Positions 1 to 42,743 of a stretch of 42,743 nucleotides of DNA are shown here, in pieces (within the stretch, counting starts at the first letter, position 1; the number at the start of each line of letters is the position of its first letter). The position numbers were made by a program, and so were the translations under genes. A model generated the notes under the pieces. It made no database searches, was not told the DNA's origin, and worked only from the letters and a program-made list of their open reading frames with translations. This DNA is from Candidatus Gastranaerophilales bacterium (GTDB taxonomy: Bacteria > Cyanobacteriota > Vampirovibrionia > Gastranaerophilales > Gastranaerophilaceae): NCBI GenBank assembly GCA_017402995.1, contig JAFQOV010000008.1, positions 1 through 42,743 of the forward strand. The letters are read 5' to 3'.

Positions 1-36
1 CGAGTTCCCGAAAGCACAAATATTGAACTTAGTGCG

Positions 37-141
37 TCTCTAGAATGTAATAATATAACCAAGCCGATATTTCTTTTTCTTTTGGTTCTGTTTTCTTTTT
101 CTTTCATCGGCGCTTGACGAAAGAAAAAGAAAATGAACAAG
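37..141. repeat. Left arm of 105-bp inverted repeat shared by both window ends
   Basis: The 105 bases at 37-141 are the reverse complement of 42639-42743; I compared them base by base and found no mismatch. The arm contains a perfect internal hairpin: 15-bp purine/pyrimidine stems at 91-105 and 119-133 around a 13-base loop at 106-118. Bases 1-36 lie outside the match and I recognise nothing in them. The repeat lies at the very end of the right side and 36 bases from the left end, which is what an assembler produces when it stops in a multi-copy sequence. Confidence 0.93.
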
Positions 142-311
142 AACTTTAGTTCTTTAAAAACAAAAACTTTAGTTCTTTATAAAAATCAAAATTGAATAAA
201 ACAATATATTTTATCCAAACACAAGAATTTAATTAAAAAAACATACCCTCTTTTCATTTGCAAAGCGCAAAAAAGAGTGATAAAATCAAAGGAAACATTA
301 AAGAGGTCACT
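142..311. other. AT-rich leader upstream of ald with short direct repeats and a hairpin
   Basis: No gene is visible here. A 15-base unit is directly repeated at 142-156 and 165-179, and each copy can fold as a mini-hairpin (AAGAAC/GTTCTT type). A larger stem-loop spans 248-277, with arms CTCTTTT (248-254) and AAAAGAG (271-277) and an inner TTTGC/GCAAA pairing. It has no T-tract on the plus strand, so it is not a simple terminator for this strand. A possible -10 (TAAAAT) lies near 281-286, followed by the GAGGT ribosome-binding site of ald at about 303-307. The promoter call is weak. Confidence 0.5.
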
Positions 312-1448
312 ATGAAATATAATTTTGGCGTAGTTAAAGAATTAAAAGAAGGCGAAACAAGAGTTTCAATCACACCTGACGTTGTTGCAATGTTATGTGC
401 TGATGGGTTAAATGTTTTGGTTGAATCTGGAGCTGGCGAAAAAAGCGGTTTTTCAGATGATGATTATATCCAATCTGGCGCAACAGTTGTGAAAGACGTT
501 CAAGAAGTTTGGAATAATTCAAAAGTTATTGTCAAAGTTAAAGAGCCTCAAAAATGCGAATTTAAATATTTTAGACCCGACTTAATAATCTTCTGCTATT
601 TGCATTTAGCTGTGGAAGAAGAATTAACAAAAGAATTATTAGCTAAAAAAGTGACTGCAATTGCTTCTGAATCTGTTGAAACAGAAGACAAGCAACTTCC
701 ACTTTTAACTCCAATGTCAGAAGTTGCAGGGCGATTAGCTGTTCAAATTGGTGCAAGTTTATTGCAAAGTCATAACAACGGTTCAGGTGTCTTATTATCA
801 GGTGTTCCTGGGGTTCAACCTGGCAAGGTAATTATCATTGGCGCAGGTGTTGTTGGCTTTAATGCGGCACAAATTGCAATTGGCATGGGGGCTGATGTTT
901 CAATTTTTGATATCAATCCTAAAAAATTAGTTCAAATTGATGGAATTTATGGTACATCAATTAAAACGCACTATTGCAATCCTGCGAAAATTGCGCAAGA
1001 AGTCCCAAAAGCAGATTTATTAATCACTTCTGTTTTAATTCCTTCAAAACTTGCTCCAAAAATCATATCTGAAGAAGTTGTTAAAACAATGAAAAAAGGC
1101 TCTGTTATTATTGACGTTGCAATTGATCAAGGCGGTAACGTTGAAACAGTTGATAGAATTACAACGCACGAAAATCCTGTTTATGAAAAACATGGAATTT
1201 TACACTGCGCAATTCCAAACATTCCTTCTGCTGTTCCAAAAACTGCATCATATGCTTATTCATACGCAATGTATCCATATTTGAAATCTTTGGGCGAGCA
1301 AGGAATTATCAAATCAATTAAAGAAAATCGCGACCTTTCAAATGGGGTAAATACATTTAATGGCGAGATTACAAACGAAGCAGTGGCACAGTCTTTGGGT
1401 TGCGATTATACCCAAATCGAGCTTTTAGTAGGTTTTAAATTAAAATGA
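312..1448 (+). CDS. ald: Alanine dehydrogenase
   Basis: NAD-dependent oxidative deamination of L-alanine to pyruvate and ammonia, or the reverse; cytosolic and usually hexameric. The 378-residue product matches family length. Visible features: the N-terminal KE...ETRVSITP block with the conserved Arg at residue 17; catalytic Lys75 in VKVKEP; His98 in YLHLA; a dinucleotide-binding IGAGVVG motif near residue 180; and the VDVAIDQGG-type block (here IDVAIDQGG). The frame is open from 258, but I start at 312 because GAGGT sits just upstream and family proteins begin at this point; the extra 18 residues look like untranslated leader. The stop overlaps the proB start (ATGA), so ald, proB and proA are probably one transcript. 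Identity is firm; the physiological direction cannot be told from sequence. Confidence 0.95.
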   Translation: MKYNFGVVKELKEGETRVSITPDVVAMLCADGLNVLVESGAGEKSGFSDDDYIQSGATVVKDVQEVWNNSKVIVKVKEPQKCEFKYFRPDLIIFCYLHLAVEEELTKELLAKKVTAIASESVETEDKQLPLLTPMSEVAGRLAVQIGASLLQSHNNGSGVLLSGVPGVQPGKVIIIGAGVVGFNAAQIAIGMGADVSIFDINPKKLVQIDGIYGTSIKTHYCNPAKIAQEVPKADLLITSVLIPSKLAPKIISEEVVKTMKKGSVIIDVAIDQGGNVETVDRITTHENPVYEKHGILHCAIPNIPSAVPKTASYAYSYAMYPYLKSLGEQGIIKSIKENRDLSNGVNTFNGEITNEAVAQSLGCDYTQIELLVGFKLK

Positions 1449-2551
1449 TAAAAGATTCAAAAAGAATTGTTTTTAAATTCGGCACAAATATTTTAAGAAA
1501 CGACCAAGGCGAAATTTCATTAGCTCATTTATATTCATTTATCGAGGATTTAAGCTATCTTTATAAAGAAGGCAAAGAAATCCTTGTTGTGACATCTGGG
1601 GCTGTTGGTTTGGGAGCCAAAAAATTAGGAGTTGATACTTCAACCTCAACTACCTTAAAACAAGCGGCTGCAAGCGTTGGACAACCAATGCTTATGGGAA
1701 TTTGGCAAGATGGTTTTGAAAAATATGGAATTACAACCGCACAAATTCTTTTAACAGAAGAAGATTTTTCAAATCGAAAAAAATATTTATCGCTAAGGCT
1801 TACTTTAACGAAATTATTAGAAAATAAAGTAATTCCAATCATTAACCAAAATGACGCCGTTTCGCCAAGCGAATTAGAACATGCTTGTTTTTCAGATAAT
1901 GATAAACTATCTTCGATTGTTGCAAGCAAACTAGACGCTGATTTATTGGTTATGGTATCAGATATTGATGGACTTTTTGATAAAAATCCAAAAGAATTTG
2001 ATGATGCTAAATTAATTCAAAAAGTTGAAAAAATTACACCAAAAATTGAAAAACTTGCAACTGGCGCGACTTTGGGTGGTCGAGGCGGCATGATTACCAA
2101 GCTAATTGGTGCAAAAGTTGCAACAACAAGCGGATTGTACGCAAAAATTGTCAATGGAACAACCCCAAATATTATCAGAAAAATTTTTGATGATAATGTC
2201 GGAACAACTTTTTTACCAAACAATAATTTGTCTCATAAAAAGCGCTGGATTGCTTATGCGACAAATATTATGGGCTCTTTGATTGTTAATGATGGCGCAA
2301 AAGACGCGATTTTAAACAATCAAAAAAGTTTATTATCAATCGGCATTGTCGAGGTTTGCGACAGCTTCAAACGTGGAGAAATTGTTTCAATTTTAGATTG
2401 TGATGGAGTTGAATTTGCGCGTGGCATTTCAAGCTATGACTCATCAGATATTGAAAAAATCAGAGGCTGTCATTCCGATAAAATTTGTGAAATTTTGGGC
2501 TATAAGTTTGATGATGACGTTATTGAAAAAGATAATTTAGTTTTGATTTAG
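1445..2551 (+). CDS. proB: Glutamate 5-kinase
   Basis: Phosphorylates glutamate to gamma-glutamyl phosphate, the first committed step of proline synthesis, in the cytosol. At 368 residues it has the long-form architecture: an amino-acid-kinase domain (about 1-255, with VFKFGTNIL at the start, VTSGAVGLG, the NQNDAVS block and the GGRGGMITK region) followed by a C-terminal PUA domain (about 268-350). Enzymes of this class are usually feedback-inhibited by proline; whether this one is cannot be read here. It overlaps ald by 4 bp and proA starts 6 bp after its stop, which suggests translational coupling. No proC is present in the window. Confidence 0.96.
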   Translation: MIKDSKRIVFKFGTNILRNDQGEISLAHLYSFIEDLSYLYKEGKEILVVTSGAVGLGAKKLGVDTSTSTTLKQAAASVGQPMLMGIWQDGFEKYGITTAQILLTEEDFSNRKKYLSLRLTLTKLLENKVIPIINQNDAVSPSELEHACFSDNDKLSSIVASKLDADLLVMVSDIDGLFDKNPKEFDDAKLIQKVEKITPKIEKLATGATLGGRGGMITKLIGAKVATTSGLYAKIVNGTTPNIIRKIFDDNVGTTFLPNNNLSHKKRWIAYATNIMGSLIVNDGAKDAILNNQKSLLSIGIVEVCDSFKRGEIVSILDCDGVEFARGISSYDSSDIEKIRGCHSDKICEILGYKFDDDVIEKDNLVLI

Positions 2552-2557
2552 GTAATT

Positions 2558-3808
2558 ATGGAAAATATTATAAATATTGCAAAAAATGCGAAAAATGCTT
2601 ATTTAAAAATGATGAATTTATCATCTAACTTGAAAAATCAAGCATTAATTGAAATTGCAAAAAAATTAGAAGAAAAAAAGCTTGAAATTTTTGAAGCAAA
2701 TAAAAAAGATTTAGAGCTTGCGCAAGGTTTGCTTGAAAAAAATGAAATCAACCAAGCAACTTTTAACCGCTTAAAACTTGACGAAAACAAAATGCGCGAT
2801 ATGATTTCGGGCTTATATGATTTAGTTGAGCTTGAAGATGTTGTTAACAAAACTGTTTGGGAAAAAGAGCTTGATGAAGGTTTGGTTTTGAAAAAAATCA
2901 CAACTCCAATTGGGGTGATTGGCGTGATTTTTGAAGCAAGACCAGATTGTCTTGTGCAAATTTCTTCTTTAATAATCAAATCAGGAAATGCCGTGATTTT
3001 AAAGGGCGGAAGGGAATGTGAAAATACAAATCGCAAAATTTTTGAAGTGATAAATTGCGCTTTAAATGAAGTTCAAAATTTCCCAAAAAATGTTGTAAAT
3101 TTGATATTTTCAAGGGAAGATGTCAAAAATTTATTAGATTTAGATGAATATATCAATTTGATTATTCCTCGCGGTTCAAATGCGCTTGTTAAATTTATCC
3201 AAGAAAATACTAAAATTCCTGTTTTGGGTCATGCAAGTGGAATTTGTCATATTTTTGTTGATGAAAGCGCAGATAAAAATTGTGCTTGTGAAATTATAAA
3301 AGACGCCAAAACGCAATATCCAAGCGCATGTAATGCCGTTGAAACATTGTTAATTCATCAAAACTTTGAATTTAAAAATGAACTAATCGAATATTTGAAA
3401 GCTCAAGAGATTGAAATAATTGAAAATCCGCAAAATTTCGACAAAGAATATGGCGACAAGATTTTAGCGGTTAAAATTGTTGAAAATATTGACTGTGCAA
3501 TTGAACACATCAACAAATTTGGCTCAGGACATACTGATTCAATACTTTCTAATAACCAAGAAAATATTGAAAAATTTATGAATTATGTTGATTCTTCTTC
3601 TGTTTTTGCAAATTGTTCAACAAGATTTTCTGATGGGTTTAGATATGGTTTTGGTGCCGAAGTTGGCATTTCAACAAACAAAACTCACGCGAGAGGCCCT
3701 GTCGGATTAGAAGGTTTAACGATTTATAAATATAAACTTTTTGGCTCAAACAATACGGTTGCGCCATATGCAAAAGGTGAAAAAAAGTTCACCCATAAAT
3801 TTTTATAA
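2558..3808 (+). CDS. proA: Glutamate-5-semialdehyde dehydrogenase (gamma-glutamyl phosphate reductase)
   Basis: NADPH-dependent reduction of gamma-glutamyl phosphate to glutamate-5-semialdehyde, the second step of proline synthesis. The 416-residue length is normal. The aldehyde-dehydrogenase-like fold is evident: the IGVIFEARPD block (about 121-130), KSGNAVILKGG (141-151), the catalytic Cys258 in YPSACNAVET, and the C-terminal THARGPVGLEGLTIYKY signature. It is the third gene of the ald-proB-proA unit. Its last 6 bases overlap the 3' end of the convergent XRE gene, so no separate terminator fits between them. Confidence 0.96.
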   Translation: MENIINIAKNAKNAYLKMMNLSSNLKNQALIEIAKKLEEKKLEIFEANKKDLELAQGLLEKNEINQATFNRLKLDENKMRDMISGLYDLVELEDVVNKTVWEKELDEGLVLKKITTPIGVIGVIFEARPDCLVQISSLIIKSGNAVILKGGRECENTNRKIFEVINCALNEVQNFPKNVVNLIFSREDVKNLLDLDEYINLIIPRGSNALVKFIQENTKIPVLGHASGICHIFVDESADKNCACEIIKDAKTQYPSACNAVETLLIHQNFEFKNELIEYLKAQEIEIIENPQNFDKEYGDKILAVKIVENIDCAIEHINKFGSGHTDSILSNNQENIEKFMNYVDSSSVFANCSTRFSDGFRYGFGAEVGISTNKTHARGPVGLEGLTIYKYKLFGSNNTVAPYAKGEKKFTHKFL

Positions 3809-4129
3809 ATCGATATATTTGCAATATAGATAGATTTTTTCAAGTTTTTCAACTGAAAAATCTTTGATTTCGTCAGCGATTTTGTTTTTTAATTCAGCGC
3901 TTGAAGGCTTCTTGTCGAATAAAAATAATTCATACATTTCAACATTAAAACATTGAGCAAATCTAGAAATTAAATCAAAAGAAGGGAAACTCAACCCGCT
4001 TTCGATACAGCTAATGTGTTTTGGTTCGACAGATACAGCCTCTGCAAGTTGGGCTTGAGTCCAATTTTGTTTTTTTCGCAATTTTTTAATGTTCGTGCGT
4101 AAAATCTTTTTGTTTTCTGCGTCTTTCAT
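3803..4129 (-). CDS. XRE-family helix-turn-helix regulator
   Basis: A 108-residue protein with a Cro/C1-type HTH at about residues 14-68: LRKKQNWTQAQLAEAV (helices 1-2), then VEPKHISCIESGLSFPS (recognition helix and turn), then the FNVEMYELF helix. The remaining about 40 residues are charged and helical (AELKNKIADEIKDF...) and may mediate dimerisation; no ligand-binding domain is seen. An AGGGGAG ribosome-binding site precedes the ATG. The gene is divergent from the Stealth gene, and a 12-bp palindrome lies between them, so control of itself or its neighbour is plausible but not shown. Small stand-alone XRE proteins of this kind are common, and target prediction is not possible from sequence. 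Confidence 0.88.
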   Translation of the reverse strand: MKDAENKKILRTNIKKLRKKQNWTQAQLAEAVSVEPKHISCIESGLSFPSFDLISRFAQCFNVEMYELFLFDKKPSSAELKNKIADEIKDFSVEKLEKIYLYCKYIDL

Positions 4130-4213
4130 AATACTCCCCTAAGGATAAGTGTTATTTTGGAAAAATTAAATACTCTAGCAAGGTAATATTTGACAAAAAA
4201 TTACTTTTTAGGT

Positions 4214-4225
4214 ACATGTTCATGT
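4214..4225. promoter_or_regulatory. 12-bp palindrome, candidate operator upstream of the Stealth gene
   Basis: The sequence ACATGTTCATGT is a perfect inverted repeat of 5-bp arms with a 2-bp centre. It ends two bases before a TATAAT at 4228-4233, i.e. in the spacer of the probable Stealth-gene promoter. It lies between the divergent XRE regulator and that gene, so it is a reasonable operator candidate. There is only one copy, so chance cannot be excluded. Confidence 0.35.
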
Positions 4226-4227
4226 CA

Positions 4228-4233
4228 TATAAT
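4228..4233 (+). promoter_or_regulatory. -10 box (TATAAT) for the Stealth gene
   Basis: A consensus TATAAT lies 37 bp before the start codon, leaving a leader that contains a GAGGT ribosome-binding site. A TTGACA occurs at 4190-4195 but is 32 bp away, too far for a standard sigma-70 spacer, and no good -35 is at 16-18 bp. The promoter may therefore need an activator. Confidence 0.45.
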
Positions 4234-4270
4234 GTAATTTTTTATATTAAATATAACTTGTGAGGTAATT

Positions 4271-5227
4271 ATGGAAGATTTTAAAATAGATATGGTTTAT
4301 CTTTGGGTGGATTCAAATGATGAAAAATGGAAAGAAAAGAAAAACAAGTTTTTAAATAATTCAAAAAATTATGACGCAGAAGCAGTTTGCGACGGGCGAT
4401 TTGAACAAATTGATGAATTAAAATATTCCTTGCGTTCATTAGAAAAATATGCAAATTGGATTAATCATATTTATATCATCACAGATGAACAAGCGCCAAA
4501 ATGGCTCAATTTAAATAATGATAGAATTACAATAGTTGACCATAAAGACATTTTTGATAATTCAAAATTACCAACCTTTAACTCTATGGCGATTGAAACC
4601 CAAATTGCAAATATAAAAGGCTTATCTGAATATTTTTTATATGCAAATGACGATTTTTTCTTTTACAAAAAAACAGGCAAAAAATTTTTCTTTAATAAAA
4701 AGAAAATGCCGATATGTCGCTTCATTAGCAAATTTAAAAATCAAAGGTTTGTTGGACAATATGGGCTAAATGTTAAATATACACACGATTTAATGAGCCA
4801 AAAATTTAATAAATATGTTCCATATTTTACTCATCATTGTATTGATTCATATACAAAAACAAATATTTTATCTTGCATTGCAGATTTTAGAGATGAGTAT
4901 GAAAGAACTTCTAAAATGCGCTTTCGCGAGTTTAACGCTCTTGAAAGAACAGGATATTCATATTGGGCTGTAATGAGCGGAAAAGGTGTTTTTAAAAAAA
5001 TTCCAAAAAGATGTACGTTTGATTATTTGCTTGGAGTAATTGGAATAACAAGATTTGATTCAATGGTTTTTGCAAATACTAAAAAAGGAATAGATAAAAA
5101 ATTAAAAATTTTTAAACCTCATATTTTTTGCATTAATGATGGTGAGCAATGTCAAAAAGAAGATAGAGCCCGCGCAAAAAGCATTTTAGAAAAAATATAT
5201 CCAAAAAAATCATCATTTGAAATATAG
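4271..5227 (+). CDS. Stealth-family sugar-phosphate transferase
   Basis: The 318-residue product carries the conserved regions of Stealth proteins (capsular-polysaccharide phosphotransferases related to GlcNAc-1-phosphotransferase). CR1 is IDMVYLWVDSND at 6-17. CR2 spans about 48-131 with ELKYSLRSLEKYANW, IYIITDEQAPKWL and the acidic NDDFFF. Less conserved CR3/CR4 regions follow, with a HHC near 180 and a Cys near the C-terminus. Members transfer hexose-1-phosphate between sugars in surface glycans. No signal peptide or membrane span is seen, so it probably acts at the cytosolic face. It stands alone rather than in a capsule locus, so its acceptor is unknown. Start chosen by the GAGGT site 6-7 bases upstream. 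Confidence 0.85.
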   Translation: MEDFKIDMVYLWVDSNDEKWKEKKNKFLNNSKNYDAEAVCDGRFEQIDELKYSLRSLEKYANWINHIYIITDEQAPKWLNLNNDRITIVDHKDIFDNSKLPTFNSMAIETQIANIKGLSEYFLYANDDFFFYKKTGKKFFFNKKKMPICRFISKFKNQRFVGQYGLNVKYTHDLMSQKFNKYVPYFTHHCIDSYTKTNILSCIADFRDEYERTSKMRFREFNALERTGYSYWAVMSGKGVFKKIPKRCTFDYLLGVIGITRFDSMVFANTKKGIDKKLKIFKPHIFCINDGEQCQKEDRARAKSILEKIYPKKSSFEI

Positions 5228-5238
5228 TTCAATGGCGC

Positions 5239-5244
5239 TATAAT
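5239..5244 (+). promoter_or_regulatory. Leaderless promoter -10 (TATAAT) of uvrA
   Basis: TATAAT ends exactly 6 nt before the uvrA ATG, with TTGAAA at 5217-5222 and a 16-bp spacer. Transcription should begin at or next to the A of the ATG, giving a leaderless mRNA; no Shine-Dalgarno motif is present. No LexA box is recognisable. Confidence 0.7.
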
Positions 5245-5250
5245 TTCATT

Positions 5251-8082
5251 ATGAATGATTTTATTGAAATTTATAATGCTAATGAACATAATTTAAACTC
5301 AGTTAATTTAAAAATTCCAAAAAATGAATTAACTGTTTTTACGGGTGTATCGGGCTCGGGCAAGAGCTCTTTAGCTTTTGATACAATTTTTGCAGAAGGA
5401 CAAAGAAGATACGTCGAAAGCTTGTCAACATATGCTCGTCAATTCCTAGGACAAATGGACAAACCAGATGTAGAAAGGATTGATGGGTTATCTCCTGCAG
5501 TTTCGATTGATCAAAAATCAACTTCAAATAATCCACGCTCAACTGTTGGCACAATTACAGAAATTTATGATTATCTAAGACTTTTATATGCTCGCGCTGG
5601 TGTCCCTTATTGTCCCAAGTGTGGGGAAAAAATCGTTCCTCAAACAATAGATGAAATTGTTGAAAAAATAATGTCGTTACCTGAGGGTACGAAAATTCAA
5701 ATTTTGTCTCCGATTGTTAGAGCCAAAAAGGGTGAATATAAACAAATGCTTCAAGGGCTACTCTCAGAAGGGTTTATGCGTGTTCGAGTAGATGGTGAAA
5801 CATATAACCTTGAAGAAGATGAAATTGAAATTAACAAAACTCAAAAACACGAAATTGAAATTATTGTAGATAGAATTATAGTTAAAAAGGAAGCTAAATC
5901 GCGCATTTTTGATTCGGCGCAAATCGCGCTAGAGCGTGCTGATGGATTGTTGGTTATTAACAAAATAGAAGATAATTCGGACACAATTTTTTCTCAAAAA
6001 CTGGCATGTCCAAATTGCAACATAAGTTTTGAAGAATTATCTCCAAGGTTGATGAGTTTTAATAACCCATATGGCGCTTGTCCTGTGTGTAGCGGGATTG
6101 GTTCGCATTTTGAAATTTCACCAGAGCTTGTTGTTCCCGACCAAGAAAAATCTTTAAGACAAGGGGCAATTTATCCTTGGGCAAAAACAGCAAATCCATA
6201 TTATTCTGATGTTTTAGAGTCAGTTTGCGAACATTACAAAATTGATTTTGATAAACCATTTAAATCCTTAACTCCTGCGCAAAAAGGGATTATTTTATAT
6301 GGTAATGGAGATGAAAAAATTAAGCTTCGCTATGCTGATTTTGGCACAAAAAACTATCGAACACATGTAATGAGCTATCAGGGTGTAATTCCATATTTAT
6401 CTAAAAAATATGAGTCAGATTCTGATTTAATTAGAGCCGAAATTGAAAAATATATGATAGTTAATCCTTGCAAGGCTTGTGAGGGTTCAAGACTAAATCC
6501 TTTTGCAAGAAATATCAAAGTTGGCGACAAGACAATTTTTGAATTTTGCTCAATGTCTGTTTTAAAAGAATATGAATTTATTAAAGAATTATATTTAACC
6601 TTAGATGAATTTAAGTTGAAAATTGTTCATCAGGTTTTAGACGAAATCAGATTACGATTAAAATTTTTAATTGATGTTGGTTTGGGATATCTTTCCTTAG
6701 CGCGCTCTGCTGGGACATTATCTGGTGGTGAAGCGCAAAGAATTCGCCTTGCAACGCAGATTGGAAGCGGGTTATCTGGTGTTTTATATGTTCTAGATGA
6801 ACCGTCAATTGGGCTTCACCAAAGAGACAACGACATGTTAATTCAAACTTTGATGAAATTAAGAAATCTTGGAAACACTTTAATTGTCGTTGAACATGAT
6901 GAAGATACAATGCAAAACGCTGATTATATCGTTGATATTGGACCTTATGCTGGTGTAAAAGGCGGAAATATTGTTGCACAAGGAACGCTAGAAGATATTA
7001 AAAAAGAAGAAAATTCATTAACTGGGCAATATTTATCTGGCAAAAGAAAAATCGAAGTTCCAAAAGAAAGAAGAGAAGGAAACGGCGAATTTTTAGAGAT
7101 TAAAGGTGCAAAATTAAACAATTTAAAAGATATTAATGTTAATGTTCCTCTTGGTAAAATCGTTGCAATAACAGGCGTTTCGGGTTCTGGTAAATCAACT
7201 TTGGTTGAAGATATCATAGCTCAATATGCTAGATATGAGCTTTTAAGAAACAAACCAAAACCAAAAGGGGTAGATGAAATTAAAGGTTTTAAAAATATCG
7301 ATAAGCTCGTTGTGGTTGACCAATCGCCAATTGGCAGAACCCCAAGGTCAAATCCTGCAACATATACAGAAGTTTTCACACATATTCGAGAGCTTTTTTC
7401 TCAAACTCCAGAAGCAAAAGCGCGCGGATATAAGCAAGGCAGATTTTCGTTTAACGTTAAAGGCGGAAGGTGCGAAAAATGTTGCGGTGACGGGCTTTTA
7501 AAAATCGAAATGAACTTTTTATCTGACGTTTATGTGACTTGTGATGTTTGCAAAGGCAAAAGATATAACCAAGAAACACTAGAAGTTAAATATAAAGGTA
7601 AAAATATCTCAGATGTTTTAAATATGTCAGTGGCTGAAGCTTTGGAATTTTTCAAAAATGTTCCAAAAATTGCAACACGCTTGCAAACATTGTATGACGT
7701 AGGTTTGGATTATATTAAACTTGGACAAAGCGCAACAACACTCTCTGGCGGTGAAGCGCAAAGGGTTAAATTAGCACTTGAGTTAAATAAACGCTCAACT
7801 GGCAAAACGCTTTATATTCTAGATGAACCATCAACAGGTTTACATTTTTATGATATTGATAAACTTTTGATTATGTTAAAACAATTGGCAGATACCGGAA
7901 ACACTGTTTTAATTATTGAACATAATATGGATATAATTAAATCTGCAGATTGGATTATTGATTTAGGACCAGAAGGTGGCGACGGCGGTGGGGAAGTAGT
8001 CTTTAAAGGAACACCAGAGCAAATCATTAATTGCGAAAAAAGTTACACAGGAAAATATTTAAAAAAATATCTTGAAAATTAG
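5251..8082 (+). CDS. uvrA: Excinuclease ABC subunit A
   Basis: Damage-recognition ATPase of nucleotide excision repair; works as a dimer with UvrB in the cytosol. Full length at 943 residues. It has two ABC modules. Module I: Walker A GVSGSGKSSL near 32, zinc-finger cysteines CPKC near 121, a second CPNC...CPVC cluster near 252-279, and LSGGEAQRIRL plus DEPSIGLH near 490-525. Module II: Walker A GVSGSGKSTL near 644, the CEKCCGDG...CDVCKGKR zinc module near 740-770, and LSGGEAQRVKL plus DEPSTGLH near 830-868. All catalytic motifs are intact. It is transcribed from its own apparent leaderless promoter; uvrB and uvrC are not in the window. Confidence 0.98.
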   Translation: MNDFIEIYNANEHNLNSVNLKIPKNELTVFTGVSGSGKSSLAFDTIFAEGQRRYVESLSTYARQFLGQMDKPDVERIDGLSPAVSIDQKSTSNNPRSTVGTITEIYDYLRLLYARAGVPYCPKCGEKIVPQTIDEIVEKIMSLPEGTKIQILSPIVRAKKGEYKQMLQGLLSEGFMRVRVDGETYNLEEDEIEINKTQKHEIEIIVDRIIVKKEAKSRIFDSAQIALERADGLLVINKIEDNSDTIFSQKLACPNCNISFEELSPRLMSFNNPYGACPVCSGIGSHFEISPELVVPDQEKSLRQGAIYPWAKTANPYYSDVLESVCEHYKIDFDKPFKSLTPAQKGIILYGNGDEKIKLRYADFGTKNYRTHVMSYQGVIPYLSKKYESDSDLIRAEIEKYMIVNPCKACEGSRLNPFARNIKVGDKTIFEFCSMSVLKEYEFIKELYLTLDEFKLKIVHQVLDEIRLRLKFLIDVGLGYLSLARSAGTLSGGEAQRIRLATQIGSGLSGVLYVLDEPSIGLHQRDNDMLIQTLMKLRNLGNTLIVVEHDEDTMQNADYIVDIGPYAGVKGGNIVAQGTLEDIKKEENSLTGQYLSGKRKIEVPKERREGNGEFLEIKGAKLNNLKDINVNVPLGKIVAITGVSGSGKSTLVEDIIAQYARYELLRNKPKPKGVDEIKGFKNIDKLVVVDQSPIGRTPRSNPATYTEVFTHIRELFSQTPEAKARGYKQGRFSFNVKGGRCEKCCGDGLLKIEMNFLSDVYVTCDVCKGKRYNQETLEVKYKGKNISDVLNMSVAEALEFFKNVPKIATRLQTLYDVGLDYIKLGQSATTLSGGEAQRVKLALELNKRSTGKTLYILDEPSTGLHFYDIDKLLIMLKQLADTGNTVLIIEHNMDIIKSADWIIDLGPEGGDGGGEVVFKGTPEQIINCEKSYTGKYLKKYLEN

Positions 8083-8096
8083 CAGTTTTTTTGTGC

Positions 8097-8102
8097 TAAA
8101 TT
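8097..8102 (+). promoter_or_regulatory. Leaderless promoter -10 (TAAATT) of the activase gene
   Basis: TAAATT ends exactly 6 nt before the ATG at 8109 and there is no Shine-Dalgarno sequence. A TTGAAA at 8072-8077 is 19 bp upstream, slightly long for a spacer. The geometry copies that of uvrA. Confidence 0.55.
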
Positions 8103-8108
8103 AGAAAT

Positions 8109-9116
8109 ATGAAAGTATATTTAGGAATAGATGTAGGTTCCGTTACTACGAAAATCGCTTTGGTCGACGAAAACGGAAAACATGTTGATAGCTTCATGAC
8201 TCGCACAGCAGGGCAACCGGTGATTGCGGTTCAAAAATGTTTGGATAATATTTTATCTCAAAACACAGGTGAAGAATATGAAATTATGTCTGTTGGAACA
8301 ACTGGTTCTGGTAGAAACCTGGCGGGTGCTTTAGTTGGGGCTGATGTAATTAAAAATGAAATCACAGCACACGCAGTTGCTGCAACTTCTGTTATTCCAA
8401 ATGTTCAAACAATTCTTGAAATCGGCGGACAAGATTCAAAAATCATCATTTTAAGAGATGGTATCGTTACCGATTTTGCAATGAATACAGTTTGTGCGGC
8501 GGGTACAGGAAGCTTTTTAGACCACCAAGCGCAAAGATTAAACGTTGATATCAAAGATTTTGGCGATATCGCATTGAAATCTAAATCACCTGCAAGAATT
8601 GCTGGGCGTTGCGGTGTTTTTGCTGAATCTGATTTAATCCATAAACAACAACTAGGCTATGCCGTTGAAGACTTGCTTTATGGTCTTTGCCAAGCTTTAG
8701 TTCGAAACTATATCGCAAACCTTGCACTAGGCAAAGACTTATTGCCTTGCATATCTTTCCAAGGCGGTGTTGCGACAAATAAGGGTATGGTAAAAGCTTT
8801 TGAAGAAGAATTGGGTTGTGAAATTATTGTTCCTGAAAATCATCAAACAATGGGTGCAATCGGCGCGGCGTTATTGGCAATGGAACATCATCAATTTACA
8901 AATCAAAAAACAAAATTCAAAGGTTGGACAATTAAAGACCTTGAGTTTTATAGCGTTACTTGCACTTGCACAGGTTGTTCAAATAATTGCGAAGTAATCA
9001 CAATTTTAGAAGGCAAGGAACAAGAAAACAAAGAAAAAATTGAAAAAATATCCGATATCAAAGGAAACATTATCGCTCGCTGGGGCGGAACATGTGGAAG
9101 ATGGGATATTTCATAG
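8109..9116 (+). CDS. 2-hydroxyacyl-CoA dehydratase activase-like ATPase (BadF/BadG/BcrA/BcrD family)
   Basis: A 335-residue actin-fold ATPase of the family whose members inject an ATP-driven electron into 2-hydroxyacyl-CoA dehydratases or benzoyl-CoA reductases. Visible: phosphate-1 motif DVGSVTTK (8-15), GTTGSGR (63-69), EIGGQDSK (104-111), and the two cysteines that in the family ligate a dimer-bridging 4Fe-4S cluster (C129 in NTVCAAGTG, C168 in AGRCGVFAESD). Beyond the usual core is a Cys-rich tail (C285, C287, C290, C294, then C329 in GGTCGRW), resembling the segment after the ATPase domain in very large fused activase proteins. No dehydratase subunit is adjacent, so the redox partner is unknown. 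Confidence 0.85.
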   Translation: MKVYLGIDVGSVTTKIALVDENGKHVDSFMTRTAGQPVIAVQKCLDNILSQNTGEEYEIMSVGTTGSGRNLAGALVGADVIKNEITAHAVAATSVIPNVQTILEIGGQDSKIIILRDGIVTDFAMNTVCAAGTGSFLDHQAQRLNVDIKDFGDIALKSKSPARIAGRCGVFAESDLIHKQQLGYAVEDLLYGLCQALVRNYIANLALGKDLLPCISFQGGVATNKGMVKAFEEELGCEIIVPENHQTMGAIGAALLAMEHHQFTNQKTKFKGWTIKDLEFYSVTCTCTGCSNNCEVITILEGKEQENKEKIEKISDIKGNIIARWGGTCGRWDIS

Positions 9117-9148
9117 ATTAATATGATTTTTAAATAAAAAATGACGGC

Positions 9149-9154
9149 TATAAT
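9149..9154 (+). promoter_or_regulatory. Leaderless promoter -10 (TATAAT)
   Basis: TATAAT ends exactly 6 nt before the ATG at 9161. No Shine-Dalgarno is present and no convincing -35 is seen. Same geometry as at uvrA. Confidence 0.6.
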
Positions 9155-9160
9155 GATTTT

Positions 9161-9442
9161 ATGAGAGTTATTGCCGTTATTTTTTTATTGTTATTTTCTC
9201 AAATTGGCTTTTGTGCTGAATTTGGGGAATATCAATATGGAAAATATTTAGCAATTCAACAACAATTGCAAAGACAAAGAGCAATCGCAATGCGTCGCGC
9301 GAGAATGCAAAACTATAACCCAACGCGAAATATTCGCTATCCAAGCGCAAATAATCCCTATCCAAATATCCAAAGAACGACATATCGCCGTCAATTAACC
9401 CCTCAGCAAAGATATAGCGCAAGATATTATAGTAATTTATAA
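9161..9442 (+). CDS. Small secreted Arg/Gln/Tyr-rich protein of unknown function
   Basis: The 93-residue product begins with a convincing signal peptide (MRVIAVIFLLLFSQIGFCA, cleavage near residue 19). The mature part is very basic and rich in Arg, Gln, Tyr, Asn and Pro, with an RQRAIAMRRARMQ helix and a YP/NPYP-rich tail, and no Cys after the signal. I recognise no family. It has its own leaderless-type promoter and stops one base before the tRNA gene on the other strand. An exported nucleic-acid- or polyanion-binding peptide is conceivable from charge alone, but that is speculation. It appears genuine because of the signal peptide and promoter geometry. Confidence 0.65.
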   Translation: MRVIAVIFLLLFSQIGFCAEFGEYQYGKYLAIQQQLQRQRAIAMRRARMQNYNPTRNIRYPSANNPYPNIQRTTYRRQLTPQQRYSARYYSNL

Positions 9443-9443
9443 A

Positions 9444-9517
9444 TGCGCTCAATGGGATTCAAACCCACAGTCTTTGGCTTCGGAGACCAATGCTTTATTC
9501 GGTTAAGCTATGAGCGC
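9444..9517 (-). tRNA. tRNA-Arg (anticodon CCG)
   Basis: On the minus strand a complete 74-nt cloverleaf folds: a 7-bp acceptor stem (GCGCTCA/TGAGCGC), D stem GCTT/AAGC, anticodon stem TTGGT/GCCAA with loop CTCCGAA (U33, anticodon CCG, A37), a 5-nt variable loop and a T stem GTGGG/CCCAT with loop TTTGAAT. The discriminator base is A. CCA is not encoded, so it must be added. It reads CGG, a codon that is rare in this AT-rich window. Confidence 0.93.
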
Positions 9518-9608
9518 ATAAAATAATTTTATCAGATTTTAAAATTTTAGCCAAAATAATACCTTGTTTATTATTGGATTTTTTGAAATTTATTATTAAA
9601 AAGATAAT

Positions 9609-10541
9609 ATGAAATCTTATTATGAAATTTTAGAAATTGGCGAATTGGCAACTGAGTCTGAAATCAAAAAGCAATATCGCAAACTAGTCAGAATGTATCA
9701 CCCTGATGTGAATTCATCTTTTGAAGCTGAAGAAAAATTCAAAGAGATTAATCGCGCGGCAGAAATTTTATTGGATTGTGAAAAAAGAAAAAATTACGAT
9801 TCTCTAAGGCGCGCTAATCAAAATATTTACCAACATTTTGAAAAGGCAAAGAAAAATAATTTTTCTAAAAATGAATTTTTCAAAAAAGAAAAAGAAGAAA
9901 AAAAACCATCAAAAAACGGCGAAGATATAACTCTAAACGTTGCAATTGACTTACAAGAAGCACTTTTGGGGACATATCGAAGCGTTAATATTGCTCATTC
10001 TATGGTTTGCCCAAAATGTTTTGGCAGAAAATTTGCAAATGGGGCAAAGTGTTCTTTTTGCAATGGACAAGGGGAAAAAACAGTACACAAAAAAATTACC
10101 GTTAAAATTCCTCCAATGATTAAAAACGGCGCTAAATTAAGAATAAAAGGAGAAGGTAAAAAAGGCGAAAATGGCGGATTAAATGGCAATTTGTACGTCA
10201 TTGTCAATATTGAAAATAAATCTGAGCTAAATATCATTGACAACGTTGTCTATTACGAAGCTAAAATCAGCCCATATTTTGCGGTTTTAGGGGGAAATTT
10301 GACCGTTCCAACTTTATGGGGCGAAGCAATAATCAAAATTCCGCCTTTGACAAAATCAAACCAAAGCTTTAAACTTATTGATGTTGGCGTTTTAGATGAA
10401 AAAACAGGCAAAAAAGGCGACGAGATTGTTAAAATCGTAATTCAAATTCCATCTAAAATGACTGATGAAGAATATCGACTTTATGAACAACTTCAAGAAA
10501 TAAACAACAATAAGAAAAATGCAAAATCAATCAACAGTTAA
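9609..10541 (+). CDS. DnaJ-like co-chaperone with a reduced zinc finger
   Basis: Hsp70 co-chaperone by architecture, 310 residues. The J domain covers about 3-68 with the essential HPD at 31-33 (MYHPDVN). A Lys/Glu-rich linker (about 75-105) replaces the usual Gly/Phe region. The DnaJ C-terminal beta domains (about 106-295) contain an insertion with only two CxxC pairs (C134/C137 and C148/C151) where canonical DnaJ has four. One zinc could be held rather than two. It therefore lies between DnaJ (type I) and CbpA (type II). No dnaK or grpE is adjacent, so it is probably an accessory J protein. The 3' end overlaps queE by 23 bp. Confidence 0.85.
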   Translation: MKSYYEILEIGELATESEIKKQYRKLVRMYHPDVNSSFEAEEKFKEINRAAEILLDCEKRKNYDSLRRANQNIYQHFEKAKKNNFSKNEFFKKEKEEKKPSKNGEDITLNVAIDLQEALLGTYRSVNIAHSMVCPKCFGRKFANGAKCSFCNGQGEKTVHKKITVKIPPMIKNGAKLRIKGEGKKGENGGLNGNLYVIVNIENKSELNIIDNVVYYEAKISPYFAVLGGNLTVPTLWGEAIIKIPPLTKSNQSFKLIDVGVLDEKTGKKGDEIVKIVIQIPSKMTDEEYRLYEQLQEINNNKKNAKSINS

Positions 10542-11184
10542 AATCAAAGAAATTTTCACATCAATTCAAGGTGAAGGCACCTATGTTGGCGAAAAACAGA
10601 CTTTTGTTCGTTTTTGCAAATGCAATTTAGCTTGCAAATATTGTGATACAGATTTTAGCGCTGGGGTTGAATATTCAAGCTTTGATTTAGCACAAAAATT
10701 AAAACAAGAAACAGCTCAAACCATTAGTTTCACAGGCGGTGAGCCATTGTGCGAAAAGGAATTTTTAAAAAAATTCTTATCTCAATACAAAAAAGAATTA
10801 AATAAAAAAATATATCTTGAAACAAACGGAACACTTTTTGAAGAATTAAAGGAAATTATTGAATTTGTTGATGTTGTTTCAATGGATATTAAACTAAAAA
10901 GTGCAACAGGGCAAGAAAACAGATTTTTAGATAACGAAAAGTTTTTAGAAATTGCTTCAAAAAAAGAGGCGCTTTTAAAAATAGTTTTTGATGAAAACAT
11001 TAAAAATGAAGAAATTGATGAAGTTATAAAAATTGCAAAAAAATATAATTCTTTAATTATTTTACAACCGAAAATGCCGATTAATAGCGAAGTTGAGCTT
11101 GATAAAATCTTTGATTTATTTTATCAAAAATATCAAAATATTCGTTTAATTCCGCAAACCCATAAATTTTTAAATTTGGCGTAA
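10519..11184 (+). CDS. queE: 7-carboxy-7-deazaguanine synthase
   Basis: Radical SAM enzyme that converts 6-carboxy-tetrahydropterin to 7-carboxy-7-deazaguanine in queuosine/preQ0 synthesis. At 221 residues it is the compact family form. The N-terminal EIFTSIQGEGTYVG motif (11-24) is diagnostic of QueE. The 4Fe-4S ligands form CX3CX2C (C35, C39, C42, in KCNLACKYCDTDF), with an extra C33. FTGGEPL (about 75-81) is the SAM-binding GGE motif. The start lies inside the DnaJ-like gene, so the two are likely co-transcribed. No other queuosine genes (queC, queD, queF) are in the window. Confidence 0.93.
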   Translation: MQNQSTVKIKEIFTSIQGEGTYVGEKQTFVRFCKCNLACKYCDTDFSAGVEYSSFDLAQKLKQETAQTISFTGGEPLCEKEFLKKFLSQYKKELNKKIYLETNGTLFEELKEIIEFVDVVSMDIKLKSATGQENRFLDNEKFLEIASKKEALLKIVFDENIKNEEIDEVIKIAKKYNSLIILQPKMPINSEVELDKIFDLFYQKYQNIRLIPQTHKFLNLA

Positions 11185-11233
11185 TAAAACTTAAAAAAAT
11201 CGCGCAAAAAACTTAAAAAAAATTTGTATGTGT

Positions 11234-11239
11234 CATAAT
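11234..11239 (+). promoter_or_regulatory. -10 box (CATAAT) of the decarboxylase gene
   Basis: CATAAT ends 7 nt before the ATG at 11247. The in-frame ATG at 11238 overlaps this box and would lie upstream of the transcript, so the box supports the downstream start. No Shine-Dalgarno sequence is seen. No good -35 is present. Confidence 0.45.
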
Positions 11240-11246
11240 GTTTTCT

Positions 11247-12701
11247 ATGACAAACACTATTGAAAACAAAATTTCTTTTGCAAATATAAAAGATAATATA
11301 TATGAAAAAATTACAAAAGGCGCAAATACCCCATTATTAGACGCCATGTTGCAATATAAAAACTCGCCAATGACTGGTTTTCATATCCCAGGGCACAATC
11401 GCGGTATAGGTGTGCATGAAAAATTTAGAGAGCTTGTCGGTTCAAATGTTTTATCAATCGATACGACAGATGAATTTGATAATTTAGGCACTTTGCACCC
11501 TTCAACTGGCGCAATTCACCAAGCGCAAGAGCTGGCCGCAAGTGTTTATGGCGCAAAAAGAACCTTCTTTTTAACCGCAGGGTCAACAATTGCAAATTTG
11601 GCTTTAGCTTTTGCTATCACAAGCCCATCTGATGAGGTTTTGATTGGAAGAAATTGCCATAGAAGCGTTTTGACCGGTTTGATTATTTCTGGCGCTAAAG
11701 TAAATTGGGTAATTCCAAAGAAATTGAACGATTGGTCAATTTTTGGAAACATTGAAGCAGAAGATATTGAAGAAAAATTAAAGAAAAATAGAAATATCAA
11801 ACTTGTTTGGATTACTAATCCAACCTATGAGGGTGTTGTATCTGATATTAAAAAAATATCTGAAGTTTGCAAACGCTATAAAGTCGCATTAATTGTTGAT
11901 GAGGCACATGGTTCTTTGTGGAATTTTAGCTCTAAATTGCCTCAATCAGCGCTTCAATTAGGGGCAGATGCGGTTGTGCATTCATTACATAAAACAGGCG
12001 GTGCAATGACACAAGCTTCAATGTTGCACATTTCAAAATCATCAAAATTTGATATTGAAAAAATCACCCACGCGCTAAAACTTTTGCATACAACAAGTCC
12101 AAGCTTATTATTGCTTGCAAGTTTAGACGCTGCGAGGGCAAACCTTTCATCAGTATCTGGGCAAAAGATGTTAAATTCTGCCATTGAAAACGCGCTTTAT
12201 TTTAGAGCGGAAGCGAAAAAAATCGAAAATCTTGCGGTTTTAGAGCAAAATGTCGATTTCGATATTACAAAAATATTTATCAAAATGAAGGGTTTAACAG
12301 GGCTTCAACTCGAATATGTTTTAGAACATGACTATAAAATTGAAGTCGAATCGGCTTCTGACGCTGGTCTTTTGATATTGTCTAATATTGGAAATTCAAG
12401 AGAAGAATTTGAATATTTAATCAAAGCGTTAAAAGAAATCTCAAGCAAAAAATATGATTTTGAAAAGAAAAACATTAAAATTATGCCTTTGATTGACCCT
12501 GAAATTGTAATGAATTTAAGAGAGGCATATTTTGCACCAAAAGAATCGATAGATAAATTTGAAGCAATTGGCAGAATTTCATCTGAAGTTGTGGCGCTTT
12601 GTCCTCCTGGGATTTCAATTTTACTTCCTGGGGAAATAATTAAAAAAGAACACTTGCCATATTTATTTAGTTATGAAAAATTGGAAGTTATTAAAGAATA
12701 A
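11247..12701 (+). CDS. Orn/Lys/Arg decarboxylase family PLP enzyme
   Basis: A fold-type I PLP decarboxylase of the short form (484 residues) that lacks the N-terminal wing domain of the inducible enterobacterial enzymes, like the biosynthetic Bacillus-type SpeA. Motifs: GFHIPGHNRG near 45 for substrate/PLP binding, LTAGSTIANL near 110, the DEAHG cofactor aspartate/histidine block at 218-222, and the PLP Lys249 in SLHKTGGAMTQ. The C-terminal domain with LCPPGI and LLPGE is typical. It likely makes cadaverine, agmatine or putrescine; the substrate cannot be settled from sequence. An alternative ATG at 11238 lies inside the predicted -10, hence the later start. Confidence 0.88.
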   Translation: MTNTIENKISFANIKDNIYEKITKGANTPLLDAMLQYKNSPMTGFHIPGHNRGIGVHEKFRELVGSNVLSIDTTDEFDNLGTLHPSTGAIHQAQELAASVYGAKRTFFLTAGSTIANLALAFAITSPSDEVLIGRNCHRSVLTGLIISGAKVNWVIPKKLNDWSIFGNIEAEDIEEKLKKNRNIKLVWITNPTYEGVVSDIKKISEVCKRYKVALIVDEAHGSLWNFSSKLPQSALQLGADAVVHSLHKTGGAMTQASMLHISKSSKFDIEKITHALKLLHTTSPSLLLLASLDAARANLSSVSGQKMLNSAIENALYFRAEAKKIENLAVLEQNVDFDITKIFIKMKGLTGLQLEYVLEHDYKIEVESASDAGLLILSNIGNSREEFEYLIKALKEISSKKYDFEKKNIKIMPLIDPEIVMNLREAYFAPKESIDKFEAIGRISSEVVALCPPGISILLPGEIIKKEHLPYLFSYEKLEVIKE

Positions 12702-12747
12702 GTTGCTTTAACTCCTCTAACTTTCGTATTTTAGCAATCTGCTCTTG

Positions 12748-12764
12748 ATATATATATATATATA
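12748..12764. repeat. (AT)n dinucleotide tract
   Basis: A 17-base pure alternating AT run lies between the decarboxylase stop and the prepilin gene. Such tracts melt easily and can vary in length by slippage. It may overlap the promoter of the prepilin gene; I see no clean -35/-10 pair around it. Confidence 0.6.
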
Positions 12765-12803
12765 GTAGCCTTTTACATGGAACTATCCAAAAAAGGAAAA
12801 ACC

Positions 12804-13610
12804 ATGAAAAAGTCGAAAAACCGCGCGTTTACGCTTGCGGAAGTAATGATTGTTTTAACAGTTATCGGTATTTTATCTGCAATTTTGTTGCCCACAGCAT
12901 GGCATTCGACACCTGATAAAAATCTTTTGAAGTTTAAAAGGGGCTATAATAACCTTGCTATGGTAATTCGCGAGATTTCATCTAATGGTGAATATTATCT
13001 TCCTGGGGACATGACTAAAAAACCCGATGGGACAGGGTTTTCAAAAAAAAATGAAGATGATATGTCCTGGGCATGTAACGCTATGGCATCTGTTTTGAGC
13101 TATAAGAAACATGATTGTTTCTATAAAGACCATGGGGCTTTTCAAATTAAAACAGATTTAGAAGGTTATGACGGATATATGTCTGTTGGCAATACTGCCA
13201 GAGAGAGCTATGGTGTTGAAATAATGAAACAATTTTTAGATGCTTCTTGTGTTGATATGTATAGCGAGGGCAATCCTGCTGGTTATCATATTGAAGAAAA
13301 TATTGTTTATGTTTTAGGTACAGATGGTATTTATTACGTTGATTTAGCGATTTCAACATATTTTGATGAATATGATTACAAACCATTTTGCATAGATATA
13401 GATGGCGAGGGCGGAGTTAAACCTTTTGGTTTTGGTGTTCGTGCAGATGGGAAAATTATGACAGGTGCAAGGGCGGATAGATGGCTTGAAAGAGAATTAA
13501 ACCAAGAAAAATACGCTTGTTGTCCAAAGGCACACAAACAAGCATATAGATGGAGCTCTGGTGCAACAAGAAATATTTGCGATAAAGATGAAGAAGTTTG
13601 TGCTGAATAG
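12804..13610 (+). CDS. Type IV prepilin-like protein
   Basis: The 268-residue product has a prepilin leader: MKKSKNRA, then FTLAEVMIVLTVIGILSAIL, with cleavage expected between A8 and F9 and Glu at +5 of the mature protein. A prepilin peptidase would process and N-methylate it; the hydrophobic helix then packs into a pilus or pseudopilus. The remaining about 235 residues are a Gly/Asp/Tyr-rich globular domain with about eight Cys (e.g. CCPKAH, CDKDEEVCAE at the end), suggesting disulfides. I do not recognise that domain. I start at 12804, where AAGGA precedes the ATG, rather than at 12777, because the basic leader then has normal length. No pilus assembly genes are nearby. Confidence 0.85.
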   Translation: MKKSKNRAFTLAEVMIVLTVIGILSAILLPTAWHSTPDKNLLKFKRGYNNLAMVIREISSNGEYYLPGDMTKKPDGTGFSKKNEDDMSWACNAMASVLSYKKHDCFYKDHGAFQIKTDLEGYDGYMSVGNTARESYGVEIMKQFLDASCVDMYSEGNPAGYHIEENIVYVLGTDGIYYVDLAISTYFDEYDYKPFCIDIDGEGGVKPFGFGVRADGKIMTGARADRWLERELNQEKYACCPKAHKQAYRWSSGATRNICDKDEEVCAE

Positions 13611-13618
13611 AGGAATAT

Positions 13619-13767
13619 ATGACTAAAAAAGAAAAAATATTAGCAATTGTTTTAACGTTATCTATGTTTTCTTTGCTTTTTTCTTCGGTTTATACAATTT
13701 AAAAAACAAACCAGAAAATGAAGTTATGAGATACGAAAAATGGGTTTTTCAAATATTTGGAAAATAA
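13619..13767 (+). pseudogene. Small single-pass membrane protein, apparently frameshifted
   Basis: An ORF with a good AGAGGA site starts 8 bp after the prepilin stop and encodes 27 residues (MTKKEKILAIVLTLSMFSLL...), a basic start plus a hydrophobic helix, before a stop at 13700-13702. The next frame continues without a stop as GLYNLKNKPENEV, then MRYEKWVFQIFGK, and ends at 13767. Adding one T to the six-T run at 13677-13682 joins both parts into one 49-residue protein with one membrane span and a charged tail. Either a real indel, an assembly homopolymer error, or programmed slippage explains it. No family recognised. Confidence 0.45.
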
Positions 13768-13811
13768 TTTCACATAAAGCACCATTTATTTTTCATATGT
13801 TTTAAATAAAT

Positions 13812-14822
13812 ATGAAAATAAATAGTATCTCAAAAATTAATTTCAAAGGCTATGATGCCGCTCCATTAAAAGCTTTGCATATCTCATCTCAGTGGGATAA
13901 AATCAAAGACGAGTTTAAAACCATTTGCGCTCAAGAGCAAATTGAATTAAAAGAGTCAAAGTTTAATGGTTCATATAACCAAGATTTGATGTTGGTTTTG
14001 GAAAAAGACAAAAAACCATATGCCCTTGTTTCAGAAAATGTTGAGTTTTTTGAGCCATTTTTGCCAGAAATTGAAAAAGAATATAATATGCCTGTTGAAT
14101 TGACTCCATTATTCGATAAATCAGGTGGGTTTATTTCTGGCGGAAATTTTTATCTTGGTAAAAAAGCTGATGGCGAAAAGTTCATGTTAGTTGGTTCATC
14201 AGAGCAAATGATGACAAATAAAAATGCTATTTCAAAACGTTTTGATGTTAAAGAAGAAAATATTTATTTCATTCAACAGCAAGATTACCACTTGGATATG
14301 GCAATCAGACCGATTGGCTATCCTTATGTTTTAATAAATAATCCCGAGATGGTTTTAAAAAACGAAAACAAAGCAAGGGGCATTAAAACAAAATCTAAAC
14401 CAACGCTAGATAAGCAAAGTCATAAAATGTTGACGTATAAAACAGCACTTGAACAATTAAAGCAAAATGGTTTTGTGCCAATTCCAATTGGTGCTGTATA
14501 TGATGCTAATAATGCGACAGCAAATTTTATGAACGCAATTGTAAACAAGCACGAAGATGGCTCGATTTCTTATATCACCAATTCTTCAAAGTGTGATGAT
14601 GTAAGGGTTTCAAAATATCAAAAGATTTTTGAAAAAGATTTAAGAAAAAAATTAGACGAATTAAGAAAAACAGATTCAAATATCCCTGTTTTAAAAGAGG
14701 TATATTTTATCTCTGGCGAAAATTATGGCGATAGCAACGAAGTTATGGATAATTTAGTTGAAGGCGCGGGCGGAGTTCATTGCATGAGCTCAGAAGAGCC
14801 TAAGTTTGATATTTGGGTATAA
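13812..14822 (+). CDS. Guanidino-modifying-enzyme-like protein (agmatine/arginine deiminase fold)
   Basis: The 336-residue protein shows the scattered active-site blocks of the agmatine deiminase/peptidylarginine deiminase superfamily: SGGFISGGNFYLG at 104-116 (substrate-binding GGN block), YHLDM at 159-163 (catalytic His160 with Asp162), and AGGVHCMSSEEP at 319-330, whose Cys324 matches the nucleophile in the GGGxHCxTxQ motif of agmatine deiminases. Substrates of this superfamily are guanidines such as agmatine or arginine. Overall similarity to known members looks low, so specificity is open. The N-terminus has an INFKG peptide (9-13). No signal peptide. The plus-strand terminator at 14832 closes the gene. 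Confidence 0.62.
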   Translation: MKINSISKINFKGYDAAPLKALHISSQWDKIKDEFKTICAQEQIELKESKFNGSYNQDLMLVLEKDKKPYALVSENVEFFEPFLPEIEKEYNMPVELTPLFDKSGGFISGGNFYLGKKADGEKFMLVGSSEQMMTNKNAISKRFDVKEENIYFIQQQDYHLDMAIRPIGYPYVLINNPEMVLKNENKARGIKTKSKPTLDKQSHKMLTYKTALEQLKQNGFVPIPIGAVYDANNATANFMNAIVNKHEDGSISYITNSSKCDDVRVSKYQKIFEKDLRKKLDELRKTDSNIPVLKEVYFISGENYGDSNEVMDNLVEGAGGVHCMSSEEPKFDIWV

Positions 14823-14831
14823 AAAAAGAAT

Positions 14832-14860
14832 AAAAGCGCCCAAATCCTTTGAGCGCTTTT
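14832..14860. terminator. Intrinsic terminator between convergent genes
   Basis: Arms AAAAGCGC (14832-14839) and GCGCTTTT (14853-14860) pair, with an additional CAAA/TTTG pairing inside. Flanking A and T runs let it work in both directions, for the deiminase-like gene (plus) and flgE (minus). Confidence 0.85.
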
Positions 14861-14884
14861 TTAGACAATAAAGAGAAACTTAAA

Positions 14885-16282
14885 TTATTGACCCAAGTAT
14901 ACTAATGTTTCAAGCATGCTGTTTGCACTTGAGAATACTTGAGAGTTTGCTTGGACAAGACGTTGAGCTAAAATCATGTTAGAGAATTGTTGAGCTAAGT
15001 CAACGTTTGATGATTCCAATGCTCCTGTTGCAACTTCGCCAACGCCATTAACGTTTGCAGCTGAATATAATACGTCACCGCAGTTTACGCCGATATTATA
15101 CATATTGCCACCAACTGCAACTAAACCTGCGTTATTTGCAACTTTTGCCATTTGACATTGCATGTTTGCTTTAACCAAAATGTTTGGGTCAACTTGCAAT
15201 GCACCATTTTTTGAGTTTTGTGTATCTGCGTTGATGATTACACCATTTGCGTTTTGATATGTGAAAAATTTTGAACCATCTTCAGCAGAAGAAACTGTTA
15301 AAGTTGAACCATCTGAATATGTAACAGTCATTAAGCCATCTTTACCGATTGAAAAACTGTCATAAATTTTTGTTGAATCAGATGTGACGTCATCAACTTG
15401 TCCAATTTCGGCAGAAGTATTGATTTCTTTTGTCACATATGCGCCTAAATCATTGTTAAATGGCATTGAAGCAAGGTTTGTTGCTGAAACAAAATTTGAT
15501 GTTCCAGATTCAAACTCTAAACTTTTTGAAGCTGCTGTTGGTTTAAATGAAATTGCACCGTCAATGATTTCTGCTTTGAAATATGTTGCAACGTCTGGTG
15601 CAGCGTTGATGTCTGCGATTATGCCTTCAACTGTTTTTTTAGTAACATCACCTAAATCAATTTCTAATGTTTTAATGTCGCTGCCGTCTGCTGGGTCGAT
15701 ATGAACTTTGAAAGTTCCGCCTGTTAATTGGCAACCGTTTAAGTCAGTAATTTTTGTTTTGTCAAAATTACCACCATTTGCAACCGTTTTAGTTGGATAT
15801 TGAGTAACTTTGATTTGAGTTGGAACTCTCAAAGGAATGTCTGAACGGATATTTGAAACATTTACGTCCATACCCAAAACTTTACAGCCGTTTGCTGTAC
15901 AGATATAGCCTTTTTCGTCAAGTGTGAAGTTGCCATCTCTTGTTAACATTACTGCGCCATCTGAGTTGATAACTGTGAACCAGCCATCACCTTGAATAGC
16001 CATGTCTTCTGTACGGCCTGTTGTGTTGATACTTGAAGCACTGAAATCTTTTGTAATTGCGCTACATTTTACACCAACACCGATTTGGTATGGGTTTGTA
16101 CCACCTGAGTTTACTGTTGAGTTTGTACCTGTTGTGCTTGTTTTGTACCATACGTCTTGAAAATCAACCCTTGATGTTTTATATGCGGTTGTGTTCATGT
16201 TAGCAACGTTATCTGATACGACTGTAAGTTGCTCTGTTCCTGCATTTAACCCCGTCATTGCGGTAAATAATGCCTGTGTCAT
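14885..16282 (-). CDS. flgE: Flagellar hook protein FlgE
   Basis: Structural subunit of the flagellar hook, exported by the flagellar type III apparatus. At 465 residues it fits FlgE and is much longer than the about 260-residue rod proteins FlgF/FlgG. The N-terminal rod-hook domain begins MTQALFTAMTGLNAGTEQL and has the VVSDNVANMNTTAYK signature near 22-36. The middle (about 90-380) contains the FlgE-type variable domains. The C-terminus shows LESSNVDLAQQFSNMI and LVQANSQVFSSANSMLETLV, the coiled segment needed for hook assembly. It follows flgD by 33 bp and is the last gene of the fliJ-fliK-flgD-flgE unit. AAAGGA precedes the ATG by about 10 nt. Confidence 0.94.
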   Translation of the reverse strand: MTQALFTAMTGLNAGTEQLTVVSDNVANMNTTAYKTSRVDFQDVWYKTSTTGTNSTVNSGGTNPYQIGVGVKCSAITKDFSASSINTTGRTEDMAIQGDGWFTVINSDGAVMLTRDGNFTLDEKGYICTANGCKVLGMDVNVSNIRSDIPLRVPTQIKVTQYPTKTVANGGNFDKTKITDLNGCQLTGGTFKVHIDPADGSDIKTLEIDLGDVTKKTVEGIIADINAAPDVATYFKAEIIDGAISFKPTAASKSLEFESGTSNFVSATNLASMPFNNDLGAYVTKEINTSAEIGQVDDVTSDSTKIYDSFSIGKDGLMTVTYSDGSTLTVSSAEDGSKFFTYQNANGVIINADTQNSKNGALQVDPNILVKANMQCQMAKVANNAGLVAVGGNMYNIGVNCGDVLYSAANVNGVGEVATGALESSNVDLAQQFSNMILAQRLVQANSQVFSSANSMLETLVYLGQ

Positions 16283-16315
16283 TTTTTGTGTGTCCTTTCC
16301 TTTATTGTCATTAAA

Positions 16316-16888
16316 TTATATTTGTTCTGTTACAGAAGGAGTTTCTTCTGTTTTATTTGCATACGCACCAATTTTCTTGGCAATAGAGCCAAGGTTGTCT
16401 CCAATAGCTGAAATTGCGTCTTTAAAGAAGGTTGTGTTTTCTTCTTTTGATGTGTCTTCAACAATTTCTTGAGATGTGACTTTTGTCACGCTTGATAGCG
16501 GATATAATTTTCCGCCAATACTTATACTTGCACCATTTTTATCTGTATAATCTACGTAATCAACTTTGCCAACGACAGCATCTTCGCCAGATACTTTAAC
16601 TTCAACCGTTTGACCAATTAAAGAGTTTGCTTGGAACATTGTTGAAAATTGAGAGAAGCTGCTTGTTAATGCTTCCATTTGTTCTAATGCTGCAAATTGA
16701 GCTTCTTGTGCCAACATATCAGTATTGTCCATTGGATTCATTGGGTCTTGATATTGCAATTGTTTTGTTAGAAGTTGCAAAAATGTATCGCCATCAACTG
16801 ATTTAGAAGCCTCTTTTGGCTGAGATTGTTTAATTATTTCTGTTTGATTTGAATTGTTAATAATTTGTTGGTGTATTGAACCTGCCAT
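16316..16888 (-). CDS. flgD: Flagellar hook-assembly scaffold FlgD
   Basis: Transient hook-capping protein that lets FlgE subunits polymerise. The 190-residue product has the conserved N-terminal block DTFLQLLTKQLQYQDPMNP (about 34-52) followed by MDNTDMLAQEAQFAALEQM, the diagnostic FlgD segment. Next comes a small beta domain (LIGQTVEVKVSGEDAVVGKVDYV). The product is shorter than enterobacterial FlgD and ends in a Lys/Thr-rich tail, so the second (FnIII-like) domain seems absent. It sits between fliK and flgE, 12 bp after fliK, exactly where hook genes are expected. Confidence 0.93.
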   Translation of the reverse strand: MAGSIHQQIINNSNQTEIIKQSQPKEASKSVDGDTFLQLLTKQLQYQDPMNPMDNTDMLAQEAQFAALEQMEALTSSFSQFSTMFQANSLIGQTVEVKVSGEDAVVGKVDYVDYTDKNGASISIGGKLYPLSSVTKVTSQEIVEDTSKEENTTFFKDAISAIGDNLGSIAKKIGAYANKTEETPSVTEQI

Positions 16889-16900
16889 GTCATTTCCTTA

Positions 16901-19417
16901 TTAGTTTATATAGTTCATTGTGTGATTTAAAATGCTTGAAAAATCTTTCACATCTTGGAAATCGTATCCTCCAAGGCTTGTGATATATTCTTGTTTTGCT
17001 TTTTGTTGTTGAGTATCTTGTTTTTGGTTTTGATTTTGTTGATTATTGTTTTCATTTTGTTGTTGAGCAAAATGATTATTTCCTTCGTATGTTGAAGAGC
17101 CTTCTTGCCCTGCGGTTTTGATTTGAATAGTATTTACGTTAACTCCAGCTTCAGATAATTGTTGCTTTAGAGCGTCGATATTTTTTTCAATATAGTTTCT
17201 AACATCTTCGTTTTGCGCAAGGATATTTGTTGTCAAACCAAGATGATTTGTTGACAATTCAATTGATAATCTGCCAAGGTCGTTTGGTCTTAAAACCAAA
17301 GTCATTCTTGCGTTTGAGCCGTCTTTCATTTGTTGAATTTTGTCTGTGATTTGTCCTAAAACGTTGTTTTGTTCAAGCTCAAAATTTTGTGGAGTTTGAA
17401 GCGTTTTTGCAAGATTAATGTTTTTAATTACGCTTGCATTATTTGAAGCAGGGTCATAGACAACGCTGCCTTTGAAAGTTGTATCGATATTCAAATTTGT
17501 TGGTTCGTCAATCGCCATCTTCACCAATTCATCTGATACTGTTAATGTGCTTGATTGAGCGCTTGGTGCTTCGTAATCAATATCAATTAACATATCTTGC
17601 AAAGTATTTTGAATGAATGATTTTTTATCTAAATTTTCAACATCTTTTGTTGTGATTTTTGTTTCATTAAGTTTAACTTCAAAATCAACACTTTCTTCAA
17701 GGTTAATTTCAATTTCTTTTTCAAGTTCTTGCGCTTCTTGAACTTCCGGTTTTAAATCTTGATTAGTTGAAGTAATTGTTTTTTGGTCTTTGATTTCAAA
17801 GTCAATTTTTTGAGAGTTATCAACTTCATTTTGAGTGTTTAAAACAATATCTTCTTCTGTGTTAATTGTTGTTTCATCTTTTTCTTCAATAAGATTTTTC
17901 AATTGAGAAACGATATTTGCACTTTGTTTTTGAATATCTGCGACATCAATTGTATCAATGTTTTTATCAAGTTCTGAGATTACTTTTTTGATTTCTGTTT
18001 TAATTTCATCATCAAGTTTAATTTCTTCTTTTGCAAGATTTTCAAAAACGTCTAAAATTTCAGATAAATCTTTTGTTTCATCTTTTGTAATTTCTTTATC
18101 TGCAAAGATTTCATCTAGCTTTTCAAGATTGTTTGAAACAATGGTTTTTGTTTCTGTATCTAGTTCGATTTCAACTTCTTGCGTTGTTTTAATTTGCGCT
18201 TTTGTGTCTATTTCAATATTTTTTTCGATATCATTTGAAATTGTTTTAAACAAATCTCTGATATTTTCAACTTCTTTTAAATCAACAGTTTCTTTGTTTT
18301 CAAGTTTTGAAATTAAAGCTTCAACTTTTTCATTGATTTTTTTGATTTCATCATCATTGTTGATGATTTTTTCGTCATTAACAACGTTTTCAACTTTTTC
18401 AAGTTTTTGTGAAATATCTTCAATTTGTTTTTCAATTTCTTTGAAAAGTTCTTTATTTTCTTCTTTTAAAATTGTTTCAAGCTTTTCAAGATTTGTGCTT
18501 AATTTTTCTGCACTTTGTGCTAAATCTTGCGCTTTAATTTGTTTTGTAACATCAAAAAGAGTATCTTTGATTGTGTCTGTTAATTTTGTTTTAAGTTCAG
18601 ATAAGACATTTTCAAAATCAACATTTTCTGTGTTTTTGTTTGCTAATAAATCTTGTAATTCTTTTAAATCTGCCAAGATTGCGTCTTTTTCTTGATTATT
18701 TAAATCAGTGTTATTTAAGAAATTTGTAATTTCTTCAACAGTTGTGTTGATTTCCTCTAATGATGTAATTTGTGAAATTTTATCTTCAATTTCAGATACT
18801 ATGTCTGAGTCAATATCTAGTTCAATATCTTGAGTTAAAGTGATTGAGCCAAGCAATTCTTCAACTTGAGATATAACTTTTTCAATTTCATTTATGTCTT
18901 TAACTTCTGTTTGCACATCTTCTTTGGAAGAAAAAACCGGTGATGGGCTTGGAAATGAACTATTGTTGTTTTCTTCTATTTCAGTTTTTGCTTCTAACTC
19001 ATTTGTATCGCTAGATACATTATTTTCTACTTTTATTGTGTCTTTTGTTGTTTCATTTTTTTGTGTTTGAATTGCGTTTATATCTTCTTTTGCGTTCACA
19101 TCTGTTGTCTTTTGTTGGCGAACGTCTGTTTTTTGTTCAAGATTTTCTCTTTGAAATTTAATTGCTTTTCTAGAAGTTTCTTTTGGGTTAAGTGCTTCTT
19201 TGTTGATTGAACTTGTATTTGATTTTAAAACAGTTTTTTCCAAATCGCTTTGTGCAGATTTGGTTTTAGAATTTAAATTATTTAAAACGTTATTAAAATT
19301 AGCGTTTGATGAGATATCTTTAGCAGCGTTTTTGTCTTGAACTTGCGCGCTTTGAGTTAAAGCATTTAATATCACATCAGTTGTATTTTCGGAATTTAGC
19401 GCTAATGCGTTGGTCAT
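16901..19417 (-). CDS. fliK: Flagellar hook-length control protein FliK (unusually long)
   Basis: A molecular ruler that is secreted during hook growth and switches export specificity through FlhB. The C-terminal Flg_hook domain is clear at about residues 690-768 (ARMTLVLRPNDLGRLSIEL, then NVNTIQIKT), followed by a Gln/Asn-rich tail and a short conserved end. The first about 680 residues are low-complexity, strongly acidic, Glu/Lys/Asn/Thr/Ile-rich and predicted mainly helical, with many KLEK/LEEI/NIEK-like repeats. At 838 residues it is about twice the length of the Salmonella protein (405). GAGGGA precedes the ATG. It begins 14 bp after fliJ. Confidence 0.9.
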   Translation of the reverse strand: MTNALALNSENTTDVILNALTQSAQVQDKNAAKDISSNANFNNVLNNLNSKTKSAQSDLEKTVLKSNTSSINKEALNPKETSRKAIKFQRENLEQKTDVRQQKTTDVNAKEDINAIQTQKNETTKDTIKVENNVSSDTNELEAKTEIEENNNSSFPSPSPVFSSKEDVQTEVKDINEIEKVISQVEELLGSITLTQDIELDIDSDIVSEIEDKISQITSLEEINTTVEEITNFLNNTDLNNQEKDAILADLKELQDLLANKNTENVDFENVLSELKTKLTDTIKDTLFDVTKQIKAQDLAQSAEKLSTNLEKLETILKEENKELFKEIEKQIEDISQKLEKVENVVNDEKIINNDDEIKKINEKVEALISKLENKETVDLKEVENIRDLFKTISNDIEKNIEIDTKAQIKTTQEVEIELDTETKTIVSNNLEKLDEIFADKEITKDETKDLSEILDVFENLAKEEIKLDDEIKTEIKKVISELDKNIDTIDVADIQKQSANIVSQLKNLIEEKDETTINTEEDIVLNTQNEVDNSQKIDFEIKDQKTITSTNQDLKPEVQEAQELEKEIEINLEESVDFEVKLNETKITTKDVENLDKKSFIQNTLQDMLIDIDYEAPSAQSSTLTVSDELVKMAIDEPTNLNIDTTFKGSVVYDPASNNASVIKNINLAKTLQTPQNFELEQNNVLGQITDKIQQMKDGSNARMTLVLRPNDLGRLSIELSTNHLGLTTNILAQNEDVRNYIEKNIDALKQQLSEAGVNVNTIQIKTAGQEGSSTYEGNNHFAQQQNENNNQQNQNQKQDTQQQKAKQEYITSLGGYDFQDVKDFSSILNHTMNYIN

Positions 19418-19431
19418 TTTTCCCTCTGAGT

Positions 19432-19890
19432 CTAAGCAATTGTCCTAGAATTGACGATATCGTCTAATTCTTTAATTTCTTCGTATTGTTGCTCTTTAAG
19501 ATATTGTTCTTTTTGTTTGTCTTTTAAAACTTCAAGAGATTTAACCTTAATATAGGCGTCTTTTAAGACTTCTTGTTGTTTTTCAATATCTTGCTCGATT
19601 TTTGATAAAACCTCTTTTTGAGCTTCAATATCTTGCGATAATTTATATAGATATGAATTGTAATTCGATATTATTTGCGGATTAAAATCATTATTTTCAA
19701 AACTTTTATTAATTTCTGATTTAATGGTTTCTACTTCACTAAATAATTTGTCCAAAGCTTCTTTTTGATTGTTGTACACCCTTAAAATCGAAGCTAATTT
19801 AATTCTTTCATCTTCAAGTGCTTTGTTTCTCACAACTAAAACACTTTCAAGCGTGAACTTGAACCTCCTCAAACTAAATTCTATCCCCAT
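19432..19890 (-). CDS. fliJ: Flagellar export chaperone FliJ
   Basis: The 152-residue product is almost entirely coiled coil and begins with FSLRRFKFTLESVLVVRNKALEDERIK, the usual FliJ pattern (F-x-L-x-x-V-L-x-x-R). FliJ is the stalk-like subunit that links the FliI ATPase ring to the FlhA gate and escorts export cargo. The gene is first in the flagellar unit here, although fliH and fliI are not in the window. The ATG is preceded by TAAATA 6 nt upstream (19897-19902) and no Shine-Dalgarno, so this operon may also be leaderless, though the hexamer fits the consensus poorly. Confidence 0.8.
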   Translation of the reverse strand: MGIEFSLRRFKFTLESVLVVRNKALEDERIKLASILRVYNNQKEALDKLFSEVETIKSEINKSFENNDFNPQIISNYNSYLYKLSQDIEAQKEVLSKIEQDIEKQQEVLKDAYIKVKSLEVLKDKQKEQYLKEQQYEEIKELDDIVNSRTIA

Positions 19891-19973
19891 ATAATTTATT
19901 TACACATTAAGAATAGCGAAAGTGGCGCTGTTGTTCATCATCTATTTTGTTGAAAAAACTTTAGCGAAATTTT

Positions 19974-20002
19974 AAAAAAATAATCTAAATGTATTAGATT
20001 TA
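19974..20002 (-). terminator. Intrinsic terminator of mlaE
   Basis: On the minus strand, AATCTAA and TTAGATT arms (plus-strand 19994-20000 and 19982-19988) enclose a 5-nt loop and are followed by a T-tract (plus-strand A run at 19974-19980). The stem overlaps the mlaE stop codon. Confidence 0.65.
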
Positions 20003-20740
20003 ATTTCCACCCATGTAAAATAAAATGTCTATAATCAAGTCTGCGACAAGGATATAGACGCAACATAAAATTGAAGCTTTTGTTGTTGCTTCACCAACAT
20101 TTTTCGCGCCACCTTTTGTGTTATATCCAACAGTTGAACAAACAAGTGCAATTAAAGCGCCAAAAACAATACCTTTAAACAAGCTGATATTGATATCTTT
20201 AACTTGTAACATCAGCCAAACAGAGTTGAAATATCTTGAAGGGTGTAAATCAATTGAATAAAAAGAAACTAAAGCCCCGCCTAAGACTCCTGTTAGTTCA
20301 GCTAAAATAGTGATAAACAAGCCACCTAATGCGCTTGCGACAATTCTTGGAGCGAAGTAATAGCCAATTGAATCAACTTTTAAAACTTCCATAGCGTCAA
20401 TTTGGTTTGTTACTTGCATGTTTGCAACTTGAGCACAAATTGCAGTTCCACTTCTTGCTGCAAGAGCAAGAGCGGCAAACCCTGGGGCGATTTCGCGAAT
20501 TAGGGCAATTGCCAAAAAACCGCCAATATAGCTATCTCCGCCACTCATTAAAAATTGATGTGCAACTTGAAGGGCAATAACAGCCGCGGCGATGAAAACT
20601 ATTGAAAGGCAAATTCCTAAAGAATCAAACCCAATTGAAGCCATTTGAGCGATAACATCAGAAAATTTCAGGTTGCCTTTAAGGACATATTTCCCTGATT
20701 GAATTAAATTTTGAACGCATTGTCCTAAAAAACTTATCAC
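20000..20740 (-). CDS. mlaE: MlaE-family ABC transporter permease
   Basis: The inner-membrane permease of an Mla/TGD-type phospholipid transporter that moves lipids between inner and outer membranes. The 246-residue product has about five to six hydrophobic segments and the family signature GGFLAIALIREIAPGFAALALAAR... near 72-95, including the conserved REIAP motif and RSGTAICAQVANMQVTNQIDAMEVL (coupling helix for the ATPase). The start is a GTG, with TATAAT 6 nt upstream and no ribosome-binding site. The cognate ATPase (MlaF) and MCE protein (MlaD) are not adjacent on either side, so they must lie elsewhere. Its presence supports a diderm envelope. Confidence 0.92.
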   Translation of the reverse strand: MISFLGQCVQNLIQSGKYVLKGNLKFSDVIAQMASIGFDSLGICLSIVFIAAAVIALQVAHQFLMSGGDSYIGGFLAIALIREIAPGFAALALAARSGTAICAQVANMQVTNQIDAMEVLKVDSIGYYFAPRIVASALGGLFITILAELTGVLGGALVSFYSIDLHPSRYFNSVWLMLQVKDINISLFKGIVFGALIALVCSTVGYNTKGGAKNVGEATTKASILCCVYILVADLIIDILFYMGGN

Positions 20741-20746
20741 AAGGTA

Positions 20747-20752
20747 ATTATA
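20747..20752 (-). promoter_or_regulatory. Leaderless promoter -10 (TATAAT) of mlaE
   Basis: On the minus strand TATAAT ends exactly 6 nt before the GTG start at 20740. No Shine-Dalgarno sequence or clear -35 is present. Confidence 0.6.
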
Positions 20753-20796
20753 TATACATAAATTAAAAAAAGCTAGATTTTTAAATCTATTTTTAA

Positions 20797-20802
20797 TAAA
20801 AT
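20797..20802 (+). promoter_or_regulatory. Leaderless promoter -10 (TAAAAT) of the glycosyltransferase gene
   Basis: TAAAAT ends exactly 6 nt before the ATG at 20809. No Shine-Dalgarno sequence is present. The box overlaps a palindrome that spans the start codon. Confidence 0.55.
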
Positions 20803-20820
20803 ACTATTATGATAGTATTT
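20799..20820. promoter_or_regulatory. Perfect inverted repeat spanning a start codon
   Basis: Nine-base arms AAATACTAT (20799-20807) and ATAGTATTT (20812-20820) flank a 4-base centre that contains the ATG at 20809. It could be a repressor site covering the -10 and start. If the mRNA is leaderless only half of it would be transcribed, so an RNA hairpin is less likely. Confidence 0.5.
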
Positions 20821-22338
20821 GACACCCTGTTTATAATTTTAATAATTTATATTTTTATCTATTGTGTGTATCAATTATTTTTCTCCATTGGCGCAAAAAA
20901 ATTAGATATTTACTTCAATGAGCTTGAAAAATCAAGATGTGAAGCAAAAGATGAAAAAAACTTGTGTGTTGTAATTTTTGCAAATTATAAAAATAAAAAC
21001 TTGGATAATTTGCTTTCAGCTTTGAATACTCAAACATATACAAAAGAAAAATATCAAGTTCATGTTGTTTATCAAAAAGATGAAAATGATACTTCAATTT
21101 CTCGCGATTTTGCTTATGGTGCGCAAATCCACAACATCCAAAATCCAGATTATTTTTCAACAGATAAAGCAATGAATTTGTTTTTGGATAAAATGCTAGA
21201 TGATGAGACAATTGACGCCTATGTTTTTGTTGGGGCGGATAGAATTGTTGGCGAAAAATATCTAGAAAACATTAACAAATCTCTTTTGCCAAGTTGCGTT
21301 TTGGTTGGTTCAAGAGTTGCAACAAATGAAAAAAATCAATTTGCAAAAAGGGTTAAAAATTCTATCATTAGTGCATATTTGAAATATGCAAACAGAACAA
21401 ATATTTTAGTTCGTGCAATGTTTAAATTGCCATTTTTCATTGATAGCGAAAATTTTGTAATTACACATGATATTTTGAAAAAAATTGGCTATGTCGGCGT
21501 TGAAGACAAAGATTCAGAGCTTGAATTTTCTTTGTGTTTAGCTGCAAATGATGTTAAATCAATCTATTGCCCTTATATCATTACAGGGGTTGATGTTAAA
21601 AATTATGATTTTTCAAATCCAACTCTTAAAGCAAAATTTGACCTTTTTACGCACTATTTTCCAATCTTAGCTTTTAAAGACATAGCTTTTAAAGAATTTA
21701 TTTTGTTCCTTTTAAAGCCAAATTCAATCGTTGTCTTGTTAAGCTTTTTGTTCTTGCTTTGTATGGCAGTCTACTTGCCTCATCACGTTGCAAGAACAGC
21801 GGTTGCGCTTTTAGGGGTGTTTTTGTTTGTTAATTTAGTTGTTTCAATTAACATTGCGCAAATTCAATTCAGAGAAATCTTTTGGTTATGTCTATATCCA
21901 TTTTGTCTTGCTTGGCAAAAAGTTAAAATATTCATTAATAACCTAACAATGCGCTCAATTGCGGACAGCAATTATGAAGAAGAAAATATCAACTCTGCGA
22001 CAATCAACGCAGTTGTAAATAATGGCAAAAAAGATATCTATTGCAAATTAGATTTAGTTTCAGAAGATGGAATGCGCAAAGTTGTCTTTAGAGAGGGCAA
22101 TCACTTTATTGGCACAGATTCATATTTAAGAATGTATGACGCGCTAGAAGAAATCACATATAAATTGCAATCAAAAGGTATGACTCTTAAAACTTGTCAA
22201 AATTGCCAACATTTCACAATTTGTCCTGATGGAACACTTGATTGTTTGAATGGAAAATGTAATATCTCACAAAATGAAATTTTGGTTTGGAATGGTTGCC
22301 AATATTTCTATTTGCGCCACGATAAAAAAGAAAATTAA
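20809..22338 (+). CDS. Membrane glycosyltransferase family 2-like protein with Cys-rich tail
   Basis: The 509-residue protein has an N-terminal membrane helix (about 4-27), then a GT2-like domain (about 45-275): LCVVIFANYKNKNLDNLL with TQTYTKEKYQVHVV, then FSTDKAMNLFL, FVGADRIVG where a DxD metal motif is expected, and KDSELEFSLCL resembling the ED block. Two or three membrane helices follow (about 300-360). The last about 130 residues are soluble and end in six cysteines (C463, C466, C472, C479, C484, C497) that look like a metal-binding knuckle. The donor, acceptor and tail function are unknown. GAD instead of DAD leaves activity uncertain. Its 3' end overlaps folC by 4 bp, convergently. 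Confidence 0.7.
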   Translation: MIVFDTLFIILIIYIFIYCVYQLFFSIGAKKLDIYFNELEKSRCEAKDEKNLCVVIFANYKNKNLDNLLSALNTQTYTKEKYQVHVVYQKDENDTSISRDFAYGAQIHNIQNPDYFSTDKAMNLFLDKMLDDETIDAYVFVGADRIVGEKYLENINKSLLPSCVLVGSRVATNEKNQFAKRVKNSIISAYLKYANRTNILVRAMFKLPFFIDSENFVITHDILKKIGYVGVEDKDSELEFSLCLAANDVKSIYCPYIITGVDVKNYDFSNPTLKAKFDLFTHYFPILAFKDIAFKEFILFLLKPNSIVVLLSFLFLLCMAVYLPHHVARTAVALLGVFLFVNLVVSINIAQIQFREIFWLCLYPFCLAWQKVKIFINNLTMRSIADSNYEEENINSATINAVVNNGKKDIYCKLDLVSEDGMRKVVFREGNHFIGTDSYLRMYDALEEITYKLQSKGMTLKTCQNCQHFTICPDGTLDCLNGKCNISQNEILVWNGCQYFYLRHDKKEN

Positions 22339-23552
22339 CCGATTAAATCTTGCATTGTTCCAATCATATATAGTGAACCAGTGATGATTTTTAGTTCATT
22401 ATTTTGTTTTGTTATTTTTTCTACTTCTTCAAGACAAGACAGGGTGATTGCGCGCTCTTGCAATGTTTCAGGCAAATCATCATATTTCAAGGAATTTGGA
22501 TAATCAAATTCATAAAGATAAAAATTATCTTCTGGTTTTATTAAATTTTCGAGCATTTTTTCATAATTTTTGTTTTTTAAGCAACCAAAAATGAAAGTTT
22601 TTTTATTATTTTTAAAATTTTCATCTAAAAATTCTCTTAGAGCATTTGCGCCATGCGGGTTGTGCGCTCCATCAATCAGAATATTTTTTTCTTTTTGATA
22701 TTCTAATCTTGCTCTATGTTTCACGTTTTTGAGCGCTTTTTCAATGACTTTTTCGCTTGTTTTAAATTCCATTGAACCTATTGTTTTTAAAGCGAGTGCA
22801 AGGTTTTGCGCTTGGTAATTACCCAAAAGATTAAATTCAAATTTTTTATTATTAAAAATGGCGTAATTTTTTTCATTAAATTCAATTGCAACGTCATCTG
22901 CAATAATAATTTTTGCATTTTTTTCTTTTGCAATTTTTTCAATTGTTTTAAAGCCTTTATTTTCTTTTGAAACAATAACTTTTGACTTTGGTTTAATTAT
23001 TCCTGCTTTTTGTTTTGCAATTTCTTTGATTGTTTTCCCAAGTCTTTCCGTGTGGTCTAAATCAATTGATGTTATTACGCTGATTGATTTTTTGATTATA
23101 TTTGTAGCGTCAAACTCGCCGCCTAAGCCAACTTCAAGCACAAGATATTTAATTTGTTTGATATAAAAATAATAAAAAGCGACCGCCGTAATTAATTCAA
23201 ATTCCGTTAATTCAATATCGTGTTCTTTTGCTAGTTCTTCAATTTTGTTTGTTAATTCATCTAAAATGAAATCTGAAATTAAAGAATTATTTACAGATAT
23301 TCTTTCTTTATATGAAAACAGGTGAGGGCTTGTGAAAAGCCCAATTTTTGTATCTGTATTTTTAAATTTTTCAATTAAAATCTCGTTAATTATACGACAA
23401 GTTGAACCTTTGCCGTTTGTTCCTGCGACGTGGATAATTTTATAGTTATCTTGTGGGTTGCCCAAAAGCTCTAAAATTGCCCTAATTCGCTCTAAGCCAA
23501 GGTTTATATGAAATTTTTTAGTCGAAGTTAAAATTTCTTTTGCTTTTTTCAT
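22335..23552 (-). CDS. folC: Folylpolyglutamate/dihydrofolate synthase
   Basis: ATP-dependent ligase of the Mur-ligase superfamily that adds glutamate to dihydropteroate and/or folates. The 405-residue product shows IIHVAGTNGKGSTCRII (P-loop, about 37-53), LFTSPHLFSYKERI (about 76-89), LEVGLGGEFDATN (Mg/ATP, about 139-151), and the ITSIDLDHTERLG block typical of FolC rather than of MurC/D/E/F. A C-terminal GAHNPHGA segment confirms the family. It starts directly after the murG stop and so is the last gene of the cell-wall operon, in a position where murC is common in other genomes. Confidence 0.93.
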   Translation of the reverse strand: MKKAKEILTSTKKFHINLGLERIRAILELLGNPQDNYKIIHVAGTNGKGSTCRIINEILIEKFKNTDTKIGLFTSPHLFSYKERISVNNSLISDFILDELTNKIEELAKEHDIELTEFELITAVAFYYFYIKQIKYLVLEVGLGGEFDATNIIKKSISVITSIDLDHTERLGKTIKEIAKQKAGIIKPKSKVIVSKENKGFKTIEKIAKEKNAKIIIADDVAIEFNEKNYAIFNNKKFEFNLLGNYQAQNLALALKTIGSMEFKTSEKVIEKALKNVKHRARLEYQKEKNILIDGAHNPHGANALREFLDENFKNNKKTFIFGCLKNKNYEKMLENLIKPEDNFYLYEFDYPNSLKYDDLPETLQERAITLSCLEEVEKITKQNNELKIITGSLYMIGTMQDLIG

Positions 23553-24671
23553 TTAGCTAATCACACCGTTAATTTGTTCAACAATTTTTTGTGCGCTATC
23601 TTGTTTTGAATAGTTTTTTGCATTTTTTGAAAGCTCTTCAAGCAATGTCTTATTATTTACCAATTCATTAACAGTATCGAACAAAATATCATTGTTGCAA
23701 TTTTTGTCTTCAATCATTTTTGCAATATTATTTTTCACAAGTTCAATTGCATTTTTCTTTTGGTGATCACCAGCCGCATGCGGATACGGGATTAAAATTG
23801 AAGCCAAACCGCAAGCGCAAATTTCAGACAAACTCAACGAACCTGCGCGCGAGATAACTAAATCGGCAGCCAATAAAACAATATACATCTTGTCGAAATA
23901 TGGTTGCAAAACAAGGTTGTCTGGCAATTCGCCAAATTCTTCTAATATTTTTTTTGTTACTTCGTCAAAATTTTTCTTGCCTGTTTGCCAAATGATTTGA
24001 TATTCTTTTTTGTTGGCATATTCTTTTAAGATTTTAAAACTTGAATTATTAATTGTTTTAGCGCCTAAGGAGCCTCCCATGATTAAAATTATGAATTTAT
24101 CTTTTAAAGATAGCTCTTCGCGTGCTTGTTCTTTTGAAATTTCTTTAAATTCTTTTCTGATGGGGTTTCCGTTTGTTAAAAAGTTTTTTGTTTTAATTGC
24201 GTTTTTTGCACTTTCAAACCCTAAAGATACGCTTTTTGCCCCTCTTGCAAACAGTTTTGTGACAAGCCCTGGGTGAATATCGCTTTCATGTAAAATGTAT
24301 GGGATATTTAAAATTTGAGAAGCAAATAAAATTGGCGCGCAAACATAGCCACCAGTAGCAAAAACGACACTAGGCTTATATTTAAAGCAATAATAAAGTG
24401 CTTTTAGCGTTGCAAAAAACAAATTAAATGTCCAAGCAACAAATTTAAAACTTAATTTTCTTGGCATTCCCTTAACGTTATATGACAAAAAGTTATAGCC
24501 TTGTTTTGTGGCAATTTCATATTCCATATTTTTTTCATTGCCAAGATAAAAAATATTTTTGTTATCAATTCCATTGTCTAAAAGAGTATTGATAACAGAA
24601 ACAGCAGGATAGATGTGTCCGCCTGTGCCGCCGCCTGTGATAAAATATGTTTTTTCTTTGTTATTGAACAT
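23553..24671 (-). CDS. murG: UDP-GlcNAc:undecaprenyl-pyrophosphoryl-MurNAc-pentapeptide transferase
   Basis: GT28 enzyme that turns lipid I into lipid II at the cytosolic membrane face. The 372-residue product has the N-terminal GGGTGGHIYPAVSV loop (about 13-26) for the acceptor phosphate, the second G-loop IMGGSLGAKTIN (about 197-208), and the donor-binding SRAGSLSLSEICACGLASILIPYP block (about 272-295) with HAAGDHQKKNA. All essential motifs are intact. It overlaps the ftsW stop by 11 bp, so translation is probably coupled. Confidence 0.96.
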   Translation of the reverse strand: MFNNKEKTYFITGGGTGGHIYPAVSVINTLLDNGIDNKNIFYLGNEKNMEYEIATKQGYNFLSYNVKGMPRKLSFKFVAWTFNLFFATLKALYYCFKYKPSVVFATGGYVCAPILFASQILNIPYILHESDIHPGLVTKLFARGAKSVSLGFESAKNAIKTKNFLTNGNPIRKEFKEISKEQAREELSLKDKFIILIMGGSLGAKTINNSSFKILKEYANKKEYQIIWQTGKKNFDEVTKKILEEFGELPDNLVLQPYFDKMYIVLLAADLVISRAGSLSLSEICACGLASILIPYPHAAGDHQKKNAIELVKNNIAKMIEDKNCNNDILFDTVNELVNNKTLLEELSKNAKNYSKQDSAQKIVEQINGVIS

Positions 24672-25806
24672 AATGTACTATCCTTTGAACTCTTTTTTTG
24701 GAGATGTTAATTAAAACCCCAATCATACACAAAGACACGCAAAGGCTTGACCCGCCATAGCTAATGAAGGGGAGCGGGATACCTGTTGCTGGAACGAAAG
24801 AGCTTGCAACAGACATGTTTGTGAAAGCTTGGAAACAAATTGAAAAAGTTATGCCAATTGCGAGCAGTTTTCCAAACATATCCGGACATTTTTTGGCGAT
24901 AATGAAGCCTCTATGCAAAAATACGCCAAACAAGCAAACCAAGAAAAAGCACCCTAAAAAGCCAAACTCTTCGCCAATGATTGCAAAAATAAAGTCTGTG
25001 TGTCCTTCTGGGAGCCAAGAAAGTTTTTGTTTAGAGTTTCCAAAGCCAACCCCGAAAAAACCACCAGAAGAAAAAGCAACCATAGATTGAATAATATTAT
25101 ATCCAGCTCCAAGAGCGTCTGTGAAAGGGTTCCACCAAACTTTAATACGTTGAAGTTGATATCCTCTAATTGTTGTTGCAACTAATAATGCACCTAAACC
25201 AAAAGCAGAAGCGATTATTTTTGTTGAGCCACCTGCAACGTAATACATTATCAAAGATGTCATTAAAAGCAGGATAATCATTGAAAGGTTAGGTTGCATA
25301 TAAATTAAAAGTAACATTCCTGCAAAAATGAAATAAAATGGATATTTTTTTGGGTCTAAAATTCTGCAATCTTTTGAAAATAGCGTTGCAAAATATAGAA
25401 CTAATGCAGGTTTTGCCATTTCTGATGGTTGAAATTGTAACGGCCCTAAAACAAGCCATCTTTTTGCTTCGTTTACTGTGACGCCAAGTGGTGAAAATTT
25501 AACAAGGGCAAGAGTTGTTAAAACAAAAACTCCTAAAAACCCAGCAAATGGTTTTAGACGTCTATAATCAAAATTAGAAAACACCCAAGCACCTAGTGCA
25601 CCAGCAACAAGCCAAATTAGCTGTTTAAGAGTGAAAGATAATGGATTTTCGCCATAGCTAATTGCTTTTGGAGCAGAAGCAGAAAAAACTGCCATAATAC
25701 CAAATACAACAATGAAAATGACTGTAATAATTAAAACATTATCAGCCGGAGTTGTTGAATAGGTTGTGTTTGTGTGAGTATAGTTTCTATTTTTTTGATA
25801 AGACAT
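24661..25806 (-). CDS. ftsW: SEDS-family peptidoglycan polymerase FtsW/RodA
   Basis: Lipid II glycan polymerase of the SEDS family with about ten membrane segments. The 381-residue product shows LGPLQFQPSEMAKPALVLY, HTDFIFAIIGEEFGFLG (the polymerase motif with the key acidic residue), and PATGIPLPFISYGGSS near the end. Its place between murD and murG points to FtsW (division) rather than RodA. The frame is open to 25887, but I start at 25806 because GAGGAGAGG precedes that ATG and the upstream residues would lie inside murD. It overlaps murD by 20 bp. Confidence 0.93.
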   Translation of the reverse strand: MSYQKNRNYTHTNTTYSTTPADNVLIITVIFIVVFGIMAVFSASAPKAISYGENPLSFTLKQLIWLVAGALGAWVFSNFDYRRLKPFAGFLGVFVLTTLALVKFSPLGVTVNEAKRWLVLGPLQFQPSEMAKPALVLYFATLFSKDCRILDPKKYPFYFIFAGMLLLIYMQPNLSMIILLLMTSLIMYYVAGGSTKIIASAFGLGALLVATTIRGYQLQRIKVWWNPFTDALGAGYNIIQSMVAFSSGGFFGVGFGNSKQKLSWLPEGHTDFIFAIIGEEFGFLGCFFLVCLFGVFLHRGFIIAKKCPDMFGKLLAIGITFSICFQAFTNMSVASSFVPATGIPLPFISYGGSSLCVSLCMIGVLINISKKRVQRIVHYVQ

Positions 25807-27133
25807 AATTTCTAAATGCCTCTCCTCTTTGTTCGTAACTATCAAACATGTCAAAACTTGCACAAGCTGGAGATAACAATACAACATCTGGTTTGTCTAG
25901 ACTTGCGATATCTATTGCTTCTTCAAGGCTTTTTGAATTAACAATGTTTAAATAACCATCATTTGATAATTCTTCTCTAAAGCGTCCTGTTGCTTCGCCG
26001 ATTAAAACAACTTTTGAAATTCTTTCTTTAACAGATTTAATGAAGTCTTTTAGAGTTGTTTTTTTGTCTCTTCCGCCAGCAATTAAAACGACTTTTTTAT
26101 CTATAAAAGAATTGATTGCAACAATACTTGCCTCTGGATTTGTTGCTTTTGAATCATTGTAATAGTCAGTATTTTCAATGGTTCTAATGAATTCAAGTCT
26201 GTGTTCAATTGCTCTAAAACTTTTTAGGTTTTCTTTAATTTCAGAGTTATCTAAACCAATGATTTTACCCACAACAACTGCGCACATTGCGTTTTGGACA
26301 TTGTGTGAGCCAACGATTTGAAGTTCTTTAATATCAATTATTTCTTCATTTTCAAAATAGATTTTTTCATTTTCAAAATATACAAAATTATCTGTTTTTT
26401 CAGGCTTTTGAAGTGTAAAATAATAAACTTTTGCGTTTAATTCTTTGCCTAATTTTTTTGTATATTCATCATCATAATTTAAAATTGCAAAAGAATTTTC
26501 ATCCATATTCCTAAACATCTTTGCTTTTGCTTCAAAATAAGCTTCAATAGTGCCATGCCATAAAATATGGTCAGGTGTTAAATTGCAAAAAATTGCAATT
26601 TTTGGGGCAAATGTTTGTGAATAGCTTAGTTGAAAAGAGCTTGCTTCAACAACAAAATAGTCTGGATTTTTATCTAAATATTCAATTGGGCTAATGCCGA
26701 TATTGCCACAGTATGGGGCAAAATATTTTTTAGATAGCAAATGCGAAACCAAAGCTGTTGTTGTAGTTTTGCCATTTGTTCCTGTAATAGCTATCATTTT
26801 TTGGTTATTTAAAAATGAAACAAATTCAATATCTGAGAAATATTTAATATTTTTTTCTTTTAAACGAGTTAAAATTTCAGCGTCTGTTGGAATTGAAGGG
26901 CTCAAAATGCAAAATTCAGCGTCGGTGATAAATTCTTCGCTATGTCCTTGAAATTCTGTCTTAATTCCAAGATTGTTTAATTCTTCATTTTTTAAAGCGT
27001 CTTTATTTTCCCCGCTTTCGCTTAAAAAGACATTTGCGCCAAGATTTGCAAGATATTTTGCTGCTGCAATTCCTGTTTTTGAAAAACCTAAAACTAAAAT
27101 TTTCTTATCTTTTAATTCTTGATAGCTTTCCAT
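25787..27133 (-). CDS. murD: UDP-N-acetylmuramoyl-L-alanine:D-glutamate ligase
   Basis: Cytosolic ligase that adds D-Glu to UDP-MurNAc-Ala. The 448-residue product has the N-terminal nucleotide-like domain (KKILVLGFSKTGIAAAKYLANLGANV), P-loop ITGTNGKTTTTALVSHLL (about 115-132), SSFQLSYSQ, and YYNDSKATNPEAS (about 317-329), which together identify MurD. It begins 2 bp after the mraY stop and its C-terminus carries the ftsW ribosome-binding site. Confidence 0.96.
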   Translation of the reverse strand: MESYQELKDKKILVLGFSKTGIAAAKYLANLGANVFLSESGENKDALKNEELNNLGIKTEFQGHSEEFITDAEFCILSPSIPTDAEILTRLKEKNIKYFSDIEFVSFLNNQKMIAITGTNGKTTTTALVSHLLSKKYFAPYCGNIGISPIEYLDKNPDYFVVEASSFQLSYSQTFAPKIAIFCNLTPDHILWHGTIEAYFEAKAKMFRNMDENSFAILNYDDEYTKKLGKELNAKVYYFTLQKPEKTDNFVYFENEKIYFENEEIIDIKELQIVGSHNVQNAMCAVVVGKIIGLDNSEIKENLKSFRAIEHRLEFIRTIENTDYYNDSKATNPEASIVAINSFIDKKVVLIAGGRDKKTTLKDFIKSVKERISKVVLIGEATGRFREELSNDGYLNIVNSKSLEEAIDIASLDKPDVVLLSPACASFDMFDSYEQRGEAFRNYVLSKK

Positions 27134-27135
27134 TT

Positions 27136-28101
27136 TTAAACCTCATAAAAGAAATATATTAAAGTGCTAATTGTGCAAGCGATTAAAGTAACAAGCGAAA
27201 AGACAGCCACAATTTTGTTTTCAGACCAGCCGCAGAGTTCAAAATGGTGGTGAATTGGGCTCATTTTAAAAACTCTTTTGCCTGTTAATTTAAAACTTGT
27301 AACTTGTATCATTACAGATAATGTTTCACAGATAAATACAATTGCAATCGGGATTAACCATAGCTCAAATTTGCCCATAATTGCTATTGTTGCTAATAAA
27401 CCACCTAAGGCGAGTGAGCCTGTGTCGCCCATAAAGATTTTTGCAGGTTTTTTGTTGTAATATAAAAATCCTAAACAAGCGCAACTTGTAGCAGTGGAGA
27501 TTATGGCTAAATCAATGTGATTATTAAAATAGCAAATTAAAGCGCAAGCAAAAAATGCAATTATAGAAGAGGTTGATGCAAGCCCATCTAAGCCATCTGT
27601 TAAATTAACTGCGTTTGACGCTCCAACCATCATGAACACTACAAAAATTGGATAAAAATATCCAAGATTAATATCAAAATTTAAAAAAGATACTTCGGTT
27701 TTGCCTTGGAAAATTAAATAAAATGCTGGCAGCATTGCAACTGCAATTTGAAGTAATAATTTTGCTCTAGCTGACAAGCCGAGGTTTTGATGAGCTTTGA
27801 TTTTTTTAATATCGTCTTCAAAGCCAGTGAAGGTGTAAAAAATTAAAGTCATTAAAACAATCAGAGCTGATGTTGTGACCGATTGTGCCATAAAAAGCGC
27901 AATTAAAGAGGCTAAAATAATTGATGTGATGATAAAAACACCACCTGTTGTTGGAGTTTTTTCTTTATAGGCGTGCATTTGCGCAACTTCTTCTCTTAAA
28001 TATTGAGAATATGCCTTTTTTTTCATAAAGTCTATGTACGCTACCCCTAATAATAGGCATAAAACCAAGGCAACAAGCCCAGCAACGCTCATCATTATCA
28101 T
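27136..28101 (-). CDS. mraY: Phospho-N-acetylmuramoyl-pentapeptide transferase
   Basis: Integral membrane transferase that makes lipid I from UDP-MurNAc-pentapeptide and undecaprenyl phosphate. The 321-residue product has about ten membrane segments and the catalytic blocks KEKTPTTGGVFI (about 47-58), NLTDGLDGLAS (about 165-175), MGDTGSLALGG (about 223-233) and the SPIHHHFELCGW histidine cluster (about 282-293). All acidic residues expected at the Mg site are there. The start overlaps the murF stop (ATGA). Confidence 0.96.
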   Translation of the reverse strand: MIMMSVAGLVALVLCLLLGVAYIDFMKKKAYSQYLREEVAQMHAYKEKTPTTGGVFIITSIILASLIALFMAQSVTTSALIVLMTLIFYTFTGFEDDIKKIKAHQNLGLSARAKLLLQIAVAMLPAFYLIFQGKTEVSFLNFDINLGYFYPIFVVFMMVGASNAVNLTDGLDGLASTSSIIAFFACALICYFNNHIDLAIISTATSCACLGFLYYNKKPAKIFMGDTGSLALGGLLATIAIMGKFELWLIPIAIVFICETLSVMIQVTSFKLTGKRVFKMSPIHHHFELCGWSENKIVAVFSLVTLIACTISTLIYFFYEV

Positions 28102-29438
28102 ATTTTTGCCACCATTTCTTTAATTTTTTCTATGATTTGTTCAAATTTCATTGAACGAGAAGCTTTCAAAAGAATTGTTGAGTTTTCTTGAGTATTTTCA
28201 ACAATATATTTTGCACATTGTTCGTTATTTTCAAAATGTACGCTTTTTAAAGTTGAACTTTTCGCAATGTACTGCGATAAAGTGCCGACGGTCAAAAGCT
28301 CGACATCACTGTATTTAGATAAAAATTCGCCAATTTGCTTGTGATACATAATTTCATCTTTGCCTAATTCAAGCATATCACCTAAAACGACCGTGATTGG
28401 TGATTTATAGACAGATAAAAATGTTTTTAAAACAGCTAACATACTCTCAGGGTTTGCGTTATAGCTGTCGTTGATTAAGGTCCAAGAGTTAATTTGTGTT
28501 TTTTCCCATCTTTTTTCAATTGGTTTATAGCTTAAAAGACCTTTTTTAATGTTTTCGGTTTTCACCCCAAGGCTTAGTGCTGCTTCAATTACAAGCATAG
28601 CGTTTGAAATATTATATTCACCAGTTTGACTAATTTCATAGCTTTCATTTTTGTAATCAAATTTTGTTAAATCGATTGCGATATCAATATTTTTAGCGTC
28701 AGAAATATTTGTATAGATTTTTTTGCCTGAATATTCAAGGTTTTCTTTAATTTGTGGACAATCGACGCCAATAAAAAGCCCGTCTTTTTTAAGATTTTTA
28801 GCTATTTCACATTTTGCAATTGCAATGTTTTTCAATGTTCCTAATCTTTCAACATGAGCTGAGCCGACATTTGAAATGATGCCAATATCGGGATTTGAAT
28901 AGGTTGATAAAAGTTCAATTTCGCCCAAATTGCGCATGCCCATTTCAAGAATTAAGATTTCTGTATCTTTTGGCATTAAAAACATTGTTTCGCACAAACC
29001 AATTTCATTATTGTGGTTTAGATAGGTTTTATGGGTTTTAAATTGCGTTGAAAAAACGCTATATAACATCTCTTTTGTGGTAGTTTTTCCGCAAGAACCT
29101 GTAATTGCGATAACTTTTGGGTTAATTTTGTTTCTTAAATATTTTGCAAGTTCTAAATATGCGATAAGTGAATTTGGGACATAAATTACAAAATTAGCGT
29201 TTTTATTAATTTTAAATTTATCTTGTGTAAAATAGCCCAAAGCGCCTGCTTCAACAGCTTTATCGATAAAATTGTGTCCGTCAAAATTTTCTCCCCTCAA
29301 TGGCAGATAGACATCATTTTTTTCTAGTTTTCTTGTGTCTGTTGAAATTTTGAAAGGTGTTGAAGTGTTGAAATCTTCTTTAATATATAATATTTCGCAT
29401 TTAATTGCGGTTTTAATCTCGTCTATTGTGAAAAACAA
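28098..29438 (-). CDS. murF: UDP-N-acetylmuramoyl-tripeptide:D-Ala-D-Ala ligase
   Basis: Cytosolic ligase that completes the UDP-MurNAc-pentapeptide. At 446 residues it has the N-terminal MurF domain with STDTRKLEKNDVYLPLRGENFDGHNFI, P-loop ITGSCGKTTTKEML (about 111-124), LEMGMRNLGEIELL, GSAHVERLG, and NDSYNANPESMLAVL, which is diagnostic for MurF. Translation begins at TTG (29438) behind a GGGAGAAAG ribosome-binding site. It is the first gene of the six-gene wall cluster; a TATAGA-like -10 lies about 25 bp upstream in the divergent region shared with the DUF4127 gene. Confidence 0.95.
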   Translation of the reverse strand: MFFTIDEIKTAIKCEILYIKEDFNTSTPFKISTDTRKLEKNDVYLPLRGENFDGHNFIDKAVEAGALGYFTQDKFKINKNANFVIYVPNSLIAYLELAKYLRNKINPKVIAITGSCGKTTTKEMLYSVFSTQFKTHKTYLNHNNEIGLCETMFLMPKDTEILILEMGMRNLGEIELLSTYSNPDIGIISNVGSAHVERLGTLKNIAIAKCEIAKNLKKDGLFIGVDCPQIKENLEYSGKKIYTNISDAKNIDIAIDLTKFDYKNESYEISQTGEYNISNAMLVIEAALSLGVKTENIKKGLLSYKPIEKRWEKTQINSWTLINDSYNANPESMLAVLKTFLSVYKSPITVVLGDMLELGKDEIMYHKQIGEFLSKYSDVELLTVGTLSQYIAKSSTLKSVHFENNEQCAKYIVENTQENSTILLKASRSMKFEQIIEKIKEMVAKI

Positions 29439-29540
29439 AGCTTTCTCCCAGAATAAATTCTATATATATAATTTTATCTCAAAAACCTTCATCAACAAGT
29501 GAAGATTTATTAATTCTTGTATCAATTGTTAAGATTGATG

Positions 29541-29546
29541 TAAAAT
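29541..29546 (+). promoter_or_regulatory. Leaderless promoter -10 (TAAAAT) of the DUF4127 gene
   Basis: TAAAAT ends exactly 6 nt before the ATG at 29553. TTGTAT at 29517-29522 lies 18 bp upstream as a possible -35. No Shine-Dalgarno sequence is present. Confidence 0.55.
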
Positions 29547-29552
29547 TTATTT

Positions 29553-30956
29553 ATGACAAAAATTGCACTGATACCAATAGATAATCGCCCAATTTGTTAC
29601 GATTTAATCCAAGATGTTTTGGCTCTTGATAATGATATTGAACTTTTCATGCCGAAAATTGAATATCTTGGCGGGCTTCAAACAAGTGCAAATATTGAAA
29701 AAATATTTGAATTTTTATCTGATTTAAATGAAATCGATTATTTGATTGTTTCCCTTGATACGCTTGCCTATGGCGGTTTAGTCAATTCAAGAAGATGTGA
29801 TGATGGTTTTGAAACAATAAAAAATCGAATTGAAAAATTTAAAGAACTAGCTTTTAAAAAGTGCAAAAAAGTCTTGGCTTTTTCTTCAATAATGCGAATT
29901 TCAAACAATAACATTAATGAAGAAGAAAAAGAATATTGGGCGCAATGGGGAAAAAGAATTTTTGATTGGTCATATTATTTGCATAAATCAGAAGTTGAAA
30001 AAACGGCAAATTGCGTCATAAACAAAGTTCCAGACGAGATTTTAGCTGATTATATTAAAACAAGAAAAAGAAATTTTGAAATTAATAAAATATATTTAAA
30101 CTTAGCGCAAGAGGGCTTTTTTGATACGTTAATTTTTTCAAAAGATGATTGTGCCGAGTTTGGTTTAAATGTTAAAGAAGCAAATGAATTACAAAAAGAA
30201 GTTGATGAAAAAAATATTCAAAATGTTTTAATTAAAACAGGGGCAGATGAAATCCCTCTAGCTCTTGTAACGCGTGCTTTAGCGCAAAATCAAAATATTA
30301 AAATTAATCCTGTTTTTATAGAGGAAAATGGTAAAAATAAAATTTCAAAATATGAAGATATTTCACTTTTTGATTGTGTAAAATCTCAAATTGAAATTGC
30401 AAATTGTTTGGTTAATGAGAAAAATTTTGATTTAACTTTGTTGATTAATAATTTTAAAAATGAACAAGGTGATTTGGTTTTAGGAGATATTATAAATAAT
30501 ATTGATAAAGAAATTGATTTTTTAAAAACACCATATTTTATCGCAGATACAAACAATGCAAATGGTGCCGATTGTAATTTTATTCATCAGTTGTTTAAGC
30601 AAAATTTAGATAATTTTTATGGCTATTGCGGATATAACACAAGCGCAAATACGCTTGGTTGCGCTATATTTTGTGCGGTTGTGAAATTTTTAGCTTTGAA
30701 AAAAAATACATATAATAATATTGCTTTTAAAAAAATTCAAGCAATAAGATTTCTTGACGATTGGGCATATCAGGCAATTTCAAGAAAATTTGTCAGAGAA
30801 AATGCATCCGATTTTAAAAAAGCACTAGAAATTAAAAAAGAAGAATTAAATAAAAATTTTGAAAAAATCTCTAAATTTTTAGATTATAAACCTGAAAAAA
30901 TAGAATATAGCTTGCCTTGGGATAGGTCTTTTGAAATTAGAATTAAACTAGGATAA
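29553..30956 (+). CDS. DUF4127 family protein
   Basis: The 467-residue product has the DUF4127 pattern: IALIPIDNRPICYDL at 4-18, LGGLQTSANIE near 45, and VSLDTLAYGGLVNSR near 68-82. These polar, strictly ordered blocks suggest an enzyme active site, but no reaction is established for the family to my knowledge. A second conserved half has GADEIPLALVTRALAQ near 225 and YCGYNTSANTLGCAI near 352. No signal peptide or membrane span is visible. It has a leaderless-type promoter and is followed after 3 bp by the NAD synthetase gene and then ompH, suggesting a three-gene unit. Confidence 0.8.
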   Translation: MTKIALIPIDNRPICYDLIQDVLALDNDIELFMPKIEYLGGLQTSANIEKIFEFLSDLNEIDYLIVSLDTLAYGGLVNSRRCDDGFETIKNRIEKFKELAFKKCKKVLAFSSIMRISNNNINEEEKEYWAQWGKRIFDWSYYLHKSEVEKTANCVINKVPDEILADYIKTRKRNFEINKIYLNLAQEGFFDTLIFSKDDCAEFGLNVKEANELQKEVDEKNIQNVLIKTGADEIPLALVTRALAQNQNIKINPVFIEENGKNKISKYEDISLFDCVKSQIEIANCLVNEKNFDLTLLINNFKNEQGDLVLGDIINNIDKEIDFLKTPYFIADTNNANGADCNFIHQLFKQNLDNFYGYCGYNTSANTLGCAIFCAVVKFLALKKNTYNNIAFKKIQAIRFLDDWAYQAISRKFVRENASDFKKALEIKKEELNKNFEKISKFLDYKPEKIEYSLPWDRSFEIRIKLG

Positions 30957-30959
30957 ATC

Positions 30960-32663
30960 ATGAAAAAAATATTATTAGCACAATTAAATTCATCTGTTGG
31001 TGATTTTGAAAATAATAAAAATAAAGCTTTATCGGCGCTTGAAAAAGCTCAAAAAGAAGATATTGATTTAGTTATTTTTCCAGAATTATTTTTATCAGGG
31101 GCAAATTTCGGTGACTTATTTAACCGATTTCCAAAAATTATAAAAGCACAAGATGAAGCATTAAATGAAATTATAAAAAATGTCAAAAATAGTGCGTTAG
31201 TTGGTTTTGTTAAAGAAGAAAATGGAAAATATTATAATTCTGTTGCTTTTGTTCAAAATCAAAAATTGATTAAAACTTTTGAAAAATCAATATTAGAAAA
31301 TAAAGCAGAAAAGCTTGAGGCACGAACTTTTGAAGCAAAAAAAACAAACGCAGATGAAAGAATAATCAAATTAAATAATAAAAAAATTGGAATTATTTTT
31401 GAAAACGAAAATATTGAGTTTAATGGAATTGATTATTTGGTTGTTTTTGATTATTCGATTACAAGAGGAAATAAGGAATATTTCAAACATCAAAAGCTGT
31501 CAAAAATTGCACGTGAAAAAAATATTAAATTAATCTATATCAATCAAACTGGCGCAAATGATGAATATATTTATGAAGGCGCAAGCAGAGCCTATAATGA
31601 ACAAGGTGAAATTTGCGCGCTAGCTAAAATGTTTGATGAAGAATTGCTAGTTTTAGATGATTTTATGGGACAAATTACCCCAATTTTAGAAGGTTTGCAC
31701 GAAAAACCAGCAGAAAATTTTGATTTAAATTATGAAAACGATTTATCAAGAACATATCATGCTTTAATTTACTCAATTAAAAATTATTTTAAAAAGCATG
31801 GTCTAAAGCGCGCAGTTTTAGGTTTGTCAGGCGGGTTAGACAGCACAATTTGTGCAACAATTTTAGCTGACGCATTAGGTGCAAATAATGTTTTAGGGAT
31901 TTCCATGCCTTCAAAATTGACATCAAATGAAAGCAAAAACGACGCAAAAGAACTAGCTCAAAATTTGGGTATTAATTTTATTGAAATCCCGATTAAAGAA
32001 ACTTACGATTTAACTTTAAATAATTTAAATCATATTTTTGATGAAATTGAGCTTGAAAAATATTCTCAAACTTTCACAAAAGATAATATCCAAGCGCGTT
32101 CTCGCGCAACGATTTTGTGGTGTGTTTCTAATGAATATTCTTCAATGATACCTATTGCGACATCTGATAAATCAGAGCTTTATATGGGTTATGCGACAAC
32201 AAATGGTGATATGACAGGTGGATACGCGCCAATTATGGACGTTTGCAAGACAAAACTTTTTGCGCTTGCAAGATGGATGAACAAAAATCGCGAAATTAAA
32301 AATGCAATTCCAGAAAATATCATCTTAAAACCTCCAGGAGCCGAGCTTGCGCTTGACCCAAAAACAGGCAAAACTTTAATTGCTGAAGATGCTCTAATGC
32401 CATATGAATTTTTAGATGAGGTCATCTGGAGGATTGAAAATCTTCATCAATCAACCAATGATATGATGAAAGAAACGTTTTTATATGAGAAAAAAAATAA
32501 TATAACAAATACACAAAAGCTTGAGTGGTTGAATAAATTTTTTAAACGAATGAACTCAGCTGCTTTTAAGCTTTATATCACACCTTTGGCGCCAATGATT
32601 GATAACAGCTCAATTAATAAAAGAGATTATCACATGCCAATAACTTCAAAAATAATTTATTAA
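30960..32663 (+). CDS. nadE: NAD synthetase with degenerate glutaminase domain
   Basis: Last step of NAD synthesis: amidation of nicotinate adenine dinucleotide. The 567-residue protein has the two-domain, glutamine-type architecture. N-terminal nitrilase-like domain (about 1-245): Glu42 in PELFLSG and Lys109 in EKSILENK occupy triad positions, but the ICEDxW block that carries the nucleophilic Cys reads IIFENE, with Phe147 instead. The LPNYGVFDE-type loop is also degraded (ILENKAEKLE). C-terminal synthetase domain (about 255-560): P-loop GLSGGLDST near 294, SRATILWCVSNEY, and ATSDKSELYMGYATTNGDMTGGYAPI are intact. Glutamine use is therefore doubtful and free ammonia may be the donor. SD AGGAT precedes the ATG. 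Confidence 0.9.
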   Translation: MKKILLAQLNSSVGDFENNKNKALSALEKAQKEDIDLVIFPELFLSGANFGDLFNRFPKIIKAQDEALNEIIKNVKNSALVGFVKEENGKYYNSVAFVQNQKLIKTFEKSILENKAEKLEARTFEAKKTNADERIIKLNNKKIGIIFENENIEFNGIDYLVVFDYSITRGNKEYFKHQKLSKIAREKNIKLIYINQTGANDEYIYEGASRAYNEQGEICALAKMFDEELLVLDDFMGQITPILEGLHEKPAENFDLNYENDLSRTYHALIYSIKNYFKKHGLKRAVLGLSGGLDSTICATILADALGANNVLGISMPSKLTSNESKNDAKELAQNLGINFIEIPIKETYDLTLNNLNHIFDEIELEKYSQTFTKDNIQARSRATILWCVSNEYSSMIPIATSDKSELYMGYATTNGDMTGGYAPIMDVCKTKLFALARWMNKNREIKNAIPENIILKPPGAELALDPKTGKTLIAEDALMPYEFLDEVIWRIENLHQSTNDMMKETFLYEKKNNITNTQKLEWLNKFFKRMNSAAFKLYITPLAPMIDNSSINKRDYHMPITSKIIY

Positions 32664-32673
32664 AGGAGAAAAT

Positions 32674-33138
32674 ATGAAAAAAGCTTTATTAACTTTGGTT
32701 TTGTGTTCATTTGCATTTGGACTTGGTTTTGGGTTTAATAACGTAGCTTTCAGCAACGTTGCAACTTCAAAAATCGCATGTGTTAACGTTTCAAAATTGT
32801 TAACTGTTTCAAAAGCTCTTCAACAAGCAGAAGCAGATAGAGAAAAACAAACAAACGACATGCTTAAGTGGTACGACAAAGCGAGCGCTGATATTCAAAA
32901 ACAACAAACAGAAGCTGGCAAAAAAACTTTAATTAACAAATACGAAGCACAATTAACTCAAAAGAAAAAAGCAATCAAAGATAATTATGCAAAAAAAGTA
33001 AATTCAATCGACAAACAACTTGATACAGTAATTACTCAAAAAGCGAAAGCCATGGGCTATGATTTAGTATTAAGAAAGGATTCAGTCCTTTTTGGTGGCG
33101 TCGATATTACAGATCAAATTTTGCCATTAGTAAAATAA
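32674..33138 (+). CDS. OmpH/Skp-family periplasmic chaperone
   Basis: The 154-residue product starts with a signal peptide (MKKALLTLVLCSFAFGLGFG..., cleavage near residue 28-32). It then shows the family opening ATSKIACVNVSKLLTVSKALQQAE, a long charged coiled coil (about 50-120), and the closing KAMGYDLVLRKDSVLFGGVDITDQIL block typical of Skp/OmpH. These trimeric periplasmic proteins hold outer-membrane proteins in solution, which supports a diderm cell. AAAGGAG precedes the ATG; the gene lies 10 bp after nadE and is closed by the terminator at 33189. Confidence 0.9.
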   Translation: MKKALLTLVLCSFAFGLGFGFNNVAFSNVATSKIACVNVSKLLTVSKALQQAEADREKQTNDMLKWYDKASADIQKQQTEAGKKTLINKYEAQLTQKKKAIKDNYAKKVNSIDKQLDTVITQKAKAMGYDLVLRKDSVLFGGVDITDQILPLVK

Positions 33139-33188
33139 TTTTGTAAAGTTAAGAATTGATAATTTTTATAAAATTTGTTAAATAAGCT

Positions 33189-33217
33189 AAAAACCAATCC
33201 ACGTCTGGTTGGTTTTT
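33189..33217 (+). terminator. Intrinsic terminator after ompH
   Basis: Arms AAAAACCAA (33189-33197) and TTGGTTTTT (33209-33217), with an inner CCA/TGG pairing, form a stem that ends in a T run. It closes the DUF4127-nadE-ompH unit. The next about 175 bases up to nrdD hold no gene; a possible -10 (TAGAAT) lies at 33280-33285, and no NrdR box is recognised. Confidence 0.8.
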
Positions 33218-33392
33218 ATCTTTTAAAAAATAAACAAAAATTAATATAAATAAATGTGACCATGCTCTTAAATTTATAGTAGAATATTTTAAATAGGAAA
33301 ATTTAAAAAACGGCTGAAGTTTTTATCACCATGTTTATTAAAATTTTCATATAAAAAGGGAAATGAAAGTATCTTACGACTTGGAGGAATTG

Positions 33393-35657
33393 ATGCAAAA
33401 GGTTTCAAACGATATAGAATTAAGCGCAAAACAACAACCTCACTCGAGCGCGACAGACGCGATTAAAGGTTTTCCAAACCAAAATGTTGTTGATAATCAA
33501 GTTAATGTGATTAATTTTTCAAGACGTAACCTTTCAAACGTAATTATTGTTAAAAAAGACGGTACAAAAGAGAAATATAATATCGACAAAGTTGTTGAAG
33601 CAATTAAAAAATCTGCAACAAGAATGTTGGTAGAATTTTCAGAAAAAGAAATCAAAGATATTTGTGCTTTTGTTAACAAATCTGTTTCAGATATGAACAC
33701 AGATAGCGTTGAAATCCTTCAAATGCACAATATTGTTGAAGCTGCGCTTCAAGCTTTGAGTCCATTAGTTGCTGAAAGCTATAGAAATTACAGAAACTAC
33801 AAAACAGACTTTGTTCACATGCTTGATAAAGTTTATCAAGAATCTCAAAGAATTATGTACATTGGCGACAAAGAAAACGCAAATGCTGATTCTACATTGG
33901 TTTCTACAAAACGTTCATTGATTTTCAATGAATTAAATAAAGAATTATACAAAAAATTCTTCTTAACTGTTGAAGACAAACAAGCTATCAAAGAAGGCTA
34001 TATCTATATCCACGATATGTGTGCAAGAAGAGATACAATGAACTGCTGTTTATTTGACGTTGCAAACGTATTAAAAGGTGGTTTTGAAATGGGCAACATT
34101 TGGTATAACGAACCAAAAAGCCTTGACGTTGCGTTTGACGTTATCGGTGATATCGTAATGGCAGCTGCAAGCCAACAATATGGCGGTTTCACAGTTCCTG
34201 AAGTTGATAAAATTTTGGCTCCATATGCTCAAAAAACATATGACAGACAATACGACAGATATATTTGCATGGGTCTTTCTTTTGAAAAAGCAAAAGAAGA
34301 AGCTATGAAAGACGTTCAATCTGATTTTGAACAAGGTTTCCAAGGTTGGGAATATAAATTCAATACTGTTGCGTCAAGTCGTGGAGATTATCCATTCATC
34401 ACTGTTACAACAGGTCTTGGCGAAAGCGAATTTGAATCTATGGCAACATTGGCATGTTTAAAAACTCGTGCTGGTGGTCAAGGTAAAAAAGAATGTAAAA
34501 AACCTGTATTATTCCCAAAAATAGTATTCTTATACGACGAAGAATTACACGGCGAAGGCAAATCTCTTGAACACTTATTCAAAGCAGGTGTTGAATGTTC
34601 TAAGAAAACAATGTATCCAGACTGGTTGTCTTTATCAGGTGATGGTTACGTTGCTTCTATGTACAAAAAATATAAAAGAGTTATTTCGCCAATGGGTTGC
34701 AGAGCTTTCTTATCACCATGGTATGAAAGAGGCGGTGCGAAACCAGCAGACGAAAACGATAAACCAGTTTTTGTTGGACGTTTCAACATTGGCGCAATCA
34801 GCTTGCACTTGCCAATGATTTACGCTAAAGCTCAACAAGAAAGCAAAGATTTCTATGAAGTTTTAGATTTCTATATGAATCTAATCAGAAAAATTCACAT
34901 CAGAACATATGAATATCTTGGCGAAATGAGAGCGTCAGTTAACCCTCTTGCATATTGCGAAGGCGGTTTCTTGGGTGGTAATTTAAAATATAATGATAAA
35001 ATTAAACCACTTTTAAAATCTGCTACTGCATCATTTGGTATTACTGCATTAAATGAACTTCAAGAATTGCACAACGGCAAATCATTGGTTGAAGATGGTC
35101 AATTTGCAATTGAAGTTATGGAATATATCAATAAAAAAGTTGATGAATTCAAAGAAGAAGATGGTCACTTGTATGCCCTTTATGGCACACCTGCTGAAAA
35201 TCTTTGCGGTTTGCAAGTAAAACAATTTAGAAAAAAATATGGAATTATCGGTGATGTATCAGATAAACCATATGTTTCAAATTCTTTCCACTGTCATGTT
35301 TCTGAACAAATCAGCCCAATTGAAAAACAAGACCTTGAAGGCAGATTTTGGAATTTAATGAACGGTGGCAAAATTCAATACGTTAAATATCCAATTTCAT
35401 ACAACGGAAAAGCTGTTGAAACTTTAATCCGTCGTGCTATGAAAAAAGGATTTTATGAAGGTGTTAATCTTTCATTATCATATTGTGATGATTGCGGACA
35501 TCAAGAGTTGAATATGGACGTTTGTCCAAAATGCGGCTCAAAGAATTTGACCAAAATAGACAGAATGAACGGCTATTTGGCATATTCAAGAGTTAAAGGC
35601 GATTCTCGTTTAGCAGATCACAAAATGGAAGAAATTAAAGACAGAGTTTCAATGTAA
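33393..35657 (+). CDS. nrdD: Anaerobic (class III) ribonucleoside-triphosphate reductase
   Basis: Glycyl-radical enzyme that makes dNTPs without oxygen. The 754-residue product has an N-terminal ATP-cone (about 48-140; NVIIVKKDGTKEKYNIDKVVEAI), the ten-stranded catalytic barrel with NCCLFDVANVLKGGF and SQQYGGFTVP, a C-terminal zinc ribbon (CDDC...CPKC), and the radical glycine near residue 727 in RMNGYLAYSR. An in-frame ATG exists at 33363, but GGAGG sits 5-6 bp before the ATG at 33393, while the upstream ATG has only AAGGG two bases away; I prefer 33393. The activase gene nrdG is not adjacent. A strong terminator follows. Confidence 0.95.
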   Translation: MQKVSNDIELSAKQQPHSSATDAIKGFPNQNVVDNQVNVINFSRRNLSNVIIVKKDGTKEKYNIDKVVEAIKKSATRMLVEFSEKEIKDICAFVNKSVSDMNTDSVEILQMHNIVEAALQALSPLVAESYRNYRNYKTDFVHMLDKVYQESQRIMYIGDKENANADSTLVSTKRSLIFNELNKELYKKFFLTVEDKQAIKEGYIYIHDMCARRDTMNCCLFDVANVLKGGFEMGNIWYNEPKSLDVAFDVIGDIVMAAASQQYGGFTVPEVDKILAPYAQKTYDRQYDRYICMGLSFEKAKEEAMKDVQSDFEQGFQGWEYKFNTVASSRGDYPFITVTTGLGESEFESMATLACLKTRAGGQGKKECKKPVLFPKIVFLYDEELHGEGKSLEHLFKAGVECSKKTMYPDWLSLSGDGYVASMYKKYKRVISPMGCRAFLSPWYERGGAKPADENDKPVFVGRFNIGAISLHLPMIYAKAQQESKDFYEVLDFYMNLIRKIHIRTYEYLGEMRASVNPLAYCEGGFLGGNLKYNDKIKPLLKSATASFGITALNELQELHNGKSLVEDGQFAIEVMEYINKKVDEFKEEDGHLYALYGTPAENLCGLQVKQFRKKYGIIGDVSDKPYVSNSFHCHVSEQISPIEKQDLEGRFWNLMNGGKIQYVKYPISYNGKAVETLIRRAMKKGFYEGVNLSLSYCDDCGHQELNMDVCPKCGSKNLTKIDRMNGYLAYSRVKGDSRLADHKMEEIKDRVSM

Positions 35658-35662
35658 TTAAC

Positions 35663-35687
35663 AAACCCGCAAGAAATTGCGGGTTTT
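35663..35687 (+). terminator. Strong intrinsic terminator after nrdD
   Basis: Ten-base arms AAACCCGCAA and TTGCGGGTTT enclose a GAAA tetraloop and end in a T run. One of the most GC-rich stems in the window. Confidence 0.95.
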
Positions 35688-35762
35688 TAATAATACGATT
35701 TAGCCGAATTTGGTAATTTAAACAAGTCCTCTTTTTCTTTAACCTTTTAAAAGAGGTGAAAA

Positions 35763-37034
35763 TTGTCTATTTTAAATATTGAAAATAAAAACATTAAATT
35801 CGAAGATTTTACTCAAACGCTTAATCAAGAAACGATTTTTGACAAAACAAAAAGACTAGATGTTTTATTAAAAAGTGGTGTTTTAACGGGTAATGAGGCT
35901 CTTGGCATGATTAGTTTAAATAAACTATCTGCTAATGTTAAATTGCAAGAAAAAGATGGATATTGCCATGATGTCATTATGCTTGGTTCAAATTCTTATT
36001 TGAATATTGCAAATAATCCAAGAGTTTTATCTGCTTCAAAGCGCGCACTAGAAAAATTTGGAGTTGGAATGGGCGCAGTTTCAAACTATGCTGGGATTTG
36101 CGATTTGCACAAAAAACTCGAAGAAAAAATCGCAAAATTTTATAATACCGAAAGCTCAATCGTTTTCCCATCTGGCTATGGTACAAACATTGGCGTCATT
36201 TCGGCACTCTGTTCATCAAATGATGTGATAATAAACGATAGCGCAAATCATGCGTCTATTTATGATGGGTGCCAGCTGTCTGGTGCGCAAATCAAAGTTT
36301 TTCCGCATGGGAATATGAAATATTTAGAGAAAATTTTGGACAAAATTCCTGATGATAAAAAAGGAAGATTAATCATCACAGATGGCGTTTTTTCAATGGA
36401 TGGAGACATTGCAAAGCTTGATATAATCACAAAGCTTGCTCAAAAATATAATTGTGCAGTTATGGTAGATGATGCCCATGGGATTGGAATTGTCGGCAAA
36501 ACTGGCAGAGGAAGCGCGCAGTTTTATAATGTTATGGATAAAATTGATTTAAACGTTGCAATGTTATCCAAAGGCCCTGGGGCTTTGGGCGGTTTTTGCG
36601 CTGCTAGAAAAGAAATTGTTCAATATTTAAGATTATACGCGCGAACTTATTTTTTCTCGACTGCTTTGTGTGCTTCTGTTGTTGGCGGTTTGATTGAAGT
36701 TTTTGATTTATTTGAAAAAGACAACGCCGGCAGATTAGAGTTAATGCAAAAAACGCAATATCTAAAGAAAAAATTGCAAAATGCAGGTTTTAATATTGGT
36801 TCAAGCCAAAGCGCGATTGTGCCCGTTATGATTTATGATGAAAAAAAATTATTCAAATTATATCAGGAATTGAGACTTCAAGGGGTTTATGTGAATATTG
36901 TGACATATCCTGCGGTCAGAAGAAAAGAATGTCGTTTAAGACTTTGCATGATGAAAGATTTGACATATAAAGATATAGATAAAGCTTGTCAAATCATTAT
37001 TGCAAAGGGTCTTGAATATGGAATTATAAATTAA
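35763..37034 (+). CDS. Alpha-oxoamine synthase family PLP enzyme (BioF/Kbl/SPT-like)
   Basis: PLP enzyme that condenses an amino acid with an acyl-CoA. The 423-residue product has GSNSYLNIANNPRV (75-88), GVGMGAVSNYAGICDLHKKLE (100-120), NDSANHASIYDG (158-169), the cofactor block VDDAHGIGIVG (235-245) and the PLP Lys270 in MLSKGPGALGG. Family members make 8-amino-7-oxononanoate (biotin), 2-amino-3-ketobutyrate, or 3-ketosphinganine. Motifs alone do not choose between them; an N-terminal extension of about 35 residues beyond BioF resembles serine-palmitoyltransferase-like forms. No biotin genes are nearby. It starts at TTG behind AGAGGTG. Confidence 0.82.
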   Translation: MSILNIENKNIKFEDFTQTLNQETIFDKTKRLDVLLKSGVLTGNEALGMISLNKLSANVKLQEKDGYCHDVIMLGSNSYLNIANNPRVLSASKRALEKFGVGMGAVSNYAGICDLHKKLEEKIAKFYNTESSIVFPSGYGTNIGVISALCSSNDVIINDSANHASIYDGCQLSGAQIKVFPHGNMKYLEKILDKIPDDKKGRLIITDGVFSMDGDIAKLDIITKLAQKYNCAVMVDDAHGIGIVGKTGRGSAQFYNVMDKIDLNVAMLSKGPGALGGFCAARKEIVQYLRLYARTYFFSTALCASVVGGLIEVFDLFEKDNAGRLELMQKTQYLKKKLQNAGFNIGSSQSAIVPVMIYDEKKLFKLYQELRLQGVYVNIVTYPAVRRKECRLRLCMMKDLTYKDIDKACQIIIAKGLEYGIIN

Positions 37035-37056
37035 AAAAGCTCCAAAAGGAGCTTTT
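37035..37056. terminator. Bidirectional terminator between convergent genes
   Basis: Arms AAAAGCTCC and GGAGCTTTT around an AAAA loop, flanked by A/T runs. It serves the oxoamine synthase gene (plus) and glnA (minus). Confidence 0.88.
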
Positions 37057-37059
37057 AAA

Positions 37060-38400
37060 TTAATACGTTGCAAGATACATATCTTCTTCCCATTTAGTAA
37101 CAATGGTTCGATATTTATCCCATTCAATTGTTTTTGCCATCATAAATTCTTGATGGATATGTTCACCTAAGGAAGCTTTAACGACTTCATCTTTTTCTAA
37201 TAAGCAAAATGCTTGGTGCAAACTTCCAGGCAAAGAGCCAATTCCTGCGTTTTTAAGTTCTTTTGCGTTCATATCGTAGATATTTTCTTCGACAGGTGCA
37301 ACAGGTTCAATTTTGTTTTCAATACCGTCTAATATTGCGCCTAAAATAACTGTCATTGTTAAATATGGGTTACAAGATGGGTCTGGAGAGCGAAGCTCAA
37401 CTCTTGTTGCGTCTCCGCGTTTTGCTGGAACTCTGATTAAAGCAGAGCGATTAGCCAAAGACCAAGCAATGTAAACAGGAGCCTCATATCCCGGAACAAG
37501 ACGTTTATAGCTATTTACAATCGGGTTTGTGATTGCTGTAAATGAGCTAACGTGTTTTAAAATGCCACCGATTGAATATAGCGCTTCTTGAGACAAGCCA
37601 TATTCGCTTTCAGGAGCATAGAAAACATTTTTGCCATCTTTAAACAATGAAATATTACAATGCATGCCAGAGCCGTTAATTCCATAAATTGGTTTTGGCA
37701 TAAACGAAGCATGTAAACCATATTCATTTGCAATGCTTTTAACAACATATTTAAATGTGATGATGTTATCTGCGGCAGTTAATGCGTCTGCATATTTAAA
37801 ATCGATTTCGTGTTGCCCTGGAGCGCCTTCGTGGTGAGATGCTTCAATTTCAAAATCCATTGCTTCTAAAACATTAACTATGTCGCGTCTTAAATCTTCA
37901 CCCATGTCATATGGTGCAACGTCGTAATAGTTTCCGCTGTCGTGTGGAGTTGTTGTTGGTTTGCCATTTTCATCTAAATCAAAAATGAAAAATTCAGCCT
38001 CTGGACCAATGTTCATTGTATAACCAAGGTCTTGAGCTTTTTTCAACATTCTTTTTAAATTGCATCTTGGGCAGCCTTCAAATGGTGTTCTATCTGAATT
38101 ATAAATATCACAGATAATTCTTGCCACGTTTTCGCCTTCACGTTCGCACCAAGGTAAAATCATAAACGTATCAAGGTCTGGATAGAAAAACATATCTGAT
38201 GTTTCAATGCTTCTAAAACCTTTGATAGATGAACCATCAAGCATAATATCGTTATTTAATGCTTTGTTTAATTGGCTAATCGGCAAAGATAAATTTTTAA
38301 TCGTGCCATTTATATCGCAAAACTGTAATCTAATGAATTTAACATCATTTTCTTTGCACAGTCTGATTATTTCCTCTTTTTTTGCTTGGATATCTGACAT
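37060..38400 (-). CDS. glnA: Glutamine synthetase type I
   Basis: ATP-dependent amidation of glutamate to glutamine, the main ammonia-assimilation step; a dodecamer in the cytosol. The 446-residue product is in the size class of GSI-alpha (Bacillus-like) enzymes. Visible motifs: beta-grasp start [33 protein letters not shown] (54-70), the metal block [12 protein letters not shown] (about 135-146), [33 protein letters not shown], and [17 protein letters not shown]. The region equivalent to the adenylylation Tyr loop reads [11 protein letters not shown], closer to non-adenylylated forms. AGGAG precedes the ATG. Confidence 0.96.
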
Positions 38401-38470
38401 AATATTCTCCTAAAATAATTTCATTATCTTTATTTTGAGTGCTTTTTCTCTTTTTGTCAAAGCTTTTTTC

Positions 38471-39235
38471 TTATTTTACAAGATAAGTAGAGATAAAATC
38501 GTCGTTCAAATCTATTTGTATAATTTTATATGCCCAATTATTTGAGGCGCTTTGAGTTATGATATGCAAAATATTATTTTCATATTGTTCAATATTTTTG
38601 TTGAAATGTCCCGAAACAATGGCTTTAATGTTAGTATAGTTAGCTAAAATTTCGTTATATTCTTCTGTATTTTTTGTTTCGTTCCATTTTGTCTCTGCTT
38701 TTAAAAGAGGAAAATGTTGCAAGATGATTACTTTTTTATCTTTATTTTCATCTAATGTTTTGTTAAGCCACATCAATTCGTTTTTTGTGTAATATCCATT
38801 TGAGCTTTGGAAAAATTGTTTGCTACCGTCCATTGCAACAAAAACATATCCTTTTTTTTCAAAAGTGAAATTTGGTTTTTTGCTATGTTTTTTTAAAGCT
38901 CTTGAAACGCGAGAGTAATAATATTCTTTATCAACTCCAGAAGATGATAAAACGTCTTGATTTCCTAAAAGAACATATGTTTTTTTGTTGATTTTTTTCA
39001 AGATGAGTGTGAACAAATCAAGGTTTTCTAAACTTGCTTTTTTAAGATTGTTTCCTGTGAAAACAACAAAATCAATATTTTTTCTTTGGTTAATTTCTCT
39101 AATTAAGGCACATGCTTTTGATACATTTGTTTCGTTCAGGTTTAAATCTGTAATTTGTACAAAAGTCAGCTCTTTTGCAAAAGTGCAAAGAGATAAAAAC
39201 ATTAATAAAATTACTATTTTAAAAAGCTTTTTCAT
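38471..39235 (-). CDS. Secreted metallophosphoesterase-like protein with altered metal ligands
   Basis: The 254-residue protein has a signal peptide (MKKLFKIVILLMFLSLCTFA) and the calcineurin-like phosphoesterase layout, but most metal ligands are changed. DxH reads DLN (30-32), GD reads GNN (61-63), GNHD reads GNQD (91-94), and GHxH reads SGHFN. The middle His (LQHFPLL) and one Asp remain. It may be a non-catalytic or altered-metal member in the periplasm or on the surface. An upstream ATG at 39271 would add 12 hydrophobic residues (MSKIIFFIILIG); I prefer 39235, which gives a standard signal peptide. It stands between glnA and a divergent transporter gene. Confidence 0.75.
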   Translation of the reverse strand: MKKLFKIVILLMFLSLCTFAKELTFVQITDLNLNETNVSKACALIREINQRKNIDFVVFTGNNLKKASLENLDLFTLILKKINKKTYVLLGNQDVLSSSGVDKEYYYSRVSRALKKHSKKPNFTFEKKGYVFVAMDGSKQFFQSSNGYYTKNELMWLNKTLDENKDKKVIILQHFPLLKAETKWNETKNTEEYNEILANYTNIKAIVSGHFNKNIEQYENNILHIITQSASNNWAYKIIQIDLNDDFISTYLVK

Positions 39236-39382
39236 ACCTATTAGAATAATAAAAAAAATGATTTTAGACAAATTAAAATTGTCGGTAATTTACAAAATGT
39301 TAAAAAAAAGCGCGTGTATTGGTAATTTTGCCATGTTCTTGATAAGATGGTTCTACCCCATTAAGAGAAAGGGTTTTTAAGT

Positions 39383-40894
39383 ATGAGTAAATTTTTGGCG
39401 GTAGTTTTAACAATGTTTGCAAGCATACAGTGCGCAAACGCAATGAACGTAGACGCTTTTGTAGACAAACACATTGCACCTGTTACAGACGCAATTGCTG
39501 ATGTTATTTTTTATCAAATTAACTTTTTTGGCTCAAAAGTTCCATTAATCATTTTTTGGATACTTATTGCTGGTATATTTTTTACAATATATTTCAAAGG
39601 CATTTGCGTTTGGGGCTTTAAACATGCAATTGACGTGGTTTCAAAACCTGCAGAAAAATCTGGCGATGGTTGTGGTGAAGTTTCATCTTTCCAAGCTTTA
39701 GCAACGGCTTTGTCTGGCACAATTGGTATTGGTTCAATTGCAGGTGTTGCAATTTCAATTTCAATTGGTGGTCCAGGGGCTGCTTTTTGGATTTTTGCTG
39801 GTGCATTATTAGGTATGTCTATTAAATTTGTTGAAGCGTCATTAGCCGTTAAATATCGTCGTTTTAACTCTGACAGTTCTGTTTCTGGTGGACCAATGCA
39901 CTATATTGCACACGGTTTGACAAGAAAAAAATTAAGATGGTTGGGTCAACCATTGTCTGTTTTATTTGCAATTTTGTGTATCGGTGGCGGTATCACAGGC
40001 GGAAACATGATTCAAATTAACCAAACTGCACACCAAGTTGTGTTTATCACTGGTGGAGAAAACAGCTTCCTTGTTGGTAGCACTTGGGTCTTTGGTTTAA
40101 TCGTTGCAATTTTAATTTGGCTTGTTACAGTTGGTGGTATTAAAAGCATTGCAAAAGTCACAACTGTTTTGACCCCAACAATGTGTGCTTTATATATAAT
40201 ATCTGGTTTAATTGTAATTTTAGCTAATATAATGAATATCCCAAGCGCTTTAGCTTTAATTATTGAAGAAGCGTTTCACCCTACAGCTGTTGCGGGCGGA
40301 TTCTTTGGGATTATTATTATTGGTTTAAGACGTTCTGTTCAATCAAACGAAGCAGGGACTGGTGCTGCGGCGATTGTTTACGCAACAGCGCAAACAAAAG
40401 AACCAATTTCGCAAGGTTTTGTAGCATTATTAGAAACATTTTTAACAGGTGTTTTATGTTTGTTCACATCTTTTGCGATTGTTTTCTCTGGCGCTTGTAC
40501 ACACGCTGCAAAACAAATTTCAGGTATTGAACTTGCATCAAACGCTTTTCAATCAGTAATTCCTTTCTTCCCAATAATATTGTCAATAATTGCAATTCTA
40601 TTTGCTTTATCAACATTAATTTCTTGGGCATATTACGGACAAAAAGCTTGGACATTTTTGCTTGGTGAAGGTAAAAAACGCGCATTGACTTTTAACTTCA
40701 TCTATTGCGTGTTTATCGTTATTGGTTCAACAATGAATGTTAGCTCAATCATCAATATCACAGACGCAATGATGTTAGCTATGTGTGTTCCAAATATTAT
40801 TGCATTATATATTCTTTGTCCTGAAATTAAGACTGATTTAATTGAATATTGCAAGAAAAATAAAATTGGAACTTTGGTTTTTGGAAAAAAATAA
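39383..40894 (+). CDS. Sodium:alanine/glycine symporter (AGCS family)
   Basis: Na+-coupled uptake of alanine or glycine across the inner membrane. The 503-residue product has about 10-11 membrane segments and family blocks: ALATALSGTIGIGSIAGVA (about 107-125), GGPGAAFWIFAGALLGM (about 129-145), KFVEASLAVKYR, GGGITGGNMIQINQ, SNEAGTGAAAIVYATAQT (about 320-337), and LISWAYYGQKAW. GAAAGGG lies about 10 nt before the ATG. The N-terminus has a short signal-like hydrophobic stretch. With ald at the other end of the window, alanine could serve as an N and C source, though the two are 38 kb apart. Confidence 0.94.
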   Translation: MSKFLAVVLTMFASIQCANAMNVDAFVDKHIAPVTDAIADVIFYQINFFGSKVPLIIFWILIAGIFFTIYFKGICVWGFKHAIDVVSKPAEKSGDGCGEVSSFQALATALSGTIGIGSIAGVAISISIGGPGAAFWIFAGALLGMSIKFVEASLAVKYRRFNSDSSVSGGPMHYIAHGLTRKKLRWLGQPLSVLFAILCIGGGITGGNMIQINQTAHQVVFITGGENSFLVGSTWVFGLIVAILIWLVTVGGIKSIAKVTTVLTPTMCALYIISGLIVILANIMNIPSALALIIEEAFHPTAVAGGFFGIIIIGLRRSVQSNEAGTGAAAIVYATAQTKEPISQGFVALLETFLTGVLCLFTSFAIVFSGACTHAAKQISGIELASNAFQSVIPFFPIILSIIAILFALSTLISWAYYGQKAWTFLLGEGKKRALTFNFIYCVFIVIGSTMNVSSIINITDAMMLAMCVPNIIALYILCPEIKTDLIEYCKKNKIGTLVFGKK

Positions 40895-40912
40895 GATAAA
40901 TTAGCAAATAAA

Positions 40913-40945
40913 AAACCCTTGAGAGTAATGAATTCTCAAGGGTTT
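40913..40945. terminator. Bidirectional terminator between convergent genes
   Basis: Twelve-base arms AAACCCTTGAGA (40913-40924) and TCTCAAGGGTTT (40934-40945) with a 9-nt loop and flanking A/T runs; it ends both the symporter gene and rpsT. Confidence 0.92.
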
Positions 40946-40960
40946 AAAATTTTTAATCAA

Positions 40961-41230
40961 CTATTTTGTAGTTAATTTATTGATTGCTTTTGTTAATCTA
41001 GATTTTTTGCGAGCAGCAGTGTTTCTGTGTAAAATACCTTTAGAAACAGCTTTGTCGCAAAGTTGATACACTTTAGAAAGTGCTGAATTTAATTCAGCTT
41101 TGTCTTCAGAAGCTGCAATAGCTAAAACTTTTTTAACAGCAGTTTTAATTGCAGATTTGAATGCAGTGTTTCTTTCAGTGTTTTTTTGAGCAATCAATAC
41201 TCTTTTTTTAGCAGATTTAATATTTGCCAT
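40961..41230 (-). CDS. rpsT: 30S ribosomal protein S20
   Basis: Primary 16S rRNA-binding protein of the small subunit. The 89-residue product is a typical S20: MANIKSAKKRVLIAQKN at the start, NTAFKSAIKTAVKKVL, and a helical KGILHRNTAARKKSRLTKAINKL end. It is basic and almost wholly alpha-helical. AAAGGA lies 8 nt before the ATG, with a possible -10 (TATATT) about 20 nt further upstream. It is monocistronic. Confidence 0.97.
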   Translation of the reverse strand: MANIKSAKKRVLIAQKNTERNTAFKSAIKTAVKKVLAIAASEDKAELNSALSKVYQLCDKAVSKGILHRNTAARKKSRLTKAINKLTTK

Positions 41231-41331
41231 TTTTTCTTTCCTTTCACAATATAACTTACGTTATCTGCGAGGTTTGAGTGAGTAATAGTATAATACATGA
41301 AAAGAAAAAAGTTTGCAATTTACTTTTTGAA

Positions 41332-41356
41332 TAAAAAAAACAGGGGCAAAGCCCCT
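41332..41356 (-). terminator. Intrinsic terminator for the secreted-protein gene
   Basis: Read on the minus strand, AGGGGC/GCCCCT arms with a 3-nt loop are followed by eight or more T (plus-strand A run 41332-41340). It lies 27 bp after the stop of the gene that ends at 41383. Confidence 0.88.
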
Positions 41357-41382
41357 ACTAAAACAAAAATAATATGAAATTT

Positions 41383-41964
41383 TTATGATGTTGCTTTGAT
41401 GATGAAATTAACTGACCCCGTCGCACCCCCGCCACCGCCGCCAGTACTTGTGTTTACAGTGCAATATGTGTGGACAAAGTGAGTTACAAATTGATTTTCT
41501 TTGAGCGTATACATGTATGCATTACCACTATCATAGTATGTTGGCTGTAAGCTTATTAACCCAGGGTAATAGTCGGAACTACTATATCTGTCTTTTATAG
41601 TTCTTATTTGTTCAATTGTACCATATGTTGAAGTATCACTAGAGCTATTATAGGCATCTTTTCTTAATGAATAATTGTCCCAATAGCTACCATCATTAAA
41701 TAAATAAATTTGGCTAACTACGTCTGATATACCTGCAAAAGCGTTGTTTGTTGAATATTTTAAGTGTGAAGTAAATACTGCAACAAGCGCTCGTGTATGT
41801 AGCTTTACGACTGTTCCACCAGCGTTTGTTATTGCTGTTCTAAGAGCTGATGTTGTAGGTTCTGTTTTTTCTATCGTATATTCTTCCCAACAGTCCACCC
41901 CAACGGCATATGCCCCTAGTTTTAAACAAAATAAGCTTAATAATAATATTAAAAATTTTTTCAT
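41383..41964 (-). CDS. Secreted protein of unknown function, partner of the prepilin-collar gene
   Basis: The 193-residue product has a clear signal peptide (MKKFLILLLSLFCLKLGAYA, cleavage near 20). The mature part is rich in Ser, Thr, Tyr and Asn, with two or three Cys (DCWEEY at its start, TYCTVN near 170), and ends in a run of six Gly followed by ATGSVNFIIKATS. I recognise no domain. Its start lies 1 nt after the stop of the prepilin-collar gene, so the two are co-translated; I use 41964 rather than 42018 because the signal peptide begins there. It may be a surface or pilus-associated component. Confidence 0.72.
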   Translation of the reverse strand: MKKFLILLLSLFCLKLGAYAVGVDCWEEYTIEKTEPTTSALRTAITNAGGTVVKLHTRALVAVFTSHLKYSTNNAFAGISDVVSQIYLFNDGSYWDNYSLRKDAYNSSSDTSTYGTIEQIRTIKDRYSSSDYYPGLISLQPTYYDSGNAYMYTLKENQFVTHFVHTYCTVNTSTGGGGGGATGSVNFIIKATS

Positions 41965-41965
41965 C

Positions 41966-42322
41966 TTAATCCCTAACCCTTCCGTTTGTGTTTTCTGTTG
42001 CTGTCGCACCTTTGACAATTAACCCTCTCATATCAGGAGTTTTGGTATCATCTAAAAATGTCCTAAGTTCGTCATATTTTGTATCTGCTGGTATCGTTGC
42101 CCCGTTACAAAGTAACCACCCCTCAGGTGCGCTATCTTCAAGCCACATCACAACTGTGCCAACAGGAACTGAACCAGAAACAACAGAAGATTTAACTTCA
42201 ATGTTTTTAGTCATCTTCTTTGTAATTACAGGTACAAATGCAGAAAGTAAAATCGAAACCACGACAAGCGTAATTAGCATCTCAACAAGTGAGAATGCTC
42301 TCAAAAAACTATTTTTTATCAT
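41966..42322 (-). CDS. Prepilin N-terminus fused to a phage tail-collar domain
   Basis: The 118-residue product joins two known modules. Residues 1-35 are a prepilin leader and helix (MIKNSFLRA | FSLVEMLITLVVVSILLSAF, Glu at +5). Residues about 51-105 match the phage tail-fibre collar pattern: SVPVGTVVMWLEDSAPEGWLL, then CNGATIP, YDELRTFL, and TPDMRGLIVKGA. The product then stops after a short polar tail, without the usual receptor-binding extension. Processing by prepilin peptidase would display a collar fold on a pilus. It is the first gene of a two-gene unit next to the terminal repeat block. Confidence 0.82.
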   Translation of the reverse strand: MIKNSFLRAFSLVEMLITLVVVSILLSAFVPVITKKMTKNIEVKSSVVSGSVPVGTVVMWLEDSAPEGWLLCNGATIPADTKYDELRTFLDDTKTPDMRGLIVKGATATENTNGRVRD

Positions 42323-42382
42323 ATTATCCTTTGTGTTTTGGTAGTATTATTTTATGTTTGAAATGATTATATCGTTTTTTTT

Positions 42383-42416
42383 TTTTTTGACAAGGGGGTT
42401 TTCGAAAAATTGCAAA
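42383..42416. repeat. 34-bp direct repeat, copy 1
   Basis: Identical over 34 bases to 42514-42547; starts in a T run, then GACAAGGGGGTTTTCG, and ends in an AATTGCAAA stretch. The copies start 131 bp apart. Confidence 0.92.
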
Positions 42417-42465
42417 ATTATTTCATTTTGGCTCCTGAGGGACTTCGTCCCACGTCGCCGTCGTA

Positions 42466-42504
42466 GTGCTATCGTCAAATCTCAACGATTTGCCGATTTA
42501 GCAC
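42466..42504. repeat. Imperfect hairpin between the 34-bp repeats
   Basis: GTGCTA/TAGCAC, TCG/CGA and CAAATC/GATTTG pair around a 5-nt loop, with small bulges. This is far more structured than other intergenic DNA in the window. The GC content is higher than in the surrounding genes. Confidence 0.75.
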
Positions 42505-42513
42505 CGGCTCCGC

Positions 42514-42547
42514 TTTTTTGACAAGGGGGTTTTCGAAAAATTGCAAA
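42514..42547. repeat. 34-bp direct repeat, copy 2
   Basis: Second identical copy of the 34-base unit at 42383-42416. Confidence 0.92.
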
Positions 42548-42638
42548 GATTTTATTTGTAAAGAGCTTCACCCTTGTTTATTTTTTCAAGTCCTTTGGAC
42601 TTCTTCGTTTTTCTTTTTATCTATAAAGGGCTTTCGCC

Positions 42639-42743
42639 CTTGTTCATTTTCTTTTTCTTTCGTCAAGCGCCGATGAAAGAAAAAGAAAACAGAACCAAAA
42701 GAAAAAGAAATATCGGCTTGGTTATATTATTACATTCTAGAGA
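42639..42743. repeat. Right arm of 105-bp inverted repeat
   Basis: Reverse complement of 37-141 with no mismatch, running to the last base of the window. Contains the same 15-bp-stem hairpin as the left arm. Confidence 0.93.

Follow-up and report, generated by a model that had tools for sequence, protein, structure and literature searches.

The Prepilin–Collar Gene and Its Secreted Partner

The window (the whole stretch of 42,743 nucleotides) is contig C5 of a 1.7-Mb Candidatus Gastranaerophilales genome assembled in 26 contigs (G000). Near one of its ends, the minus strand carries two adjacent ORFs, one for a 118-residue prepilin-collar protein (41966..42322; copy C5w of 14) and one for a 193-residue partner (41383..41964). 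The 118-residue protein has the N-terminal features of a type IV prepilin: a methylation motif that includes Glu5, and a hydrophobic helix. Residues 1–9 form the leader, with a putative cleavage site, while the start of the mature protein and the helix occupy residues 10–41 (42200..42295, minus strand), as seen in the alignment and by the N_methyl profile PF07963 (E 1.2e-4, 22 bits against a curated cut-off of 21.2). Residues 55–101 (42020..42160, minus strand) match the Collar profile PF07484 with an E of 9.6e-9 (35.5 bits against a curated cut-off of 24), as well as PHROG tail-fibre families (best 7e-11) and, by phmmer, the T4 gp12 and gp37 chains (E 4.5e-6 to 3.2e-5). These matches confirm the earlier note on this DNA, which had placed a prepilin leader and helix directly ahead of a bacteriophage collar domain. 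The domain is the N-terminal part of the collar; the final collar strand is missing.

The ATG of the partner lies 1 nt past the pilin stop, as the earlier note had read and the ORF coordinates verify. All features of the partner are likewise on the minus strand. Its first 20 residues (41905..41964) are hydrophobic and, by eye in the alignment, resemble a signal peptide, in agreement with the earlier claim that the protein is secreted. The middle, at about residues 40–160 (41485..41847), is hypervariable in the alignment, with a median pairwise DNA identity of 36%. It is followed by a run of six glycines (41425..41442, alignment) and by a conserved C-terminal strand, SVNFIIKATS (41386..41415), which, on sequence and models, is proposed to be the missing last strand of the collar. 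The earlier note was mistaken in letting the protein end in the glycines: after the Gly run comes ATGSVNFIIKATS, and the true C-terminal end is GGGGGGATGSVNFIIKATS. This segment is the informative part of the partner end. A GC-rich hairpin and a T run, terminator-like by eye, lie 3′ of the gene (41333..41365).

The partner in the window has no match in Pfam or PHROG, and a scan of four partners returned no T4-type gp38 profile and no Pfam family at E<=1 or 0.5. The aligned partners start with Met-Lys followed by hydrophobic residues, and they further share CW(E/T)E, a late Cys after Tyr or Phe, and the Gly run. Most of them carry VN(Y/F)IIKA at the C-terminus, and their middles can barely be aligned. 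By module, the median pairwise DNA identity of the cassettes is 88% in the helix, 63% in the tail, 57% in the signal peptide, 49% in the collar, and 36% in the middle. Two sources of the partner variation have been considered and set aside. Because dN/dS over whole partners stays under 1 (0.27–0.52) in each of six pairs calculated, there is no overall positive selection; the variability is thus no proof of diversifying selection, which is unsupported for whole partners. A diversity-generating retroelement is set aside because the partner lengths differ widely.

Copy Number, Pairing, and Distribution

A search of G000 with the prepilin-collar query yields 23 matches, of which 14 span the collar and nine cover the prepilin helix only. 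All 14 prepilins start intact, each with its own upstream region. Twelve have a complete partner 0–18 nt downstream; the other two reach contig ends after the first partner codons. Contigs C11 and C17, in turn, start inside partners having the same start, and their partner bodies are likely the other halves of the two contig-end cassettes. The genome therefore likely holds 14 pairs. The complete copies retain their open reading frames. In-frame gaps between pilin and partner occur in G000 (0 and 18 nt) and in G015 (30 and 69 nt), a different species of the same genus; as a trace of an ancestral single ORF, however, this spacing was not used, since gaps of 1, 10, and 17 nt are out of frame.

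The recurrence of the gene pair, raised in the earlier note as a way of checking it, is borne out: a partner or its first codons follow 14 of 14 prepilin-collars in G000 and both of those in G015. Fourteen paralogues with conserved pairing are more than chance; the copy number, like the switch-like promoter and the apparent split of the collar, goes beyond the earlier note. At E<=1e-8, the prepilin-collar search matches eight of 97 genomes (G000 and others, with 27 congeners), and full pairs are found in G000 and G015 only. The partner profile matches the same two genomes out of 383 in the family. A weak partner match was seen in G063 (E 8.7e-5). A wide contig search with the prepilin-collar alignment returned just two prepilin-helix matches. 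The literature search found nothing that joins a phage tail collar or tail collar domain with a prepilin or type IV pilin; prepilin, tail fiber, and collar do co-occur in a Pseudomonas mobile-element paper, and Gastranaerophilales and pilin in three papers. It likewise found no link of Melainabacteria with antigenic variation or with promoter phase variation. The cassettes are a real, dispersed, multi-copy paired surface system, for which adhesion, pilus display, and switching are the presumed functions.

A Collar Apparently Split between Two Chains

In phage T4, the gp37 collar comprises residues 811–881 plus 1010–1026, with the receptor-binding part inserted between them (PMC6957217). In the alignment, ISLNYIIK lies no more than four residues from the C-terminus of the T4 gp12 chain. 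The same kind of ending is found in single-chain relatives of the prepilin-collar, the prepilin-minicollars of genera g65 and g66 and of G027. They resemble the pilin of the cassette in joining a prepilin helix to a collar, are mostly 115–123 residues long, and end in ..IIK; G038 has a longer single-chain prepilin collar of the same family. Unlike the cassette, they consist of one chain, and the partner profile finds no partner outside G000 and G015. Their C-termini read ..WIIKxKK, ..NYIIKY, or alike (e.g., NLKWIIKVKK) in 14 of 14 read among 20 loci. The 14 ends are 12 parsed by pattern among L102–L120 (19 loci) plus L068 and L069; the unparsed loci are L104, L109, L111, L114, L115, and L119, while L120 is read via its copy L069. 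In contrast, the final strand is absent by motif in all 16 split pilins of G000 and G015. It appears instead on the partners: (I/L)IKA ends each of the 12 complete partners of G000, and both G015 partners end in IIKA plus one residue.

Structure predictions point the same way. The model of a single-chain form (119 residues, mean pLDDT 66.8, pTM 0.37) resembles phage fibre collars, which, with the profile matches to the 118-residue protein, upholds the collar fold that the earlier note had read. By first and last aligned residues, its residues 52–119 align to T4 gp12 336–527 (Z 5.2, rmsd 4.1 Å, 68 aligned), 52–118 to gp37 811–1026 (Z 5.2, rmsd 4.5 Å, 65 aligned), and 52–117 to a cyanophage fibre (Z 5.4, rmsd 3.9 Å, 65 aligned). 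The alignments extend to the chain ends of all three, and seven of the eight matches shown are fibre or baseplate entries. For the split form, pilin and partner of copy C10 were modelled as a fusion (mean pLDDT 57.7, pTM 0.39), of which residues 46–332 align to phage fibres with weak Z values of 2.2–2.5: 8kec (Z 2.5, 65 aligned, rmsd 5.3 Å), 9nxk (Z 2.2, 55 aligned, rmsd 4.7 Å), and 2xgf (Z 2.2, 62 aligned, rmsd 5.7 Å). These ranges, again given by first and last aligned residues, start in the collar and stop at the last residues of the partner. Foldseek found nothing significant for the fused model, its best match (E 0.51) being a phage fibre. The top VIA matches of the fused model, latent TGF-beta among them, reach Z 3.7; they were rejected as unrelated proteins that align with the partner middle and are taken for a common arrangement.

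The rival that survives best is a phase-variable pilin and adhesin pair in which the partner is attached otherwise or acts alone, as a secreted lectin, decoy, or competition effector, its VNYIIKA end being an ordinary strand of its own fold. The partner does have a conserved core in the fused model, formed by the CWEE and YC strands (pLDDT about 88); the strand match is short, the C-terminal strand being too short alone for a significant sequence match, and the Z values of the fused model are low. However, this strand ends every single-chain prepilin-collar read and is missing from every split pilin, and the fused-model ranges run to the C-termini of three phage fibres. An independently acting partner is accordingly judged unlikely, though with appreciable weight. 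The reading in which the partner supplies the last collar strand, and its variable part sits where phages carry the receptor-binding domain, has moderate support; completion of the fold by this strand is suggested by models of modest quality.

Promoters and Regulators

Upstream of the pilin gene, the promoter alignment identifies, on the minus strand, a −35 box TTGTCA (42388..42393), a tract of 14 A (42375..42388), and a −10 box TATAAT (42366..42371), with a spacer of 16 between the two boxes. Ten of the 14 copies in G000 share this anatomy: TTGTCA or TTGCAA, an uninterrupted A tract that fills the spacer, and then CGATATAAT. The tracts measure 10, 13, 13, 14, 14, 15, 15, 17, 18, and 21 A in one assembly; these are differences between copies. 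The −35/−10 spacers are 16 in four copies (including C5w), 15 in two, and 11, 19, 20, and 22 in the others. G000 contains ten exact instances of the pattern A8-CGATATAATC, each upstream of a cassette, against none for a reversed-pattern control; one mismatch adds a single place, on contig C6, away from any cassette. A9-NNN-TATAAT is found ten times in G000 versus five times in 27 other genomes of the genus combined.

The four copies of G000 with no poly-A tract all have a divergent gene for a Cro/C1-type HTH_3 regulator, as do both G015 pairs (L066 1550–1918 and L067 2052–2270), at which regulators are present and the tract is absent. This suggests that the poly-A form is derived. A divergent HTH_3 gene was found at none of the ten poly-A copies, where contig ends cut the upstream region at 204–421 nt in six. 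A Cro/C1-type HTH gene like those at the four cassettes also lies elsewhere in the window (3803..4129, minus strand), divergent from a 318-residue ORF (4271..5227); no cassette is present there.

In Mycoplasma hyorhinis, ON and OFF states of vlp genes go with insertions and deletions in a promoter-region adenine tract (PMC10502178). By analogy, the poly-A promoter of the cassettes is likely a phase-variation switch. Another reading takes the tracts for A-rich spacers that drift in length, the copies being constitutive or decayed duplicates and no switches. The genome is indeed AT-rich, and a shorter promoter tract of 5–6 A in Neisseria nspA altered expression with no switching seen (PMC6389960). 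However, runs of 10–21 A sit exactly between the hexamers at ten loci and nowhere else in G000, such tracts are rare in 27 congeners, the complete copies keep their reading frames, and the layout is the same as that of vlp (PMC10502178). Drifting spacers are thus improbable, slightly more so than a partner that acts apart from the collar.

Mosaicism, Repeats, and a Probable Insertion Site

The copies are mosaics. C5w and C24 are 100% identical in the 45 nt ahead of the ATG and 52% in the collar; C7e and C22 are 100% identical in these upstream 45 nt, 48% in the collar, and 85% downstream. Conversely, C18 and C21b share 98% of the collar and 44% upstream. The partners on C11 and C17 are identical over the first 120 aligned nt, 97% identical over the next 60, and 38% thereafter, and both contigs begin at this shared identical stretch.

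Upstream of the cassette, a repeat block reaches the contig end (42395..42743, no strand assigned). A genome search gives 60 matches to it at E<=1e-5, many of them at contig ends, so the block next to the cassette that the earlier note described is real and dispersed, and the assembly probably breaks at it. Both ends of the window contig (37..141 and 42395..42743) bear the same repeat. The mobility and variability suspected earlier find support in the mosaic copies and in a site that is filled in G000 and empty in relatives. In G000, uvrB and kdsD are separated by 1.5 kb that include a cassette. Among 24 loci of relatives, uvrB lies inside the 1.5-kb flank in 16. In 15 of these, at most about 40 nt separate its end from kdsD; in the other, L131, the gap is about 660 nt. 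Because the site is mostly empty in relatives, the cassette was most likely gained there.

That the copies are prophage or mobile-element remnants carrying tail-fibre genes, with an incidental prepilin fusion, is very improbable in spite of the phage-type collar, the flanking dispersed repeats, and the filled versus empty site, since the uvrB–kdsD insert shows just the pair among its larger ORFs, prepilin-collar fusions are spread across genera g65 and g66, and no phage gene cluster was seen by eye among the flanking ORFs read.

Pilus Machinery and Other Prepilins

A prepilin peptidase and a PilB-type assembly ATPase, which the earlier note had tied to its pilus reading, are both encoded in G000. 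The peptidase profile PF01478 has one match (E 9.4e-10), and PF00437 has five matches over the cut-off, the best of which (E 1.2e-125) is a PilB-type ATPase.

Other prepilins are found in the same genome. A second family, whose members share the N-terminus AFTLAEVMIVLTVIG.. and have similar Cys-rich C-termini, has several copies, one in the window (12777..13610, plus strand) and others at L038, L040, and L039 (2334–3281). Three long prepilins of about 540–834 residues (L034 2552–4246, L035 3731–6235, and L036) combine a related helix with Gly-rich stretches; one of them has a match to the lectin-like Lcl_C below the cut-off. The poly-A promoter of the cassette kind is absent at all three. In the congeners G013, G016, G018, G020, and G023, prepilin N-termini lie at contig ends, which suggests that repeated prepilin families break assemblies across the genus.

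Proposed Mechanism

On balance, the locus is probably one of a 14-copy family of phase-variable, recombining split-fibre adhesins of a pilus or pseudopilus. What is observed is the number of copies, their pairing, the anatomy of the promoters, the mosaicism, the site empty in relatives, and the missing strand; from these we infer pilus display, adhesion, and switching. The one prepilin peptidase of the genome would process the prepilin, and the type IV pilus machinery would assemble it, so that it displays the N-terminal part of the collar domain. The signal peptide would export the partner, whose C-terminal strand, VN(Y/F)IIKA, may complete the collar in trans and tether the partner to the pilin, with the variable middle presented at the position of the receptor-binding insertion of phage fibres. 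Slippage in the poly-A tract would alter the −35/−10 spacing and thereby turn single copies on or off, while the four other copies may answer to the adjoining Cro/C1-type regulator. Recombination between dispersed copies is proposed to shuffle promoters, collars, and partners.

A bolder form of this proposal, advanced tentatively and at somewhat less than even chances, is that a phage fibre tip has been made into a pilus tip. The collar would be cut in two such that the pilin serves as a socket to which a hypervariable secreted head donates the last strand, and at least ten heads, each independently switched by its poly-A tract, would give combinatorial tips. If this is right, phage receptor-binding architecture has been domesticated on a pilus, and one fold has been divided over a pilin and its secreted partner, much as in strand complementation. 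It would also mean antigen-like phase variation in an apparently uncultured commensal lineage (a guess from gene content).

Comparison with Known Systems

The Neisseria pilE/pilS system consists of one expression locus plus truncated silent copies. The mosaicism of the cassettes similarly suggests recombination among pilin-like copies. In G000, however, all 14 copies come with a start of their own and with their own promoter or regulator, and no arrangement of one expressed locus plus truncated silent copies was seen.

The Vlp proteins of M. hyorhinis also form a multigene surface family in which each gene has its own adenine-homopolymer promoter (PMC10502178). The proteins themselves are unrelated to those described here, and Vlp switching is documented, whereas switching of the cassettes is a proposal from sequence.

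The T-even phages of the S16/T2 type carry at the tip of gp37 the adhesin gp38, which has polyglycine and variable segments and is encoded beside the fibre gene. The partner resembles gp38 in all of these respects: it would be an adhesin, it has a glycine run and a variable part, and its gene adjoins that of a collar protein. Unlike gp38, the four partners scanned have no Pfam match, and the partners bear a collar-type last strand.

Phage collars are trimers. The closest likeness is to the tips of T4 gp12 and gp37, which match the collar by profile and phmmer and in which the C-terminal part completes the collar, with the receptor part inserted between. In contrast to these single chains, the collar here is carried on a prepilin helix, while the insert and the putative last strand reside on a separate secreted protein.
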